Source of the DNA: Comamonas flocculans
GTDB lineage: Bacteria; Pseudomonadota; Gammaproteobacteria; Burkholderiales; Burkholderiaceae_C
Reading direction: 5' to 3'
Assembly: GCF_007954405.1 (NCBI RefSeq)
Contig: NZ_CP042344.1
Span: 3,162,001-3,226,000, forward strand
DNA length: 64,000 nucleotides
The position numbers and the translations under genes were made by a program. Positions 1-64,000 of this stretch are shown here, piece after piece. The notes beneath the pieces are model-generated. The model was given only the letters and a program-made list of their open reading frames with translations. It did no database searches and had not been told where the DNA came from. Position 1 is the stretch's first letter. Each line of letters begins with the position of its first letter.

Positions 1-185
1 GGCACCAGAATGGCCGGCATGCGGCCGTTGCCCAGCCACTTGTAGAGGCTGTCGTGCGTCACCCCCATGCGGTCGGCAATGCGCTCAACCGAGAGGTTGT
101 GCCGCACAAGTGCGAACTCCTTGCACAGCCGCAGCGCATGCACCACGCTGTTGGCGCGCGCGTGTTTCCAGTCGCGGCGGGTCAT
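1..185 (-). CDS. Partial phage early protein with helix-turn-helix
   Basis: The gene runs leftward out of the window, so only the first 61 codons are visible. It starts with MTRRDWKHARANSVVHALRL and contains a likely helix-turn-helix (VERIADRMGVTHDSLYKWLG, about residues 37-56). The pattern of a short helix, a turn at GVTHDSL and a recognition helix suggests DNA binding. It points the same way as the other leftward early genes, where Mu-like phages keep regulators and transposase genes. Exact family not recognised; the rest lies outside the window. Confidence 0.6.
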   Translation of the reverse strand, partial: MTRRDWKHARANSVVHALRLCKEFALVRHNLSVERIADRMGVTHDSLYKWLGNGRMPAILV

Positions 186-293
186 TGGAAGGCCCTCCGG
201 GGTGGTGCGTCCAAAAAGATAGCTCGCCCGCCTCTAGCCCGCGTCCGCCGTCTCTGCTGCAATGCACGCATCGCAATGCAACCGGAGGAAGCT

Positions 294-599
294 ATGGCGG
301 AATTCATCCCGGCGACCGTCGCCAGACACCTGATCGAAGGCCGCTTGCGCGCCGACGCCTCGATGGCCCAGCACATGGTGATGCACGAAGCGGTGGCCCT
401 GCTCATGGGTGAGCTCCATCACGCTGGGGTGATTGATGCGGATCGGCTGGTTGCGCGGCTGATGCAGACGCTGTCGGCCCCAGAGATTGCGGAGCTGGCA
501 CCTTGGATGCAGGAACAAGCCGCAACGCTGGCCGGCCGTATTCGGGACGCAGCGCACCGAGCAGGTGAACCATGCGCAGGCTGGCTTGCAGGCAGCTGA
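294..599 (+). CDS. Small hypothetical phage protein
   Basis: A 101-residue, mostly helical, acidic protein starting MAEFIPATVARHLIEGRL. I chose the ATG at 294 because GGAGGA stands directly upstream; the longer frame from 54 is antisense to the leftward gene at 1-185 and reads like non-coding sequence. No signal peptide, membrane segment or cysteine motif is visible. It lies opposite in direction to the flanking early genes. An 8-base direct repeat (GCAATGCA at 259-266 and 273-280) precedes it. Function unknown. Confidence 0.55.
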   Translation: MAEFIPATVARHLIEGRLRADASMAQHMVMHEAVALLMGELHHAGVIDADRLVARLMQTLSAPEIAELAPWMQEQAATLAGRIRDAAHRAGEPCAGWLAGS

Positions 600-620
600 G
601 GCGCTCGCCGGGCGTGCCGC

Positions 621-881
621 TCATGCCCCGGCCCCCGCGCTGGCCGCCTGTGTGGTGCGGCCGCGGTAGGGTTGGCGCGCCGCCACCGCCTGGCCGTGCT
701 TCAGGCCCAGGAACACCGCAATGTTGTGGCTCGCGCCGCGTTTGCACGGCTTGCCGCCGCGCAGGATGGCGTCCACCAGCGAACTGGTCACGCCGAAACG
801 GCGCGCCAGCTCGGCCTGCGAAAGGCCCTGCTCATCCATCCACTGGCGGGCCTGTGCAGTGGTGCGTAGGGTTTTACTCAT
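621..881 (-). CDS. BcepMu gp16-like DNA-binding protein
   Basis: An 86-residue leftward early protein. It opens MSKTLRTTAQARQWMDEQGL and carries a helix-turn-helix (SQAELARRFGVTSSLVDAIL) followed by the GKPCKRGASHNIAVFLGLK block. That layout matches the small phage proteins grouped with BcepMu gp16, which sit between the transposition genes and the repressor in Mu-like phages of Burkholderiales. The start at 881 gives the conserved N terminus; the longer frame from 983 adds implausible sequence. It probably helps control the early operon; a direct role in transposition is not shown. Confidence 0.8.
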   Translation of the reverse strand: MSKTLRTTAQARQWMDEQGLSQAELARRFGVTSSLVDAILRGGKPCKRGASHNIAVFLGLKHGQAVAARQPYRGRTTQAASAGAGA

Positions 882-949
882 GGTTTTTCGGTGGTGATTG
901 GTGGGTGGTCGGTGGTAGATTGCGGGCTGGGCGTCAAAGAGGAGAAGGC

Positions 950-1255
950 ATGGAAGAAGAGCAAGAAAAAGGCATTGATCCACTCGAGCTCTCCACCAAC
1001 GAGCGCACTCTCTGGCTGGTGAGTCGCCTGCAGCACGTCGAGGACCTGCTGCTGGGGATGGCCGACGTGCAAAAAATGCTCATTGGTCTGCTCCCCGACG
1101 AGCCCGCGCGCCATGGGCTGCGTGAAGCGCTGACACAGCTAGCGCTGTCGCAGCCGCCAGGAACGATGCGCACGCAACCCGCATGGGACGCGCTTGGCTG
1201 GCTTGACGCTGACGGCCAAGACGACGGCGAAGCTGGCGCACGATCTGCCGGGTAA
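950..1255 (+). CDS. Hypothetical acidic phage protein
   Basis: A 101-residue protein beginning MEEEQEKGIDPLELSTNERT, with AGGAG at 940-945 just upstream of the ATG. Residues 15-60 look like a leucine-rich helix pair. Its last 60 codons run antisense to the leftward gene at 1080-1307, so one of the two, or only part of this frame, may be spurious. The N-terminal half, outside the overlap, has a convincing ribosome site and protein-like composition. Function unknown. Confidence 0.45.
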   Translation: MEEEQEKGIDPLELSTNERTLWLVSRLQHVEDLLLGMADVQKMLIGLLPDEPARHGLREALTQLALSQPPGTMRTQPAWDALGWLDADGQDDGEAGARSAG

Positions 1256-1307
1256 CGGCATCGCCTTCGTGAAAGCTGCGTAGCAGGTCGTCGGAGTGCG
1301 TTGTCAT
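1080..1307 (-). CDS. Small phage early protein with hydrophobic segment
   Basis: A 75-residue protein beginning MTTHSDDLLRSFHEGDAVTR, with GAGGA just upstream of its ATG. A basic central part (RRRLGRQRQ) is followed by one hydrophobic helix (about residues 44-60, FLAAATALAVSALHA), so it may be a small membrane-anchored protein. It is the first gene of the leftward early operon, immediately downstream of the promoter at 1357-1385. It overlaps the rightward frame 950-1255 by 176 bases. Function unknown. Confidence 0.55.
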   Translation of the reverse strand: MTTHSDDLLRSFHEGDAVTRQIVRQLRRRLGRQRQASQARPMRVACASFLAAATALAVSALHAAHGARARRGADQ

Positions 1308-1356
1308 GGTGTCCTCTTCGGTGGCGGTGGTTGTTGGGTTTCTTGAGGTTGGTGTG

Positions 1357-1385
1357 ATTATGGTACGCAAATGCGTATCTTGCAA
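1357..1385 (-). promoter_or_regulatory. Leftward early promoter
   Basis: Read on the minus strand, TTGCAA (1385-1380) and CATAAT (1362-1357) are separated by exactly 17 bases. This is a good sigma-70-type promoter pointing into the early genes at 1307 and 881. The whole operator palindrome at 1364-1377 lies within the spacer, so a bound repressor would block polymerase. Confidence 0.7.
1364..1377. promoter_or_regulatory. Candidate repressor operator
   Basis: TACGCA-AA-TGCGTA is a perfect 6-base inverted repeat with a 2-base centre. A related half-site, TTACGCATATGGATAC (1395-1410), overlaps the repressor start codon, which fits autoregulation. By analogy with phage repressors, the XRE protein encoded at 1403 is the probable ligand; that is inference. 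Confidence 0.6.
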
Positions 1386-1402
1386 ATAGTTAAGTTACGC
1401 AT

Positions 1403-1765
1403 ATGGATACTGGTGTGCGATTGCGCGAAGAACGCGAGCGGCTTGGCATGAGCCAAGAGGCGTTCGGTGCGATGGCGGGTGTGCGCAAGCAGGCGCAGCT
1501 TCTTTATGAGAAGGGCGAACGGTCACCGGATGCGCGCTATCTGTCAGCCATCGCCGCCGCTGGCACCGACGTGCTCTACATCCTCACCGGCCAGCGCAGC
1601 CAGTCGGCACCTGCGGCGGCGGCACTGCCACCGCGCGCCCGCGCGCTGCTGGACAACTACGAGTCCACGGACGAGGAAGGCAGGCGCTTCATTGAGCGCG
1701 CAGCCGATCTCGAAGCGAAATCAACGGCCACAGGCCGCAAGAAGGCCGCGCGTGGCCGCGAATGA
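1403..1765 (+). CDS. XRE-family phage repressor
   Basis: A 120-residue protein. Residues 5-60 form an XRE/Cro-type helix-turn-helix (LREERERLGMSQEAFGAMAG, then VRKQAQLLYEKGERSPDARYL), including the typical GTDVLYILTG end. The C terminus is basic and disordered (TATGRKKAARGRE). It corresponds in position to the BcepMu gp17 regulator, divergent from the early genes, and is the likely lysogeny repressor. No Shine-Dalgarno sequence is evident before the ATG, so it may be leaderless. The cargo gene at 1781 follows 15 bases later and is probably cotranscribed in the lysogen. Confidence 0.8.
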   Translation: MDTGVRLREERERLGMSQEAFGAMAGVRKQAQLLYEKGERSPDARYLSAIAAAGTDVLYILTGQRSQSAPAAAALPPRARALLDNYESTDEEGRRFIERAADLEAKSTATGRKKAARGRE

Positions 1766-1780
1766 TGGAAGGTGCGATGA

Positions 1781-2608
1781 ATGAGCCAGGTGGAGTACGT
1801 GGAGCTTTCTCCAGAGGGGTTTATGCACCTCTTGAACGGTGCGAAGCACGCCCCATTCCTGGAGCACTACGGGCGAATTCGCACTTTCGATGAGTGGACC
1901 AGCGCTGGATTCAAGATCACCCGCAGCAAGCACGGCGGCGTCACACAGCACAGCGGCCTTGCCATGTACCGGTTTCATAGGTTGTGGGCGCTCGATGCCA
2001 AACAGCAGGAGGCCATTGCTTCGGGCAAGCGCCATGTGACGCACTTTCTGCCCATGCTTGACTATGTGCGCGCTGGCGTGCCGTTTGATGACTTCGTGTC
2101 GCACCCTCAGCACTACCGCGATTTTTGCCTTGGCGTGTTGGCTCAAGAGCGAGGCGAGGCGGGTGAAGCTCTAGAACTCTTTCGTCAAGCGCTGACAGGA
2201 AACCCGAGCGAAGCCCGTTACGCCTCGAAGTTCTACGAACTGCGTGTCGCCAACGGAGACATGAGCGCGCCAGCCCAAGAGTTGGACTATTTCGCCAATT
2301 CGGTTGGCTCCATGGTGCATTCAGGCCGGGTTGACGCATGGGCCAAGCTGCTACTCAAACACAAGGACTATCCCGAGGCCGCGCGGGTGCTGCGCCGTGT
2401 TGCCGTACTACTGGAAGACAAGATTGCCGGGCGCCTGCCCAAGGGGCAGTACTCTGGCGACACCCCATCCTGGGCAGCCCACAAGCGAGATCAGTTCCGC
2501 AAAAAAATTACATCCTGGGCGAACTCAACGAGGTACGCCTCTTTGATGGCTGAAATCGAACAACAGGGCGGCTTGCCGCAACCGCAGGCAGTGCCCGGCG
2601 GGCAATGA
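1781..2608 (+). CDS. Cargo cassette protein A (unknown)
   Basis: A 275-residue soluble protein of no family I recognise, beginning MSQVEYVELSPEGFMHLLNG. Residues about 115-150 (GVLAQERGEAGEALELFRQAL and on) look like a tetratricopeptide-type helix pair. The rest is mixed alpha/beta with no evident catalytic motif. It starts 15 bases after the repressor gene and is followed by two further same-strand genes with little spacing, so the three probably form one unit expressed with the repressor. Base composition is clearly lower in GC than the phage structural genes, suggesting separate acquisition. A lysogenic-conversion or defence role is inferred from position only. Confidence 0.75.
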   Translation: MSQVEYVELSPEGFMHLLNGAKHAPFLEHYGRIRTFDEWTSAGFKITRSKHGGVTQHSGLAMYRFHRLWALDAKQQEAIASGKRHVTHFLPMLDYVRAGVPFDDFVSHPQHYRDFCLGVLAQERGEAGEALELFRQALTGNPSEARYASKFYELRVANGDMSAPAQELDYFANSVGSMVHSGRVDAWAKLLLKHKDYPEAARVLRRVAVLLEDKIAGRLPKGQYSGDTPSWAAHKRDQFRKKITSWANSTRYASLMAEIEQQGGLPQPQAVPGGQ

Positions 2609-2637
2609 CGATCACGTTAAAAAAAAGAGGAGATCAA

Positions 2638-3621
2638 ATGTCTTTATCGCTTCGCAAGCGCACAGTGCATTTCTACGAAATCCACCTACGCTCTTACACC
2701 AAGGCGGCCATCGAGAGCCCGTCATGCGCACCGTTTGCCGACCTGCTCAAATGCTTTACCGGGCTTGCTGCCGGCAGCAAGCTGCCCCAGACCATCCGCA
2801 AGTCACAGCAGTTGCACACCGTGCTGGCGGACTGGGGCTACGACAAGACCAGTAACTGCTATCAGTTGCTGATCAGCAAGGCCAACGCTGCGCTGTCCGA
2901 TGTGGCCCTACGCGATTTGGGTACGGCAAAGGTGCGCAAGGCAGGTAAAACCAAGGCTGAGGGCATCGAAATTTCAGCCCATGCGCTTGTCCGCCCCAAT
3001 GCAGACGGCAAGACGGCCGCCATGCTGCTGACCATGCAGGCGGGCGTGGCAGCCAAAGACATCGAAATACTCTTGAGGCGGCTCTCGAAAGAGGCCGCCA
3101 GAAACCGCCGCAACAGGGCGCTGTTCTACTTCGACGATCCATCCGGAGCCAAGAACTCCGAAGGCAAGCCTCTGCAATATCAGGTGAACTACGGCTTTAC
3201 CGCATTTGCTCACCAGGGTCAGACGCTTGCCGATGCCCTGCACACTGGTGAATTTGAAGGAATGGAGCTGATTGCACAGGAACGTAGCCGATTCGACACG
3301 GGCGGCAATTTGCAAGTTGTAGAGCGCAGCCTGAGCGTTCAGGCAGCCATCCCCAAAGCCGTTACTGGCGCAGGCCTGCGTGATGCGGTACGCTACTTCA
3401 AGAGTCGTCCCGATGGCGCTGAATACACCAAGCTGCGCCTTCATTACAAAACCGTGGCGGGAAAAAAGACCAGCGCCACGCTGGACATCAACAACCTGGA
3501 TGCCGCCTTCACCCTCAGGGATCACATCGAGTTCGACACCGACGTGGAATCGCAGCAGGAAGCGCTCAGCCCCGTCATTCTGGCGGGCATGAGGCCACTG
3601 CTTCAATCGGTGCCTTCGTGA
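2638..3621 (+). CDS. Cargo cassette protein B (unknown)
   Basis: A 327-residue soluble protein, unrecognised. I prefer the ATG at 2638 because AGAGGAGAT lies just before it; an ATG at 2605 overlapping the previous stop would add 11 residues. It begins MSLSLRKRTVHFYEIHLRSY. Visible blocks are a basic linker (KVRKAGKTKAEGIEISAHAL, about 112-131), an acidic/aromatic strand region (ALFYFDD) and a repetitive beta-rich C-terminal half. No membrane segment and no clear nuclease or NTPase motif. One 60-base line at 2641 has only 29 G+C, far below the flanking phage DNA. Confidence 0.75.
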   Translation: MSLSLRKRTVHFYEIHLRSYTKAAIESPSCAPFADLLKCFTGLAAGSKLPQTIRKSQQLHTVLADWGYDKTSNCYQLLISKANAALSDVALRDLGTAKVRKAGKTKAEGIEISAHALVRPNADGKTAAMLLTMQAGVAAKDIEILLRRLSKEAARNRRNRALFYFDDPSGAKNSEGKPLQYQVNYGFTAFAHQGQTLADALHTGEFEGMELIAQERSRFDTGGNLQVVERSLSVQAAIPKAVTGAGLRDAVRYFKSRPDGAEYTKLRLHYKTVAGKKTSATLDINNLDAAFTLRDHIEFDTDVESQQEALSPVILAGMRPLLQSVPS

Positions 3622-3634
3622 ACGACAGCCCAAC

Positions 3635-4189
3635 ATGCTGGATCTTGTCAGGCCTTTTTCATTCCTCACTATCCGGCATCCTTCGCGGTTGCCCTTGTGG
3701 ATCAATTGGCTATTGCCTGCCCTGGCAACGCTAGTGGTCTTGGTCGTGCTCGCCCGGCTTGGCAGTTCCGTGAATGTGTTTGGTTCGCAAGGGCTGCTTG
3801 ATCGTCTCCTCGGATTCACTCAAACCTTGGCGGGTTTCTACATCGCTGCCTTGGCGGCGGTTTCATCTTTCAACAGCCCCCACCTGGACCGGACAATGCC
3901 CAATCCGGCCCCCACCATGTACATCAAGTACAACGGGGTCATGCAGAAGGTGGCAGCGACCCGGCGGCGCTTTCTCACGTCGATGTTCGCCTACCTCACG
4001 GCGCTGAGCTTCCTCTTCACCCTTGCAGCCATTGCAACATTGGTCTTGGCCCCTGCGCTCGGAAAGAGCATGGCTTCTTCCCTGCATTGGCCGGGGCTGG
4101 GTATGTTTCTTTTCGCAATCATCCAGATGACGTGCGTCACCTTCTGGGGCCTGTTCTACCTTGGCGAGCGCATGCTCACGCCAGACTGA
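3635..4189 (+). CDS. Cargo cassette protein C, four-helix membrane protein
   Basis: A 184-residue protein with four predicted membrane segments (about residues 20-42, 62-79, 113-140 and 152-176) and a basic cytoplasmic-type loop between the second and third (YNGVMQKVAATRRRF). It starts 13 bases after gene B, so B and C are almost certainly cotranscribed. A small polytopic membrane protein paired with soluble partners is a common layout in abortive-infection and superinfection-exclusion systems, but no sequence family is recognised and the role is inference. Not a holin by position, since a separate holin gene follows. Confidence 0.75.
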   Translation: MLDLVRPFSFLTIRHPSRLPLWINWLLPALATLVVLVVLARLGSSVNVFGSQGLLDRLLGFTQTLAGFYIAALAAVSSFNSPHLDRTMPNPAPTMYIKYNGVMQKVAATRRRFLTSMFAYLTALSFLFTLAAIATLVLAPALGKSMASSLHWPGLGMFLFAIIQMTCVTFWGLFYLGERMLTPD

Positions 4190-4210
4190 AGCGCAGACAC
4201 TAAATAAGGA

Positions 4211-4255
4211 CCTGGTTCCCAAGACTTGACACCCCTTCGCGGGAAGACTGGCGGC
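4211..4255 (+). promoter_or_regulatory. Candidate late promoter/activator site, copy 1
   Basis: CCTGGTTCCCAAGACTTGAC (4211-4230) recurs with one mismatch at 12769-12788. In both places a second box, TGGCGGC, starts 38 bases after the first base (here 4249). The first box ends in TTGAC, and TTGACA to TGGCGG is 17 bases apart, like a promoter with an unusual -10. This copy precedes the holin gene and the lysis operon. Function is inferred from repetition and position. Confidence 0.55.
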
Positions 4256-4292
4256 TTCAACGCCTTGCCTCTTCCCCCAGAAGGAGTGTCCC

Positions 4293-4676
4293 GTGTCTCA
4301 GTTCTTCCAGAACAAGCTGCCTCGCCTGACCTCGTGGTGGGTCATCGCGCTGCTGCTCTCGCTGCTGGTGTTCTTCATCGCGCCGCAGCAACTGCCGGTC
4401 AGCCTCTACAAGCTCAACCTCATCGCCCTGGCGGCCGTCGCCGGCTACTGGATCGATCGCAGCGTCTTCCCCTACGCCCGCCCGCGCCTTGACGCGCTGC
4501 GCGCGCTCGATGACCCGGTGGACGATGGCGAGGCCGTTGAGCACGAAGGCCCCGAGGGGGCCGAGCTGCTCGTAGCCGTCTCCAACACCCCGGCGCTGTA
4601 CTTCATGCTCGGCTGCATGTGGCGACGCGCCGTCATCATGGCCGCCGCCATCGTGGCCGTGAGCCTGGGGGCGTGA
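4293..4676 (+). CDS. Putative holin
   Basis: A 127-residue protein starting at GTG 4293, with AAGGAG at 4281-4286. It has two N-terminal hydrophobic helices (about residues 15-31 and 38-54), an acidic soluble loop (DDPVDDGEAVEHEGPEGAEL) and a third helix at the C terminus (WRRAVIMAAAIVAVSLGA). It is the first gene of a tight cluster with an endolysin and spanins, and size and topology fit a holin that opens the inner membrane for the muralytic enzyme. No family assignment beyond that. Confidence 0.7.
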   Translation: MSQFFQNKLPRLTSWWVIALLLSLLVFFIAPQQLPVSLYKLNLIALAAVAGYWIDRSVFPYARPRLDALRALDDPVDDGEAVEHEGPEGAELLVAVSNTPALYFMLGCMWRRAVIMAAAIVAVSLGA

Positions 4677-4678
4677 CG

Positions 4679-5308
4679 ATGCGCGCGCGGCTGCTGGATG
4701 CCCTCGCCGTCACCGCGCTGGTGGCGCTGTGCTACCTGGCCACGCTGTGGCTGGCGGGCACCGCCCAGGCGCAGGTGCCGCCCGCGGCCAATGCCTACAA
4801 GCGCACGCTGATCCGCGCCGCGCAGGCCGAATGGGGCCTGGGCGCGCCGGTGGCGGTGTTCGCCGCCCAGGTGCACCAGGAAAGCGGCTGGCGCCCCGAT
4901 GCCGTCAGCCACGTGGGCGCGCTCGGCCTGGCGCAGTTCATGCCCGCGACCGCGCAATGGTGGTGCGACAGCATGGGCCTGCCCGCCCGGCAGTGCCAGC
5001 CACACAACCCCACCTGGGCCTTGCGCGCGCTGGTCGGCTACGACCGGTATCTGCACGATCGCACGCCCGCGCGCTACACCCCACAGGACCGCATGTGGGT
5101 GGCGCTGCGCGCCTACAACGGCGGGCTTGCCCACTGGCAGGCGGAAGCCCGTAGTACGGGGCTGCGTGAGCCCACGCGCGCGCAGGTGGATGCCGCCTGC
5201 GGCCAGGCCCGCCGCAGCCCGGTGCACTGCGCTGAAAACCTCGGCTACCCCCGGCGCATCCTGCTCGTGCTGCAGCCGCGCTATGCGTCGTGGGGGCCGG
5301 GCCTGTGA
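4679..5308 (+). CDS. Phage endolysin, SLT-type lytic transglycosylase
   Basis: A 209-residue protein with an N-terminal hydrophobic segment (about residues 9-30) that could be a cleaved signal or a signal-arrest-release anchor. The transglycosylase domain follows: the catalytic glutamate is in HQESGW (about residue 66), then GALGLAQFMP, then the RAYNGG motif typical of lysozyme-like SLT folds. It cuts peptidoglycan between MurNAc and GlcNAc. It begins two bases after the holin stop and overlaps the next gene by four bases (GTGA), fitting a lysis operon. Confidence 0.85.
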   Translation: MRARLLDALAVTALVALCYLATLWLAGTAQAQVPPAANAYKRTLIRAAQAEWGLGAPVAVFAAQVHQESGWRPDAVSHVGALGLAQFMPATAQWWCDSMGLPARQCQPHNPTWALRALVGYDRYLHDRTPARYTPQDRMWVALRAYNGGLAHWQAEARSTGLREPTRAQVDAACGQARRSPVHCAENLGYPRRILLVLQPRYASWGPGL

Positions 5309-5739
5309 GCCGCGCCGCCATCGCGCTCGCCGCCCTGGTGCTTGCGCTTGCCGCCGGCGCCGCCGGCTACGCCCGCGGTCATGCCGACGGCAAAGCCGCC
5401 GAAGCGGCCCGGCAAGACGCGGCCACCGTCAAGGCCATGGGCGAGCAGCTGCAGGCGCACGCCGATCTGCTCAAGCGGTCAAACGTGGCCAGCCAGGCCA
5501 TGCGCGCCGCCGCCACGCGGCTTGAAAGCGCGAACCAGCAAACCACCCGGGAGATGAGCGATGCGCTCTTTGCCACTGCGCCCAGCCGCACTGATTGCAT
5601 GTTTCCTGATGGCGTCATGCGCGGCCTCGGCGCCGCCCGTGATCGCGCTGCCCAAGCCGCTGCCAGCGGAATACGCGGTGCGCTGCCCGCCGCCGCCACC
5701 GCTGCCCAGGAGCACGCAGGTAGACCCGATCGCCCTTGA
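5305..5739 (+). CDS. Rz-like inner-membrane spanin
   Basis: A 144-residue protein from GTG 5305, overlapping the endolysin stop. It has one N-terminal membrane helix (IALAALVLALAAGAAGYARG), then a long charged helix (KAAEAARQDAATVKAMGEQL and on) typical of the periplasmic coiled coil of an i-spanin. Residues beyond about 100 overlap the outer-membrane spanin frame and are shaped by that constraint. With its Rz1 partner it would fuse inner and outer membranes at the last step of lysis. Confidence 0.75.
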   Translation: MSRAAIALAALVLALAAGAAGYARGHADGKAAEAARQDAATVKAMGEQLQAHADLLKRSNVASQAMRAAATRLESANQQTTREMSDALFATAPSRTDCMFPDGVMRGLGAARDRAAQAAASGIRGALPAAATAAQEHAGRPDRP

Positions 5740-5827
5740 GCTCAAGACCATGTACGACTTGTACGCCCTGTGCGCCGGCCGCATGACCGACCTGCTGAAC
5801 TGGCTGGACACGGAGGGCCAGCGGTGA
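5561..5827 (+). CDS. Rz1-like outer-membrane spanin lipoprotein
   Basis: An 88-residue protein read in another frame and starting inside the Rz-like gene. A signal peptide ends in a lipobox (CFLMASCAAS), giving an acylated cysteine at about residue 20, followed by a proline-rich stretch (CPPPPPLP) as expected of o-spanins. It extends 88 bases beyond the end of its partner. The family makes an outer-membrane lipoprotein that binds the i-spanin tip. Overlapping Rz/Rz1 genes are a classic arrangement. Confidence 0.8.
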   Translation: MRSLPLRPAALIACFLMASCAASAPPVIALPKPLPAEYAVRCPPPPPLPRSTQVDPIALELKTMYDLYALCAGRMTDLLNWLDTEGQR

Positions 5828-6069
5828 CAGACGACATCGACCGCGCCCAGGCGCGCGAGGCCGAGCTGCTCGCCGACGCGCTGCACAGCCAGCACCGCCG
5901 CGCGGGCCTCACCGGCAAGACCATGGCCGACTCGGCCGAGCACTGCCAGGCCCGCGGCTGCGCCGAACCCATCCCCGAGCCGCGCCGTCGCGCCCTGCCG
6001 GGCGTGCGGCTGTGCGTGGCATGCCAGGCACGTCTTGAGAAAACCTCCAAGGGAAAGAAAGCGCAATGA
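5824..6069 (+). CDS. TraR/DksA-type zinc finger protein
   Basis: An 81-residue protein starting with GTG 5824 in a GTGA overlap with the spanin stop. Acidic N-terminal helix (DDIDRAQAREAELLADALHS), then a four-cysteine finger: CQARGC and, 19 residues later, CVAC. This is the short phage/plasmid TraR branch of the DksA family, which binds RNA polymerase through the secondary channel and changes promoter choice. Phages of this type regularly keep it next to the lysis genes. Confidence 0.85.
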   Translation: MTDDIDRAQAREAELLADALHSQHRRAGLTGKTMADSAEHCQARGCAEPIPEPRRRALPGVRLCVACQARLEKTSKGKKAQ

Positions 6070-6425
6070 CGGTGGGCGTTGACTTCTGGCAGCTGGTGGG
6101 CTTTGGCATATCGCTGCTCGGTGGCTTTGCCACCATCATCTTCACGGCGGGCAAGCTGATCGCCGGACAGTTCGAGCGGCGCATGCAAGAGCGCTTCGCG
6201 GCGCTGCAGACCACGCGCGAGGCCGAGCTCTCGGGCCTCTCGCGCCTGGAGCGCGAACTGCTCACGCTGCAGGCGGAGCTGCCTCTGCAGTACGTGCGCC
6301 GCGAAGACTACGTGCGCGGCCAAAGCATCGTCGAGGCCAAGCTCGACGGCCTGGCCACCAAGATCGACAACGTGCAGCTGCGTGCACGTGTGTTTTCCCG
6401 CGACTCCGACCATCCAACGCCATGA
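6066..6425 (+). CDS. Mu gp25-like small membrane protein
   Basis: A 119-residue protein: a membrane helix near the N terminus (about residues 9-32, LVGFGISLLGGFATIIFTAG) followed by a charged coiled coil. Size, topology and place before the terminase genes match the DUF2730/Mu gp25 group; that assignment is tentative. It overlaps the zinc-finger gene by four bases and the next gene by four. Function in the phage is unknown. Confidence 0.65.
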   Translation: MTVGVDFWQLVGFGISLLGGFATIIFTAGKLIAGQFERRMQERFAALQTTREAELSGLSRLERELLTLQAELPLQYVRREDYVRGQSIVEAKLDGLATKIDNVQLRARVFSRDSDHPTP

Positions 6426-6736
6426 CCACTTCGATTGATACCTCCCGTTTGCGCCGCGAGGCCCTGCGCTGGCTGGTGCTGCTCACGCTCAACAACGCGC
6501 GCCCGATTGGCGCCTTCGAGGGCCCGGTACTGTCGGTGGCGCAGGCCGAATACCCTGACTGCACGGCCCTGGAATTGCGCCGTGAGCTGGAGTATCTGCA
6601 CGAGCGCGCCTTGATAGAGCTGCAACGCCAGCCCAGCGGCCGCTGGTTCGCCAAGCTCACCCGCCATGGCATTGATCTGGCCGAATACACCACCGACTGC
6701 GAGCCCGGCATCGCCCGCCCGGCCAAGTACTGGTAG
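6422..6736 (+). CDS. Winged-helix-like phage protein (Mu gp26 position)
   Basis: A 104-residue protein. The segment RREALRWLVLLTLNNARPIG, with ALELRRELEYLHERALIELQ and then SGRWFAKLTRHGIDLAE, reads like a winged helix with a beta-hairpin wing. Similar proteins stand between the lysis and terminase genes of BcepMu- and B3-type phages. Likely a small DNA-binding or packaging accessory protein; no experimental role is known to me. Confidence 0.65.
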   Translation: MTTSIDTSRLRREALRWLVLLTLNNARPIGAFEGPVLSVAQAEYPDCTALELRRELEYLHERALIELQRQPSGRWFAKLTRHGIDLAEYTTDCEPGIARPAKYW

Positions 6737-6745
6737 GCGCGCGCC

Positions 6746-7336
6746 ATGGGTCGCAAAAGCACCGTCAGCCGCTTGCCCGCCGAGATCAAGAGCTACATCG
6801 AGGCCATGCTGGCCACGGGCGCGCAAACGCTCGATGAGCTCATTGCCGACCTGCAGGCGCGCTATCCGGCCGAATCCCACGCGGGCCAGCTGCCCAGCAG
6901 GAGCGCGCTGCACCGTTACGGCGCCAAGCTGGATCGGCGCCTGGCCGCGATTCGCGCCAGCACCGAGGCGGCCAAGCTCATCCAGCAGCACGCGGGCGAT
7001 GACAAGGACGCGCGCAGCGAAGCCCTCACCGCCATGGTGCAGAGCGAACTGTTCGAAGCCATCCTGGCCCTGCAAGAGGCCGACGAGATCGGCGAAGACG
7101 GCGAGAAGGCCGACCCTGGCGAGCGCGTCGCGCTGCTCAGCAAGGCCGCCAAGAACATCGCAACGCTCACGCGCAGCTCGATCAACCTCAAGGAATTCCA
7201 GGCGCGCATCGAAGAGGCCACGCGCAAGAAGCTGCTGGCCGAGCAGCAGGCCAACCTGGAGAAGATCGCCAAGAGCCAGGGCATGGGCCGCGAGCAGGTT
7301 GATTTCTGGATCAAGGAATTCCTGGGGGTGCGCTGA
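6746..7336 (+). CDS. Small terminase subunit (DUF3486, Mu gp27-like)
   Basis: A 196-residue helical protein opening MGRKSTVSRLPAEIKSYIEA, the typical start of the DUF3486 family (Mu gp27). It has an N-terminal DNA-binding-like region with PSRSALHRYGAKLD and a long central helix. The family recognises phage DNA and hands it to the large subunit. The next gene starts on its last base, as expected for a small/large terminase pair. Confidence 0.85.
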   Translation: MGRKSTVSRLPAEIKSYIEAMLATGAQTLDELIADLQARYPAESHAGQLPSRSALHRYGAKLDRRLAAIRASTEAAKLIQQHAGDDKDARSEALTAMVQSELFEAILALQEADEIGEDGEKADPGERVALLSKAAKNIATLTRSSINLKEFQARIEEATRKKLLAEQQANLEKIAKSQGMGREQVDFWIKEFLGVR

Positions 7337-9009
7337 TGGCATCCATCATCCAGCCGCTGGCCAGCACGCTGCGCGTCGTCGAATGGGACGAGCTGCCGCC
7401 GCGCGCCCGCGCCATCCCCGCCAACTTCGACCCCGTGGCCGAAGGCGTGCTGATGCTGCACCAGCGCCAGGTGGTCGCGATGACGCAATCGATCATCGCC
7501 ATCCCCAAGGGGCGGCGCACCGGCATCACCTTCGCGGTGATGCTGCGCAAGACGCTCGTGGCCGCCGCCAGCAAGGAAGCCGGTGGCGACAACGTCTACT
7601 ACATCGGCGACACGAAAGAGAAGGGCCTGGAGGCCATCGGCTACTGCGCCCGCTTCGCCCGCGTCATCGCGCGGGCGCAGGGCGAGGTATCCAACATCGA
7701 AGAATTCCTCTTCGAGGACCAGGACCCGCAGACCGGCAAAACGCGCCACATCACCGCCTACCGCATCCGCTTTGCTTCGGGCTTTCAGGTCTGCGCGCTG
7801 TCCAGCCGGCCCGCCAACATCCGCGGCCTGCAGGGCCACGTGGTCATCGACGAGGCGGCGTTCCACCCCGACGTGCAGGGCGTGCTCGACGCCGCCAGCG
7901 CACTGCTGATCTGGGGCGGACAGATCACCGTCATCAGCTCGCACAACGGCAAGGCCAACCCCTTCGCGCAGTTCTGCCGCGACATCGAGGCCGGCCGCTA
8001 CGGCGAAGACGCCGCCGTGTTCACCGTCACCTTCGACGACGCGGTGGCCAACGGCCTGTACGAGCGCGTGTGCTGGATGAAGGGCGAGACGCCCACGCCC
8101 GAGGGCAAGGCCAAGTGGTACGCCAAGATTCGCAACGCCTACGGCGTGCGCAAGGCCGCCATGCGCGAAGAGCTGGACGCCATCGCGCGCGACGGCAACG
8201 GCGTGGCGCTGCCCGGCGTCTGGATCGAGCAGGCCATGGTGCTGCCGCCCAGCAGCGTGCTGCGCCTGGCGCTGGACGATGACTTCGTGCGCAAGGCGCC
8301 CGCCGAGCGCGAGGCGTGGGTGGCCGACTGGATCAAGCGCTACCTTGCCCCCGCCCTGGATCGCCTGGACAAGAACGAGAGGCACGTCTTCGCGCACGAC
8401 TATGCGCGCCACCGCGACTTTTCCGTCTGGGGCGCGCTCGCGCTGGGCGCCGGCATGCGCCGCCAGCTGCCCTTGTCCATCGAAATGCACAAGGTGCCCT
8501 ACGCGCAGCAGCGGCAGATCACCTGGTACGCCATCGAGCACCTGCCCCGGCGCTGCGGCGGCGCCATGGACGCCGGGGGCAACGGCGAAACGCTGGCCGA
8601 GGAAACCGCCGACAAGTTCGGCCACACCCACGTGCACCAGGTCAAGCTGGCGCGCGCGTGGTACGGCACCTGGATGCCCAAGCTGGTGCAGGCGTTTGAA
8701 GACGGCATGCTCGACATCCCCGCCGACCCCAATTACGCGCAGGACCTGCGCGCCATCGAAGAGGTGGACGGCATTCCCATGGTCGTGAAGGCGCGCCGCA
8801 AAGACGTCAAGGACCCCGACCTGTTTCGCCACGGTGACTCCGCCGTCATGCTGTGCCTGGGCTGGTTCGCCACGCTGAACCTGGGCGGCGCCATTGAATT
8901 CACCCCCGTGCCCGCCTTCCCGCGCGGCTTCGACAACCTCGCAGGCGACGCCAGCGACCAGGGCGATGACGACCTTGGCCTCCTGCGCGAGCCGCACGCT
9001 ACCTGGTAG
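7336..9009 (+). CDS. Large terminase subunit (Mu gp28-like)
   Basis: A 557-residue packaging motor. The ATPase half shows a Walker A-like loop (KGRRTGIT, residues 58-65) and a Walker B (VVIDEA, 169-174). The C-terminal half has the acidic nuclease motifs (AHDYAR near 355). It drives DNA into the prohead by ATP hydrolysis and makes the headful cut. Length and start (MASIIQPLAS) agree with Mu-type TerL. It lies between small terminase and portal, the standard order. Confidence 0.9.
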   Translation: MASIIQPLASTLRVVEWDELPPRARAIPANFDPVAEGVLMLHQRQVVAMTQSIIAIPKGRRTGITFAVMLRKTLVAAASKEAGGDNVYYIGDTKEKGLEAIGYCARFARVIARAQGEVSNIEEFLFEDQDPQTGKTRHITAYRIRFASGFQVCALSSRPANIRGLQGHVVIDEAAFHPDVQGVLDAASALLIWGGQITVISSHNGKANPFAQFCRDIEAGRYGEDAAVFTVTFDDAVANGLYERVCWMKGETPTPEGKAKWYAKIRNAYGVRKAAMREELDAIARDGNGVALPGVWIEQAMVLPPSSVLRLALDDDFVRKAPAEREAWVADWIKRYLAPALDRLDKNERHVFAHDYARHRDFSVWGALALGAGMRRQLPLSIEMHKVPYAQQRQITWYAIEHLPRRCGGAMDAGGNGETLAEETADKFGHTHVHQVKLARAWYGTWMPKLVQAFEDGMLDIPADPNYAQDLRAIEEVDGIPMVVKARRKDVKDPDLFRHGDSAVMLCLGWFATLNLGGAIEFTPVPAFPRGFDNLAGDASDQGDDDLGLLREPHATW

Positions 9010-9016
9010 ACCCGCC

Positions 9017-10648
9017 ATGGCCACATCCCGCATCCTTGGCCCCGATGGCCAGCCCATCGCCATGCCTGACCTGGCCGAGCCGCAAACCTCGCGGCTCCTG
9101 CATTTGCAGCGCGAGCTGCAGACCCATCCCACGCGCGGCCTCACGCCGTCTCGCCTGGCCAAGATTCTGGACGCGGCGGAAGCCGGCGACCTCATCGCCC
9201 AGTTTGAGCTCTTCGAAGACATGGAAGAGAAGGACGGCCACATCGCCGCCGAGATGGGCAAGCGCCGCCGCGCCTGCGTGCTCGACTGGGACGTGGTGCC
9301 GCCCGAAGGCGCAGATGCCGCCGAGAAAAAGCGCGCGTCGCAACTCGGTGAGCTGCTCATGGAAATCCCCGACTTCGAAGACATGGTGTTCGATCTCACC
9401 GACGCCATCGGCAAGGGCTACGCCTGCCTGGAAATGCAGTGGCAGCGCGTCGAGCGCTGGTGGGTGCCCAAGACCATCACCCACCGCCCGCAAGGCTGGT
9501 TCACGCTGCACCGCGGCTACCGCCAGGAGCTGCGCCTGCGCACGCTCGACGTGGTGGACGGCGTCATGGGTGCGCCGCTTCAGCCCTTCGGCTGGATCAC
9601 CCACATCCACAAGGCCAAGAGCGGCTACCTGGAGCGCTCGGCGCTGTTTCGCCAGCTCGTGTGGACCTACCTGTTCAAGAACTACAGCGTGGGCGACCTC
9701 GCCGAATTCCTGGAGATCTACGGCATCCCCCTGCGCATCGGCAAATACCCCGCCAGCGCCAGCGAGAAGGAAAAGGCCACGCTGCTGCGCGCCGTCGCCG
9801 CCGTGGGGCACAACGCGGCGGGCATCGTCCCCGACAGCATGCTCATCGAATTCGAGAACGCCGCCACGGGCGACCCCAAGGCCTTCGAGCTCATGATCTC
9901 CTGGTGCGAGCGCAACCAGTCCAAGGTCATCCTCGGCGGCACCCTCACCAGCGGCGCCGACGGCAAGTCCAGCACCAACGCTCTGGGCAACGTGCACAAC
10001 GAAGTGCGCAAAGACCTGCGCGATGGCGACATCCGCCAGGCCAACACCACGCTCACGCGCGACCTGGTCTTCGCCGTCGCCTCGCTCAATGGCCTGGCAC
10101 CGGGCGGCCTGCGCCGCCTGCCGCAGTTCCGGCTCAAGACGCAAGAGAGGGAAGACCTCACCGCCTTCAGCCAGGGCTTGCCCGCGCTGGTGAACATGGG
10201 CGTGCGCCCGCCCGTTGCGTGGGTGCATGAAAAGCTCGGCATCCCCGTGGCCCAGGGCAACGAGCCCGTGCTCCTGCCCGCCGCCGCCCTGACTTCTCAC
10301 CCTCTCCCTTTGGGAGAGGGCCGGGGTGAGGGCCGCTCACCCACGGCATCCCTTGCTGCCCTCCCTCCCCCCCTGGGAGAGGGCCGGGGTGAGGGCGCCC
10401 CCCCGCCCGCGCAGATGCAGCCGCGCCTGGCTGGCGACCTGGCCCCGGCCGTGGCCGGCTGGATCGAGCAGGTGCGCGAGCTCGTCATGCGCGCGCAGTC
10501 GCTCGCCGAGATCCGCGACGGCCTGGACGCCCTGCTGCCCGGCATGACGCTGGACCAGTACGCCGCCGCCATGGCCGAGGCCCTGCGCGCCGCCGAGCTG
10601 GCCGGTCGCTACGAGGTGCTGCAAGAAGCCGGAGGGCTGCATGACTGA
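9017..10648 (+). CDS. Portal protein (DUF935, Mu gp29-like) with repeat insertion
   Basis: A 543-residue portal protein starting at ATG 9017, eight bases after the terminase. DUF935 features are seen throughout: LFEDMEEKDGHIAAEMGKRR, the central KGYACLEMQW block and the GLPALVNMGVRPPVAWVHEK region. It forms the twelve-subunit ring through which DNA enters. Odd feature: near residues 425-460 two copies of a palindromic repeat (10297-10333 and 10360-10395) are translated in frame as LGEGRGEG-containing peptides, evidently tolerated in a surface or linker region. Confidence 0.9.
   Translation: MATSRILGPDGQPIAMPDLAEPQTSRLLHLQRELQTHPTRGLTPSRLAKILDAAEAGDLIAQFELFEDMEEKDGHIAAEMGKRRRACVLDWDVVPPEGADAAEKKRASQLGELLMEIPDFEDMVFDLTDAIGKGYACLEMQWQRVERWWVPKTITHRPQGWFTLHRGYRQELRLRTLDVVDGVMGAPLQPFGWITHIHKAKSGYLERSALFRQLVWTYLFKNYSVGDLAEFLEIYGIPLRIGKYPASASEKEKATLLRAVAAVGHNAAGIVPDSMLIEFENAATGDPKAFELMISWCERNQSKVILGGTLTSGADGKSSTNALGNVHNEVRKDLRDGDIRQANTTLTRDLVFAVASLNGLAPGGLRRLPQFRLKTQEREDLTAFSQGLPALVNMGVRPPVAWVHEKLGIPVAQGNEPVLLPAAALTSHPLPLGEGRGEGRSPTASLAALPPPLGEGRGEGAPPPAQMQPRLAGDLAPAVAGWIEQVRELVMRAQSLAEIRDGLDALLPGMTLDQYAAAMAEALRAAELAGRYEVLQEAGGLHD
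10297..10333 (+). repeat. REP-like palindrome copy 1, inside portal gene
   Basis: TCACCCTCTCCC, a short loop, then GGGAGAGGG and CCGGGGTGAGGG: nested inverted arms. Closely related copies are at 10360-10395 and 17970-18005, all on the same strand. This copy and the next are read in frame in the portal gene. Confidence 0.75.
10360..10395 (+). repeat. REP-like palindrome copy 2, inside portal gene
   Basis: Second copy of the CCC...GGGAGAGGGCCGGGGTGAGGG element, starting 63 bases after the first, with a degraded left arm (CTCCCTCCCCCCCTG). It keeps the portal reading frame open and encodes PPPLGEGRGEG. Confidence 0.75.
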
Positions 10649-10711
10649 AATCCGGCCCGTGGCGCCCGTTTGCGGCCTCGCGGCTACGTCGCCCCGGGTT
10701 TGCGCGCCAAC

Positions 10712-10727
10712 CGTGTTTATAAACACG
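10712..10727. promoter_or_regulatory. 16-base perfect palindrome upstream of Mu F-like gene
   Basis: CGTGTTTATAAACACG is a perfect palindrome and an AT-rich island in the 102-base gap between the portal and Mu F-like genes. The gap holds no other gene. It could be a protein-binding site or promoter element; nothing in the sequence identifies the partner. Confidence 0.4.
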
Positions 10728-10750
10728 CCTGACGCGCGTGGGGGGCATGC

Positions 10751-11989
10751 ATGAGCAGCGCGGCCTATGGATCGCTGCCGTTTGCCGAGACGGCGCAGTT
10801 TTTCCGGCGCAAGCTCAATCTGCCCACCACCGGCTGGACCGACATCTACACCTGGATGCACGACTGGGCCTTCGTCGTCGCCGGTGCCAACCGCGACGCC
10901 ATCGTCGCCGACTTCCGCGCGGCCGTCGAGAAGGCCATCCTCGGCGGCAGCACGCTGCAAGACTTTCGCCGCGATTTCGACCGCATCGTTGCCACGCACG
11001 GCTGGGACTACAACGGCGGGCGCGACTGGCGAAGCCGCGTCATCTACGACACCAACCTTGCCACCAGCTACGCGGCCGGGCGCTGGCAGCAGCTGCAGGC
11101 CGCGCCCTACTGGCAGTACGAACACCAGGACTGGGTGCAGCAGCCGCGCGAGCAGCACGTCGCCTGGGATGGGCTGCTGCTGGAGCGCGACGACCCCTGG
11201 TGGCAAACCCACTTCCCGCCCAACGGCTGGGGCTGCCATTGCACCGTGCGCGGGCGCTGGGCCAGCGACCTGGTGCGCCTGGGCAAAAGCGGCCCCGACC
11301 AGGCGCCACCCGTCCAATGGGTGCAGCGCACCATCGGCCAGCGCAGCATCAACGGCCCGCGCACCGTGCGCGTGCCCGAGGGGATAGACCCCGGCTTTGA
11401 ATACGCGCCGGGCAGCGCGCGCCTGAAAAGCGCCATTCCGCCAGAGCGGCCCACGCCACCCATCCCGGGCAGCACCGGTGGCCAGGGGTTGCCCAATCGC
11501 CGCCCACTCGACGTACTGCCGCCCGCGCGCAACGTGCCTGCCGCCGATCTGCTGCCCGCGGGCTTGCCGCCGCAGGACTATGCGCGCGCCTTCCTCGAAA
11601 TCCTGGGCGCCACGCTTCAGACGGCCGCCATCATCAAGGACGTGCTCGGCGAGCGCATCGTGGTGGGCGCGGATCTGTTCAAGGATGCAGCTGGCGAATG
11701 GAAGGCCGACAAGCGCGGCCGTGGCCGCTTCATGCCGCTGCTTGCCCATGCGCTGCTCGCCCCCGATGAAATCTGGACCCGCGTCGAATGGCTCTACGGC
11801 CAGCAGCGCGCCGTGGTGCGTCGCCGCTACATCGCGCGCTTCGTGGTGGAGGGGGAGGCTGCTCCCGCCCTGGTCGTTTTTGAAAACGGCGCGGACGGCT
11901 GGAGCGGCGTCACCGCCTTCGCCGGGCCGAATCAGGCACCCGAAGGGTGGCGCATTGGCGTGCGCCTGTATCGCAGGGGACAGGAATGA
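10751..11989 (+). CDS. Mu F-like head morphogenesis protein with C-terminal nuclease-like domain
   Basis: A 412-residue protein. Residues about 1-190 are the Phage_Mu_F minor head domain, including the HFPPNGWGCHCTVRGRW block with its paired cysteine/histidine. After a proline-rich linker (about 215-270), residues about 275-405 form a second domain (LPPQDYARAFLEIL through VRRRYIARFVVEGE). This resembles the PBECR-type domains (phage Barnase-EndoU-colicin/RelE-like nucleases) often fused to Mu F proteins; I infer that from pattern only. The Mu F part joins the portal to the capsid. A virion-delivered RNase or toxin activity is possible but unproven. Confidence 0.85.
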   Translation: MSSAAYGSLPFAETAQFFRRKLNLPTTGWTDIYTWMHDWAFVVAGANRDAIVADFRAAVEKAILGGSTLQDFRRDFDRIVATHGWDYNGGRDWRSRVIYDTNLATSYAAGRWQQLQAAPYWQYEHQDWVQQPREQHVAWDGLLLERDDPWWQTHFPPNGWGCHCTVRGRWASDLVRLGKSGPDQAPPVQWVQRTIGQRSINGPRTVRVPEGIDPGFEYAPGSARLKSAIPPERPTPPIPGSTGGQGLPNRRPLDVLPPARNVPAADLLPAGLPPQDYARAFLEILGATLQTAAIIKDVLGERIVVGADLFKDAAGEWKADKRGRGRFMPLLAHALLAPDEIWTRVEWLYGQQRAVVRRRYIARFVVEGEAAPALVVFENGADGWSGVTAFAGPNQAPEGWRIGVRLYRRGQE

Positions 11990-12192
11990 AAAAAGCCAGC
12001 ACGCCGCCACATGCTGGCCACCCGGACGTGGGATTGGAGGCGGTGGCAGCCGCTGCCCGTCCGATGGGTGGCCTGGATTGCAGGCTCAAAACAATGGATA
12101 ACCCAGCACGGCGCCACATGCTGGGTTCTTCCGGGTGTAGGGACGCAGGGCCTGGCACGGCCGTCTCACCCGATGAAGTAACGCGATTGTAG
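11986..12192 (+). CDS. Doubtful small ORF over paired hairpins
   Basis: A 68-codon frame starting in an ATGA overlap with the previous stop. The ribosome context (GGGGACAGGA) is acceptable, but the translation (MKKASTPPHAGHPDVGLEA and on) is not protein-like, and the DNA is dominated by two related hairpins. It could be a decayed gene or simply non-coding. Listed because it fills the 215-base gap between the Mu F-like and virion morphogenesis genes. Confidence 0.25.
   Translation: MKKASTPPHAGHPDVGLEAVAAAARPMGGLDCRLKTMDNPARRHMLGSSGCRDAGPGTAVSPDEVTRL
11994..12018 (-). terminator. Hairpin with T-run on the minus strand
   Basis: GCCAGCA...TGCTGGC arms; on the minus strand the stem is followed by TTTTTTC, a rho-independent terminator shape that would stop antisense transcription. 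A sister hairpin, CCCAGCACGGCGCCACATGCTGGG (12103-12126 region), follows about 100 bases later. Confidence 0.4.
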
Positions 12193-12204
12193 GAGCCTTG
12201 CACC

Positions 12205-12765
12205 ATGGCCGGAACCCACCTCACCATCACCGTGGACGATGCCCAAGCCCGCGCTCGGCTGGCACGCTTGGCCGAGCTGGGCATGGCCAGCCTCATGCCG
12301 CGGCTGGGCGAATACCTGACCGAATCCGCCCAGCGCCGCTTTACCACCCAGACCGCGCCCGACGGCGCGCCCTGGGCGCCATTGCAAGCGCGTTACGCCC
12401 GGCGCAAGAAGTACAACCAGGACAAGATCCTTACGCTGCGCGGCTACCTGCGCTCTCAAATCCACTACCAGGTGACCGACGCGCGCACCGTCGAGGTCGG
12501 CTCCAACCAGGAGTACGCCGCCATCCACCAGCTCGGCGGCACCATCGAGCAGCACGCCCAGTCGCGCAAGACGCGCTACCGCAGCGTGGCCGGGCGCGTG
12601 CTGTTCGCCAAGAAGTCCCACACCCGCGGCGTCACCGAGCGCTGGGTCACGCGCGGCGCCTACCAGGTCAAGATACCGGCGCGCCCGTTCCTGGGCATCA
12701 GCGCCGAGGATGAACGCAAGATCCGCGACATCCTCGCGCACTGGCTGGACGGGGCCGACGGATAG
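12205..12765 (+). CDS. Phage virion morphogenesis protein (Mu gpG-like)
   Basis: A 186-residue protein of the Mu G / P2 S tail-completion type: TDGAPW-like motif here as APDGAPWAPLQARYARRKK, then LTLRGYLRSQIHYQ and the YAAIHQLGG block, ending PARPFLGISAEDE. All are hallmarks of this family, which completes the head or head-tail joining surface. It sits between the Mu F-like gene and the protease gene as in Mu-type phages. Confidence 0.85.
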   Translation: MAGTHLTITVDDAQARARLARLAELGMASLMPRLGEYLTESAQRRFTTQTAPDGAPWAPLQARYARRKKYNQDKILTLRGYLRSQIHYQVTDARTVEVGSNQEYAAIHQLGGTIEQHAQSRKTRYRSVAGRVLFAKKSHTRGVTERWVTRGAYQVKIPARPFLGISAEDERKIRDILAHWLDGADG

Positions 12766-12768
12766 TGT

Positions 12769-12813
12769 CCTGGTTCCCATGACTTGACGTGCCCGCATGC
12801 CGACCATGGCGGC
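12769..12813 (+). promoter_or_regulatory. Candidate late promoter/activator site, copy 2
   Basis: CCTGGTTCCCATGACTTGAC (12769-12788) matches 19 of 20 bases at 4211-4230, with the identical TGGCGGC box starting at the same offset (12807). The boxes are separated by an 18-base non-conserved stretch. It stands directly before the protease/scaffold/capsid genes. The TGGCGGC box here lies within an inverted repeat (GCATGCCG at 12795-12802, CGGCATGC at 12810-12817). Confidence 0.55.
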
Positions 12814-13965
12814 ATGCCTTCCCCCAACACCCACCGTGAGCGTAGCGCTGTAGCGATCGCCGCCTGCACCTTTGCCGTGCAGGCGGCGGGGGACAGCGCA
12901 GGCCTGCTGCGCCGGGTGCAGTTCTTCCCCGCCGGGCCGTTTCGCAGTGGCGACACCCGCCCCGAGGACGTCAGCGCCTGGCGCATCGACGCCGCCAGCG
13001 CCGCGCGCGTGATCGAGCGCTTCAAGGCCCGGCGCAAGCCGCTCGTCATCGACTACGAGCACCAGACCCTGCACAAGGAAAAGAACGGCCAGCCCGCGCC
13101 CGCCGCCGGGTGGCCCAAGTCCCTCGAATGGGTCGAAGGCCAGGGCCTGTTTGGCACCGTCGAGATGACCGCGCGCGCCGCCGCCGCCATCGACGCCCGG
13201 GAGTACCTCTACTTCAGCCCCGTCTTCACCTATTCGACGGTGGACGGCAGCGTGCTCGAAATCCTCATGGGCGCGCTCACCAACGACCCCGGCATCCAGG
13301 GGATGCAACCGCTTTCCCTCATGGCCGCCGCCACGGCGGCTTTCCTCCCCGACCCACTCCCACAGGAGCCCTCCGTGAATCCTCTGCTCAAGGCGCTGCT
13401 CGCCGCCCTCGGCCTGCCCGAGACCACCACCGAAGAGGCGGCCACGGCCGCGCTCGCGGCCCTCGGCCCGCTGCCATCCCTCAAGGATCGCGCCGCCGTC
13501 GCCACCGCCGCCTGCAGCGCGCTGCAACTGGCCGCCGATGCCTCGGCCGAGGCCGTCACCGGCGCGGTGGCCAGCCTGCGCGCCAGCCAGGCCGACCCCG
13601 CCAGGTTCGTGCCGGTGGAGGCCGTCACCGCGCTGCAGAGCCAGATCGCCGCGCTCACCGCGCGCCAGCAGGCGGCGGACGTTCAGGCCCTGATCGAGCC
13701 CGCGCTGGCCGACGGCCGCCTGCTGCCCGCCATGGAGACGTGGGCGCGCGAGCTGGGCAAGACCGACGTCGCCGCGCTCACCGCCTACCTCCAAACCGCG
13801 CAACCCGTGGCCGCGCTCGCCGGCACGCAAACCGGCGGCCTGCCGCCCGGCGGCACCGCCAAGGGCGACGCGCAGCTCTCCAGCGCCGAGCTGGCCGTGT
13901 GCACCGCCATGGGCCTCACCCCCGAGCAATACAAGGCCGGTGCCAGCGCCACGGCCGCCGCCTGA
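12814..13965 (+). CDS. Phage prohead protease fused to scaffold (Mu gpI-like)
   Basis: A 383-residue protein; I chose ATG 12814, though no strong ribosome site precedes it and a later start is possible. The N-terminal half is the Mu I-type protease (VQFFPAGPFRSGD, then LVIDYEHQTL near residue 87, and the EYLYFSPVFTY block). The C-terminal half (from about residue 188) is an alanine-rich helical scaffold. The protease matures the prohead and removes the scaffold. See the nested scaffold start. Confidence 0.85.
   Translation: MPSPNTHRERSAVAIAACTFAVQAAGDSAGLLRRVQFFPAGPFRSGDTRPEDVSAWRIDAASAARVIERFKARRKPLVIDYEHQTLHKEKNGQPAPAAGWPKSLEWVEGQGLFGTVEMTARAAAAIDAREYLYFSPVFTYSTVDGSVLEILMGALTNDPGIQGMQPLSLMAAATAAFLPDPLPQEPSVNPLLKALLAALGLPETTTEEAATAALAALGPLPSLKDRAAVATAACSALQLAADASAEAVTGAVASLRASQADPARFVPVEAVTALQSQIAALTARQQAADVQALIEPALADGRLLPAMETWARELGKTDVAALTAYLQTAQPVAALAGTQTGGLPPGGTAKGDAQLSSAELAVCTAMGLTPEQYKAGASATAAA
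13375..13965 (+). CDS. Nested in-frame scaffold protein (Mu gpZ-like)
   Basis: GTG 13375 lies in frame within the protease gene, preceded by AGGAG at 13364-13368. Translation from here would give the 196-residue helical scaffold (VNPLLKALLAALGLPETT and on) without the protease domain. In phage Mu the scaffold is made from an internal in-frame start in gene I; the same device is inferred here from the ribosome site and domain boundary. Confidence 0.65.
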   Translation: MNPLLKALLAALGLPETTTEEAATAALAALGPLPSLKDRAAVATAACSALQLAADASAEAVTGAVASLRASQADPARFVPVEAVTALQSQIAALTARQQAADVQALIEPALADGRLLPAMETWARELGKTDVAALTAYLQTAQPVAALAGTQTGGLPPGGTAKGDAQLSSAELAVCTAMGLTPEQYKAGASATAAA

Positions 13966-13989
13966 ACCGCAAACCAAGGAGCCACAGCC

Positions 13990-14400
13990 ATGACGGCACT
14001 CACCCAAGACCGCAACACCCTGCGCCGCGACGGCCTGCAGATCGAGCCGCCCGTGGCGGCCGGCGCCCGCATCTTCACCGGCGCGCTGGTGGCCATCAAC
14101 GCGGCGGGCTATGCCGTGCCCGGCAGCACCAGCGCCACCCTCAAGGGCGCGGGCACGGCCCTCGCGGTGGCGGACAACACCCTGGGCGGCGCCGGCGCGC
14201 TGCGCTGCCGCGTGGACCGGCGCCCCGCGCGCTTTGCCAACAGCGCAGCAGCCGACGCCATCACCCTGGCCGACCTCGGCAGCGACTGCTACATCGTCGA
14301 TGACCAGACGGTGGCCAAGACCCACGCCAGCAATACCCGCTCGCGCGCGGGCAAGGTGTTCGACGTGGACGCCGACGGCGTCTGGGTCGACTTCCGCTAA
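13990..14400 (+). CDS. Capsid cement/decoration protein (DUF2190-like)
   Basis: A 136-residue beta-rich protein (MTALTQDRNTLRRDG, GARIFTGALVAINAAGYAVP, ending FDVDADGVWVDFR). The arrangement of GALV...GYA...GTALAVADNT and a C-terminal short strand is that of small head decoration proteins encoded just before Mu-type major capsid genes. Inferred role: stabilising the expanded capsid surface. Confidence 0.7.
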   Translation: MTALTQDRNTLRRDGLQIEPPVAAGARIFTGALVAINAAGYAVPGSTSATLKGAGTALAVADNTLGGAGALRCRVDRRPARFANSAAADAITLADLGSDCYIVDDQTVAKTHASNTRSRAGKVFDVDADGVWVDFR

Positions 14401-14439
14401 GCCGCCACTGCAGCCACTACTGCAACGGAGTTTCACCCC

Positions 14440-15333
14440 ATGCAAATCAACCACAGCAACCTCGCCATCCTCAACCAGGCCTTCAGCGGCGCCTTCCGCG
14501 GCGCACTGGCGCAGGCCGCACCCATGTGGAGCCAGGCCGCCACGCTCGTGCCCAGCACCACGGCTGAGACCAAGTACGCCTGGCTGGGCCAGATCACGCG
14601 GTTCCGTGAATGGATCGGCGAGCGCCAGATCCAGAACCTGGTGCTGCACGACTACGCCATCAAGAACAAGACTTTCGAGAACACCGTGGCCGTGGGCCGC
14701 GAGGAGATCGAGGACGACCAGTACGGCGTCTATACCCCCGTCATCCAGCAGCTCGGGCAGGACGCCGCGCTGCACCCGGACGAGCTCGTGTTCGGCCTGC
14801 TCAACGCCGGCTTCAGCACGCCCTGCTACGACGGCCAGTACTTCTTCGACACCGACCACCCCGTGGGCGCCCCGGGTGCGCAAGCCAGCGTGAGCAACTT
14901 CCAGGGCGGCGCGGGCACGGCGTGGTTCCTGCTGGACACCAGCAAGGTCATCAAGCCGGTGCTCTACCAGAAGCGCCGCGACTACGCCTTCACCGCCAAG
15001 ACCAGCCTCACCGACGAGAACGTCTTCAGCCGCAATGAATTCATCTGGGGGGCCGATGGTCGCGGCAACGCCGGCCTTGGCCTGTGGCAGCTCGCCTACG
15101 CCTCCAAGGAGGCGCTCACCGTGCAGAGCTACGCCGACGCGCGCGCCGCTCACCAGAGCCTGCGCGGCGACAACGGCAAGCCACTGGTCATCCAGAGCAA
15201 GGAGCTGTGGGTGCCGCCCAACCTGGAGCAGGCCGCGCTGGAAGTGGTGCAGGCCGAGCGCCTGGCGGGCGGCGCCACCAACGTCATGCGGGGCCTCTCC
15301 AAGGTGGTCGTCTGCTCGTGGCTTACCGCCTGA
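14440..15333 (+). CDS. Major capsid protein (Mu gpT-like)
   Basis: A 297-residue protein of the Mu T family: MQINHSNLAILNQAFSGAFR start, TKYAWLGQITRFREWIGERQ, the DDQYGVYTPVIQQLG block and KELWVPPNLEQAALEVVQAE. These are conserved across Mu-like major head subunits with the HK97 fold. It makes the icosahedral shell. Confidence 0.92.
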   Translation: MQINHSNLAILNQAFSGAFRGALAQAAPMWSQAATLVPSTTAETKYAWLGQITRFREWIGERQIQNLVLHDYAIKNKTFENTVAVGREEIEDDQYGVYTPVIQQLGQDAALHPDELVFGLLNAGFSTPCYDGQYFFDTDHPVGAPGAQASVSNFQGGAGTAWFLLDTSKVIKPVLYQKRRDYAFTAKTSLTDENVFSRNEFIWGADGRGNAGLGLWQLAYASKEALTVQSYADARAAHQSLRGDNGKPLVIQSKELWVPPNLEQAALEVVQAERLAGGATNVMRGLSKVVVCSWLTA

Positions 15334-15362
15334 TCGCAACCCGGTTTCAAGGACTGAAAAAC

Positions 15363-15650
15363 ATGGCAACCCAACGAAACAACTCCGCCAAGGGCGCGCC
15401 CGCGCCTGCCACCAAAGGCGACGGCGCCACGCGCCAGGTGCTGCAAGTCGTCTCCAAGCGTGACGGCTTCCGCCGCGCGGGCCGCGCCTGGAGCGGCACC
15501 ACCACCGTGGCGCTCGATGAGCTGACCCAAGAGCAGGTCGAGCAGCTCAGCACGGAACCCATGCTGGTGACGCTGCTGCTCGAAGTCCCCGCCGACCAGG
15601 GGGCCGAACTGCCCTCGGCGGGCGGTGCATCCGCGGCCACCGAGAACTGA
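15363..15650 (+). CDS. Small Mu gp35-like protein
   Basis: A 95-residue protein: disordered basic N terminus, then VVSKRDGFRRAGRAWSG and LTQEQVEQLSTEPMLVTLLL. This short FRRAGR...W...L..EQ..L..dp.L.v pattern is that of the HI1506/Mu gp35 group found after major capsid genes of Mu-like phages. Its structural or accessory role is not established. Confidence 0.7.
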   Translation: MATQRNNSAKGAPAPATKGDGATRQVLQVVSKRDGFRRAGRAWSGTTTVALDELTQEQVEQLSTEPMLVTLLLEVPADQGAELPSAGGASAATEN

Positions 15651-15736
15651 TACCACACCAGCGAAGGGCTTCGACCCGCGCGCAGCGCTCCCCACGCGCG
15701 CGGCGAGCCCAGGGGGAGCTCCACCGCCAACCTCAT

Positions 15737-15778
15737 GCCGGGGCTGGATAACGGGAAGGGTTTGGGTAGAGCCCCGGC
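15737..15778 (+). terminator. Long GC hairpin after capsid module
   Basis: GCCGGGGCT (15737-15745) and AGCCCCGGC (15770-15778) are perfect 9-base arms around a 24-base loop, in the 147-base gap between the gp35-like and gp36-like genes. No T-run follows, so it may be a processing or rho-type pause structure and not an intrinsic terminator. Confidence 0.4.
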
Positions 15779-15797
15779 AAATTTGAACACCTGCGCC

Positions 15798-16334
15798 ATG
15801 TCCTACATCACCCCTGCCGAATTGGCCGAACGCCCCGGAGCGCGCGAGATCGCCCAGACCGCCAGCGCGGCGCACCAGATGGTGCGCGACGACGCGCTCA
15901 TGGACGCCACGCTGCGCGGCCTGGAGCGCAGCGCCTGGACGGGCGAGGACATCGCCGCCGCCGACGCGGCGCTGGCCCGCGTGCAAGACGCCGTGTCCGA
16001 GGCCGGCGCGCTGATTGACGGGCACCTGGTGCAGCGCGGCTACCAGCTGCCGCTGCAGCTGCCCGAGGGCAGCGCCGGCCGCAGCATGCTCACCGTGTGG
16101 GCGCGCGCCATCACGCGCTACTACCTGAACAAGGACCGCATGACCGACGAGGCCAAGGACCCCGTGGCACGCGACTACCGCGATGCGCTGCGGCTACTGG
16201 GCCTGCTGGCCGTGGGCAAGTTCAGCCTCGGCGAAGGCGACCCCGCTGCCAGCGTCAACGCCAGCAGCACCGACGTGCGCTTCCAGAGCGCTCCCCTGGT
16301 TTTTGGGCGCGAGCAGATGCGCGCCTTCCGCTGA
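15798..16334 (+). CDS. Head-tail connector protein (DUF1320, Mu gp36-like)
   Basis: A 178-residue protein starting MSYITPAELAERPGAREIAQ, the diagnostic opening of DUF1320. Helical pattern LARVQDAVSEAGALIDGHLV and ITRYYLNKDRMTDEAKDPVA follows. The family sits at the head-tail joint in Mu-like phages. ATG 15798 gives the conserved N terminus. Confidence 0.85.
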   Translation: MSYITPAELAERPGAREIAQTASAAHQMVRDDALMDATLRGLERSAWTGEDIAAADAALARVQDAVSEAGALIDGHLVQRGYQLPLQLPEGSAGRSMLTVWARAITRYYLNKDRMTDEAKDPVARDYRDALRLLGLLAVGKFSLGEGDPAASVNASSTDVRFQSAPLVFGREQMRAFR

Positions 16335-16346
16335 CGGGCCGCCGCC

Positions 16347-16766
16347 ATGGATCTGCAAGCCATCCTGCAGCGCCTGCGCACCGAGCTCGCCGACCTGGCG
16401 CTGCGCGAAATCGAGCCCGCCGCGGGCCTGGACGCCGCCATGCGTGCCAACCGCGCCGTGCCGGCGGCCTACCTCATCCCTTTGTCCGAGCGCGGGCAGG
16501 CGAGCGGCCACACCGGCGAGGTCGATCAGATCGAGCACCGCCTGTTCGCCGTGGTGCAGGCGGTCGATGTCGGCAACGCCCATGGCGTGGTCGATCTCAA
16601 GACCCTGCGCCAGCGTGTCAAGCGCGCCCTGGTCGGCTTCGTGCCCGACCCTTCGATGGGCGACCCCGTCCTGTTCGTCGGCGGCGAGCTCGTCGAGTTC
16701 GAAGGCAATGGCCGCCTTTTGTGGTCCGACGAGTTTGGCTACAGCGGCTACTTCAGCAACCCGTGA
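16347..16766 (+). CDS. Tail terminator-like protein (gp37 family)
   Basis: A 139-residue protein (MDLQAILQRLRTELADLALR; IEHRLFAVVQAVDVGNAHG; RQRVKRALVGFVPDPSMGDP; LWSDEFGYSGYFSNP at the end). This pattern of an N-terminal helix, beta hairpin with HRLFAVV, and terminal aromatic strand is that of the Gp37-like/tail terminator proteins next to DUF1320 genes. It probably caps the tail tube at the head end. Confidence 0.75.
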   Translation: MDLQAILQRLRTELADLALREIEPAAGLDAAMRANRAVPAAYLIPLSERGQASGHTGEVDQIEHRLFAVVQAVDVGNAHGVVDLKTLRQRVKRALVGFVPDPSMGDPVLFVGGELVEFEGNGRLLWSDEFGYSGYFSNP

Positions 16767-16783
16767 GACGACAGGAGCGAACC

Positions 16784-17017
16784 ATGAGCCTGCGCAATGC
16801 AAAACCCACCCAGGCGCAAACGCCGCCAGCCGCGCCCGAAACCGCCAACACCGCCGCCGACGTGGCCACTGCCGTGGTTCAGCCCCCGGCGCCCGCCTCG
16901 GCAAGCCCCCGCCCGCCCGACGCCGCGCACGGCCGCGGCGGCCTCTACACCGTGAAGGCCGGCCGGCGCGTGCTGGTGCAGGCCACCCAATCCCCAGCCC
17001 TGAAGGAGCAAGCATGA
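16784..17017 (+). CDS. Small hypothetical protein before tail tube gene
   Basis: A 77-residue protein with ACAGGAG upstream. The first 50 residues are low-complexity, rich in alanine, proline and threonine; the last 25 (GGLYTVKAGRRVLVQATQSP) look structured. It overlaps the tail tube gene by four bases (ATGA). Equivalent short proteins with a similar C terminus occur at this place in related phages. Function unknown. Confidence 0.65.
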   Translation: MSLRNAKPTQAQTPPAAPETANTAADVATAVVQPPAPASASPRPPDAAHGRGGLYTVKAGRRVLVQATQSPALKEQA

Positions 17018-17958
17018 GCGCCCCCAAGTTCATCAAGAAGATGGCCGTCCTGGTGGCCATCGAAGCCACCGTCGGCACCATCGTCGTACCCGTGGCGGCC
17101 GACGCCATTGAAGTCTCCGACGTCACCCTCACCCCGATCGAGGGCGACGAGGTCGATCAGGGCGTGATCCGCCCCTACTTCGGTGCCTCGGAAACCACGC
17201 TGGTCACGCTCTACCGCAAGATCGCGTTCAGCGTCGGCCTGGCCGGTGTCGCCGCCGTGGGCGACCTGCCTGGCTGGGCCACGCTGATGCGCGCCTGCGC
17301 CGCGAGCTGCACCAACACGCCGGCGCCGGACGTCGACGCGGGCACCGTCTTCGCGCCCGTCACCGACAACATCGAGAGCGTCACCATCTACGCCGTGGTC
17401 GACAAGCTGCTCTACAAGATGGCTGGCGCGCGCGCCAACGTCAAGGCCGCGGTGGACGCCAAGCAAATCCCCAAGTGGCAGTACGAATTCACCGGCTCCT
17501 TCCTGCCGGTGGAAGACGTGGGCGCCATGCCCGCGGTCAGCTACGCCAAGTTCCAGCGGCCGCTGGGCGTGAACGCGCTCAACAGCACGCTTGAGCTCGA
17601 CGGCTTCACCGCCGCGTGCAGCAGCTTCCAGTTCGACTTCGGCAACCAGGTCGTCAAGCAAGACCTGATGAACGTGGACACCACGGAAATCACCGGCCGC
17701 GCCTCCACCGGCAGCGTCACCTTCCGCAATACCAGCGTGGCCACCAAGAACTGGATCGAGATGGCACGCGCATCCGCCAAGGTGCCCATGCTGCTCAAGC
17801 ATGGCCAGGCGGCCACCAACACCGTCTCGATCAGCGCCACCAGCGCGCAAATCGGCAAGCCCACGTTCAGCGACCAGGACGGCATCCAGATGATCACCGT
17901 GCCGCTGCGCTTCATCCCCAGCGACGCCGGCAACGACGAATGGGCCATCGCCTGCTGA
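17014..17958 (+). CDS. Siphovirus-type tail tube protein
   Basis: A 314-residue protein starting MSAPKFIKKMAVLVAIEATV. It is beta-rich throughout (KWQYEFTGSFLPVEDVGAMP; ITVPLRFIPSDAGNDEW at the end), consistent with the major tube subunit of non-contractile tails in B3/D3112-type transposable phages. There is no sheath gene nearby, which supports a siphovirus tail. Chaperone and tape-measure genes follow in the standard order. Confidence 0.8.
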   Translation: MSAPKFIKKMAVLVAIEATVGTIVVPVAADAIEVSDVTLTPIEGDEVDQGVIRPYFGASETTLVTLYRKIAFSVGLAGVAAVGDLPGWATLMRACAASCTNTPAPDVDAGTVFAPVTDNIESVTIYAVVDKLLYKMAGARANVKAAVDAKQIPKWQYEFTGSFLPVEDVGAMPAVSYAKFQRPLGVNALNSTLELDGFTAACSSFQFDFGNQVVKQDLMNVDTTEITGRASTGSVTFRNTSVATKNWIEMARASAKVPMLLKHGQAATNTVSISATSAQIGKPTFSDQDGIQMITVPLRFIPSDAGNDEWAIAC

Positions 17959-17969
17959 CCCCTGTATTT

Positions 17970-18005
17970 CTCCCTCTCCCCCTGGGAGAGGGCCGGGGTG
18001 AGGGC
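17970..18005 (+). repeat. REP-like palindrome copy 3, intergenic
   Basis: CTCCCTCTCCCCCTGGGAGAGGGCC... element 12 bases after the tail tube stop, matching the two copies in the portal gene. It lies in the 92-base gap before the tail chaperone gene and could act as a hairpin in the late transcript. Confidence 0.75.
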
Positions 18006-18050
18006 TCCAGCGCACCACCAGTTTCACCGATTGCAAAGGAATTTCCCGCC

Positions 18051-18542
18051 ATGACCGTCGTACTCGCCTCCGTCGCCTTCTGGGCACCCGTCACCTACCG
18101 CCTGATCGGCGACAACGGCCAGCCCGAGATCATCGAAGGCCGCGCGCGCTACACGCGCCTGAAGACCTCCGAGCGCCGGCTGCTGGACCGGCGCATCCGC
18201 GCCAACCGGCTCACGCCCGAGGTGCGCGCCGGCATCCGCGCGCAGCTGGACGCGCCCGATTGCAACTTCACCGCGCGCGAGCGCGCCGAGGTCGAGGCCG
18301 ACCTGGCCGCCGAGCCCATCACCGACGAGCAGTTCCTGGACGCGCTCCTGGTCGATTGGGAGCTGCGCGACAAGTCGGGCAACGCCATCGCTTTCACCCC
18401 CGCCACGCGGCGCGAGCTGTGCGAAGACTGGGACGGGCTGGAAGCCGCGCTGGTGCGCGGCTACGTGCGTGCGCAGGAGGCCGCGCTCAAGCCGCAGGAG
18501 CAGGAAAAAAACTCCGAGGCGCCGTCCGGCACTGGTTCCTGA
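18051..18542 (+). CDS. Tail assembly chaperone G
   Basis: A 163-residue protein (MTVVLASVAFWAPVTYRLIG; LLDRRIRANRLTPEVRAGIR; FLDALLVDWELRDKSGNAIA). It corresponds to the G protein of lambda-type tail assembly, which coats the tape measure with its GT fusion partner before tube polymerisation. Near its end the codons GAA AAA AAC (18504-18512) contain a slippery heptamer that leads into the downstream T frame. Confidence 0.75.
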   Translation: MTVVLASVAFWAPVTYRLIGDNGQPEIIEGRARYTRLKTSERRLLDRRIRANRLTPEVRAGIRAQLDAPDCNFTARERAEVEADLAAEPITDEQFLDALLVDWELRDKSGNAIAFTPATRRELCEDWDGLEAALVRGYVRAQEAALKPQEQEKNSEAPSGTGS

Positions 18543-18907
18543 GTGCCCGGCATGCGCGCCAAAGCGCCGAGGAAGAAGACGCCGAGCTGCGCGCCCAGTG
18601 GGCGCGTCTGGGCGCCGATCCCGACCGCGCGCGCTCTGGCGCCCAGCAAGCCGACGAGCCGCTGCAACCCCAGGCCTGGGAACTGCCGCCCGAGCTGTGG
18701 CCCGCATGGGAATGCTTTGTGTGCTGCTGGAGCCAGTGGCGTGTCGTCGTCGGCATCGGCGTCGCCTATTACGAAGGGATCGACCGCGCCAGCCTGCTCT
18801 CCACCATGGACATGCTGGGCATTCAGCGCAGCAAACGCCGCGCGGTGCTGATGCAGGTACAGATTCTGGAGAGCGAAGCCAAGCTGCTGCGCAATGAGCG
18901 TGATTAG
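18051..18907 (+). CDS. Tail assembly chaperone GT fusion by -1 frameshift
   Basis: Reading frame 0 to the slippery A AAA AAC (18506-18512), then shifting -1, joins the G protein to an open frame through 18907. The downstream part (LRGAVRHWFLSARHARQSAE; ELPPELWPAWECFVCCWSQW; DRASLLSTMDMLGIQRSKRR) is a DUF1799-type T domain with no start codon or ribosome site of its own. The product would be about 285 residues. Programmed -1 shifting at this position is a conserved trait of long-tailed phages. Confidence 0.75.
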
Positions 18908-18921
18908 AGACAGAGCCCGTC

Positions 18922-21900
18922 ATGAGCAATGAATTCAACGTCGCGGTCAAGGTCAGTGCCGACGCCTCGCAGCTCACGGCCGAGCTCAAGCGCGCCGGTG
19001 GGGCGCTGCAAGAATTCACCGCCCGGGCGCAAGGCGCCGGCGCGGGCGTCACCGGCGCGCTGCAGAGCACCACCACCGCCGCACAGGCCATGGGCGCGGC
19101 CGTGCACAGCGGCGCGCAGGCCCATAGGGCGGGCGCGCAAAGCGCCGCGCAGCACGCCGATGCATTGCGCGGCGCCGCGGCCCAGGTCACCAACACCGTC
19201 ACCGCCCTGGGCGGCCTGGCCGGGCAAGGTGCCCAGGCCGGCGCGGCGCTGGGCAGCACCACCGGCGCAGTGCGCGCGCTGGTCACCGCCGCCGGCGTGG
19301 CCACCACCGGCCTGGGCGCGCTGGCCATCGCGGGCGGCGCGCTCATCACCGCCTACGCGCGCGGCTCGGCCGAGGCCGACCACTACCGCCTGGCCATCGT
19401 CACCACCGGCAACGCCGCCGGCACCTCGGTCGACCAGCTGGCAGGCTACGCGCGCCAGATCGCCAGCGTGTCCGGCACCCAGGCCCAGGCCGCTGAAACG
19501 CTGGCCATGTTCACCGACACCGGCGCAGTAGGTACCGGCATGCTGCGCGAGGCCGCGCAGGCCGCCATCGAGTGGGAGCGCGCCACCGGCCAGGCCGCCA
19601 GCACCACCGCGGCCAAGTTCGCCGCGCTCGCGCGCGATCCGCTCGCGGCCACCGTGAAGCTCAACGAGGGGATGAACTTCCTCACCACGAGCACTTACCA
19701 GCAGATCAAGGCCCTGCAGGAGCAAGGCCGCACCAGCGACGCGGCCGCCGCCGCGCAGCATGCCCTGGCCGACGCGTTCACTACCCGCGCGGGCGAGATC
19801 GAGGCCAACCTGGGCACCATCGAACGCGGCTGGCGCGGCGTGAAAGACATGGCCGCCAGCGCCTGGGACGCCATGCTCAACATCGGACGCGAAGGCACCA
19901 AGTCCGACCGGCTGCAGGCACTGAAAGCCGAGCTCGCGCAGCACCAGGCGGCGCAGGCCATTGACACGCGCGGCCTTGCAATGGAGTCTTCGGCCAGCGT
20001 CATGGCGCGCCGCGGTCAATCCGAGCGCGCGCAGCAGATCGAGAACGAGATCGCGGCGCTGGAAGCCGAGATCGGCACGGAAGAAACACTTGCTCAGCTG
20101 CAAGCCAAAGGCGCGGCGGATCGCAAGCTCTACTTCGAATGGGAAAAGCAGGGCGACGCCCTGCGCACCAAGGCCCAGCGGCGCGAGCAGGCCATCCGCA
20201 GCGCCGAAGCCGAAGGGCAGGCGCTGCTCAATGCCGGCCTGATCACCGAGGCCCAGCTGCGCGAGCGCATCGACGCCATCCGCCAGAAGTACAGAGACCG
20301 CAAGAGCGCGGGCACGGGCGCGCCTGGGCGGCCCGACAGCGAACTCGCCAGCCTGCAGGCCCAGCTGCAGGCCGCCCAGCTCTATGGCGAGCAGCTCTCC
20401 ACCCTGGGCACCGCGGCGAGCGCGCTCAATGCGGGCGAGCGTGCATCGCTGAAGATCGGCGAAGAGCTCAAGCAGGTCACCGACGACAAGACCGCCGCCC
20501 GCCTGCGCGAGAAGCAGGCCATCGCCGACGCCCTGGGCGCGCAGCTGCGCAGCAACGACGGCCTGCAGGAGTCCCTGAAAGCCCACCAGGCGGACATAGA
20601 CGCGAACTACGCCGACGCCGACGCCATCGAGCAGCGCGCCAAGGCGCAAGAGGCCGCCAACGCCACCCTGGGCAAGTCCAAGGCGGCCATCGAAGAGATG
20701 ACGCTGGCCGAGCTCAAGCACCAGATGGCCGAGGCCCAGGGCAGCGACAGCTTCGACCCCAAATACATCGCCTCACTGGAGCGCAAGATCGCCGCGCAAG
20801 AGCGCTGGGTGACGGCGCTGCGGGGGGCCGACTACAAGGCGGCCGAGCAGCACGTCAATGAGCTGCTGCGCGGTGCCGAGGAACTCTCGCGCGCCTACGC
20901 AGACGAGCAGCAGCTCTCGGGTCTCACGGCGCTGGAGCGCGAGAAGATCACCGCGCAGCGCCAGGTCGAGCTCAAGTACGCCAAGGAGCTGGCCGCCATC
21001 GACAAGATGGCCCTCTCGGATGCCGAGAAACAGGCCCTGCGCGAAATCGCCCTGCAGGCCAAGCGCAAGGAGGGCATCGCCGCCGTCGCCAAGGCCCGGC
21101 AGCAGGCGGGCGCGGCCGCCGCCGACGAGATCAACCGCAGCCTCACCGACGCGCTGATGCGCGGCTTTGAAAGCGGCAAGGGGTTCGCGCAGAACCTGGC
21201 CGACACCACGCGCAACCTGTTCAACTCCATGGTGCTGCGCCCGGTGATCAGCGCCATCATGACCCCCGTGTCGTTGGTGGTCAGCGGCATCGTGCAGCAG
21301 GGCCTGGGCGCGGTGGGCCTGGGCAGCACAGGCACCGGTGTTCTGGGCCTGGCCAGCAACGCCAGCACCGCTTACAACATGGTCGGCGCGCTCAACGGCC
21401 AGGGCTTGCTCGGCGGCGTGGGCAGCACTCTGTTCGGCAACGCGGCGGCCTACGGCGCGATGACGCCTGGCCTTGCCCTTGGCGGCCAGCAGGCTGCGAT
21501 GCTCGCCGCGCAAACCGGCGAATTTGGTCTTGCCGGGGCCACGGCCACCGCCCAGGCAGGCGGCGCAGGCATGGGCGGTTTCGGCGCGCTGCTGTCCAGC
21601 CCGCTGGCCATTGCGGGCGGTGCCCTGCTGCTGGGCAACGCCCTGGGCCTGTTTCGCACGACAGAAAAACGCGGTGGCGGCCTCATCGGCACCCTGGGCG
21701 AGGCCGGCGGCGTGCACGACGCCGACCTCATGCGCAAGTCGGGCACCCTCTTCGGTGGCCCGGATTGGTTCGTCGAGGACCGCGGCCAATCGGCGCTGGA
21801 CAAAGCCATCCAGGGCTCGTTTGACGCCAGCAAGACCGCCATCAAGGGCTTCGCCGAATCCCTGGGCCTGGCCACCGACACGATCGACGGCTTCAGCACC

Positions 21901-23850
21901 GTGCTGGGCACAGAAACCATGGGCGACCATGGCCAGCTCGGCATCCGCCTGGACAACGATGGCCAGCCGTTGAGCGATGCCGAAGTGCAAGCCAAGATCG
22001 CCGCCGCCATCAAGGCAGCCGATAACGAGCTGGCACAGCAATTGATCGGCGCCTGGCAAGAGAGCACCGAGCAGGTCACCGAACGGGTGCGCACCGGCTT
22101 TTGGGACAGCGGCGACAACGGCGGCTACTCCGACGTCACGCGCGACGTCACCACCACCACATATACCCCGTCGGAATTCGCCCGCGACGGTGAGCAGGCC
22201 ATAGACACCCTGACGCGCCTGGGCACCAGCCTGCAGGCCACGGGCGCCGCGTTCACCGCGCTGGGTCTCACGCTCTACGACGCAAGCCTGGCCGGTGGCG
22301 ACATGGCATCGCAACTGGTCGACGCCTACGGCGGCATCGACGCGATGAACGCCGCCCTGGGCGCATACCACCAAAACTACTACACCGATCAAGAGCGCTA
22401 CACCACGGCGCTGGACGCGGTGCGCGCCGAATTCGAGCGCCTGGACATCGCCATGCCGCCCAGCCGCGCCGCCCTGCGCGCGCTGATCGAAGGCCTGGAC
22501 CGCACCACCGAGTCCGGGCGCGAGACCTTCGCCGCGCTGACCAATTTGTCCAGCGCCTTTGCCGCCGTCACGCCCCAGCTGTTCGATGCGGGCGCCGAGC
22601 TGGCCGGCACCATCCGCTCGGCGCTGCTGGGCAGCTTCGACGGCGCCAGCGCCGGCGCGGCTATGGCCCAGACGGTGCAGCTGGGCATCTACAACGCGAT
22701 TGCCGGGCAGTTCGCCAACCAGATCACCGGCATCATCGTCGCCGGCGTGGTCGACCCGGTCATCCAGGCCGCCATCACCGGCTCCAGCGTCAGCGCCGCC
22801 GTCAGCAGCGCGTCGATCGCGCAAATGGTCGAGCAGGCCAACGCCGTGGCCAGCGCCGCCGCCCAGATCATGAACGACCCGGCCTTCGAGGCCGCGATGC
22901 GCGACATCGGCGCCGCCGTCAGCCGCATCACCATCCCCGTGGTGCGCGCCGCCCCGGCGGTGAACACCTACGCCAGCGCGGTGGACCGCAGCGCCAGCGC
23001 AGCAACAAAGGCCAGCGACGCCATGGACGCGGCATTTGCCGCGCTGCAGCGCTCGGTCGGCGCCGAGAAAGAGCGCGCACAGACAGCGCTTGAATCTGCG
23101 CGCGCCCTTGAGAGCGAATTCGCCAGCCTCTTCGGCTACCTGCGCGGCGCGGTCGCCGATCTGCGCGGCCAGGTGGCGCAGACCGCCGACTGGCAGGCGC
23201 AGCAGGGTTGGGCCTTCATCGACGAGGCCCTGAGCGCCTGGCGTGCTGACAGCGCGCTGCCCCAGCAAGAGCAGCTCGCAGCCGCCGTCGACGCAGTGCG
23301 CCGCGAGCTTGACGCGGGCTGGGGCGATACCGAGTTCCTTCGCATGGTGCTCGCCAACAAACTCGAAGAACTCCAGGTTGGCAGCGAGGCGGCGCTGAGC
23401 GAGCAAGAGCGCCTGGTGCTCGCTGGCGAGGCACAGGTCAGCGCGCTCGATGCGCTGCTGGACAACGCCGCCGACCAGCTCGCCTACGCCAAAGGCACCT
23501 ACACCGCGCTGCTGGCGCTGCCGCAGGCCATCGCGGGCTTCAACGCCGCCATCGGCGGCAAGGGCCTCCCCGGCACGCCCCTGCCGTCGCCAGACACCTG
23601 GGCGCCGCTGATGCTGGATGCGGGCACACCGGCGCCCGCCCCGCAGCTCTACGGCGTGCCCATGGCCAGCATCGCCAGCGCCGATGCCGACAAACTCGCC
23701 GCGCTGCTGCAAAAAGTGCTCGATGCGCTCGGCGCACTCAAGGGCAACACCGAGGGCAGCGCCTACCACCAGCGCCGCGTCTCTGAACTATTGGAAGACG
23801 TGGCCAACGGCTCGGCCGTGCTGCACACCCGAGAGGCGGCCGTGGCATGA
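18922..23850 (+). CDS. Tail tape measure protein
   Basis: A 1,642-residue protein. The N-terminal part has the typical AVKVSADASQLTAELKRAGG opening and a long alanine-rich helix; hydrophobic segments lie near residues 110-150 and 770-830; the lambda-type C-terminal region and further coiled coil follow. It sets tail length and may form a channel during DNA entry. At roughly 1.5 angstrom per residue it implies a tail near 245 nm; this is a rule-of-thumb estimate. It overlaps the next gene by four bases. Confidence 0.92.
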   Translation: MSNEFNVAVKVSADASQLTAELKRAGGALQEFTARAQGAGAGVTGALQSTTTAAQAMGAAVHSGAQAHRAGAQSAAQHADALRGAAAQVTNTVTALGGLAGQGAQAGAALGSTTGAVRALVTAAGVATTGLGALAIAGGALITAYARGSAEADHYRLAIVTTGNAAGTSVDQLAGYARQIASVSGTQAQAAETLAMFTDTGAVGTGMLREAAQAAIEWERATGQAASTTAAKFAALARDPLAATVKLNEGMNFLTTSTYQQIKALQEQGRTSDAAAAAQHALADAFTTRAGEIEANLGTIERGWRGVKDMAASAWDAMLNIGREGTKSDRLQALKAELAQHQAAQAIDTRGLAMESSASVMARRGQSERAQQIENEIAALEAEIGTEETLAQLQAKGAADRKLYFEWEKQGDALRTKAQRREQAIRSAEAEGQALLNAGLITEAQLRERIDAIRQKYRDRKSAGTGAPGRPDSELASLQAQLQAAQLYGEQLSTLGTAASALNAGERASLKIGEELKQVTDDKTAARLREKQAIADALGAQLRSNDGLQESLKAHQADIDANYADADAIEQRAKAQEAANATLGKSKAAIEEMTLAELKHQMAEAQGSDSFDPKYIASLERKIAAQERWVTALRGADYKAAEQHVNELLRGAEELSRAYADEQQLSGLTALEREKITAQRQVELKYAKELAAIDKMALSDAEKQALREIALQAKRKEGIAAVAKARQQAGAAAADEINRSLTDALMRGFESGKGFAQNLADTTRNLFNSMVLRPVISAIMTPVSLVVSGIVQQGLGAVGLGSTGTGVLGLASNASTAYNMVGALNGQGLLGGVGSTLFGNAAAYGAMTPGLALGGQQAAMLAAQTGEFGLAGATATAQAGGAGMGGFGALLSSPLAIAGGALLLGNALGLFRTTEKRGGGLIGTLGEAGGVHDADLMRKSGTLFGGPDWFVEDRGQSALDKAIQGSFDASKTAIKGFAESLGLATDTIDGFSTVLGTETMGDHGQLGIRLDNDGQPLSDAEVQAKIAAAIKAADNELAQQLIGAWQESTEQVTERVRTGFWDSGDNGGYSDVTRDVTTTTYTPSEFARDGEQAIDTLTRLGTSLQATGAAFTALGLTLYDASLAGGDMASQLVDAYGGIDAMNAALGAYHQNYYTDQERYTTALDAVRAEFERLDIAMPPSRAALRALIEGLDRTTESGRETFAALTNLSSAFAAVTPQLFDAGAELAGTIRSALLGSFDGASAGAAMAQTVQLGIYNAIAGQFANQITGIIVAGVVDPVIQAAITGSSVSAAVSSASIAQMVEQANAVASAAAQIMNDPAFEAAMRDIGAAVSRITIPVVRAAPAVNTYASAVDRSASAATKASDAMDAAFAALQRSVGAEKERAQTALESARALESEFASLFGYLRGAVADLRGQVAQTADWQAQQGWAFIDEALSAWRADSALPQQEQLAAAVDAVRRELDAGWGDTEFLRMVLANKLEELQVGSEAALSEQERLVLAGEAQVSALDALLDNAADQLAYAKGTYTALLALPQAIAGFNAAIGGKGLPGTPLPSPDTWAPLMLDAGTPAPAPQLYGVPMASIASADADKLAALLQKVLDALGALKGNTEGSAYHQRRVSELLEDVANGSAVLHTREAAVA

Positions 23851-24776
23851 CAGACTACGCCCGCCTGCTGGAGCCGCGCGCCATCACCGAGGCGCGCCTC
23901 ATCGACTGCTCCGTGCCCGAGCCGGACGCGGGCGTGGGCGAGATCGCATGGACGTCTGGCGAAGACACCGCCATCGGTGAGCTGCGCATCCGCGCCAGCA
24001 CGCACCGCGTCTACAAGGACGCCAAGGGCGGCGTGAGCACCGTTGCCCCAGAGCTCGACCCCACGCGCTGGAAGGACGAAGGGCCAACGAACCGCTGGGC
24101 CTGGGCCGACTATTACGAATCCACCGTCACCACCGGCGCCTCGCCGCTCACGCTGCGCGTGCGCCCAGGCGTGTTTGGCTCCATCGTCTTTCGCGCGCTC
24201 GACACCGGCTCGGTGCGCGTGCAGTGCTGGGACGCGCCCGGCGGCGCGCTCTACCACGACCAGACCTACGCCACCGACGACTATCTGACGGGCGATCTGA
24301 TGTGGGAGTTTTATTTTGGCGAGCCGCGCCAGCGCACCTACCTCTTGATCGACAACCTGCCGCTGCACCCCGCGGCCGAGGTGCTCATCACCATGACCAG
24401 CCTGGCCGGGGCCGCCGCTGCCGGCGTAGGCACCGTGGCCTTTGGCCTGTGGGAGACGCTGGGCCTGCCCGAATTCGTCTTTGACGCGGACCTGATCGAC
24501 AGGAGCCGCATCGAAGAGGAGCCCGTCACCGGGCGCATGCGCATCAAGCGCGGCGTGCCTGCGGTCAACGTCAGCGGCACCTGCGTGCTCGACGACGTGC
24601 AGGCCAGCCGCGTGGCCGAGGTCATCGCGCGCTACCTGGGCGTGCCCGTGGCCATCTCCATCAGCGCGGCCGCGCGCTACGACTACCTGAACACCTTCGG
24701 CCTGGTCAGCGCCACCGTCTCCGCCATCAACCCCAAGCAGGCGCGAGTGCGCCTGCGCACCCGAGGAATCACCTGA
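23847..24776 (+). CDS. Distal tail protein, unrecognised family
   Basis: A 309-residue protein starting MTDYARLLEPRAITEARLID. It is beta-rich, with sandwich-like segments (SPLTLRVRPGVFGSIVFRAL; RQRTYLLIDNLPLHPAAEVL) and no cysteine or enzyme motif. It is the only gene between tape measure and fibre, so it probably belongs to the tail tip. Similar mid-sized proteins follow the tape measure in B3-type phages, usually with several others, which are missing here. Confidence 0.6.
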   Translation: MTDYARLLEPRAITEARLIDCSVPEPDAGVGEIAWTSGEDTAIGELRIRASTHRVYKDAKGGVSTVAPELDPTRWKDEGPTNRWAWADYYESTVTTGASPLTLRVRPGVFGSIVFRALDTGSVRVQCWDAPGGALYHDQTYATDDYLTGDLMWEFYFGEPRQRTYLLIDNLPLHPAAEVLITMTSLAGAAAAGVGTVAFGLWETLGLPEFVFDADLIDRSRIEEEPVTGRMRIKRGVPAVNVSGTCVLDDVQASRVAEVIARYLGVPVAISISAAARYDYLNTFGLVSATVSAINPKQARVRLRTRGIT

Positions 24777-26287
24777 TGCCCACGCTACCCCCCACCATAG
24801 ACAACCCGCCCGTGCTGCCCGACCCGGGCGACAAAGAGACCTTCAGCGCGCGCAAGCTCGCCAACATGGCGTGGGTCAACGCAGAGCTGACCCCCAAGGC
24901 CAACGCCATCGGCGCGGCCAGCCACGCCAACGCGGTGGAGGCGGCGGGCGCGGCGGTGGCGGCCGCTGACGCGAGCGACGTTGCCGTCGCGGCCAAGAAC
25001 ACGGCCACCGCAGCCGCCACCAGCGCCACCGACGCACGCGATGCCGCCACCGACGCGCGCGACGCCGCGCAGGGCTACAAGAACACGGCCGAGGGCAGTG
25101 CATCGGCCGCCGCCACATCGGCCCAGCTCGCCCAGGACTGGGCGAGCAAGACCGATGCCCCGGTCGCCGGTGGCGAGTACAGCGCCAAGAAGCACGCGCA
25201 GGACGCGGCCGCATCAGCCGGGCAAGCGGCGGCCGGCGTGCTGGACAAGCCGCTCACCGGCCTGGACCTCTCCGACAGCACTGCCGTTGCCGCGACGGAT
25301 ACGGTGCTGCAGGCATTTGGCAAGCTGCAGGCGGGCAAAGCCAATATCAGCGCTGGCTCGCTAATAAATCTGCTGCCGGATTCGGGGCGGTTCGATACGT
25401 CGCTGCCGAATAGTAATAACAATGCCGATGCGCCTGACATCGTTTTCAGTCCAGGTGGTTTCTTCAGTAGCTACAACGGCTCCACGCTCTATGAAGCTGC
25501 CCGCAATTATTACGATTCATCCACCTACGGCGGCGCCGCCCCTGCGACACCGGCAACCGTACAAGATTTGTTTACTGCTGCCGGAATGCCGGGGCGTTAT
25601 CAAACGCAGTTTCGGGTGCTGGGGATAACGTTCGGCACAGGTACAGCCGCAGCAGGCCCCGTGGTGGATGGCATGCAGTTGTATATTGGCGCGGTCAACG
25701 CTTTGGCATTGCCACGGCGTATGACGATGGGGATGTGGATACGGGCATACGCTAAGCCGCTGTCAGTATTGGGCACCGTTGTACGCCCCACTGATGGGTG
25801 GGTCAAGGTGTTAGGAATCTTCGGTACGTGGGACGGATATAGCACTGCCGGCCCGTTACTTTTCGGCCAATCCGGCGGTAATTGCGAAATCGCGATGCCG
25901 TGGGTGGTTGCAGGGTATATTGATTATCAGCCAGATTTTCAACTGCTTGCCACGCCCATCAATCCACTGGTCTTTGACGTCCCCACCAGCACCGTCACCA
26001 GCGGTGCCTACACCCTGCAGCTCGTTGACCGTGGCAATTGCGTAGACGTTGGGCACGCCATCACCGTTCCAACGCTTGCAACAGTCGCCTTCCTCAAGGG
26101 TAGCGTCGTCAACCTGCAAAACGTCACAGCCAGCGGCTTGACCATCACCGCGCAGTCTGGCGCCACGGTGTATCTCTCAGGCGATCCGACAAAGACCGGC
26201 CCATTTACGCTCAAGGGCTACGGTTGGGCAGTTCTGCGCAAGATCGACACAGCATCGACCTGGGTCATCAGCGGGGCCGGTATATGA
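24776..26287 (+). CDS. Tail fibre protein
   Basis: A 503-residue protein. Residues 1-35 are a conserved attachment segment (PPTIDNPPVLPDPGDKETFS). Residues about 45-165 are an alanine-rich coiled coil with repeated ATSATDARDAATDARDAAQ-like heptads. The C-terminal region from about 185 is a beta-rich receptor-binding part (VLRKIDTASTWVISGAGI at the end), with clearly lower GC and different codon use, suggesting recombinational exchange. It ends overlapping the adhesin gene by four bases. Confidence 0.85.
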   Translation: MPTLPPTIDNPPVLPDPGDKETFSARKLANMAWVNAELTPKANAIGAASHANAVEAAGAAVAAADASDVAVAAKNTATAAATSATDARDAATDARDAAQGYKNTAEGSASAAATSAQLAQDWASKTDAPVAGGEYSAKKHAQDAAASAGQAAAGVLDKPLTGLDLSDSTAVAATDTVLQAFGKLQAGKANISAGSLINLLPDSGRFDTSLPNSNNNADAPDIVFSPGGFFSSYNGSTLYEAARNYYDSSTYGGAAPATPATVQDLFTAAGMPGRYQTQFRVLGITFGTGTAAAGPVVDGMQLYIGAVNALALPRRMTMGMWIRAYAKPLSVLGTVVRPTDGWVKVLGIFGTWDGYSTAGPLLFGQSGGNCEIAMPWVVAGYIDYQPDFQLLATPINPLVFDVPTSTVTSGAYTLQLVDRGNCVDVGHAITVPTLATVAFLKGSVVNLQNVTASGLTITAQSGATVYLSGDPTKTGPFTLKGYGWAVLRKIDTASTWVISGAGI

Positions 26288-26982
26288 GCGGCGTCGTTGC
26301 TTCATGCGCCGCGATTGCGCGAGTGCAGCCGTTTACTCTCACCCTGTCGAGCTACTACTTCGCCCCAAATATTCGCAATTTAGCGATCGCTGCCGGGTGG
26401 AACGCGTCCGCGCCATTGATTGTGTCGATCACGGCAACGACAGGAGGGGCTATCAATGTGCCATCTGCAGCGTCAGCCAGCTTTCCTGGTGGGCTAACGT
26501 TACAAATTGCCGCTGGCGCCCGAGTTTTGGGTGCGCAAGTTGGACCTGGCAGCTCGCGCGGCGGTACAGCGATCAAAGTTGCGCAGGCAATCACCATTGA
26601 CAATCTCGGCAGCATCATCGGCGGCGGTGGCCCGGGCGGCTACGGGGGCAATGCTACTGCAGGCGGCCAGACTGCATCAGGAGGCGCTGGCGGAAGTGGC
26701 GCTGGGGTGTCTGCTGGCGGCTATGCTTCATGGACTTCTGGCACAGCAGGGCAAACAAAAACTGACACCGGTTTTCCCCCTGCTTGGGAGATAAAAGGCG
26801 GTACAGGTGGGCGTGGCGGCGTTGAGGGTGCACAAGGCGAGGCGGGCAGTAGCGGCGTCATCATTAGCGGAACGGGCACCGCATACCCAGGGAATGCTGG
26901 TATGCCAGCTGGCTACGCCGTCGAAGGCAACAGCTATATCACCTGGATCAACACCGGCACGCGCGCGGGAGGGGTTGTGTGA
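26284..26982 (+). CDS. Glycine-rich receptor-binding tip protein (gp38-like)
   Basis: A 232-residue protein. N-terminal beta segment (PFTLTLSSYYFAPNIRNLAI), a central beta-helix-like region (GGLTLQIAAGARVLGAQVGP), then glycine-rich blocks from about residue 112 (GSIIGGGGPGGYGGNATAGG; GGTGGRGGVEGAQGEAGSSG). Such motifs form the polyglycine II sandwich of T-even gp38-type adhesins, where the loops between them bind the host receptor. Encoded directly after the fibre, it is the probable host-range determinant; homology is inferred from composition. Confidence 0.65.
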   Translation: MSGVVASCAAIARVQPFTLTLSSYYFAPNIRNLAIAAGWNASAPLIVSITATTGGAINVPSAASASFPGGLTLQIAAGARVLGAQVGPGSSRGGTAIKVAQAITIDNLGSIIGGGGPGGYGGNATAGGQTASGGAGGSGAGVSAGGYASWTSGTAGQTKTDTGFPPAWEIKGGTGGRGGVEGAQGEAGSSGVIISGTGTAYPGNAGMPAGYAVEGNSYITWINTGTRAGGVV

Positions 26983-27695
26983 TGAACATCACGCAATACC
27001 TCCAACTCGCTGGCGTGCCACACGATCTGCACGCGCAGGCGCTGCACTCGCTCGCCAGCGCGCGTGCTGCTACCGGCGGCACCCTCGGCCCGATGCTGTG
27101 GCGCAAGCACTTCGTGCGGCTTTTCCGCGCCGGGAAGATCGCCTCGCTGCTCACGTGGGAAGACAACCGTCTGATCGACCGCCATCCCGAGCTTGCGGAA
27201 TGGGACATCGCGCCAGTGCTCAATGTGACCTGCAACGGCGACAACAGCATCTGGCGCGACACGCCCGAAGGCGGCAGACCCGATCCGAATGGATGGGCGA
27301 ATCCCGACCCTGGGAGCGTGGATTACCAGCTTGCCTGCCAGCGCAACTACTGGCTCCCGGGTGCGCACCCGAGATCGCCCGAAGCGCGCAAAGCATGGTA
27401 TCGCCGCAACGCATGTGAGTACGTTGCGTGGGAGCTTGGATGCCCCGTGGAAACCGACGTGCAGGAGTGGACGGACAACGGCATCACCGTGCTGCGCAGC
27501 GGCGATGCCTGGCAGATCAGAGGCATCGTCAAGTGGTTCGGGCCGATCCGTCTCAAGATCGACATCGGCTACGAAGTTGGCAACGTCTTCGCGAAGATCA
27601 ACGGGCGCTGGGTGCAGAGCTGGTACCCGCTGCCGGGCTACGAGCTGCGCGCCTGCGCGGTCTGGGCCGTGTATCCGACGCTGGCGCGGGCGTAG
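26982..27695 (+). CDS. Hypothetical phage tail-region protein
   Basis: A 237-residue protein; ATG 26982 overlaps the previous stop, and GTG 26979 is an alternative. The N-terminal 75 residues are helical (MNITQYLQLAGVPHDLHAQA). The C-terminal part (SPEARKAWYRRNACEYVAWE; WQIRGIVKWFGPIRLKIDIG; ELRACAVWAVYPTLARA) resembles a DUF7338-type domain known from many phages, though I cannot confirm it. A fibre-assembly role is possible from position. Confidence 0.55.
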   Translation: MNITQYLQLAGVPHDLHAQALHSLASARAATGGTLGPMLWRKHFVRLFRAGKIASLLTWEDNRLIDRHPELAEWDIAPVLNVTCNGDNSIWRDTPEGGRPDPNGWANPDPGSVDYQLACQRNYWLPGAHPRSPEARKAWYRRNACEYVAWELGCPVETDVQEWTDNGITVLRSGDAWQIRGIVKWFGPIRLKIDIGYEVGNVFAKINGRWVQSWYPLPGYELRACAVWAVYPTLARA

Positions 27696-27740
27696 GAGCG
27701 AGCCACGATGTAGCTACACGAAAAAAGACGGGCGACCCAC

Positions 27741-27760
27741 CCAGGTGCGCTAACACCTGG
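27741..27760 (+). other. Conserved-looking hairpin before methylase gene
   Basis: CCAGGTG-CGCTAA-CACCTGG: 7-base perfect arms around a six-base loop, in the 175-base gap between the last tail gene and the methylase. The gap also holds a 10-base palindrome (TGTAGCTACA, 27709-27718) and an A6 run at 27721-27726. On the minus strand the A-run becomes a T-run after a small GGGTCGCCC stem, which may be a weak terminator. No gene seen in the gap. Confidence 0.4.
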
Positions 27761-27870
27761 CCAGACCCCGAACCTGCAGAGCAAGCTGCAAGCCCGGCGA
27801 AGACCCGCCACCTGTCGACAGGCGCGTCAAGCCTATCAGCAATTTCCCCCAGTGAAAGAGGCTTGCAAAT

Positions 27871-28656
27871 ATGACAACCCCCATCGTTCCATGGATCGGC
27901 GGCAAGCGCCGCCTGGCCAAGCACATCCTGCCGCACTTCCCCGCGCACACCTGCTACGTGGAACCCTTCTGTGGCGCTGCGGCGTTGTACTTCCTGAAGG
28001 AGCCGGCCAAGGCCGAGGTGCTCAACGACATCAACGGCGACCTGGTCAACTTGTACCGCGTGCTCAAGCACCATCTCGACGAGTTCGTGCGGCAATTCCG
28101 CTGGTCGCTGACCAGCCGCCAGATCTTCAAGTGGCTGCAGGCCACGCCGCCTGAACCACTGACCGACATCCAGCGCGCCGCGAGGTTCTTCTACCTGCAG
28201 AAAAACGCCTTCGGCGGCAAGGTCGACGGCCAGACCTTCGGCACGGCCGCGACCGCACCACCCCGGCTCAATCTGCTGCGACTGGAGGAAGACCTGTCCC
28301 AGGCGCACCTGCGCCTGGCTGGCACGTACATCGAGCACCTGGACTGGGCCGCGTGCATCGAGCGCTACGACCGTCCCGCCACACTGTTCTACTGCGACCC
28401 GCCGTACTGGGGCACCGAAGGCTACGGCGTGGATTTCTCGCTGGATCAGTACGAGCGCCTGGCCGACCTGGCTCGCTCCATCAAGGGCAAGATGGTGATC
28501 TCGGTCAACGACATCCCCGAGATGCGCGCGGCCTTCAAAGGCCTGGCCATGGATCGCGTGGAGCTGTCCTACACGGTTGCCCGCGCAGGAGCTCGAAAGC
28601 GCTTCGGCGAGCTGGTGATCTACAACTGGGATCGTGCAGGCGCCCTGGGCGAGTAG
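27871..28656 (+). CDS. DNA adenine methylase (Dam-like, MT D12 family)
   Basis: A 261-residue N6-adenine methyltransferase. The SAM-binding motif is at the N terminus (PWIGGKRRLAKHILPHFP, then VEPFCGAAALYF) and the catalytic DPPY is at residues 176-179 (CDPPYWGTEGYG). The family usually methylates GATC-like sites. In transposable phages such genes near the right end are thought to protect phage DNA from host restriction or to modulate expression; that role is inference. It is the last prophage gene. Confidence 0.9.
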   Translation: MTTPIVPWIGGKRRLAKHILPHFPAHTCYVEPFCGAAALYFLKEPAKAEVLNDINGDLVNLYRVLKHHLDEFVRQFRWSLTSRQIFKWLQATPPEPLTDIQRAARFFYLQKNAFGGKVDGQTFGTAATAPPRLNLLRLEEDLSQAHLRLAGTYIEHLDWAACIERYDRPATLFYCDPPYWGTEGYGVDFSLDQYERLADLARSIKGKMVISVNDIPEMRAAFKGLAMDRVELSYTVARAGARKRFGELVIYNWDRAGALGE

Positions 28657-28665
28657 TTCCTCCGT

Positions 28666-28697
28666 GTGCAATTTCATTACGCTACGCGAAACTGACA
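28666..28697. mobile_element. Probable right end of the prophage
   Basis: Reading inward from 28697 gives TGTCAGTTTCGCGTAGCGTA and on, an AT-rich stretch with a TG terminus and a repeated GCGTA, plus a TTTCATTACG...CGCGAAA inverted pattern reminiscent of MuA-type binding sites. Transposable phages end in TG...CA. The left end is outside the window, so neither the inverted ends nor the target duplication can be checked. Confidence 0.4.
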
Positions 28698-28926
28698 GCC
28701 CAAGCACTTATCACGCCTTGATGCCCCAAGTTTTCGCGCGGCGCTTCATAGCCTGGCGCAGCGTTCTGGTGGGGTCAGGGAAACGAATGCCGGCGGCATG
28801 GCTGGCATGTCGCCATCGCACGGGTAGGCGGTTGCCGTCCGCATGCAAGCAGGGCTGTCGCGACTGGCTACGCTCCCCGTCGCGGGGTATCTGGCGCGCC
28901 GTGGCTCCTGCTGCGCGGCGTTGCGC
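28698..28926. other. Gene-free gap between prophage and ABC transporter
   Basis: No convincing complete gene. On the minus strand an open frame without a start reads SQSRQPCLHADGNRLPVRWR and on, ending MKRRAKTWGIKA before a stop at about 28718. It resembles peptide from a degraded or repeated element and not a working gene. The frame could be a remnant of a host gene next to the insertion site. Confidence 0.3.
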
Positions 28927-29670
28927 TCAGCCTTGCAGCGTGATCAGGAAGCGTTGGGTCCGGGGATCCTGGGGGTGCTGGAACAGATCCTGCGACAGCC
29001 CGGACTCAACGATGGCGCCGCCCTCCAGAAACACGGTGTGGCTCGCCACCTGCGCGGCCAGGCGCAGGTCGTGCGTGGCCATCAGCATGGTCATGCCCTC
29101 GCGCGCCAGGTCGCTCAGCACGGCGACGACCTCGGCCGCCAGGCCCGGGTCCAGCGCCGAGGTGGGCTCGTCGCACAGCAGCACCGCGGGCTCGGGCGCC
29201 AGCGCGCGGGCGATGGCCACGCGCTGCTGCTGTCCGCCCGAGAGGTTGGCGGGCCAGGCGTCGGCCTTGTCGGCCAGGCCGACCTTGGCCAGCAGCGCCC
29301 GCGCCCGTTCGCGCGCGCGCTCGCGGCTCCAACGCTTGACCGTGACCAGGCCTTCCATCACGTTGTGCAGCGCGCTCTGGTGCGCGAAGAGCTGGAAGTT
29401 CTGGAACACCATGCCGGTCTGCAGGCGGATGCGCTGCACCGCCTCGTGCGCCGGGCGCGTGCCGGGCGCAAAGCGCAGGGTTTCGCTGCCGACGGTGAGC
29501 GTGCCCGAGTCCGGAATTTCGAGCAGGTTCACGCAGCGCAGCAGCGTGCTCTTGCCGCTGCCCGAAGGGCCGATCAGCGCCGTCACCTGGCCGGGCGCGA
29601 TCTGCACGCTCACGCCGTGCAGCACCTCCTGGCCGGCAAAGCTCTTGTGGATGTCCTGCAGCGCAATCAC
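28927..29670 (-). CDS. Amino acid ABC transporter ATP-binding protein
   Basis: A 247-residue ATPase from GTG 29670, which overlaps the permease stop (GTGA). Walker A GPSGSGKST at residues 34-42, signature LSGGQQQR, Walker B LLCDEPTSALD and the switch histidine in ATHDLRL are all present. It belongs to the polar amino acid uptake group (GlnQ/TcyN-like) and powers import through the adjacent permease. The longer frame to 29748 is rejected because it overlaps the permease. Confidence 0.9.
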   Translation of the reverse strand: MIALQDIHKSFAGQEVLHGVSVQIAPGQVTALIGPSGSGKSTLLRCVNLLEIPDSGTLTVGSETLRFAPGTRPAHEAVQRIRLQTGMVFQNFQLFAHQSALHNVMEGLVTVKRWSRERARERARALLAKVGLADKADAWPANLSGGQQQRVAIARALAPEPAVLLCDEPTSALDPGLAAEVVAVLSDLAREGMTMLMATHDLRLAAQVASHTVFLEGGAIVESGLSQDLFQHPQDPRTQRFLITLQG

Positions 29671-30347
29671 CGCCCGCCCTCGGCAAACACCGCATGGCGG
29701 CTGAAGTGGCGCTCCAGCCGCACCTGGGCGGACGCAAGCACCGAGCACAGCACCAGGTAGATCAGCGCCGCTTCCACGTACAGCACCAGCGGCTCATAGG
29801 TGACCGAGGCGATGCGCTGCGCGGCCTGGAAGATCTCGGGCACGGTGATCACCGCGGCGAGCGACGTGTCCTTGACCAGCGCGATGAAGGAATTGGCCAG
29901 CGGCGGCACGGCCACGCGCGCCGCCTGCGGCAGCACGGTGCGGCGCATGGCCTGGCCGCGCGTCATGCCTATCGAATAGGCGGCGTCCCACTGGCCGCGC
30001 GGGATGGCTTCGATCGCGCCGCGTATCACCTCGGCGTTGTAGGCGCCGATGTTGAGCGAAAAGCCGATCAGCGCGGCCGTGAAGGGGTCGAGCACGATGC
30101 CCGCGCTGGGCAGGCCGTAGAAGATCACAAAGAGCTGCACCAGCAGCGGCGTGCCGCGGATGAGCCAGATGTAAAAGCGCACCAGCGCCACCAGCGGCGC
30201 CGGCCCGAACAGCCGCGCGAGCGCCGCCCAGAACGCCAGCACCAGGCCGAAGACGAAGGACAGGACGGCGAGCGGGACGGTGAACTTGATCCCTCCGACC
30301 AGCAGCGGCCAGAGGGATTGCCACATCAATTGCAGCCAGTCGGGCAC
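29667..30347 (-). CDS. Amino acid ABC transporter permease (TcyL/YecS-like)
   Basis: A 226-residue inner-membrane protein with about five helices and the HisM/GlnP-type EAA loop (EAIPRGQWDAAYSIGMTRGQ) that docks the ATPase. The start MPDWLQLMWQSLWPLLVGGI is typical of cystine/polar amino acid permeases such as YecS. It lies 31 bases after the binding-protein gene and overlaps the ATPase gene. Confidence 0.88.
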   Translation of the reverse strand: MPDWLQLMWQSLWPLLVGGIKFTVPLAVLSFVFGLVLAFWAALARLFGPAPLVALVRFYIWLIRGTPLLVQLFVIFYGLPSAGIVLDPFTAALIGFSLNIGAYNAEVIRGAIEAIPRGQWDAAYSIGMTRGQAMRRTVLPQAARVAVPPLANSFIALVKDTSLAAVITVPEIFQAAQRIASVTYEPLVLYVEAALIYLVLCSVLASAQVRLERHFSRHAVFAEGGR

Positions 30348-30378
30348 GGGCCTGCGCGGCGTTGGGGGCGGCGGCGCC

Positions 30379-31179
30379 TCAGCGCAGCTTGGCCGAGAGG
30401 TCTTCGCCGAAGTAGCGCTCGGAAATTTCCTTGTAGCTGCCGTCGGCGATCAGCGCATCGATGGCCTTGTCCACCGCGGCCTTGAGCCCGGCCTGGCCCT
30501 TGCGCATCAGCACGCCCGAGCGGCCGAACTCCGCGCTGTCGTCCTGCGCCACCACCTTCACCTTGGACTGGGGCTGCTGCTTCTTGAAGTCCAGGTAGGA
30601 CAGGTAGTCGTTGACCGTGGCGTCCACGCGGCCGGCGAGCAGCAGCGCCACCGCGTCGTTGAAGCCCTGTACCGCCACCACCTGCGCGCCGTTGCGCTCG
30701 GCCAGCTTGGCGAAATTGCTGCTGATGCTGTTGGCGGACTTCTTGCCCTTGAGGTCGGCAAAGTTCTTGATGCCGGTCTCGCTCTCGCGCACGATGAGCG
30801 CGGCGGCCGAGGCGATGTAGGGCTTGGAAAAGTCGTACTTCGCCTGGCGCTCGGCAGAAATGCCCACCTGGTTGATGACCACGTCGTAGCGGTTGACGTT
30901 GAGCCCCGCGATCAGCCCGTCCCACTTGCCTTCGACGAATTCGGCCTTGACGCCGAGCTTGGCCGCGATTGCGCGGCCGATGTCCACGTCGAAGCCGACG
31001 AGCTTGTTGTCCGCCGCCTGGTGGAAGCTGAAGGGTGCGTAAGTGCCTTCGGTGCCGATGCGGATCGTGCCCGCCTTCTGGATGGCGGCCAGGTCGTCGG
31101 CGGCCAGCGCCGGGGTTTGTGCCCACAGGGCAAGGCTGGCGATGCCGGCGGCCAGCCACAGGGTCTTGAACAGTTTCAT
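30379..31179 (-). CDS. Amino acid (probably cystine) ABC transporter binding protein
   Basis: A 266-residue periplasmic protein with a Sec signal peptide (MKLFKTLWLAAGIASLALWA, cut near ALA-AD). The SBP_bac_3 fold shows GTEGTYAPFSFHQAADNKLV, the GFDVDIGRAIA segment and DVVINQVGIS, which closely follow the pattern of E. coli FliY/TcyJ. Cystine is therefore the likeliest ligand, though other polar amino acids are possible. First gene of the three-gene transporter operon; ATG 31179 places the signal peptide at the start. Confidence 0.88.
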   Translation of the reverse strand: MKLFKTLWLAAGIASLALWAQTPALAADDLAAIQKAGTIRIGTEGTYAPFSFHQAADNKLVGFDVDIGRAIAAKLGVKAEFVEGKWDGLIAGLNVNRYDVVINQVGISAERQAKYDFSKPYIASAAALIVRESETGIKNFADLKGKKSANSISSNFAKLAERNGAQVVAVQGFNDAVALLLAGRVDATVNDYLSYLDFKKQQPQSKVKVVAQDDSAEFGRSGVLMRKGQAGLKAAVDKAIDALIADGSYKEISERYFGEDLSAKLR

Positions 31180-31289
31180 GGTGCTCTCTCGATGTCTTGC
31201 GCGCCGGCCTGCGGCCAGCGCCCGGCCACCAAGTATGCGCGCAATCGCTGCGGGGCAAGGCCCGGGCCAGCGATTGTTTGGCAATGTGC

Positions 31290-32609
31290 TTATGCCGGCC
31301 CGCCGCCCGGCTGCACACCAGCCAGGCTACGCGCGGCCGCCACGCCCAGGCGCACCGCGCCTTCCAGCGTGGCCGGGTAGGGCCCCTCGACATAGTCGGC
31401 GCAGGCGAGCAGGCCGGGTGCAACGTGCATCGCCGGACGATTCAGCGCCGGCGTGCAGGAGAAGGTGGCGCGCCGCTCCACCACGGTCCGCAGCACCTGC
31501 AGACCGGCCAGCCCCAGCGCGCCGTGCGCCTGGCGCAGCACCTGCGCCGCCAGCGCCTGGCGCTCGCCGGTGAAGGCGCTCACCACGAAGGCCAGCAGCC
31601 CCGGCGGCCCGCCCAGCTGGCCGCGATCGAACACGAACTGCGCCGGGGCATCCGCTTCGCTGCGCAGCGCCAGCATGGCCCGCGCCAGCACCGGGCCGCG
31701 TGCGCCGGGAAGCTGCGCATAGACCGTGGCGATGGCGCCATGGGCCAGCGGCTCGGCCGCGGTGACCCAGGCTTGCAGCAGTACCTGCATCGCGCCGGTC
31801 GCATCGGCCCGGGCCAGCAGGCGGGTGGCTTCGCTGCCTGGGCAGGCCAGCAGCACGGCATCGAAAGCCTCACCATCCACATGCCAATGGCGGCCGTCGT
31901 GCGCCAGGGCCTGTACCCGCCGGCCCAGCCGCACCGCGTGGCCGCGCCCGCGCAGCCACCGCAGCGCGGGTTCGGGCAGCAGCGCGCCCAGCGGCAGGCG
32001 CGGCAGCAGCAGGTTGGAGCCGCCGCGCCCGGCAAACAGACTGTCGCGCAGCACGGTGAGGAAGACCTGACCGCTGGCGCAGTCGGGCGGCGTGTTCAGC
32101 GCCGAGATGCACAGCGGCGCGATGAACTCCTGCACCAGGCGCGCGGGCAGGCCGGCGCAGAGATCGGCCACCGTGGTGGTGCTGGCGCAGGCAAAGCCCG
32201 CTAGCCGCCAGGCAAGCGCCTGGCGCAGCAGGGCCAGGCGCTCGGCCAGGCTCCAGCCGCGCGCGCGCACGATGCCGGCCAGCGCGTCCCAGGGCGGCGC
32301 CATGTCGGGCAGGGCCAGGCCGGTGCCGTCGGCAAAGCGCAGCGCGAGGGGCTCGCGCTGCAGCGCCAGTTCCGGCTCCACGCCCACCAGCCGCATCAGG
32401 CGCAGACATTCGCCGTAGGCGCCGATCAGGATGTGCTGGCCGTTGTCCAGCGCCAGCGGCTTGCCGTCAGGCCCGGCCACGGTGACGGTGCGCGCGCGCC
32501 CGCCGGCTTCGCGCCCGGCCTCCAGCAGCGTGACGCGGTGGCCCTGCTGCGCCGCTTCAAGCGCCGCCGCGCAGCCTGCCCAGCCGGCTCCGACGATGGC
32601 AAGCTTCAT
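31290..32609 (-). CDS. hpnE: Hydroxysqualene dehydroxylase HpnE
   Basis: A 439-residue FAD-dependent amine-oxidase-like protein. The dinucleotide motif opens the protein (VGAGWAGCAAALEAAQQGHR, then LLEAGREAGGRART), with NGQHILIGAYGE and the C-terminal FAD motif (GLLACADYVEGPYPATLEGA). HpnE reduces hydroxysqualene to squalene. It follows hpnC and hpnD on the same strand in the usual order. Start at ATG 32609 gives the expected N terminus. Confidence 0.9.
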   Translation of the reverse strand: MKLAIVGAGWAGCAAALEAAQQGHRVTLLEAGREAGGRARTVTVAGPDGKPLALDNGQHILIGAYGECLRLMRLVGVEPELALQREPLALRFADGTGLALPDMAPPWDALAGIVRARGWSLAERLALLRQALAWRLAGFACASTTTVADLCAGLPARLVQEFIAPLCISALNTPPDCASGQVFLTVLRDSLFAGRGGSNLLLPRLPLGALLPEPALRWLRGRGHAVRLGRRVQALAHDGRHWHVDGEAFDAVLLACPGSEATRLLARADATGAMQVLLQAWVTAAEPLAHGAIATVYAQLPGARGPVLARAMLALRSEADAPAQFVFDRGQLGGPPGLLAFVVSAFTGERQALAAQVLRQAHGALGLAGLQVLRTVVERRATFSCTPALNRPAMHVAPGLLACADYVEGPYPATLEGAVRLGVAAARSLAGVQPGGGPA

Positions 32610-32673
32610 GGGCGCCAGCCTGTGCCGCCGGAGCAAGGCGGGCAGGAGCGGCCAGATCGCCCGGCGGGGTGTC

Positions 32674-33513
32674 TCACATCTTCCCCAGCGCCTGCACCTT
32701 CCATGCCAGCCAGAGCTTGCGGATGGGCGTGAGGGCGATGCGCTGGTGCAGCACCCGAAAGTCTTCGGCCTCGATCTCGCGCAGCAGCGTGCGGTAGATG
32801 CTGGCCATCATCAGGCCGGGCTTCTGGCTGCGCCGGTCCACCGCGGGCAGCATGGACAAGGCCTCGTCAAAGCTGCGGTGCGCGCGTTCGGCCTGAAAGC
32901 GCATCAGCCGCGTAAAGGCCTCGCCATAGCGGCGGTGCGCCAGGTCTTCGGGCGTGACGCCGAATTCGCGCAGCTCCGCCTGCGGCAGATAGACCCGCCC
33001 GCGCAGCGCGTCTTCGCCTACGTCGCGGATGATGTTGGTCAGCTGCAGCGCCAGGCCTAGCTTGTGCGCATAGTCGCTGGTCGCCTTGTCCTGCTGGCCG
33101 AAGATGCGCGCCGACACCTCGCCGACCACGCCAGCCACGTAATGGCAGTAGTTGGCCAGGCCGGCGAAGTCTTCATAGCTGTCGTAGCGCAGGTCCATCT
33201 GGCAGCCTTCGATGATGTCCAGCAGCTGGCGGCGTTCGATCGCGCAGGCGCCCACGTGCGGTATCAGCGCGCGCATCGCCGGATGGCTGGGCTGGCCGTC
33301 GAAGGCCTGGTTCACCTCGGAGCGCCACCAGTCCAGCTTGGCCGCCGCCACGCCCGGGTCGCGCACTTCGTCCACCACGTCGTCCACCTCGCGGCAGAAG
33401 GCGTAGAACGCGGTGATCGCGGCGCGCTTGTCGCGCGGCAGGAAAAGAAAGGCGTAGTAGAAGCTGCTGCCTGAGGCCGCGGCCTTGTTCTGCACGTACT
33501 GCTCGGGGTTCAT
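32674..33513 (-). CDS. hpnD: Presqualene diphosphate synthase HpnD
   Basis: A 279-residue trans-prenyltransferase with both aspartate-rich sites: FCREVDDVVDEVRD near residues 40-50 and LTNIIRDVGEDALRGRVYLP near 160. It condenses two farnesyl diphosphates to presqualene diphosphate in the HpnCDE route. The gene sits between hpnC and hpnE; a family palindromic repeat lies in the 109-base gap upstream. Confidence 0.92.
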   Translation of the reverse strand: MNPEQYVQNKAAASGSSFYYAFLFLPRDKRAAITAFYAFCREVDDVVDEVRDPGVAAAKLDWWRSEVNQAFDGQPSHPAMRALIPHVGACAIERRQLLDIIEGCQMDLRYDSYEDFAGLANYCHYVAGVVGEVSARIFGQQDKATSDYAHKLGLALQLTNIIRDVGEDALRGRVYLPQAELREFGVTPEDLAHRRYGEAFTRLMRFQAERAHRSFDEALSMLPAVDRRSQKPGLMMASIYRTLLREIEAEDFRVLHQRIALTPIRKLWLAWKVQALGKM

Positions 33514-33567
33514 CGGGGCGTGATTGTCCCATGCGCGTGAGCGCCCGCCCCGGGTTTGCGGTTTTAA

Positions 33568-33617
33568 GCGAAATCGGCCTCAACCGCTTGCCTGGCAAGC
33601 GCTGGCAGCTATCAAAA
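33568..33617 (-). repeat. Comamonadaceae-type palindromic repeat, hpnC-hpnD gap
   Basis: CGCTTGCC-T-GGCAAGCG (33585-33601) followed by CTGGCAGCTATCAAAA. The same core recurs at 38184-38233 and 39345-39384, and in degenerate form inside three genes. Here it lies within the hpn operon and can fold in its mRNA. Confidence 0.7.
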
Positions 33618-33622
33618 CGGGA

Positions 33623-34471
33623 TTACATCAGCACGGCACGCCACAGCATGCCCGGCAGATGCCAGGCGCGCAGGCGCGGGCGCAAGCGCAGGCTGGCGCC
33701 GCCCAGCGTCTGCACCTGGCCCAGCACCGCAAGGCCGCCTTGCACCACCAGGCGCAGCTCCCAGCCGACGCGCCCGCGCAGCCGATGCACCAGCGGCGCG
33801 CCCTGCAGCATCAGGGTGCGCGCCCAGGCGGCGCAGTCCATGATGAGCGCATCGCTCGCCGCCGAGCGCCGCAGCGCCGCCAGATCGGCCCGCGCCACGC
33901 CGTGGGCGGCGCAGTCGGCGTCGCTCAGATAGTGGCGCCCGCGCGGCAGGTCCACGCTCAGGTCCTGCCAGAAGTTGATCAGCTGCAGCGCCGAGCAGAT
34001 CGCATCGCTTTGCGCCAGCGCCGGTGCATCCCGCACGCCGTACAGATGCAGCAGCAGGCGCCCGACGGGGTTGGCCGAACGGCGACAGTAGTCGAGCAGC
34101 GCGGCGCGGTCGGCAAAGGTGGCGTGTTCGCGCGCCATCACCACGTCCTGCTCGAAGGCGTCGAGCAGATCGGTCAGCAGGTTCAGGGGCAGGTCGTGTG
34201 CCGCGATGGCGCTGGCCAAGGGGTAGAAGACCTGCGGCCAGCGTGCGCTCGGGGCCTGGGCGGCTGCTGCGGCGGCCAAGTCTTGCCGGTAGCTTCGCAG
34301 ATCGGCCAGGCGCTGCTCGGCCGTGGCATGTCCCTCGTCGGCAAGATCGTCCGCCGTGCGGGCGAAGTGGTAGATCGCGGCAATCGGCGCGCGCAGGCGC
34401 GGCGGGCACAGCCAAGAGGCTACGGGAAAGTTTTCATAGTGGGTGACGGGGGCGGGATTCACGGATGCCAC
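33623..34471 (-). CDS. hpnC: Hydroxysqualene synthase HpnC
   Basis: A 282-residue squalene/phytoene synthase family protein opening MASVNPAPVTHYENFPVASW, the diagnostic HpnC start. Aspartate-rich motifs FARTADDLADEGH (about residues 36-48) and LINFWQDLSVDLPRGRHYL (about 163) are present. It converts presqualene diphosphate to hydroxysqualene. The pathway feeds squalene/hopanoid synthesis, but no squalene-hopene cyclase gene is in the window. Confidence 0.92.
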   Translation of the reverse strand: MASVNPAPVTHYENFPVASWLCPPRLRAPIAAIYHFARTADDLADEGHATAEQRLADLRSYRQDLAAAAAAQAPSARWPQVFYPLASAIAAHDLPLNLLTDLLDAFEQDVVMAREHATFADRAALLDYCRRSANPVGRLLLHLYGVRDAPALAQSDAICSALQLINFWQDLSVDLPRGRHYLSDADCAAHGVARADLAALRRSAASDALIMDCAAWARTLMLQGAPLVHRLRGRVGWELRLVVQGGLAVLGQVQTLGGASLRLRPRLRAWHLPGMLWRAVLM

Positions 34472-34484
34472 TGCGGCGCGAGCG

Positions 34485-35507
34485 TCAGGCAGGCCAGTAC
34501 ACCTTGCGCAAGGGGACCAGGCGCTGCATCTCCACGTCCATGCGCTCGTAGTGTTCCAGCAGAGCGCGCACCAGATCGTCCAGGTCCATCAACATCACCG
34601 GAATGCGGCCGCGCTCGGCCTCGTAGCGCGCATCTTTGGTAAAGCCGCCGGTGCTCACGTACAAGCCCTTGTCGTGATCATGGCGCCCGCCCAGAAAGCT
34701 GCGTATCTGCTGGGAGCCGATGGCGCTGCCTTCACGGTGCTTGACCTCGACCACGATGCGCGGGTCTTCAAACCCGAAGCCGTCGGGCGAAGCCACGATG
34801 TCCTTGCCTCGGTCCGAGCCCTTGGGCGAGATGCGCGTCTTGTAGCCCATGGCGCGCAGCAGGCTGGCCACCAGCTCCTGCATATCTTCCCAATCGAGCG
34901 CGTTGACCTTGTCCTTGATGAACTCGAAGCCCTTGGACTGCACGTCGCGATAGATATCTTCCTGGCTGTCTTCTTCCGTCTGCGTCGGCTGCACACTCTC
35001 GTGAGGCTTGGCCGAAGGCTGCGACAAGCGGGAAAGAACCTCTTGCCCCACTTGAGGTGGCAGCAGGAAGAGCGTGGAGATGGCACCGAGGCTGTTGCGT
35101 GCAGCTACCGAGAGCGCATCGCGCGGCACGCTGCCGAGCCAGCGGACGCTGCGCTCGTTCGGAAATTCGGCCAAGTGCGCAGGGCGATAGGCGTAAGCAC
35201 CGGTGATGCTGCCTAGAAGGTAGACGCGGCTGTCCGGGTCGTAGCTCACGACGTGGTCGCTCACCGCGATCTCGTGCACGAAACGGTAGGTCTGCCCGGC
35301 AGCAGACGCTCTCTGTCCGGGTTTGAGCTCCGGCATGGCCTGTTCCACTGCCAGGGCGAAATCGGCGCGCGTGGCATAGCGCGACAAGTCGCCCAGCGCG
35401 CTCCAGCCTATGGCCACGAGCGACTGCGTGCGAAAGTCTTCGATCAGGCTTGCGCCTTCGCCGGCGCGCACCATCCATACGGGGCGAGAGGTATGTTCGG
35501 AAGTCAT
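34485..35507 (-). CDS. Mrr-type restriction endonuclease
   Basis: A 340-residue protein from ATG 35507 in an ATGA overlap with the hydrolase gene. The N-terminal domain (VWMVRAGEGASLIEDFRTQS, then VAIGWSALGDLS) is a type I often see before Mrr nucleases. Residues about 210-325 are the Mrr catalytic fold: FEFIKDKVNALDWEDMQELV, then KGSDRGKDIVAS with the acidic residue and VVEVKHR with the ExK pair. Mrr enzymes cut methylated DNA. It is the last gene of an operon otherwise made of metabolic genes. Confidence 0.85.
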   Translation of the reverse strand: MTSEHTSRPVWMVRAGEGASLIEDFRTQSLVAIGWSALGDLSRYATRADFALAVEQAMPELKPGQRASAAGQTYRFVHEIAVSDHVVSYDPDSRVYLLGSITGAYAYRPAHLAEFPNERSVRWLGSVPRDALSVAARNSLGAISTLFLLPPQVGQEVLSRLSQPSAKPHESVQPTQTEEDSQEDIYRDVQSKGFEFIKDKVNALDWEDMQELVASLLRAMGYKTRISPKGSDRGKDIVASPDGFGFEDPRIVVEVKHREGSAIGSQQIRSFLGGRHDHDKGLYVSTGGFTKDARYEAERGRIPVMLMDLDDLVRALLEHYERMDVEMQRLVPLRKVYWPA

Positions 35508-36334
35508 GCTTGCAGAGTCGATGGGGACGAATTCAGGAATTCGTGCAGCGCCGCCGCCGTTTCCACTGGCGCCTCGGTCATCTGATGGTGCCCGACCGGC
35601 AGGTGGTGCACCTGCACGGACTTGCCTGCCGCCCGTGCGGCCGCGATGAGCGGCAGGGCGGCGCGCGGCGGCGTCATCTGGTCGAGCCGTCCCAGCAGAA
35701 ACAGCACGGGGCAGGTGAGGGCGGCCATGGCGGCCGGGCCTCCGGCGTACTGGTCGCAGGCCACGAAGCCGCGGTGAAAGACGTTGACGGCCGTATTGCT
35801 GCGCAGCACCTTGCGCCCCAGCGCCATGCTGGCGCCATAGACCCAGAAGCCGGCGCCGCTGGGCGAGGCGAGCGTGCTGCGCGAGAAGACGTTGATCATC
35901 TTCAGCGCCTTCTCGGGCTCGCTTTGCGAGGCCTCGATCAAGGCGGGCGAGACGGTCATCGGCGCGGCGGTGCCGATCAGCGCGAGGTGGCTCACGCGCT
36001 CCTTGAGAACCGCCGCGGCTTCCATCGCGATCAGCGAACCCCAGCTGTGGCCGACGAGCGCGGCCTGGCTGCAGCCGACGGCATCGAGCAGCGCGGCGAT
36101 GGTGCCCGCCGCCTGCTCCACGCTCGCGGGGGCTTCGCCGGCACTGCGCGCGTGCCCGGGCAGGTCGATCGCAAGCACGTTGAAGCCGTGGTTGGCTAGG
36201 TAGCGCGCCTGCCAGAGCCAGACGCTGTGGTCGCACAGCACGCCGTGGATCAGGATGGCGGTGGGCCGGGCCGGGTTGAATGCCTTGTCGCCGGTATAGG
36301 CATAGAGCGCAGCGCCCTGCACTTGGTAGATCAT
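35504..36334 (-). CDS. Alpha/beta hydrolase
   Basis: A 276-residue hydrolase: oxyanion HG in ILIHGVLCDHS, nucleophile serine in VGHSWGS (about residue 97), acid in LLGRLDQM and histidine in LPVGHHQM. Substrate unknown; it may be an esterase or lipase-like enzyme. Its start overlaps the metY stop and its stop overlaps the Mrr gene, so the three are translationally coupled. Confidence 0.88.
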   Translation of the reverse strand: MIYQVQGAALYAYTGDKAFNPARPTAILIHGVLCDHSVWLWQARYLANHGFNVLAIDLPGHARSAGEAPASVEQAAGTIAALLDAVGCSQAALVGHSWGSLIAMEAAAVLKERVSHLALIGTAAPMTVSPALIEASQSEPEKALKMINVFSRSTLASPSGAGFWVYGASMALGRKVLRSNTAVNVFHRGFVACDQYAGGPAAMAALTCPVLFLLGRLDQMTPPRAALPLIAAARAAGKSVQVHHLPVGHHQMTEAPVETAAALHEFLNSSPSTLQA

Positions 36335-37665
36335 CACGCACCTGCCTTTTCGCCGGATTTTTCCGCTGCTTTCAGAGCGCGCTTCAGGTCGTCGATCAGG
36401 TCATCCGGGTCTTCCAGTCCGATCGACAGCCGTATCGTGCCCTGCGTGATGCCGCCCGCGAGCAGCGCCTCGTCCGTCATGCGGAAATGCGTGGTGCTGG
36501 CCGGGTGGATGACCAGCGAGCGGCAGTCGCCGACGTTGGCCAGGTGGCTGAAGATCTTCAGCGTCTCGATGAACTTCTTGCCCTGCGCGCGGCTGCCTTT
36601 CAGGTCGAAGCTGAACACCGCGCCCGCGCCGCGCGGCAGCAGCTTTTGCGCCAGCCGGTGGCTGGGGTGGCTCTCCAGCATGGGGTGGCCCACGCGCGCG
36701 ACGAAGGGGTGGCTGGCGAGGAACTGAACCACCTTCTCGGTGTTGCGCACGTGGCGGTCCATGCGCGCGCCCAGGGTTTCCACGCCCTGCAGGATCAGCC
36801 AGGCGCTGTGCGGGCTCATGCAGGCGCCAAAGTCGCGCAGGCCTTCACGGCGCGCGCGCAGCAGAAAGCCGCCGACGCTCGATTCCTGCGCGAACACCAT
36901 GTCGTGAAAACCGTCGTAGGGCGCGCTGAGCTCCGGAAAACGCCCCGAGGCGTCCCAGTCGAAGCCGCCGCCATCGACCAGCACACCGCCCATCACCGTG
37001 CCGTGGCCCGAAAGGAACTTGGTGGCCGCGTGGTAGACCAGATCGGCGCCGTGCTCCAGGGGCCGCATCAGATAGGGCGTGGTGAAGGTCGAATCCACCA
37101 GCAGCGGCACGCCCGCCTCGTGCGCGATCTGCGCCACCGCCGGGATGTCCAGCACCTCCAGCCCCGGGTTGCCCAGGGTCTCGCCCAGCAGCAATTTGGT
37201 GTTGGGGCGGATCGCCGCGCGCCAGGCGTCGATGTCGGTCGGTTTGACGAAGGTGGTTTCTATGCCGAAGCGTCTGAGCGTGTAGTTCAGCAGGTTCTGC
37301 GAGCCGCCGTACAGCGCCGTGCTGGCGACGATGTGGCTGCCCGCACCCATCAGCGTGACGATGGCCAGGTGCAGCGCCGCCATGCCGCTGGCCGTGGCGA
37401 TGGCGCCGGCGCCGCCTTCCAGCGCCGCGATGCGCTGCTCCAGCACGTCGGTGGTGGGGTTGGAGAGGCGCGAATAGACGTGCCCCGGCTGCTCCATGTT
37501 GAACAGCGCGGCGGCGTGCTCGCTCGACTCGAAGACGAAGGAGGTGCTGAGGTAGATGGGCGTGGCGCGCGCGCCGGTCGCGGGGTCGGGCCGGGCGCCT
37601 GCGTGCACGGCCAGCGTGTCAAAGCCGGGGTCGGCGTAGCCGGGCATGGATGTCTCCGTGTTCAT
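36334..37665 (-). CDS. metY: O-acetylhomoserine sulfhydrylase MetY
   Basis: A 443-residue PLP enzyme of the Cys/Met family. Opening GYADPGFDTLAVHAGARPDP, PLP motif with lysine 216 in YHAATKFLSGHG, and the C-terminal SIGLEDPDDLIDDLKRAL motif are all typical. It forms homocysteine from O-acetylhomoserine and sulfide. A 12-base palindrome (TTCATGCATGAA, 37661-37672) covers the start codon. The longer frame from 37719 runs over the divergent CBS gene region and is rejected. Confidence 0.9.
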   Translation of the reverse strand: MNTETSMPGYADPGFDTLAVHAGARPDPATGARATPIYLSTSFVFESSEHAAALFNMEQPGHVYSRLSNPTTDVLEQRIAALEGGAGAIATASGMAALHLAIVTLMGAGSHIVASTALYGGSQNLLNYTLRRFGIETTFVKPTDIDAWRAAIRPNTKLLLGETLGNPGLEVLDIPAVAQIAHEAGVPLLVDSTFTTPYLMRPLEHGADLVYHAATKFLSGHGTVMGGVLVDGGGFDWDASGRFPELSAPYDGFHDMVFAQESSVGGFLLRARREGLRDFGACMSPHSAWLILQGVETLGARMDRHVRNTEKVVQFLASHPFVARVGHPMLESHPSHRLAQKLLPRGAGAVFSFDLKGSRAQGKKFIETLKIFSHLANVGDCRSLVIHPASTTHFRMTDEALLAGGITQGTIRLSIGLEDPDDLIDDLKRALKAAEKSGEKAGA

Positions 37666-37672
37666 GCATGAA
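37661..37672. promoter_or_regulatory. Palindrome over metY start
   Basis: TTCATGCATGAA is a perfect 12-base palindrome spanning the metY ATG in the 59-base gap between divergent metY and the CBS gene. It could be an operator for a methionine or cysteine regulator, but the short length and presence of two ATG-containing half-sites leave chance as an explanation. Confidence 0.3.
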
Positions 37673-37724
37673 GCGATGCATTGTGGGCTATATTTGCCGG
37701 TGCCCACCGCATCGATCACCAGCC

Positions 37725-38186
37725 ATGAAAGTTCGCGACATCCTGCGCCTGAAGGGCGGCACGCTCTACACCATCACGCCCGAAGACAGCCTGGCGGACG
37801 CGGCGCGCATCATGTCCGAGAACGATATCGGCTCGCTGGTGGTGATGGCGCACGAGCGCGTGGTCGGCATCCTCACCTTCCGCGAGGTGATCGACGCCGC
37901 GGTGAAGAACGGCGGCAAGTTCGACGGCCTGTCGGTCTATCGCAGCATGGACCCCGGGCCGCTCATCTGCACGCTGGAGACCGAGCTCGACGAGGTGCGC
38001 CGCATGATGCTGGGGCGCCACGCGCGCTACCTGCCGGTGATCGACAACCGCCAGCTCATGGGCGTGATCAGCTTCTACGACGTGGCCAAGACCGTGGTGG
38101 ACAGCCAGAACCTCGAGAACAAGCTGCTCAAGGCCTATATCCGCGATTGGCCCGAAGACCAGGCCTCCTCCGAAGCGCAAGGGTGA
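37725..38186 (+). CDS. CBS-domain protein
   Basis: A 153-residue protein composed of two CBS domains (TITPEDSLADAARIMSENDI and CTLETELDEVRRMMLGRHAR), beginning MKVRDILRLKGGTLYTI. Such stand-alone pairs bind adenosyl ligands (AMP, ATP or SAM) and act as sensors. Divergent from metY across 59 bases. Partner and ligand unknown. Confidence 0.85.
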   Translation: MKVRDILRLKGGTLYTITPEDSLADAARIMSENDIGSLVVMAHERVVGILTFREVIDAAVKNGGKFDGLSVYRSMDPGPLICTLETELDEVRRMMLGRHARYLPVIDNRQLMGVISFYDVAKTVVDSQNLENKLLKAYIRDWPEDQASSEAQG

Positions 38187-38233
38187 AATCCGACCCTAGC
38201 GCCCGTCCAGCAAGCGCTGGCAGCTACCAAACC
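38184..38233 (+). repeat. Comamonadaceae-type palindromic repeat before aroC
   Basis: GAAATCCGACCCTAGCGCCC..CAGCAAGCGCTGGCAGCTACCAAA. Same core as at 33568-33617 but with a mutated left arm. It fills most of the 58-base gap between the CBS gene and aroC. Confidence 0.65.
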
Positions 38234-38244
38234 AGGAGTCATCC

Positions 38245-39342
38245 ATGAGCGGCAGCACGCTGGGCAGGCTGTTTCGCGTCACCAACTTCGGTGAATCCCA
38301 TGGTCCGGCCATAGGCTGCGTGATTGACGGCTGTCCGCCGGGCATGGCCCTGAGCGAGGCCGACATCCAGCACGACCTGGACCGCCGCCGCCCCGGCACC
38401 AGCCGCCACGTCACGCAGCGCAAGGAGCCCGACGCGGTGGAAATCCTCTCGGGCGTCTACGAGGGCCGCACCACCGGCACGCCGATCGCGCTCTTGATCC
38501 GCAACCAGGACCAGCGCAGCAAGGACTACGGCGAGATCGCGCAGCAGTTTCGTCCCGGCCATGCCGACTACAGCTATTGGCACAAGTACGGCCTGCGCGA
38601 TCCGCGCGGGGGAGGGCGCTCGTCCGCGCGCCTGACCGCGCCCACCGTGGCGGCGGGCGCCGTGGCCAGGAAGTGGCTCAAAGAGAAGTACGGCACGCAA
38701 TTTCGCGCCTGCATGACGCAGCTGGGCGAACTGCCCATCGCCTTCGAGGGCTGGGAACATGTGCAGGGCAACCCCTTCTTCGCCCCCGTGGCCGACGTGC
38801 AGCGGCTCGAGGACTACATGGACGCGCTGCGCAAGGCGCACGACTCCTGCGGCGCGCGCATCCGCGTGCAGGCCACGGGCGTGCCCGCTGGCCTGGGCGC
38901 GCCGCTGTACGACAAGCTCGACGCCGACATCGCCAAGGTGATGATGGGCCTGAACGCGGTCAAGGGCGTGGAGATCGGTGCGGGCTTTGCCAGCGTCGCG
39001 CAGCGCGGCAGCGTGCATGGCGACGCCATCACGCCGGCGGGCTTTGCGAGCAACCACGCGGGCGGGGTGCTGGGCGGCATCAGCAGCGGGCAGGACATCG
39101 AGGTGAGCATTGCCATCAAGCCCACCAGTTCCATCCTCACGCCGCGCCCGTCCATCGACATCCATGGCGCGCCGGTGCAGGTCGTCACCAAGGGGCGGCA
39201 TGATCCCTGCGTGGGCATACGCGCCGCGCCCATCGCCGAGGCTTTGCTCGCCCTGGTGCTGATGGACCACGCGCTGCTGCAGCGCGCCCAGTGCGCCGAC
39301 GTGGTGCAGGTGCCCCCGCCGGTGGCGGCAAATTATCAGTAA
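38245..39342 (+). CDS. aroC: Chorismate synthase
   Basis: A 365-residue enzyme with the conserved [19 protein letters not shown] start, RRRPG motif, [20 protein letters not shown] and the C-terminal [20 protein letters not shown] block. It eliminates phosphate from EPSP to make chorismate, the last step of the shikimate pathway, using reduced FMN. Full length for the family. ATG with AGGAG upstream. Confidence 0.96.
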
Positions 39343-39344
39343 AA

Positions 39345-39384
39345 AGTGGCGTAAACGCTTGCCAGGCAAGCGCTGGCAGCTATG
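39345..39384 (-). repeat. Comamonadaceae-type palindromic repeat between aroC and nrdR
   Basis: CGCTTGCC-A-GGCAAGCG (39356-39372) is a perfect 17-base palindrome, followed by CTGGCAGCTATGGTTT. It lies between two convergent genes and may double as a transcript end structure. Confidence 0.7.
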
Positions 39385-39401
39385 GTTTCAGCACCGGAGC
39401 G

Positions 39402-39851
39402 CTATTCGGCGACCTTGTCCACCAGCGCCTTGAATTCGTCGATGTGTTCAAAGCTGCGGTACACGCTGGCGTAGCGCACGTAGGCGACCTTGTCCATCCG
39501 CTGCAGCTCGTGCATCGCCATCTCGCCCAGGCGGTTGGACAGGATCTCGCGCTCACCCAGCTGCAGCAGGCGTTCTTCAATGCGCTCTATCGCCGCATCC
39601 ACCTGCTCGGTGCCCACCGGGCGCTTACGCAGCGCAATGCGAAACGACCCTTCGAGCTTCTCGCGCCGGTATTCCACGCGCCGACCGTCCTTCTTGACGA
39701 TGGCCGGGAAGTTCACCTCGGGCCGCTCGTAGGTGGTAAAGCGCTTGTCGCAGGCGCTGCAGCGGCGCCTGCGGCGCACGTATTCGCCGCCTTCGGACTC
39801 GCGGGTCTCCACGACCTGCGTGTCCGGATGGCTGCAGAACGGACATTTCAT
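39402..39851 (-). CDS. nrdR: Transcriptional repressor NrdR
   Basis: A 149-residue protein with an N-terminal zinc ribbon (CPFC at residues 3-6 and CSAC at about 31-34) and an ATP-cone domain ([20 protein letters not shown]). It senses ATP/dATP and represses ribonucleotide reductase operons. It lies just downstream of glyA on the same strand, the common Burkholderiales order. Full length. Confidence 0.96.
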
Positions 39852-39875
39852 GGCTGTCCGGGCGGCGTGCGCGGC

Positions 39876-41120
39876 TCAGCGATAGACCGGAAAGCGCGCG
39901 GTCAGCTCGCCCACCCTGGCGCGCACCTGGGCCAGGTTGGCCTCGTCGTGCGGCTTGTCCAGCACGTCGGCCATCAGCTGGGCCGTCAGGCGCGTTTCCT
40001 CTTCCTTGAAGCCGCGCGTGGTGATGGCCGGCGTGCCCACGCGCACGCCGCTGGTCACGAAGGGCTTTTCCGGGTCGTTCGGGATCGCGTTCTTGTTGAT
40101 GGTGATGTGCGCCTGGCCCAGCGCCGCCTCGGCGGCCTTGCCGGTAATGCCCTTGGAGCGCAGGTCCACCAGCATCACGTGGCTTTCGGTGCGGCCGCTG
40201 ACGATGCGCAGACCGCGCTCGGTCAGGGTCTGGGCGAACACCTGGGCGTTCTTGGCCACCTGCTTGCCGTAGGCCTTGAACTCGGGCGCAAGCGCTTCCT
40301 TGAAGGCCACGGCCTTGGCGGCGATCACGTGCTCCAGCGGCCCGCCCTGCAGGCCGGGGAAGATGGCGGAGTTGATCGCCTTCTCGTGCTCGGCCTTCAT
40401 CAGCACGAAGCCGCCGCGCGGCCCGCGCAGGCTCTTGTGCGTGGTGGAGGTCACCACGTCGGCAAACGGCACCGGGTTGGGGTACTCGCCCGCCACCACC
40501 AGACCCGCGTAGTGCGCGATATCCACCCAGAAGATCGCGCCCACTTCCCTGGCCACGCGTGCCATGCGCTCGAAATCGATGCGCAGCGCATAGGCCGAGG
40601 CGCCGCCGATGATGATGCGCGGCTTGTGCTCGCGCGCCTTGGCTTCAAAGGCCTCGTAGTCGATCTCTTCCCTGGCGTCGAGGCCGTAGGAAACCACGTT
40701 GAACCATTTGCCCGACATGTTCAGATGCATGCCGTGCGTGAGGTGCCCGCCTTCGGCCAGGCTCATGCCCAGCAGCGTGTCGCCCGGCTTGGCAAAGGCC
40801 ATCAGCACGGCCTGGTTGGCCTGGGAGCCGGAATTGGCCTGCACGTTGGCCGCCTCGGCGCCGAAGAGCTGCTTGACGCGGTCGATCGCCAGCTGCTCGA
40901 TCACGTCCACGTTCTCGCAGCCGCCGTAATAGCGCTTGCCGGGGTAGCCTTCGGCGTACTTGTTGGTCAGCTGCGAGCCCTGCGCCGCCATCACGGCGGG
41001 TGAGGCGTAGTTTTCGCTGGCGATGAGCTCGATGTGCTCTTCCTGGCGGCGGTTTTCCGCCTGGATGGCAGCCCACACTTCGGGATCGGTCTGTTCTACG
41101 AGGATGTTGCGTTGGTACAT
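39876..41120 (-). CDS. glyA: Serine hydroxymethyltransferase
   Basis: A 414-residue PLP enzyme; Schiff-base lysine in [14 protein letters not shown] (about residue 228), EYGRRK-type start region seen as [20 protein letters not shown] and [20 protein letters not shown]. It interconverts serine and glycine with tetrahydrofolate and supplies one-carbon units. Full length for the family. nrdR follows 24 bases later. Confidence 0.96.
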
Positions 41121-41356
41121 GGCAGAGGTTGCGGAGTCTTCCCTTGGCGTGCAAGGGCTGCCCAGGCGAACGACAAAACGCGCGACGGCTTGTGCCCGTG
41201 CGGTACGCTTCCCCGTGGTATGCGCCGGTTGCGCCGGCGCTCCACGTCAGCCAGCTGCCCCATGGCGGGCAATGCCAGACCTATCGCCAGTTGCGTACCG
41301 CGCGAGTGTAGCCTGCGAGGCCGGCGCCGCAGCACCTGCCGCGTGCCCGGCGGGCT
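41121..41356. other. Intergenic gap upstream of glyA
   Basis: A 236-base gap. No gene or recognisable riboswitch. A short GC hairpin, GCCGG-TTGCG-CCGGC (41223-41237), is the only clear structure; the glyA promoter probably lies here but I cannot point to convincing hexamers. Confidence 0.3.
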
Positions 41357-42187
41357 TCAGTAGCCGCCTGCCAGTAGCGCCACCTTTTCGCCCGGCTGGC
41401 GCGTCAGCGCGCCGGGCCCCGACGGGGCAGCGGGAGCGGGGGCGTGCGCGGCGACCAGCGGCGCGCGGGCGGCGCCCTGGGCCACCTGGCGCAGGCGCTG
41501 GTGCTCGGCCAGCACCTTGCCGGCGTAGCCGCCGTCGTCGGGCAGGTTGGCCGCGCCGACATAAAAGCGCAGGCCGCCCTCCAGGGAGCCGGCGCGCTGT
41601 ATGCATTCCTGCAGCACCTTCACGCCCACGCGCAGGTTGGCCACGGGATCGAAGGCGGCAAAGCGTCCGCCGAAGTCTTCATATTTGTCGGTATGCACGC
41701 GCGTCATCACCTGCATCAGGCCCTGGGCGCCAACGGCGCTCTGCGCGAAGGGGTTGAAGCCCGATTCCACCGCCATCACCGCCAGGATCAGCGTCGGTTC
41801 GAGCCGCGTGCGGGCGCCCACGGCATAGGCTTCCCCGACCAGCACGGCGAGCGGCTCGGGGGCCACGCGGTATTTCTTGCTCAACCAGTAGGTCACGGCG
41901 GCCTGCTCGCGCGGCAGGTCCTTGGGGTTGCCGGCGGTGGCGCGCTCGCTGGCGACGGCTTCAAGGGCAAAACCGTTGATCTCCACCTGGCGCTCCTGCA
42001 GCCAGCCCATGAGCTGGTCGGCGCCCATCTGGCGCAGGTCGGGGCGGGCGCTCAGGGTGATGGCGGCAAACGCCACCGCCAGCCCCAGCAGCGCAAGGCC
42101 GCTGTGGGTCACTTCAAAGAATCCGGCAGCAATGTCGCCGACGAAAGTACGAATACCAGAGACGGCACGCAAGCCTGCCTTCTTCAT
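41357..42187 (-). CDS. Lytic transglycosylase, SLT family
   Basis: A 276-residue protein from ATG 42187, with a hydrophobic N-terminal segment (about residues 28-46, SGLALLGLAVAFAAITLSA) that anchors or exports it. The SLT core has the catalytic glutamate in MAVESGFNPFAQS, then GAQGLMQVM, and later LRFYVGAANLPDDGGYAGKV. It cleaves the glycan backbone of peptidoglycan. The mRNA appears to have a leader of about 190 nucleotides with strong secondary structure. The longer frame from 42337 reads through that leader and is rejected. Confidence 0.85.
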   Translation of the reverse strand: MKKAGLRAVSGIRTFVGDIAAGFFEVTHSGLALLGLAVAFAAITLSARPDLRQMGADQLMGWLQERQVEINGFALEAVASERATAGNPKDLPREQAAVTYWLSKKYRVAPEPLAVLVGEAYAVGARTRLEPTLILAVMAVESGFNPFAQSAVGAQGLMQVMTRVHTDKYEDFGGRFAAFDPVANLRVGVKVLQECIQRAGSLEGGLRFYVGAANLPDDGGYAGKVLAEHQRLRQVAQGAARAPLVAAHAPAPAAPSGPGALTRQPGEKVALLAGGY

Positions 42188-42378
42188 GGGGAGTCCTTTT
42201 GCATTGATGCCGGCCTGCTTTGCGTCCGAAGCACAGGCGACATCTTCAAGGGCCGGAACCGGTTCCGGCGTTCCGCCACCACCCTTGGTACAAGAGAGAC
42301 CGGCCCGTTCGGAGGGGACCGGCATGGTGCATGGCACTGTGAGACGTATAAGGGTTTGTACGGACCCCTTGTGAAATT
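42188..42378 (-). ncRNA. Structured 5' leader of the lytic transglycosylase gene
   Basis: From the promoter at 42386-42415 the transcript would run about 190 nucleotides before the start codon. It contains an 18-base perfect palindrome (42252-42269) and two 6-base helices that compete: GUACAA/ACCCUU (42361-42350) against UUGUAC/AAGGGU (42293-42281). The two helices are interleaved with almost no spacer, so they are probably mutually exclusive. A cis-acting regulatory RNA is possible; I recognise no known riboswitch class. Confidence 0.4.
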
Positions 42379-42385
42379 GAGGCGG

Positions 42386-42415
42386 ATTCTAGGGAGCTTC
42401 CATATACGCGGTCAA
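42386..42415 (-). promoter_or_regulatory. Promoter of the lytic transglycosylase gene
   Basis: On the minus strand TTGACC (42415-42410) and TAGAAT (42391-42386) are separated by 18 bases, each matching five of six consensus positions. It stands in an AT-rich island, unlike the GC-rich surroundings. Confidence 0.65.
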
Positions 42416-42596
42416 TAATAAAGAATAGTCTTTTAGAACAAAAACATTATTAGCGGCATCCCGTTGGTTGGATCGAAAGCGCCGAAACCAAGGGTTTGCC
42501 CCGTACGGCGCGGCTTGGCGAGTCGGCTGCCGTCCAGTGGTTTCGAGTTGCAACGATGCGTGACACGGCAGGTGCAAAGCTGCTAAGGTGCGCTCC

Positions 42597-42810
42597 GTCT
42601 GCAGCAAGCAGACGAGGCTTGCCAGCCTTGCAAGGCCGGTCGATTCGTCATCGATCGCCCCGTGCCCGGCAAGGCGGGCAGCACCATGGGAGGCAATCGT
42701 TTGCCTCCGGCGCGTCGGACAGCAATCTCCGCAGCGCCAGGGACGGATCAGGCGGGTATGCCGATCCTCCAGCCCGGTGCCGGGGTTCCCCCGCCACCGG
42801 GCTTCTCTTT
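42597..42810 (+). ncRNA. Candidate structured small RNA
   Basis: A gene-free stretch with a run of hairpins: GTCTGC/GCAGAC (42597-42613), GGAGGCAA/TTGCCTCC (42689-42708), GGATC/GATCC near 42744-42766, ending in the intrinsic terminator at 42772-42810. A moderate promoter precedes it: GTGACA (42560-42565), 18 bases, TAAGGT (42584-42589). Predicted length about 210 nucleotides. It is not 6S, SRP, RNase P or tmRNA as far as I can tell. No open frame across it looks like protein. Confidence 0.45.
42772..42810 (+). terminator. Rho-independent terminator upstream of DUF349 gene
   Basis: GCCCGGTG (42772-42779) and CACCGGGC (42795-42802) form an 8-base stem with an inner CCGGGG/CCCC pairing, followed by TTCTCTTT. 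It ends a rightward transcript although no upstream rightward protein gene exists, which is why I propose an RNA gene there. Confidence 0.7.
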
Positions 42811-42963
42811 GTGGGGCCGCGCGGGCGCGGCCCACAGGCTTGTGGCGGCGCCAGCGGCAAGCGCGGCAAACCAAGCCACAATAGCCGTCTTGCCCGCGCG
42901 TTTCTTGCCCTGATGACGCCGGGCGCGCGATACCCGCCCTACCGATCTATCCTCGCATCACCC

Positions 42964-45621
42964 ATGTTTCCCTTTTCTTCCCCCAGCCCTGCGCCTGAAC
43001 CCGATGCCGCTGCTCCCGCGGACAAGAGCGCCCACGTGCATCCGCTGGATGCGCTGACCGGCGGCGCGTTCTCCGCGACCACCTCGGGCGAGCGTTCCGC
43101 CCGCATCCGCGACTGGCTGGCCACCGACCCCGACAGCGCCCAGATGCAGGAAGTGTTCAAGGAGCTGAGCGCGCGCGACAAGGGCGCGGCCAAGGCGATA
43201 CGCGAGCGCCTGGAGGAGCAGCGCCGCGCCGTGGCCCAGCAGGCCATGGCAGCGGAGTGGGCGGCGCGGGCCCAGGCCTTGCTCGATGCCCCCCGGCTCA
43301 ATATTGCCGATGCGCTCGCCTGGCAGCGCGACGCGGCCCGTGCCGGCGCGCCGCTCTCGCGTGAGCCCTTGCAGACGCTCAAGACCCGGCTGGCCGAACG
43401 CGTCAAGGCGGTGGAAGACCTGCAGCACCGCGTGCAGGTGCAGCGCGAGGCCGCGGTGCTGATGGCGCAGCGCATCGAGGTGCTTTCCACCAAGCCCTGG
43501 CGCGAGGCCGAGGCCGCCCACGCGGCGCTGGCCGAGGATGTCGTGCGCTGGCGCAGCCAGGCACGGGAGATCGTGCAAGACCCCGTCTGGCCCGGTGTGG
43601 ACCTGCGCTTTGCGCCCCAGCTCGAGTCGGCGCAGACCCAGCTCGGCCTGGTCTGGGACGCGTTTGGCGCCGCGCTCACCCAGGCGGCCGCGGCCAGCGA
43701 GGACTCCAAGGCCCCGCTGCCGCAGGTGCCCGTCTGGGCCGAAGAACTGCGCGCCGCCCGCGGTGAAGCAAGCAGCCCCGCGGCCGAGCCCGCGCGCGCC
43801 GCGCCCAACCCCGAGCGCATCGCCCAGGCCGTGCAGGCCGTCACCGAGGCGTTGACGCGATTGGAGGGCGCCACCGCCCAAGGCCGTGGCAAGGCCAGCG
43901 TCGGCGCGGCCCAGCAATTGCGCGCCGCCTGGAAGGCGCATGGCCGCTTCCTCGATGCGGCGCTGGAGGCGCGCGTGCATGCCGCACTGACCGCGGCCGG
44001 CGAGCTCGAAGGCTGGCAGCGCTGGAGCGCCGATCAGATCCGCGAAGAACTGGTGGCCAAGGCCCAGGGGCTGCTGCAGCGCCCCGAAGGCCAGGCGCTG
44101 GGCGGGCGCCGGCTGCAGGAGCAGCTGCGCCAGCTGCGCGAGCAATGGAAGCAGGCCGACCAGGGCGCGCTGGCCAACCATGCGCTGTGGAAGAAGTTCG
44201 ACGAAGCCTGCAATGCCGCGCACAAGCAGGTCGAAGAGTGGCTGGAAAAATCACGCGCCCAGGCGCAGGAGCACAAGGCCCAGCGCCTGGCGCTGATCGA
44301 CGAGCTCAAGGCCTGGAGCGCGGAGCACGCCGGCTCCAGCGACTGGAAGACGCAGATCCGCGCGTTGCACCAGTTCGGCGAGCGCTGGCGCAGCAGCGGT
44401 CACGTCGGCGAAAGGCTCTTTGCCGAACTGCAGCCGCTGTGGAAGCAGGCGCTGGCCGCCGCCGGCGCGCCGCTGGCCGCGGCCCAGAAGCAGAACCTGC
44501 AGGAGCGCCAGGCGCTGATCGACGAGGCGCAGGCCCTCGGCGCCGCGCCGCAGCTGCGCACCGACGCGGTCAAGGCGCTGCAGCAGCGCTGGCAGGCGCT
44601 GGCGCAGGCCGTGCCACTGGAGCGCCGCCAGGAACAAAGGCTCTGGGACGCGTTTCGCAGCCCGATCGACGCTGCTTTCGAACGCAAGAGCGCCGAGCGC
44701 GAACGCAGCGTCGCCGCGCTGTCGGCGCACGACGCCGCCGTGCTGCAGGCGTCGCGCGCGCTGGATGCCGCCAACGCCTCGGGCGATGCCGAGCAAATCC
44801 GCCAGGCGATGCAGGAGCTGCAGGTGGTGATGCAGGGCCGCCCCGCGCAGGCGGCACCAGAGGAATCTGAACAAAAACCGGCCCAAACGCCCGCCAGTCA
44901 AGCGGATGCAGCTACGGTATCTGAAGATGCCGGCGCTGAAGACACACCAGCGCCGGCCGCGGACGACGCGGTCGCACCGGCCGCGCCGCGCCGCGTGGTG
45001 GCCGTGCGCGGCGATGACCGGCCCGACGCCCGCAAGCCGGCTACGCCGGCGCCGACCGGACGCAAGCCCTCGGGTCCGCGTCCCGAGGGGCGCGGGCCAC
45101 GCCCCGGCGGCGAACGCTTTGGCCGCGACCGCCAGGACCGCGGCGCCCGCCCCGAGCGCGGCCCGCGCCTGGGCGACGCCGCATTTCGCGCCCAGCGCGA
45201 AGCGGTGGAGCAGGCGCAGATGGCACTGCGCAAGCTGGCAGCCCAGGCCCACGGCGAGGCGTTGGGTCAGCTCATGCAGGCCTGGGAGCAGCGCGACGCC
45301 GCCTTGCTGCCCGCTGCCCGGGAGCTGGGCCGCGGCGTGAACGCGCAGGCGCTGGCCGCCTGGGCGAAGGCGCTGCAGGGCGGCGCGCAGGCCGGCAATG
45401 CCGAGGCGCTGCTGCGCCTGGAAGTTGCCGCCGACGTGCCCACGCCGGCCGAACACCACGACGCGCGCCGCGCGCTGCAACTGCAGTTGCTCACGCGCCG
45501 CAATGAACCGGGCCCGGGCGAGACCTGGCCCGAGGACACCGCCCGCGTGCTGGCCGGGCCGGCGGACCGCGCCGGCGGGCAACGCCTGCAGGCAGCGCTC
45601 AAGGTGCTGCTGCGCAAGTGA
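42964..45621 (+). CDS. DUF349-domain protein
   Basis: An 885-residue, highly charged helical protein from ATG 42964. Central DUF349 repeats (QLREQWKQADQGALANHALW; WKTQIRALHQFGERWRSSGH; LQQRWQALAQAVPLERRQEQ) make long helical bundles. A disordered, arginine/glycine/proline-rich segment (about residues 690-735) looks RNA-binding-like. A palindromic repeat has been absorbed at about residues 635-653. Family function is poorly defined. It ends just before a bidirectional hairpin shared with the tRNA gene. Confidence 0.8.
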   Translation: MFPFSSPSPAPEPDAAAPADKSAHVHPLDALTGGAFSATTSGERSARIRDWLATDPDSAQMQEVFKELSARDKGAAKAIRERLEEQRRAVAQQAMAAEWAARAQALLDAPRLNIADALAWQRDAARAGAPLSREPLQTLKTRLAERVKAVEDLQHRVQVQREAAVLMAQRIEVLSTKPWREAEAAHAALAEDVVRWRSQAREIVQDPVWPGVDLRFAPQLESAQTQLGLVWDAFGAALTQAAAASEDSKAPLPQVPVWAEELRAARGEASSPAAEPARAAPNPERIAQAVQAVTEALTRLEGATAQGRGKASVGAAQQLRAAWKAHGRFLDAALEARVHAALTAAGELEGWQRWSADQIREELVAKAQGLLQRPEGQALGGRRLQEQLRQLREQWKQADQGALANHALWKKFDEACNAAHKQVEEWLEKSRAQAQEHKAQRLALIDELKAWSAEHAGSSDWKTQIRALHQFGERWRSSGHVGERLFAELQPLWKQALAAAGAPLAAAQKQNLQERQALIDEAQALGAAPQLRTDAVKALQQRWQALAQAVPLERRQEQRLWDAFRSPIDAAFERKSAERERSVAALSAHDAAVLQASRALDAANASGDAEQIRQAMQELQVVMQGRPAQAAPEESEQKPAQTPASQADAATVSEDAGAEDTPAPAADDAVAPAAPRRVVAVRGDDRPDARKPATPAPTGRKPSGPRPEGRGPRPGGERFGRDRQDRGARPERGPRLGDAAFRAQREAVEQAQMALRKLAAQAHGEALGQLMQAWEQRDAALLPAARELGRGVNAQALAAWAKALQGGAQAGNAEALLRLEVAADVPTPAEHHDARRALQLQLLTRRNEPGPGETWPEDTARVLAGPADRAGGQRLQAALKVLLRK
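44870..44922 (+). repeat. Palindromic repeat remnant inside DUF349 gene
   Basis: AAAACCGGCCCAAACGCCCG, then CCAGTCAAGCGGATGCAGCTACGG: a degenerate copy of the family repeat seen at 33568 and 39345, here translated in frame as EQKPAQTPASQADAATV. Mutations have broken the palindrome, implying an old insertion. Confidence 0.55.
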
Positions 45622-45646
45622 TCTTGCGCGCAGCAAGCCAAAAGGC

Positions 45647-45680
45647 AAAAGAAAAGGCCGCTATGCAAATGCAAGCGGCC
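45647..45680 (-). terminator. Terminator of the tRNA-Leu gene
   Basis: GGCCGCT/AGCGGCC stem (45656-45662 with 45674-45680); on the minus strand it is followed by TTTTCTTTT, an intrinsic terminator 36 bases after the tRNA. It may also help end the DUF349 transcript from the other side. Confidence 0.75.
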
Positions 45681-45715
45681 TGTCTTCGTATCAATGCCAA
45701 GTGTTCTTCTACACT

Positions 45716-45800
<85 letters not shown>

Positions 45801-45818
45801 ATTTCAGGAAGTCGCAGA

Positions 45819-48053
45819 TTGTATAGCAAAAAAAACGAGTTTCACGCAAACGCCAACAAGGAAATTGAAGGCAGCGTGCGCGGCCACCGCGACGGACACG
45901 GCTTCGTGCTCCGCGACGACGGTGAAGGCGATATTTACCTGGCACCGAACGAGATGCGCGCGGTGCTGCACAAGGACCGGGTGCGCGTGCGCATCATCGG
46001 CCAGGACCGGCGCGGCCGCCCCGAGGGGCGGGTGCTCGAGATCATCGAGCGTCCCAGCCAGACCATCATCGGCCGCCTGTTGCACGAGGCGGGCATCTGG
46101 CTGGTGGCGCCGGAGGACACGCGTTACGGGCAGGACGTGCTGGTGCCGCGCAGCGCCATCGGCAGCGCCAGCGTCGGCCAGGTGGTGGTGGTGCAGCTGA
46201 CCGAGCCGCCGGCGCTGCACGGCCAGCCGGTAGGCCGCGTGGTGGAGGTGCTGGGCGAGATCGACGACCCCGGCATGGAGGTGGAGATCGCGGTGCGCAA
46301 GTACGGCGTGCCGCACGTCTTCTCCGACGCCTGCCTGGCGCAGGCCCAGGCGCTGCCCGACCAGGTGCGCGAGGCCGACTGGCAGGGCCGCGTGGACCTC
46401 AGCGACGTGCCCTTCGTGACCATCGATGGCGAAGACGCGCGCGACTTTGACGACGCCGTCTATTGCGCCCCGATGCGCCTGGGCCGGGCCAAGGCCTGGC
46501 GCCTTCTGGTGGCGATCGCCGACGTCAGCCACTACGTGGATTCGGGCGGCGCCATCGACGCCGATGCCTACGAGCGCGCCACCAGCGTCTATTTCCCGCG
46601 CCGCGTGCTGCCCATGCTGCCGGAAAAGCTTTCCAACGGCCTGTGCTCGCTCAACCCCGGCGTGGCGCGCCTGGCCATGGTCTGCGACATGGTCATCAAC
46701 GGCAAGGGCCAGACGCACGCCTACCAGTTCTACCCCGCGGTCATCCAGAGCCATGCGCGCCTGACCTATGCCCAGGTCTCGGCCGCGCTGGCCAATACCC
46801 GGGGATCGCAGGCGGCCCAGCTGTCCGCGCAGCTGCCGGACCTGCTGCACCTGCACGAGGCTTACCGCGCGCTGCTGGCGGCGCGCCACGCGCGCGGTGC
46901 GGTGGACTTCGAAACCACGGAAACCCAGATCGTCTGCGACGACAACGGCCGCATCGAGAAGATCGAGCCGCGCGTGCGCACCGAGGCGCACCGGCTGATC
47001 GAGGAATGCATGCTCGCGGCCAACGTCTGCGCCGCCGACTTCGTGGGCGAATACCACCGTGACTGCCTCTACCGCGTGCACGACAAGCCCACGCCGGAAA
47101 AACTCGAGCTGCTGCGCGCCTACCTCAAGGCACTGGCGGTGCACGTGAACCTGCCCGACGACCCGCCCACTGCGGCCTTCCAGGCGATCGCCGCCGCCAC
47201 GCGCGATCGCCCGGATGCGGCGCAGATCCACGGCATGCTGCTGCGCTCCATGCAGCAGGCGATCTACACGCCCATCAACAGCGGCCATTTCGGGCTGGCG
47301 TTTGACGCCTATACCCACTTCACCAGTCCGATACGGCGCTATCCGGACCTGCTGGTGCACCGGGTCATCAAGTCCATCCTGGAAGACAAGACCTATCAGC
47401 TGCCCGCGCTGCCGCTGCCGGGCGAGGCGCAGCACAAGCTGGCGCGCCAATGGGCCGCCAAGGGCCGCGGCGAAGGGCAGGGCGGCGCCGCCCCCGCCAG
47501 CAAGTCGCGCCTGGCCTGGGAAGCCGCGGGCCTGCACTGCAGTGCCAACGAGAGGCGCGCCGACGAAGCCAGCCGTGACGTCGAGGCCTGGCTCAAGTGC
47601 CAGTACATGCGCGAGCACCTGGGCGAGGAGTACGGCGGCGTCGTGACCGCCGTGGCGGGCTTTGGCATTTTCGTGACGCTCGACGCGCTGTATGTCGAAG
47701 GCATGGTGCACATCACCGAGCTGGGCGGCGAATACTTCCGCTTCGACGAGGTGCGCCAGGAGCTGCGCGGCGAGCGCACCGGCATGCGCTACGCCGTGGG
47801 CACCCGCCTGCGCGTGCAGGTCAGCCGCGTCGACCTGGACGGGCGCAAGATCGACTTTCGACTGGTGCACGATGAGTCCGCCTCCATCCCTGCCCGGCCC
47901 GAGACCGCGCGCGCCGCACGCAAGGCCAGCCGGCGCTCCGACGAGGACGGGGCCGACGGCGCACCCGCGGTGCCCCAGGCCAAGGCGGCCGCGCCGCGCG
48001 GCGGGCGCGGGTCGCGGCATGCGTCCTCGGGGCGCGGAAGGCGCTCGTCATGA
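45819..48053 (+). CDS. rnr: Ribonuclease R
   Basis: A 744-residue 3'-5' exoribonuclease. Cold-shock domains ([20 protein letters not shown]), the RNB catalytic aspartates in [11 protein letters not shown] (203-213), [16 protein letters not shown], and a C-terminal S1 domain ([20 protein letters not shown]) with a basic tail. The N-terminal helix-turn-helix found in enteric RNase R is absent. The only upstream start is TTG 45819 (AGGAAG before it), but this lies in the tRNA promoter, so a later start such as GTG near 45876 is possible. Confidence 0.9.
45820..45849 (-). promoter_or_regulatory. tRNA-Leu promoter inside the rnr 5' region
   Basis: On the minus strand TTGCGT (45849-45844), an 18-base spacer containing a T8 run, and TATACA within TATACAAT (45825-45818), about 20 bases before the mature tRNA. 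It overlaps the first codons of rnr if the TTG start at 45819 is used. Confidence 0.55.
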
Positions 48054-48805
48054 ACGCGCAGGGCCGGGTGGCAATCGTCACCGGCGCCGGCAGCGGCATC
48101 GGGCGGGCAGCGGCGCTGGCACTGGCGCGCGCAGGCTGGCGGGTGGTGCTTGCGGGACGCCGCCCCGAGCCCCTGCAGGCGCTGGCGCAGGAATGCGGCG
48201 GCAAGGATGCGGCGCTCGCGCTGCCCACCGACGTGGCCGACCCGGCGGCGGTGCGCCGCCTCTTCGACGCCAGCGTGCAGCACTACGGCCGGATCGACCT
48301 GCTGTTCAACAACGCCGGCACCGGCGCACCGGCGGTGCCGCTGGACGAACTCGAGGTCCACCACTGGCAACAGGTGGTGGACGTGAACCTCAGCGGCATG
48401 TTCTATTGCCTCCAGAACGCCTTTCGGGTGATGAAGGCGCAAACGCCGCGCGGCGGGCGCATCATCAACAACGGCTCGATCTCGGCGCATGCGCCGCGCC
48501 CGCACTCGATTGCCTACACCGCCACCAAGCACGCGGTCACGGGCCTGACCAAGTCGGCCTCGCTGGACGGGCGCGCCCACGACATTGCCGTGGGCCAGAT
48601 CGACGTGGGCAATGCCGACACGGCGCTGGCGCAGCAGCTCACCCAGGGCGTGCTGCAAGCCCACGGCGCCATGGCCAACGAGCCCCTGATGGACGTGGAC
48701 ATCGTCGGCGCCTCGGTGCTGTACATGGCCGAGCTGCCGCTGTCGGCGAACGTGCTCTTTCACACGGTGATGGCCACGAAAATGCCGTTCGTCGGCCGCG
48801 GATAA
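48050..48805 (+). CDS. SDR-family oxidoreductase
   Basis: A 251-residue short-chain dehydrogenase: cofactor motif TGAGSGIG (about 11-18), NNAG at about 89-92, catalytic serine in [14 protein letters not shown] and YTATK (about 160-164). The Gly-rich loop followed by AGRRPEPLQ suggests NADP use. Substrate unknown. ATGA overlap with rnr. The cytochrome gene follows three bases later. Confidence 0.88.
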
Positions 48806-48808
48806 AAC

Positions 48809-49546
48809 GTGGCGCGCTCACTTTTTCTACGGGCCTTGGCGCTGGTGTGCCTGGCGCTGGCGAACGCCGCGATGGCCGCGGGCGGCGCGGCGGGCGACAT
48901 GGAGCAGCGCGTGCTGCCGTGTACCGTCTGCCATGGCAAACAGGGGCGGGCAACGCCCGATGGCTACTTCCCGCGCATCGCCGGCAAGCCCGCAGGCTAT
49001 CTGTACAACCAGCTGCGCCACTTTCGCGACGTTGAGCGGCGCTATCCGCCGATGGCCTATCTGCTGAGCTATCTGAGCGACGACTACCTGGCCGAGATCG
49101 CGCGCCATTTTTCGGAGCTGCAGCTGCCCTATGGCGCGCCGGCGCCGGTGACGGTCAGCAGAGCCCAGCTTGCGCGCGGTGAACAGCTGGTGCAGAGCGG
49201 CGATGCCGCGCGCGAGCTGCCCGCCTGCAGGCAGTGCCATGGCGCGCAGTTGACCGGCGTTGCGCCCTTCGTGCCCGGCCTGCTCGGGCTGTCGCAGGAT
49301 TACCTGAGCAGCCAGCTCGGCGCCTGGCGCACCGGCCAGCGCCACGCGAGCGAGCCCGACTGCATGGCGCAGGTGGCGCGGCGCATGGCGCTCGAAGACG
49401 TGCAGGCGGTCGCCGCCTGGCTTGCGGCGCAGAAGGTGCCCGCGGGCGGGCAGGCGGCGGCGGGCTTCACGCACACGCTGCCGCTCGCCTGCGGCAGCCT
49501 GGATGTGCGCTGGCCGCCGGCTGGCAGGGCGGGGGGCGCGCAATGA
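48809..49546 (+). CDS. Dihaem cytochrome c (c4-like)
   Basis: A 245-residue periplasmic protein from GTG 48809 with a signal peptide (LFLRALALVCLALANAAMAA). Two haem sites, CTVCH (about residues 38-42) and CRQCH (about 139-143), with the YLYNQLRHFRD and YLSSQLGAWRTGQR segments typical of cytochrome c4/class I dihaem proteins. It passes electrons in the periplasm. Overlaps the next cytochrome gene by four bases. Confidence 0.9.
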   Translation: MARSLFLRALALVCLALANAAMAAGGAAGDMEQRVLPCTVCHGKQGRATPDGYFPRIAGKPAGYLYNQLRHFRDVERRYPPMAYLLSYLSDDYLAEIARHFSELQLPYGAPAPVTVSRAQLARGEQLVQSGDAARELPACRQCHGAQLTGVAPFVPGLLGLSQDYLSSQLGAWRTGQRHASEPDCMAQVARRMALEDVQAVAAWLAAQKVPAGGQAAAGFTHTLPLACGSLDVRWPPAGRAGGAQ

Positions 49547-50826
49547 GCATGCGCAGGCTTGCCTCCGCGGCCGTCGCATTGCTGCTGGCGCTCGGTCTGC
49601 TTGCGACCGTGGCCATCTGGGTGCTCAACTTGCGCGGCGAAGCACCCGTGGACAGCACGGGCAAGGCCTCGGGTGATGCGCAGCAGATTGCGCGCGGCGC
49701 CTACCTGGCCCGCCTCGGCAATTGCGCTGCCTGCCACACCCGCGCGGGCGGCGCGCCCTATGCGGGTGGGCGGGCGATCGACACGCCCTTTGGCGCGGTG
49801 TATGCAAGCAACCTCACACCCGACGTGCAAACCGGACTGGGCGGCTGGAGCCCGGACGCCTTCTGGCGTGCGCTGCACCATGGGCGCTCGGCCGACGGAC
49901 GCCTGCTCTACCCGGCCTTCCCCTATCCTGCCTACACCCACATCACGCGCGCCGACGCCGACGCGCTCTTCGATTACCTGCAAAGCCTGCCCGCCGTGCG
50001 CCAGACCACGCCCGCGCCAGCGCTGCGCTTTCCCTACAACACCCAGGCGGCGCTCGCCGTCTGGCGCGCGCTGTATTTTCGTCCGGGGCGGGAGCGCCCG
50101 GCGCCCGAAACGCCGGTGCAGCGCGGCGCCTACCTGGCGCAGGCCCTCGGTCATTGCGCCGCCTGCCACAGCCCGCGCGATGCGCTCGGCGGTCCGCTGC
50201 GGGGCGAAGCATTGGGCGGCGCCATCGTGCCGGGCGAATACTGGTGGGCGCCCTCGCTGCATTCGTCGGCGCAGGCCGGCATGGCCAACTGGAGCGAGCA
50301 GGACATCGCCACGCTGCTGACCAGCGGTACCTCGGCCAAGGCAGGGGTTTCCGGTCCCATGGCCGAGGTCGTGTTCCACAGCCTGCAACACCTCAGGCCC
50401 GAGGACGCCCTTGCGCTGGCCGCCTGGCTGCGCGCGCTGCCGCAGCAGCCACCGCGGCCCGAGCGCACCGCGTCGGTGGCGACGGCACCGGTGCTCGAGC
50501 GCGGTGCGCAGCTGTACGCCAACCACTGCGCCGAGTGCCACCAGGACGAAGGCCAGGGCAGGAGCGGCGCCTTTCCAGCGCTGGCGGGCAACCGCGCCGT
50601 CACCATGGCCGAGCCGCTCAACCTGATCCAGATCACGCTGCACGGCGGCTACCTGCCGGCCACCGCCGGCAACCCCCGCCCCTATGGCATGCCGCCGTTT
50701 CGCCAGACCCTGGCCGATGGCGACATTGCCGCGGTGTTGAGCTACATCCGCCAGGCTTGGGGCAACCAGGCGGGCAGGGTGGATGCGATAGCCGTGCACC
50801 GCGTGCGCGAGCGCACCCGGTATTGA
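49543..50826 (+). CDS. Trihaem cytochrome c
   Basis: A 427-residue protein with an N-terminal membrane helix (AVALLLALGLLATVAIWVLN) and three haem sites: CAACH near 61, CAACH near 205 and CAECH near 329. The layout is that of the cytochrome subunit of membrane-bound alcohol/aldehyde or gluconate dehydrogenases. No dehydrogenase gene adjoins it, so the electron donor is unknown. Likely partner of the dihaem cytochrome upstream. Confidence 0.9.
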   Translation: MSMRRLASAAVALLLALGLLATVAIWVLNLRGEAPVDSTGKASGDAQQIARGAYLARLGNCAACHTRAGGAPYAGGRAIDTPFGAVYASNLTPDVQTGLGGWSPDAFWRALHHGRSADGRLLYPAFPYPAYTHITRADADALFDYLQSLPAVRQTTPAPALRFPYNTQAALAVWRALYFRPGRERPAPETPVQRGAYLAQALGHCAACHSPRDALGGPLRGEALGGAIVPGEYWWAPSLHSSAQAGMANWSEQDIATLLTSGTSAKAGVSGPMAEVVFHSLQHLRPEDALALAAWLRALPQQPPRPERTASVATAPVLERGAQLYANHCAECHQDEGQGRSGAFPALAGNRAVTMAEPLNLIQITLHGGYLPATAGNPRPYGMPPFRQTLADGDIAAVLSYIRQAWGNQAGRVDAIAVHRVRERTRY

Positions 50827-50829
50827 GCG

Positions 50830-51189
50830 ATGCCCCCCATGTCCGAAGCGAGCGAACCCTGGTGGATCGTCTGCCTGTGCGCCCAGTGGTGCAAGGTCTG
50901 CCGCGGCTGGCGTGCGGATTTCGAGGCGCTGGCAGCGCAGCAGCCGCAATGGCGTTTTGCCTGGGTGGACGTCGAGGACGAGGAGGAACTGGTCGGCGAT
51001 TTCGATGTCGAGACCTTCCCCACGCTGCTGCTGGGGCGGGCCGGACAACTGCGCTACTGCGCGCCCATCGCGCCGCGCCCCGAGGTGCTGCTGCGGCTGG
51101 CGCAGGGCTTGCTCGGTGAGCATGCGCCCGGCACAGGCAATGCCGAGGTGCTGGCCTTGTTGCAGCGCATCATTGCCGAGCGAAGCTGA
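50830..51189 (+). CDS. Thioredoxin-like protein
   Basis: A 119-residue protein with an unusual redox site, CKVC at residues 21-24 in LCAQWCKVCRGWRADF, and the cis-proline in VETFPTLLL. There is no signal peptide, so it is probably cytoplasmic. It follows the cytochromes by three bases and may be a reductant or assembly factor; that is inference from context. Confidence 0.82.
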   Translation: MPPMSEASEPWWIVCLCAQWCKVCRGWRADFEALAAQQPQWRFAWVDVEDEEELVGDFDVETFPTLLLGRAGQLRYCAPIAPRPEVLLRLAQGLLGEHAPGTGNAEVLALLQRIIAERS

Positions 51190-51224
51190 GGCCCCGGCCC
51201 TGCCTTGCCGGGGCTTGCCATAAC

Positions 51225-51253
51225 TTGAAAAGCAGGGTATTTGACACTACAAT
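51225..51253 (+). promoter_or_regulatory. rimP-nusA-infB operon promoter
   Basis: TTGAAA (51225-51230), 17 bases, TACAAT (51248-51253): both hexamers match five of six consensus positions. Transcription should start near 51260, about 100 bases before rimP and just before the hairpin at 51274. Confidence 0.7.
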
Positions 51254-51273
51254 ACCCGCTTCACGACCAAAAC

Positions 51274-51302
51274 CGGGCGGGTTGCAACCGCCCGTTTTTT
51301 TT
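51274..51302 (+). terminator. Attenuator-like terminator in the nusA operon leader
   Basis: CGGGCGG/CCGCCCG stem (51274-51280 with 51288-51294) followed by T8, about 15 bases after the predicted start site and 58 before rimP. The flanking ACCAAAA and TTTTTTGGT can extend the pairing. A terminator between promoter and first gene implies readthrough control, plausibly by NusA itself; that is inference. It could instead end upstream transcription. Confidence 0.65.
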
Positions 51303-51359
51303 GGTCGATCGGTTTTGGATGGGGCCGGGGCCCCGCAACGGCGCAGAGAACACAAGGCA

Positions 51360-51944
51360 GTGGCATTGCAGCAAATCGTGCAGCAGACCGTCGAAGGTCT
51401 GGGGTTTGAGCTCGTGGACGTGGAGCGCTCCGCAGGCGGGCTGCTGCGCGTCACGATAGACGTGCCCTGGCAGCGCCCCGAAGCGGGGCAGGCCGCGGCC
51501 GAGCGCTACATCACGGTGGACGACTGCGAGGCCGTCACGCGCCAGCTGCAGTTTGCGCTGGAGGTGGGCAGCATCGACTACCAGCGGCTGGAGGTGTCCT
51601 CGCCCGGCATCGACCGGCCGCTGCGCAGGGAAGACGACCTCGAGCGCTTCGAGGGCGAGCTCATCGACCTCACGCTCAAGGCACCGCTGGGAGCGGCCGC
51701 GGGCGGTCAGGTGGCCGCCAATCGCAAGAAATTCCGCGGGCGGCTGGAGCGCGCCGAGGGCGGCGGCTGGCAGATCACCTGGAGCGACGAGCCCGCGCCC
51801 CGGCCGGGCCAGCGCGTGGGCCGCAAGCGCGAGAGCGCGCCGCTGCAGGTGCTGGGCTTCGAATGGGACGAGCTGCGTGAAGCGCGCCTGGCGCCGGTGG
51901 TGAACTTCAAGGGCCGCGCGGGCCGCACGCCGCAAACCGATTGA
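51360..51944 (+). CDS. rimP: Ribosome maturation factor RimP
   Basis: A 194-residue protein from GTG 51360. Family features: [40 protein letters not shown] and the [20 protein letters not shown] block. It helps 30S subunit assembly. First gene of the conserved operon with nusA and infB. Slightly long because of an insertion around residues 120-165 ([28 protein letters not shown]). Confidence 0.92.
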
Positions 51945-52012
51945 CACAGACCAATGGCGGGGCAGTTGCCGCAGGGCCGGCCCGAAACAGACAAAGACAG
52001 GAGTGCCTGGGC

Positions 52013-53500
52013 ATGAATCGCGAGTTGTTGATGCTGATTGAAGCGATTTCGCGCGAAAAGAGCGTGGATCACGAGATAGTTCTGGGGGCAGTGGAGTCGG
52101 CGCTGGCCCAGGCCACGAAGAAACTCTACGAGGGCGAAGTGGACATCCGCGTCGCCCTGGACCAGGAAACCGGTGACTACCAGACCTTCCGCCGCTGGCT
52201 GGTGGTGCCCGACGACGCCGGGCTGCAGAACCCCGACGCCGAAGAGCTGCTCATGGACGCGCAGGAGCGCGTACCCGGCATCGAGGTGGGCGAATACATC
52301 GAAGAGCCCGTCGACTCCGTGCCGATCGGGCGCATCGGCGCGATGGCGGCCAAGCAGGTCATCCTGCAGAAGATTCGCGACGCCGAGCGCGAGACCCTGC
52401 TCAACGACTTCATGAGCCGCGGCGACAGGATCTTCTCGGGCACCGTCAAGCGCATGGACAAGGGCGACATCATCGTCGAGAGCGGCCGCGTCGAGGGGCG
52501 CCTGCGCCGCGGCGAGATGATTCCGAAGGAAAACCTGCGCACCGGCGACCGCGTGCGCGCGATGATCATGGAGGTGGACCTGACGCTGCGCGGCGCGCCC
52601 ATCCTGCTGTCGCGCTCGGCACCCGAATTCATGATCGAGCTGTTTCGGGGCGAGGTGCCAGAGATCGAGCAGGGCCTGCTGGAGATCAAGAGCTGCGCGC
52701 GCGACGCGGGCAGCCGCGCCAAGATCGCGGTGCTCTCGCACGACAAGCGCGTGGACCCGATCGGTACCTGCGTGGGAGTGCGCGGCACCCGCGTGAACGC
52801 GGTGAGCAACGAGCTGGCCGGCGAGCGCGTGGACATCGTGCTCTGGAGCGAAGACCCGGCGCAGTTCGTCATCGGGGCGCTTGCGCCGGCCAATGTGCAG
52901 TCCATCGTGGTGGACGAGGAAAAGCACGCGATGGACGTCGTGGTGGACGAGGAAAACCTGGCCATCGCCATAGGCCGCGGCGGGCAGAACGTGCGCCTGG
53001 CCTCGGACCTCACCGGCTGGAAGATCAACATCATGGATGCGGCCGAATCGGCCCAGAAAGAGGCCGACGAAACCAGCGCCGCGCGCGAGCTCTTCATGCA
53101 AAGGCTGGACGTGGACGAGGAAATCGCCGACATCCTGATCCGCGAGGGCTTCGAAAACCTCGAGGAAGTGGCCTACGTGCCGCTGCAGGAGATGCTGGAC
53201 ATCGAAGGCTTTGACGAAGACCTCGTCGAAGAGCTGCGCACCCGCGCCAAGGACGCGCTGCTGACCATGCAGATCGCCCGCGAACAGGTGGTGGGCAAGG
53301 TCAGCGAAGACCTGCGCGAGCTCGAAGGCCTGACCACCGAGCTGATCGTCAAGCTCGCCGCCGGCGGCGTGACCACGCGCGACGAGCTGGCTGACCTGGC
53401 GGTCGATGAACTGATGGAACTCACTGGCCAAAGCGACGAAGACGCCAAGGCCTTGATCATGAAAGCCCGTGAGCACTGGTTTGCAGCGGGTGATGAATAA
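52013..53500 (+). CDS. nusA: Transcription factor NusA
   Basis: A 495-residue protein. N-terminal polymerase-binding domain ([20 protein letters not shown]), S1 domain from about 134 ([20 protein letters not shown]), two KH domains ([40 protein letters not shown]), then two acidic C-terminal repeats ([40 protein letters not shown]). It controls pausing, termination and antitermination. The 68-base gap after rimP holds no gene. Confidence 0.96.
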
Positions 53501-53523
53501 GGCCGGGGAGGACCGAACCGAAT

Positions 53524-56343
53524 ATGTCGAGCATTACCGTCGCCGAGTTTGCCGCTGAACTCAAGAAAACGCCCGAAACCCTGCTGTCTCAGCTGCGCTC
53601 CGCCGGGGTGGCCAAGAAGTCTGCCACCGACACCGTGAGCGAGGCGGACAAGCAGCAGTTGCTGGACCACCTGCGCGCAGCGCATGGCACCGAAGTCAAG
53701 GAGCGGCGCAAGATCACCCTGGTCAAGCGCTCCACCAGCGAAATCCGCCAGTCCGACGCCACGGGCAAGGCGCGCACCATCCAGGTGGAGGTGCGCAAGA
53801 AGCGCACCTTCATCAAGCGCGAAGAAGCGCCCGAGGCCGCCGCTGAAGCCGCCGAGGCGGCGGCAGCCGCTTCCGTGGTGGACGACGCCGAGCAGGCGCG
53901 CCGCGCCGCCGAGGCCGAGCGCCAAGCGGCCCTGCTGCGCCAGCAGGAGGCCGACGGCAGCCTGAGCCAGCGCGAGCGTGACGAGCGCGCCCGCAAGGAG
54001 CGCGAGGCCGAAGAGCGCGCCGCCGCCTACCTGGCCGAGCAGCGTGAGCGCAAGGCCCGCGAGAAGGCCGAGGAAGAGGCCGCGCGCCAGCAGGCCTCGC
54101 GTCAGGCGGCCGAGCGCAAGGAAGAACAGGCCCAGGCCGAGCAGGAAGCGGCCGCCGAGGCCCAGGCCCGCGCCGCCGAGGAAGCCGGGCGTGCCGAGGA
54201 CCAGGAAGAGCGTCGTCGCCGCGCCCAGGCCGAGGCCGAAGCCATCCGCGCGATGCTGGCCGCGCCCAAGAAGGTGCTGGTGGCCAAGAAGCCCGAGGAG
54301 GCGCGCCACGGCAAGGACAAGGACGCCGCCGCCAAGGGCGACGCCAAGAAGGGCACGCTGCACAAGACGGCGGGTACGGCCGCGCCCTCGACCAGCAAGG
54401 AGGTCAAGTCCTCCAAGCTCTCTTCGAGCTGGGCCGGCGAGAGCGAGAAGCGCAAGGGCATCAAGACCCGCGGCGACAGCTCGGGCGGCGTCGGTGGCAA
54501 CCGCTGGCGCGCGGGCGGCGGACGCGGCAGCCGCAGGGGCGGCGCTCGCGAGGAACGCCACCAGCCGCAGGCGCCGGTGGAATTTCGCGCGCTCGAGGTG
54601 CATGTGCCCGAAACCATCACGGTGGCGGAGCTGGCGCACAAGATGGCCGTCAAGGCCTCCGAAGTCATCAAGGTGCTCATGAAGATGGGCCAGATGGTCA
54701 CGATCAACCAGCCGCTGGACCAGGACACCGCGATGATCATCGTCGAGGAAATGGGCCATACCGCCATCGTCGCGGCGCTGGACGACCCCGAGGCCTTCAC
54801 CGCAGAGGAAGTCTCCAGCCACGACGCCGAAGCCCTGCCGCGCGCCCCCGTGGTTACCGTGATGGGCCACGTGGACCACGGCAAGACCTCGCTGCTGGAC
54901 TACATCCGCCGCACCAAGGTCGCCACGGGCGAGGCCGGCGGCATCACCCAGCACATCGGCGCCTACCACGTGAAGACGCCGCGCGGCATCGTCACCTTCC
55001 TCGATACCCCGGGCCACGAGGCCTTCACCGCCATGCGTGCCCGCGGCGCGCAGGCGACCGACATCGTGATTCTGGTGGTGGCCGCCGACGACGGCGTGAT
55101 GCCCCAGACCAGGGAAGCCATCAAGCATGCGCGCGCCGCCAAGGTGCCGCTGGTGGTGGCCATCACCAAGTCCGACAAACCCGAGGCCAACCCGGAGCGC
55201 GTCAAGCAGGAGCTGGTGGCGCAGGAGGTGGTGCCCGAGGAATACGGCGGCGACGCGCCTTTCATCGCGGTGTCGAGCAAGACCGGCATGGGCATAGACG
55301 ACCTGCTGGAATACGTGCTGCTGCAGGCCGAGGTGCTGGAGCTCAAGGCCCCGGTCGATGCCATGGCCAAGGGCCTGGTGATCGAGGCGCAGCTGGACAA
55401 GGGCCGCGGCCCCGTGGCCACCGTGCTGGTGCAGTCGGGCACGCTCAAGGTTGGCGACGTGGTGCTGGCCGGCCAGACCTTTGGCCGCGTGCGCGCCATG
55501 GGCGACGAGAACGGCAAGGCCATCAAGGAAGCCGGTCCCTCCATCCCGGTGGAAATCCAGGGCCTTTCGGAAGTGCCGCAGGCGGGCGACGAGTTCATGG
55601 TGCTGGGCGACGAGCGCCGCGCACGCGAGATTGCCACCTACCGCGCCGGCAAGTTCCGCAACACCAAGCTGGCCAGGCAGCAGGCGGCCAAGCTGGAAAA
55701 CGTCTTTGCCGAGATGCAGGCGGGCGAGGTGCAGCACCTGCCCATCATCGTCAAGGCCGACGTGCAAGGCTCGCAGGAAGCGCTGGCGCAGTCGCTGCTC
55801 AAGCTCTCCACCGACGAGATCAAGGTGCAGCTGGTCTATGCCGGCGTGGGTGGCATCAGCGAGTCCGACGTGAACCTGGCGCTGGCTTCCAAGGCCATCG
55901 TCATCGGCTTCAACGTGCGCGCCGACGCCAATGCGCGCAAGACGGCCGAGATGAACGGCGTGGATCTGCGCTACTACAACATCATCTACGACGCGGTGGA
56001 TGAGCTCAAGGCGGCGATGTCCGGCATGCTCGCGCCCGAACAGCGCGAGGAAGCGCTGGGCACGGCCGAGATCCGCACGGTGTTCGTGGCGACCAAGATC
56101 GGCACGATTGCCGGTTCCTACATCACCTCGGGCCAGGTCACGCGCGGCTGCAAGTTCCGCCTGCTGCGCGAGCATGTGGTGATCTACACCGGCGAGGTGG
56201 AGTCGGTGCGCCGCCTCAAGGACGACGTCAAGGAAGTCAAGGAAGGCTTCGAGTGCGGCATCAAGCTGCGCAACTACACCGACATCAAGGAAGGCGACGA
56301 GCTCGAATTCTTTGAAGTCAAGGAAGTGGCGCGCACGCTGTAA
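53524..56343 (+). CDS. infB: Translation initiation factor IF-2
   Basis: A 939-residue GTPase. N-terminal IF2 domain ([20 protein letters not shown]), a long charged alanine/glutamate/arginine linker (about 95-320), a basic glycine-rich spacer ([19 protein letters not shown]), then the G domain with [12 protein letters not shown] (about 448-459), DTPGHEAF and TKSD. The C-terminal domains bind initiator tRNA. Full length, third gene of the operon. Confidence 0.97.
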
Positions 56344-56356
56344 AGAGGCAGTTTGA

Positions 56357-56380
56357 GCGTGGGGTGCTTGCGCCCCACGC
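56357..56380 (+). other. Perfect hairpin between infB and rbfA
   Basis: GCGTGGGG (56357-56364) and CCCCACGC (56373-56380) around an 8-base loop, 14 bases after the infB stop and 13 before rbfA. No T-run, so it is more likely an mRNA processing or stability element than a terminator. Confidence 0.55.
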
Positions 56381-56393
56381 GCATGGCACAAGC

Positions 56394-56762
56394 ATGAAGA
56401 AGCATTCCGGTCCCCATCGCGATTTGCGCATTGCCGACCAGATCCAGCGTGATCTGGCCGAGCTGATCCGCGGTCTGAAGGACCCGCGCATCGGCATGTG
56501 CACGCTGCAAGCGGTGGAAGTCACGCCCGACTATGCGCACGCCAAGGTCTACTTCAGCGTGCTGGTGGGCGATGGCGAGGCGACGCAGGAGGCGCTGAAC
56601 CAGTCTGCGGGCTTTCTGCGCAACGGCCTGTTCAAGCGCCTTGCGATCCACACCGTGCCCACGCTGCATTTCATCTACGACCGCACCAGCGAGCGCGCGG
56701 CCGACATGAATGCGCTGATCGCGCGTGCCGTCGCCTCGCGCTCCAAAGACGAGGACGCATGA
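56394..56762 (+). CDS. rbfA: Ribosome-binding factor A
   Basis: A 122-residue KH-type protein ([58 protein letters not shown]). It binds the 30S subunit late in assembly. ATG 56394 is chosen because the family begins just before the RIADQIQ helix. ATGA overlap with truB. Confidence 0.95.
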
Positions 56763-57733
56763 CGACGGCTGCCCCTCGCATCCGGGTGCAGCGGCGCCCG
56801 GTGCACGGGGTGCTGCTGCTGGACAAACCCCTGGGCCTCTCCAGCAACCAGGCGCTGCAGAAGGCCAAGTGGCTGCTGCGCGCCGAAAAGGCCGGGCATA
56901 CCGGCACGCTGGACCCCATGGCCAGCGGCGTGCTGCCGCTGTGCTTTGGCGCGGCCACCAAGTTCAGCGCGCTGCAGCTCGATGCGCCCAAGCGCTACGA
57001 GGCCGTGGCGCTGCTGGGCGTGACCACCACCACCGGCGATGCCGAGGGCCAGGTGCTCAGCCGCGGCGCGGTGGACCCCGGCGTGCTGGCGCCCGAGCGC
57101 CTGGCCGCGCTGGCGCGCCGGTTCACCGGGCGCATCCAGCAAGTGCCGCCGATGCACAGCGCGCTCAAAAGGGACGGCAAGGCACTGTACGAATATGCGC
57201 GCGAGGGCGTCGAGGTCGAGCGTGCCCCGCGCGAGATTGAAATATTTGAATTAAAAATGGCTCCAGCGCCTGCCAGTGAAGCGCAAACAGCTATCAAAAT
57301 AGAGGTTCTTTGCAGCAAAGGCACCTACATCCGCACGCTGGCCGAAGACATCGGCCGGCAGCTTGGCTGCGGCGCCCACCTGGTGGCGCTCAGGCGCATC
57401 GAAACCGGCGGCATAGGCCTTGAGCGCTGCGTGACCTTGCCCGCATTTGAGGCCCTGCCCGAGGCCGAGCGCCTGGCGCGGCTGCTGCCCGTCGACACGC
57501 TGCTCGCCGGGCATGAGCGCATCACCCTCGAAGCCGCTGAGGCCGGCCGTTTCCTCTCGGGCCTGCGCCGGCGCGGCCCCTGGCCCGAGCTGGCGGCCGT
57601 AGCCGTCTATGGCGAGCAGCCCGCGGCGCTGCTGGGTCTGGGCCACGTGAGGGCGGGCGAACTGGTACCGGACCGGCTGCTGAGCCCCATTGAAATCCAG
57701 CAAATCCTGCAAGAAGAAGCACTGTCATCATGA
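56759..57733 (+). CDS. truB: tRNA pseudouridine-55 synthase TruB
   Basis: A 324-residue enzyme with catalytic Asp52 in [18 protein letters not shown], the [20 protein letters not shown] motif and [20 protein letters not shown]. It makes pseudouridine 55 in the T-loop of tRNAs. Odd feature: about residues 163-181 ([19 protein letters not shown]) are encoded by a copy of the family's palindromic repeat, inserted in frame between two beta strands. Confidence 0.94.
57249..57302 (+). repeat. Palindromic repeat inside truB
   Basis: TTGAATTAAAAATGGCTCCA, then GCGCCTGCCAGTGAAGCGCAA and CAGCTATCAAAA: recognisable family repeat, more AT-rich than its surroundings and keeping the truB frame open. Compare 33568-33617. 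Confidence 0.6.
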
Positions 57734-59565
57734 GCAAGCAAATACGCAACATCGCCATCATTGCCCACGTGGACCATGGCAAGACCACCATGGTGGACCA
57801 GCTCCTGCGCCAGAGCGGCACCTTTGCCGCGCACGAAAAGGTGCAGGACACGGTGATGGACAACAACGCCATCGAGCGTGAACGCGGCATCACCATCCTG
57901 GCCAAGAACTGCGCCGTGACCTGGAACGGCACGCACATCAACATCCTGGATACCCCCGGCCACGCGGACTTCGGCGGCGAGGTGGAACGCGCGCTGTCCA
58001 TGGTCGACGGCGTGGTGCTCCTGATCGACGCGCAGGAAGGCCCCATGCCGCAGACGCGCTTCGTCACCAAGAAGGCGCTGGCCCTGGGCCTCAAGCCCAT
58101 CGTCGTGGTCAACAAGGTGGACAAGCCCGGCGCGCGCCCCGACTACGTGGTGAACGCCGCGTTCGACCTGTTCGACAAGCTGGGCGCCACCGACGAGCAA
58201 CTGGACTTTCCCGTGGTCTATGCCTCGGGCATCAACGGCTGGAGCTCGCTCACGCAGGGCGAGCCGGGCGAGCAGTGGGGGCCGGACATGGCGCCGCTGT
58301 TCGAGACCATCCTCAAGCACGTGCCCTCGGTGCAGGGCGACCCGGCCGCACCGGTGCAGATGCAGGTCTCGGCGCTGGACTATTCCACCTTCGTCGGGCG
58401 CATCGGCGTGGGGCGCATCAACCAGGGCACGCTGCGCGCGGGCCAGGACGTGCTGGTCATGGCCGGGCCGGACGGCGAGAAATACAAGGCGCGCGTCAAC
58501 CAGATCCACCAGTTCCAGGGGCTCGATCGCGTGCAGGTGAGCGAGGCCGGGCCCGATGAGATCGTGCTGATCAACGGCATAGAGCACATCGGCATCGGTG
58601 AGACCGTCACCGACATCGAAGACCCCCGGCCGCTGCCGATGCTCAAGATCGACGAGCCCACGCTGACCATGAATTTCTGCGTCAACACCAGTCCGCTGGC
58701 GGGGCGCGAGGGCAAGTACGTCACCAGCCGCCAGATCTGGGACCGGCTGCAGAAAGAGCTGCGCTCCAACGTCGCCCTGCGCGTGAAGGAAACCAGCGAG
58801 GACGGCGTGTTCGAGGTGTCGGGCCGCGGCGAGCTGCACCTGACCATCCTGCTGGAGGAAATGCGCCGCGAGGGCTATGAGCTGGCCGTCTCCAAGCCGC
58901 GCGTGGTGTTTCGCGAGATCGACGGCGAGCGCTGCGAGCCCATCGAGCTGGTCACCGCCGACGTGGAGGAAAACCACCAGGGCGGCGTGATGCAGGCGCT
59001 GGGTGAGAGGAAGGGCGAGCTCGTCAACATGGAAAGCGACGGGCGCGGGCGCGTGCGTCTGGAATACCGCATTCCGGCGCGCGGCCTGATCGGCTTTACC
59101 AATGAATTCCTCAACCTCACGCGCGGCACCGGCCTGATTTCCAACATCTTCGACGGCTACGAGCCCTACAAGGGCGAGATCGGCGGGCGCAAGAACGGCG
59201 TGCTGATCAGCATGGACGCGGGCGAGATCTTCACCTACGCGCTGGGCAAGCTCGACGACCGCGGGCGCATGTTCGTCAAGGCCGGTGACCCGGTGTACGA
59301 GGGCATGATCGTCGGCATCCACAGCCGCGACAACGACCTCGTCGTCAACGCCACGCGCACCAAGCAGCTGACCAACTTCCGCGTCAGCGGCAAGGAAGAC
59401 GCGATCAAGGTCACGCCGCCGATCGATCTCACGCTCGAATACGGCGTGGAGTTCATCGAAGACGACGAACTCGTCGAGATCACGCCCAAGAGCATCCGCC
59501 TGCGCAAACGCCACCTGAGCGAGCATGAGCGCAAGCGCGCCGCGCGCGAAGAGCGCCCTGATTGA
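57730..59565 (+). CDS. typA: Ribosome-associated GTPase TypA/BipA
   Basis: A 611-residue translational GTPase. G1 AHVDHGKTT at residues 12-20, G2 in ERERGITI, G3 DTPGHADF, G4 NKVDKPGA, then EF-G-like domains III and V and the BipA C-terminal domain ([20 protein letters not shown]). It aids 50S assembly and stress growth. ATGA overlap with truB marks the end of the operon. Confidence 0.96.
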
Positions 59566-59587
59566 CCCACACCCCCAAGGAGCAGGC

Positions 59588-60673
59588 ATGCAAGATGCGG
59601 AAGTCCTCACCGAAGTGCGCGGCCAGATCGGCTGCATTACCCTGAACCGTCCCCGGGCGCTCAATGCGCTGTCGCTCGGCATGGTGCGCACCCTGTTTGC
59701 CACCTTGCAGGCCTGGGACCAGAACCCGCAGGTTCTTGCCATCGCGATCCGCGGCAGCAACAAGGAGGGACCCTTTGGCGCCTTCTGCGCCGGGGGGGAC
59801 ATCCGCTTTCTGCACCAGGGCGCCACCCAGGGCGACCCGCGGGTGGAGGATTTCTTCACCGAGGAATACATCCTCAACCACCTCACGCACCATCTGTCCA
59901 AGCCCTACATCGCCTTCATGGACGGCGTGGTCATGGGCGGCGGCATGGGCATCAGCCAGGGCGCGAGCCTGCGCATCGTCACCGAGCGCACCAAGATGGC
60001 CATGCCCGAAACCGGCATCGGCCTGTTCCCCGACGTGGGCGGGGGCTATTTCCTCTCGCGCTGCCCCGGGCACGCGGGCGAGTGGCTGGCGCTGACCGGT
60101 GAGACCATAGGCGCGCAGCAGGCCGTGGCGCTGCATCTGGCCGATGCCATCCTGCCGTCGGAAAAGCTGGCCGAGGTCTGGGAGGCACTGGGCCAGCAAA
60201 GCTTTGCCGACGGGGCTGCGGTGCAAAGCTGGGTTGCTTCTCAAACGGTAGCTGCTGGCGCAGAGCAGGCGGGCGTCAGAGCCGAATTTGACCAATATTT
60301 TTCACTGCCCGACGTGTCCGCCATCATCGCCGCGCTGGAAGCCTCTGAAGGCGATTGGGAGCGTGCCACCGCCGCCACGCTGCGCCAGCGCTCGCCGCTG
60401 ATGCTGCATGTGGTGCTGCAGCAGATCCGCCGTGCACGCGGCATGACGCTGGCCGAAGACCTGCGCATGGAGCGCGATCTGGTGCGCCACTGCTTTCACC
60501 TGCGCCCCGGCGAGAGCGAAACCCTGGAAGGCATACGGGCGCTGGCCATCGACAAGGACCGCAATCCGCAGTGGAAGCCGGCACGCATCGAAGAGGTGGA
60601 CCCGCAGCTGGTGCAAGCCTTCTTCACCAGCCCCTGGCCGCAGGCGCTGCACCCGCTGGCGCGCCTGGCCTGA
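59588..60673 (+). CDS. Crotonase-family hydrolase (3-hydroxyisobutyryl-CoA hydrolase-like)
   Basis: A 361-residue protein. CoA-binding oxyanion segment GAFCAGGDIRFLHQ, DGVVMGGGMGISQGASLRIV, and the MPETGIGLFPDVGGGYFLSR block with the catalytic glutamate typical of 3-hydroxyisobutyryl-CoA hydrolases in valine breakdown. The C-terminal extension (VRHCFHLRPGESETLEGIRA and DKDRNPQWKPA) also fits. A repeat-derived stretch lies at about residues 217-235. Exact substrate not certain. Confidence 0.88.
   Translation: MQDAEVLTEVRGQIGCITLNRPRALNALSLGMVRTLFATLQAWDQNPQVLAIAIRGSNKEGPFGAFCAGGDIRFLHQGATQGDPRVEDFFTEEYILNHLTHHLSKPYIAFMDGVVMGGGMGISQGASLRIVTERTKMAMPETGIGLFPDVGGGYFLSRCPGHAGEWLALTGETIGAQQAVALHLADAILPSEKLAEVWEALGQQSFADGAAVQSWVASQTVAAGAEQAGVRAEFDQYFSLPDVSAIIAALEASEGDWERATAATLRQRSPLMLHVVLQQIRRARGMTLAEDLRMERDLVRHCFHLRPGESETLEGIRALAIDKDRNPQWKPARIEEVDPQLVQAFFTSPWPQALHPLARLA
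60238..60292 (-). repeat. Palindromic repeat inside crotonase gene
   Basis: Opposite orientation to the truB copy: on the minus strand it reads GGTCAAATTCGGCTCTGACG, then CCAGCAGCTACCGTTTGAGAA. In the coding frame it gives SQTVAAGAEQAGVRAEFDQ. The copy is degenerate, so the insertion is probably old. Confidence 0.6.
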
Positions 60674-60719
60674 TGCCTGCCGCCGACAGGCTCTTGCCCG
60701 CCGTGGCACCATGGCGGGC

Positions 60720-61289
60720 ATGAGCACTGCCGAACAACGCCTTTTCCCCGACTGGGAAGTCTCCCGCTGGTTCAATGCCGACGCCCCCGTGAGCCTCACT
60801 GACCTGCGCGGCCAGGTGGTGCTGGTTGAAGCCTTTCAAATGCTCTGCCCCGGCTGCGTCAGCCAGGCGCTGCCGCTGGCGCGCAAGGTGCACCAGATGT
60901 ACGGCGGGCAGGGACTGGCCGTCATCGGCCTGCACACGGTGTTCGAGCACCACGACGCGATGCAGCCGCATGCGCTCGAAGCCTTCCTGTACGAATACAA
61001 GATCCGCTTTCCCGTCGGCGTGGACCAACCTCTGGAGCACAGCCCCTTGCCCGCCACCATGCTGCGTTGGCAGTTGCAGGGTACGCCCAGCACGCTGCTG
61101 ATAGACAGGGCGGGGCGCCTGCGCGCCCACCATTTCGGCAGCATCGACGAGCTGGAGCTGGGGGTGGTGCTCGGGCGCTTGCTGGCTGAAGACGGGATCG
61201 CGGCCCAGCCGCCGGGCCCGGTCGTTCATTCAGCGGACGAAGGCGCTTGTACTCCAGCAGCCTGCCCCGCGCCCAGCACCGGGCGCTGA
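60720..61289 (+). CDS. Redoxin/TlpA-like thioredoxin-fold protein
   Basis: A 189-residue protein with the peroxiredoxin/TlpA core: VVLVEAFQMLCPGCVSQALP with CPGC at about residues 43-46, GLHTVFEHHDAM and the cis-proline in QGTPSTLLIDRAG. No signal peptide, so cytoplasmic. ATG 60711 would add three residues; either is possible. Role in thiol redox chemistry is inferred from the fold. Confidence 0.82.
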   Translation: MSTAEQRLFPDWEVSRWFNADAPVSLTDLRGQVVLVEAFQMLCPGCVSQALPLARKVHQMYGGQGLAVIGLHTVFEHHDAMQPHALEAFLYEYKIRFPVGVDQPLEHSPLPATMLRWQLQGTPSTLLIDRAGRLRAHHFGSIDELELGVVLGRLLAEDGIAAQPPGPVVHSADEGACTPAACPAPSTGR

Positions 61290-61307
61290 ACGCCCACGGC
61301 CCGCACT

Positions 61308-61784
61308 TCAGCGCTGGCGGCTCTTCATCGCGCGCTCCACCTCGCGCTTGCCCTCGCGCTCCTTGATGGTGCTGCGCTTGTCGTGCTCGGCCTTGCCCTT
61401 GGCCAGCGCAATCTCGCACTTGGCGCGCCCGTCCTTCCAGTAGAGCTTGAGCGGCACCAGGGTGTAGCCCTTTTGCTCCACCTTGCCGATCAGGCGGCGG
61501 ATCTCGTCCTTGTGCATCAAGAGCTTCTTGGTGCGCGCCGCGTCCGGGCTCACGTGGGTGGAGGCGGTCTTGAGCGGCTGGATCTGGCAGCCGATCAGAA
61601 ACAGCTCGCCGTTCTTGATAACCACATAGCCCTCGGTCAGCTGCGCCTTGCCTTCGCGCAGCGCCTTGACCTCCCAGCCGTGCAGCACCATGCCCGCCTC
61701 GTGGCGTTCCTCGAAGAAGTAGTTGAACGCGGCCTTCTTGTTTTCGGCGATGCGCGCAGACGGTGGTTGTGGTTTCTTGGCCAT
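61308..61784 (-). CDS. smpB: SsrA-binding protein SmpB
   Basis: A 158-residue protein: [60 protein letters not shown] and the basic C-terminal tail ([20 protein letters not shown]) that enters the decoding centre. It delivers tmRNA to stalled ribosomes. ATG 61784 gives the family N terminus. Divergent from ratA as in other Burkholderiales. Confidence 0.96.
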
Positions 61785-61867
61785 GAAAAGCAATACCGGC
61801 AGCACCACTAGAATCGGTTCTGCCTGAAGGGCGTCCATTTTAGGCGGCGCCCGGCTCCCGTCCACGC

Positions 61868-62308
61868 ATGAAGACCGTCCACAAATCCGTTCTGATCTGG
61901 TACACGCCGCAAGAGATGTTCGACCTGGTCACGGATGTGCCCAAATACCCCGAGTTCCTGCCCTGGTGCGACCATGCCGCCGTGCGCAGCAGCGACGAGC
62001 ACGGCATGACCGCCGAGGTGGGCATCAGCTTTGCGGGCGTGCGCAAGACCTTCGTCACGCGCAACGAGCATGAAGCCGGCCGGCGCGTGACCATCCGCCT
62101 GGTGGAGGGCCCGTTTTCGCAGCTCGACGGCGACTGGCAGTTCCATCCCGTGGGCGACGGCGCCCAGCGCGCCTGCAAGGTGGAACTGCGGCTGCACTAT
62201 GGTTTTTCCAGTCGCGCGCTGGCGGCGCTGGTGGGGCCGGTGTTCGACCGCATTGCCGCCTCGCTCGTCGACGCCTTCGTCGAACGCGCCCAGAAAGTCT
62301 ATGGCTGA
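61868..62308 (+). CDS. ratA: RatA/COQ10-family START-like protein
   Basis: A 146-residue protein: [39 protein letters not shown] and the helix [20 protein letters not shown]. The family's fold is a START-like lipid-binding domain; in E. coli RatA has been described as inhibiting 70S ribosome association, while COQ10 homologues bind ubiquinone. Either function is possible. Overlaps rnfH by eight bases. Confidence 0.88.
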
Positions 62309-62609
62309 AGCGACGATCCGCGTGGTGGTGGTGACCTCGGCCGCGCCGCGCCAGACGCAAACCTGGACGCTGGACCTGCCCACCGGCGCCACGCTGGCCG
62401 AGGCGCTGCGCGCCTGTGGCCTGCAACCCACCGATCCCGATTACGCCGCGGGCGTCTGGGGCAGGGCACAGCCGCTCGACATGCCCCTGCGCGAGGGCGA
62501 TCGCATCGACTGGTGCCGGCCGCTGCGCGTGGACCCCAAGGTGGCGCGGCGCGAGCGGTTCGCGCGCCAGGGCGCGCGCGCCGCAGGCCTGTTCGCGCAG
62601 CGGCGCTGA
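62301..62609 (+). CDS. rnfH: RnfH-family ubiquitin-like protein
   Basis: A 102-residue protein with a beta-grasp pattern ([56 protein letters not shown]). The RVDPKxxRRxR ending is diagnostic. It always neighbours ratA in this lineage; the biochemical role is unclear. Confidence 0.92.
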   Translation: MAEATIRVVVVTSAAPRQTQTWTLDLPTGATLAEALRACGLQPTDPDYAAGVWGRAQPLDMPLREGDRIDWCRPLRVDPKVARRERFARQGARAAGLFAQRR

Positions 62610-62624
62610 AGTCTTCCTTCAGGT

Positions 62625-63197
62625 TTACTTGCAGTCGCTGGCGATGATCTGCTCGGCGCGCTTGAGCTCGGCGGCACGGGTGGCGTCGTCCATGTAGACG
62701 CGCTCGCCCTGGGCGTTGACCGTGCCCACCAGACGCCCGGGCTCCAGCGTGGTCTTGGCCTGGCGCGCCCGGCGGCAGTTGTCGGCCTGCGTCTGGGCCT
62801 GCTTGCGCGCCTTGGCCTCTTCTTCGGCCTTCTTCCTGGCTTGCTCTTGCGCCTCGGCCTTGGCCTTGGCTTCCTGCAGCTCCTTGTCGGTACCAGCGGA
62901 GGCAGCGGGTGGCTTGGCGGCCGCTGCCGCAGCAGGGGCAGCCGCGCCAGCAGCGGGCGACGCGTCAGCGCCGGCCGCTGGGGCATCGGCTGGCGCAGCG
63001 CCTGCGGGCGCCGTCCGGGCGGGCGCGATGCGGCCCAGCCGGGGCTCTTGCAGGATGTTCTTTTGCGGCACGTCCAGCGGTGGAGGGCGGTCGCTGAAGA
63101 CCTTGCGCCCGTCCTTGTCCAGCCATTGGTATTGCGCCGAGGCCAGCGTCGCCCAGCCACAGGCCAGCACCAGCAAGAAGAAGCGTTGCAAAGTCAT
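62625..63197 (-). CDS. DUF4124-domain periplasmic protein
   Basis: A 190-residue secreted protein: signal peptide (MTLQRFFLLVLACGWATLAS), the short DUF4124 motif (YQWLDKDGRKVFSDRPPP), an alanine/proline linker, a lysine/glutamate/alanine coiled coil and a small C-terminal part with two cysteines. DUF4124 proteins are common in the periplasm of proteobacteria; function unknown. Divergent from guaB. Confidence 0.85.
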   Translation of the reverse strand: MTLQRFFLLVLACGWATLASAQYQWLDKDGRKVFSDRPPPLDVPQKNILQEPRLGRIAPARTAPAGAAPADAPAAGADASPAAGAAAPAAAAAAKPPAASAGTDKELQEAKAKAEAQEQARKKAEEEAKARKQAQTQADNCRRARQAKTTLEPGRLVGTVNAQGERVYMDDATRAAELKRAEQIIASDCK

Positions 63198-63301
63198 GCG
63201 CGCAGTGTAGCGGCGCCCGTGCGGTGCGCCTAGCCTCGTGCCGATGGCCAGCCTGGGTGCTGTGGTCGCATGGGTACAATCCGTTTTTTGGAGCCTATCC
63301 C

Positions 63302-64000
63302 ATGCGCCTTCTCGGAAAAGCGCTCACCTTCGACGATGTGTTGCTGGTGCCCGCATATTCCCAGGTCCTGCCCAAGGACGCCTCTCTCGCGACGCGCTTC
63401 ACGCGCGGCATTTCCCTGAACATCCCGCTGGTGTCCGCCGCCATGGACACGGTGACCGAAGCGCGCCTGGCCATCGCCATCGCCCAGGAGGGCGGCATCG
63501 GCGTGGTGCACAAGAACATGTCGGCCGAGCAGCAAGCGGCTGAAGTGGCCAAGGTCAAGCGCCATGAATCGGGCGTGGTGCTCGACCCGGTGGTCATCAC
63601 CCCCGAGCACACCGTGCTGCAGGTGCTGCAGTTGTCCGAAGAGCTGGGCATTTCCGGCTTTCCGGTGTGCGATGGCGGCAAAGTCATAGGCATCGTCACC
63701 AGCCGAGACGTGCGTTTCGAGACCCGCTACGAAGTCAAGGTGCGCGAGATCATGACGCCGCGCGAGCGTTTGATCACCGTGCGCGAGCAAGACCACACCA
63801 GCCCGGACGAGGCCAAGCAGCTGCTGAACAAGCACAAGCTCGAGCGCCTGCTGGTGGTGAACGACGCCTTCGAGCTCAAGGGCCTGATCACCGTCAAGGA
63901 CATCGACAAGCAGACCACCTTCCCCAACGCCGCGCGCGACGCCGGCGGCAGCCTGCGCGTGGCCGCGGCCGTGGGCGTGGGCGCCGGCACCGAAGAGCGG
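63302..64000 (+). CDS. guaB: IMP dehydrogenase, 5' part
   Basis: The first 233 residues of a protein usually near 490 residues; the rest lies beyond the window. MRLLGKALTFDDVLLVPAYS, LVSAAMDTVTEARLAIAIAQ, GGIGVVHKNMS and two CBS domains (VVLDPVVITPEHTVLQVLQL; ITPRERLITV-type region as IMTPRERLITV) are all diagnostic. It oxidises IMP to XMP, the committed step to GMP. The active-site cysteine loop is not yet reached. A TACAAT hexamer at 63275-63280 is a possible -10. Confidence 0.96.
   Translation, partial: MRLLGKALTFDDVLLVPAYSQVLPKDASLATRFTRGISLNIPLVSAAMDTVTEARLAIAIAQEGGIGVVHKNMSAEQQAAEVAKVKRHESGVVLDPVVITPEHTVLQVLQLSEELGISGFPVCDGGKVIGIVTSRDVRFETRYEVKVREIMTPRERLITVREQDHTSPDEAKQLLNKHKLERLLVVNDAFELKGLITVKDIDKQTTFPNAARDAGGSLRVAAAVGVGAGTEER

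Follow-up and report, generated by a model that had tools for sequence, protein, structure and literature searches.

The analysed stretch, hereafter the window, covers 64,000 nucleotides (G000:C1:3162001-3226000) of a 3.33 Mb genome assembled as a single contig. Near its left end, three genes lie in a row between a putative repressor gene and a holin gene. The features of this region are as follows:

1364-1377, no strand: candidate repressor operator, a perfect palindrome (TACGCA-AA-TGCGTA) located by script, role predicted
1403-1765, plus strand: Cro/CI-like HTH regulator (Pfam HTH_3, 4.8e-8; PHROG transcriptional regulator phrog_8, 3.9e-13)
1781-2608, plus strand: TPR-like protein of 275 aa (TPR_2/TPR_14 matches below the gathering score)
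2638-3621, plus strand: component A, 327 aa, RexA-like (PDC-M53A)
3635-4189, plus strand: component B, 184 aa, four-helix membrane protein (PDC-M53B; PDLC04699, 1.5e-51; AlphaFold2)
4293-4676, plus strand: holin, the downstream border of the cargo site (Pfam Holin_2-3, 2.8e-24; PHROG holin)
4679-5308, plus strand: SLT lytic transglycosylase, an endolysin (Pfam SLT, 1.3e-13; PHROG endolysin)

A preliminary description, made from the letters of this DNA, had reported three same-strand genes behind the repressor with gaps of 15, 29 and 13 bases and a GC content below that of the phage core, and both observations held. The gaps lie at 1766-1780, 2609-2637 and 3622-3634, taking 2638 as the start of gene A. 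The ORF list mechanically gives 2605 for this gene, and an ATG at 2638 is preceded by AGGAG; the start at 2638 was adopted because most of the 87 homologues of A measure 326-328 aa. G or C occupies 29 of the 60 bases at 2641-2700, and GC of the TPR, A and B genes is 0.591, 0.580 and 0.575, respectively, vs 0.686 over window positions 4293-30000. At third codon positions the values for the three genes are 0.688, 0.698 and 0.724, as compared to 0.905-0.927 in the holin, transglycosylase and large terminase genes. GC3 of the HTH gene is similarly low (0.719), so the low-GC stretch takes in the HTH gene as well, and the switch gene may have been exchanged together with the cargo. The HTH gene opens the rightward gene group, between leftward transposition genes and rightward lysis genes, and is likely to encode the lysogeny repressor. 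The palindrome ahead of it (pattern TACGCANNTGCGTA) occurs once within the window, and an extra half-site TACGCA is present at 1396-1401, both just upstream of the HTH gene start. Together they make a possible, suggestive repressor operator, although by a rough estimate chance occurrence of a 6-base arm within 111 bases is not very unlikely. A promoter scan for a rightward promoter ahead of the HTH gene gave promoter-like sites on the minus strand only. Judging by the short gaps, A and B are probably cotranscribed with the repressor in the lysogen.

The first part of the window belongs to a transposable phage also present in IMG/VR as entry IMGVR_UViG_2887854136_000001 (37,089 bases), and the position of B in that contig predicts the phage end at about window position 29,670. 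Beyond the left edge of the window, the minus strand encodes a transposase (phrog_310, 1.5e-72) together with a DNA transposition protein (phrog_296, 6.8e-62); genes for a CII-like activator and for an HTH protein follow on the same strand. The plus-strand order is HTH gene, TPR, A, B, holin, SLT transglycosylase, spanin, small terminase and large terminase, the last assigned by tblastn to annotated terminases. Stenotrophomonas phage phiSHP3 is annotated with the same leftward/rightward layout, and its annotation likens the terminase genes to BcepMu gp27/gp28; for this reason we call the prophage BcepMu-like.

None of the three proteins had been placed in a known family in the preliminary description. 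This did not hold for A and B, which fall in described candidate families of PADLOC. By hmmscan, A matched PDC-M53A (five models, best PDLC04696 at 2.9e-34) and B matched PDC-M53B. PDC-M53 is presumably a candidate phage defence system, as we take the PDC prefix to mean. Neither A nor B reached a curated cut-off in Pfam or NCBIfam, and a profile search against PDB sequences returned no match for A and four weak, unrelated rows for B. The AlphaFold2 model of B (pLDDT 94.2) has helices at 19-42, 54-78, 110-149 and 151-179, all four of membrane length, in agreement with the four-helix membrane protein described earlier. For the model of A, RexA was the top re-aligned match, with a moderate fold match. 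A search of 5.8 billion proteins gave 434 homologues of B and 87 of A, their own included. The cassette adjoins a holin gene, as phage structural, replication or lysis genes might. In PHROG, however, A and B matched families of no known function, none structural; the genes are missing or replaced at this site in phages of the same layout, and both belong to PADLOC families. We therefore consider a structural, replication or lysis role extremely improbable.

The B alignment was used to retrieve 150 loci (71 from genome_contigs and 79 from viral_contigs, the latter from the best 80 of 119), in which we determined how constantly A and B occur together. These include duplicates and the window's own phage; a rough k-mer thinning took 142 of them to 90. 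In 146 of the 150 loci the A frame ended within 150 bases of the B frame start on the same strand. Among the four loci without A beside B, two (L067, L117) lay at a contig end and one (L066) had a run of N. The fourth, L036 (9902-10534), carries a B gene with no recognisable A upstream, and is the sole such case among the 150 loci that a contig end or N run does not explain. In another locus (L090:9605-10184), B is split into two overlapping open frames, and this copy may be broken. Judged by record titles, the loci include Burkholderiales, pseudomonads, enterobacteria, Acinetobacter and alphaproteobacteria. B was found in 2 of 100 related genomes, one being the window's own, and PDC-M53B in none of 14 control genomes. 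When 50,697 phage records were searched by tblastn, A was found in one and B in four. The B relatives, annotated as hypothetical proteins, are in OP745618.1, PQ189345.1, PQ189338.1 and KR093647.1, the sources being Salmonella phage F1055, two Vibrio cyclitrophicus phage records and Moraxella phage Mcat23; OP745618.1 also has an A relative just upstream of its B relative.

Of 64 loci surveyed from the thinned list, 21 had an HTH gene on the same strand no more than 3 kb upstream and 43 had none there; elsewhere, HTH genes were found upstream on the opposite strand in four loci, downstream on the same strand in two and downstream on the opposite strand in one. The HTH model was partly seeded from HTH proteins upstream of the surveyed A/B pairs, one seed (L089) having been translated in a wrong frame. 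When seven seed or duplicate loci (L083, L005, L003, L094, L015, L006, L107) were taken out by hand count, the figures were 14 of 57 upstream vs 2 of 57 downstream. The Fisher p value of 1.3e-5 refers to the unreduced counts (21/64 vs 2/64) and ignores relatedness and seeding. A simple gene caller run on the thinned loci often chose antisense ORFs in GC-rich DNA, and its neighbour lists were left unused.

The TPR protein behaves differently from the pair. It had no match in PADLOC (E up to 10), in PHROG (E up to 1) or, by tblastn, in the 50,697 phage records; the 5.8-billion-protein search returned 17 proteins including itself, and its model matched 1 of 399 family genomes, namely the window's own. 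The same site was compared in 23 loci, picked as nearest or of interest. In L009/L010, apparently one phage, the order is repressor-like gene, TPR, a further short gene and holin, and A/B are absent. L176 lacks A/B as well; there TPR stands at the same site, and behind it come genes for an NA37 nucleoid-associated protein (PF04245, 2.1e-72) and for a putative membrane protein, whose membrane segments were judged by eye. Conversely, A/B without TPR stand behind a repressor-like gene in L012/L084, L003/L089, L085, L088, L090, L015, L087 and L094, although the last two showed no holin or transglycosylase relative. The layout was partly or wholly missing in L013, L014, L086, L091-L093, L096, L107 and L163. 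TPR without A/B in some loci and A/B without TPR in others indicate a variable cargo slot in which A/B and TPR are separate modules. We conclude that the TPR gene is a separable cargo gene and not a required third part of A/B. The tight spacing of 15, 29 and 13 bases and the common low GC3 would suit one three-component system with TPR as adaptor or brake on A/B, but this is improbable given the separate occurrence of both modules at the same site and the rarity of the TPR gene. The trio as one unit, as originally proposed, was thus rejected, the recurring unit being A/B.

The NA37 protein and putative membrane protein of L176 (8875-11092) are possibly a DNA-binding-plus-membrane exclusion pair of another kind. 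They had no PADLOC match, and no second locus for the membrane protein was found in viral_contigs.

One of the A/B loci links the family to a pair of demonstrated function. This locus, L107 (IMGVR_UViG_637000222), we take to be from the KT2440 genome. It is most probably the RexABpp locus, PP_5643/PP_5644 of Pseudomonas putida prophage P1, which protects against phage and needs both genes to do so (PMC12894663). The order in L107 (CI-like repressor, two genes, A, B) agrees with that account. Of the seven RexBpp residues named there, six are at the stated number in L107 B, T103 being D with T at 102, whereas the next best of 160 loci had five residues in place. L107 A with His6 has a calculated mass of 37.47 kDa, as compared to the 37.5 given (PMC12894663). 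L107 A matched the same five PDC-M53A models and L107 B matched PDC-M53B at 2.8e-72; the window pair therefore shares both families with a functionally shown pair. Between window B and L107 B, identity is 38% over nearly the whole length. Window A and L107 A show 24% identity over 119 residues and are joined by the family models. The window pair further resembles RexABpp in gene order, in size (A of about 330 aa; B of about 188 aa with four transmembrane helices) and in lying on the same strand behind a CI-like repressor. It differs in its carrier, which is a BcepMu-like transposable phage, and in having one TPR-like gene between repressor and A, whereas RexABpp has two genes there, for a HIRAN protein and a short one. 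No paper naming PDC-M53 was found in the literature searched, which excludes preprints and most subscription papers. RexABpp, RexApp, PP_5644 and RexAB-type were found there in PMC12894663 only, and that paper makes no mention of PADLOC. Within this literature, with its few subscription papers and no preprints, the link between PDC-M53 and RexABpp is new.

The order and pairing of the genes, their family membership, the helices of membrane length modelled for B and the moderate RexA fold match of A were observed directly. We consider it highly probable that A (2638-3621) and B (3635-4189) form a two-component phage-exclusion system of RexAB type, belonging to the PDC-M53/RexABpp family and carried by a BcepMu-like transposable prophage as lysogenic cargo, with the TPR gene separate. 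For this locus, lysogenic expression, the nature of the trigger and phage exclusion itself are suggested by analogy with the P. putida relative and lambda Rex. According to PMC12894663, RexApp self-interacts and binds DNA without specificity, and its overexpression arrests growth only when RexBpp is present; the same overexpression raised permeability in a subpopulation, and no depolarisation was measured. A copy of rexApp in trans did not restore defence, and RexABpp protects without PP_3897/PP_3898 (PMC12894663). By analogy, A would be a DNA-binding sensor or trigger that detects the DNA of an invading phage, or DNA-protein intermediates, and then switches on B. B, presumably an oligomer of the four-helix protein in the inner membrane, would be the effector: it would damage the membrane and stop the infected cell from growing, leaving the superinfecting phage unable to complete its cycle. 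The preliminary description had suggested exclusion or abortive-infection cargo; a soluble sensor and a membrane protein behind a repressor-like gene, in the PADLOC families of RexABpp, support this for A and B, while TPR falls outside the unit.

Two other roles for A/B were weighed; the likelihoods that we attach to the various alternatives overlap, as these are not mutually exclusive, and do not sum to one with that of the preferred reading. In gp30/gp31 of mycobacteriophage Butters, the B protein is described as holding a cytotoxic A at the membrane until infection releases A, the effector (PMC12894663). The same could apply to the window pair, which has a similar soluble-plus-membrane architecture, but the closest tested relative, from the same PADLOC families, has A as trigger and B as effector, and we find the Butters mode of action unlikely here. 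A and B might also serve mainly the phage's own lysis-lysogeny switch, A binding phage DNA and biasing induction, with exclusion secondary. In favour of this, a repressor-like gene lies upstream of A, and a bias of the switch by RexA, independent of RexB, is reported for lambda (PMC11077077). In P. putida, however, deletion of rexABpp left repressor-promoter activity unchanged (PMC12894663), and we give little credence to a switch as the main role.

A RexAB-type exclusion pair, our preferred reading, also recalls lambda in arrangement, where repressor, soluble DNA-binding protein and small membrane protein stand in a row on one strand. Window A has 327 aa as against 279 aa of lambda RexA, and window B 184 aa as against 144 aa of lambda RexB. 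Sequence homology to the lambda proteins was tried and rejected. No window protein matched PADLOC RexA (PDLC02339) or RexB (PDLC02340) at E up to 10, a search in which HMMER filters discard most matches above about 0.1; lambda RexA and RexB matched these models at 9e-110 and 8.6e-61. An hhalign comparison with the single lambda sequence gave nothing usable, and the 11 lambda RexA-related loci found were 76-100% identical to lambda, too close for a deeper profile. Among actinobacteriophages, Sbash gp30/gp31, CarolAnn gp44/gp43 and Butters gp30/gp31 are likewise Rex-like prophage pairs of a soluble and a membrane protein with exclusion activity, likened here by description only (PMC12894663, PMC11077077).

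The pair thus gives a probable function to a cassette earlier called unrecognised, and joins the PADLOC candidate PDC-M53 with the tested RexABpp, through which the function of the family was shown in 2026. Five RexAB-like systems are counted in PMC12894663; the 150 loci, duplicates included (90 after thinning of 142), take the family well beyond that count. What Rex systems sense is described there as unsolved about 70 years after discovery of the lambda system, and the family loci offer many natural variants for asking this question. A broader proposal, which we regard as rather doubtful, is that exclusion pairs made up of a DNA-binding and a membrane protein (RexAB/PDC-M53 here, the NA37 pair in L176) turn over at the repressor-holin site of BcepMu-like phages. 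The rare TPR-like gene, which stands beside both pairs, would then be an accessory tuning or triggering whichever one is there.

The slot holds other cargo as well. In L015 (7735-8904), the repressor-like gene and A/B are separated by a gene encoding a type I restriction HSDR_N domain, and when ten further cargo genes of the site were searched against PADLOC, a weak REase_I match was obtained in L015 only.
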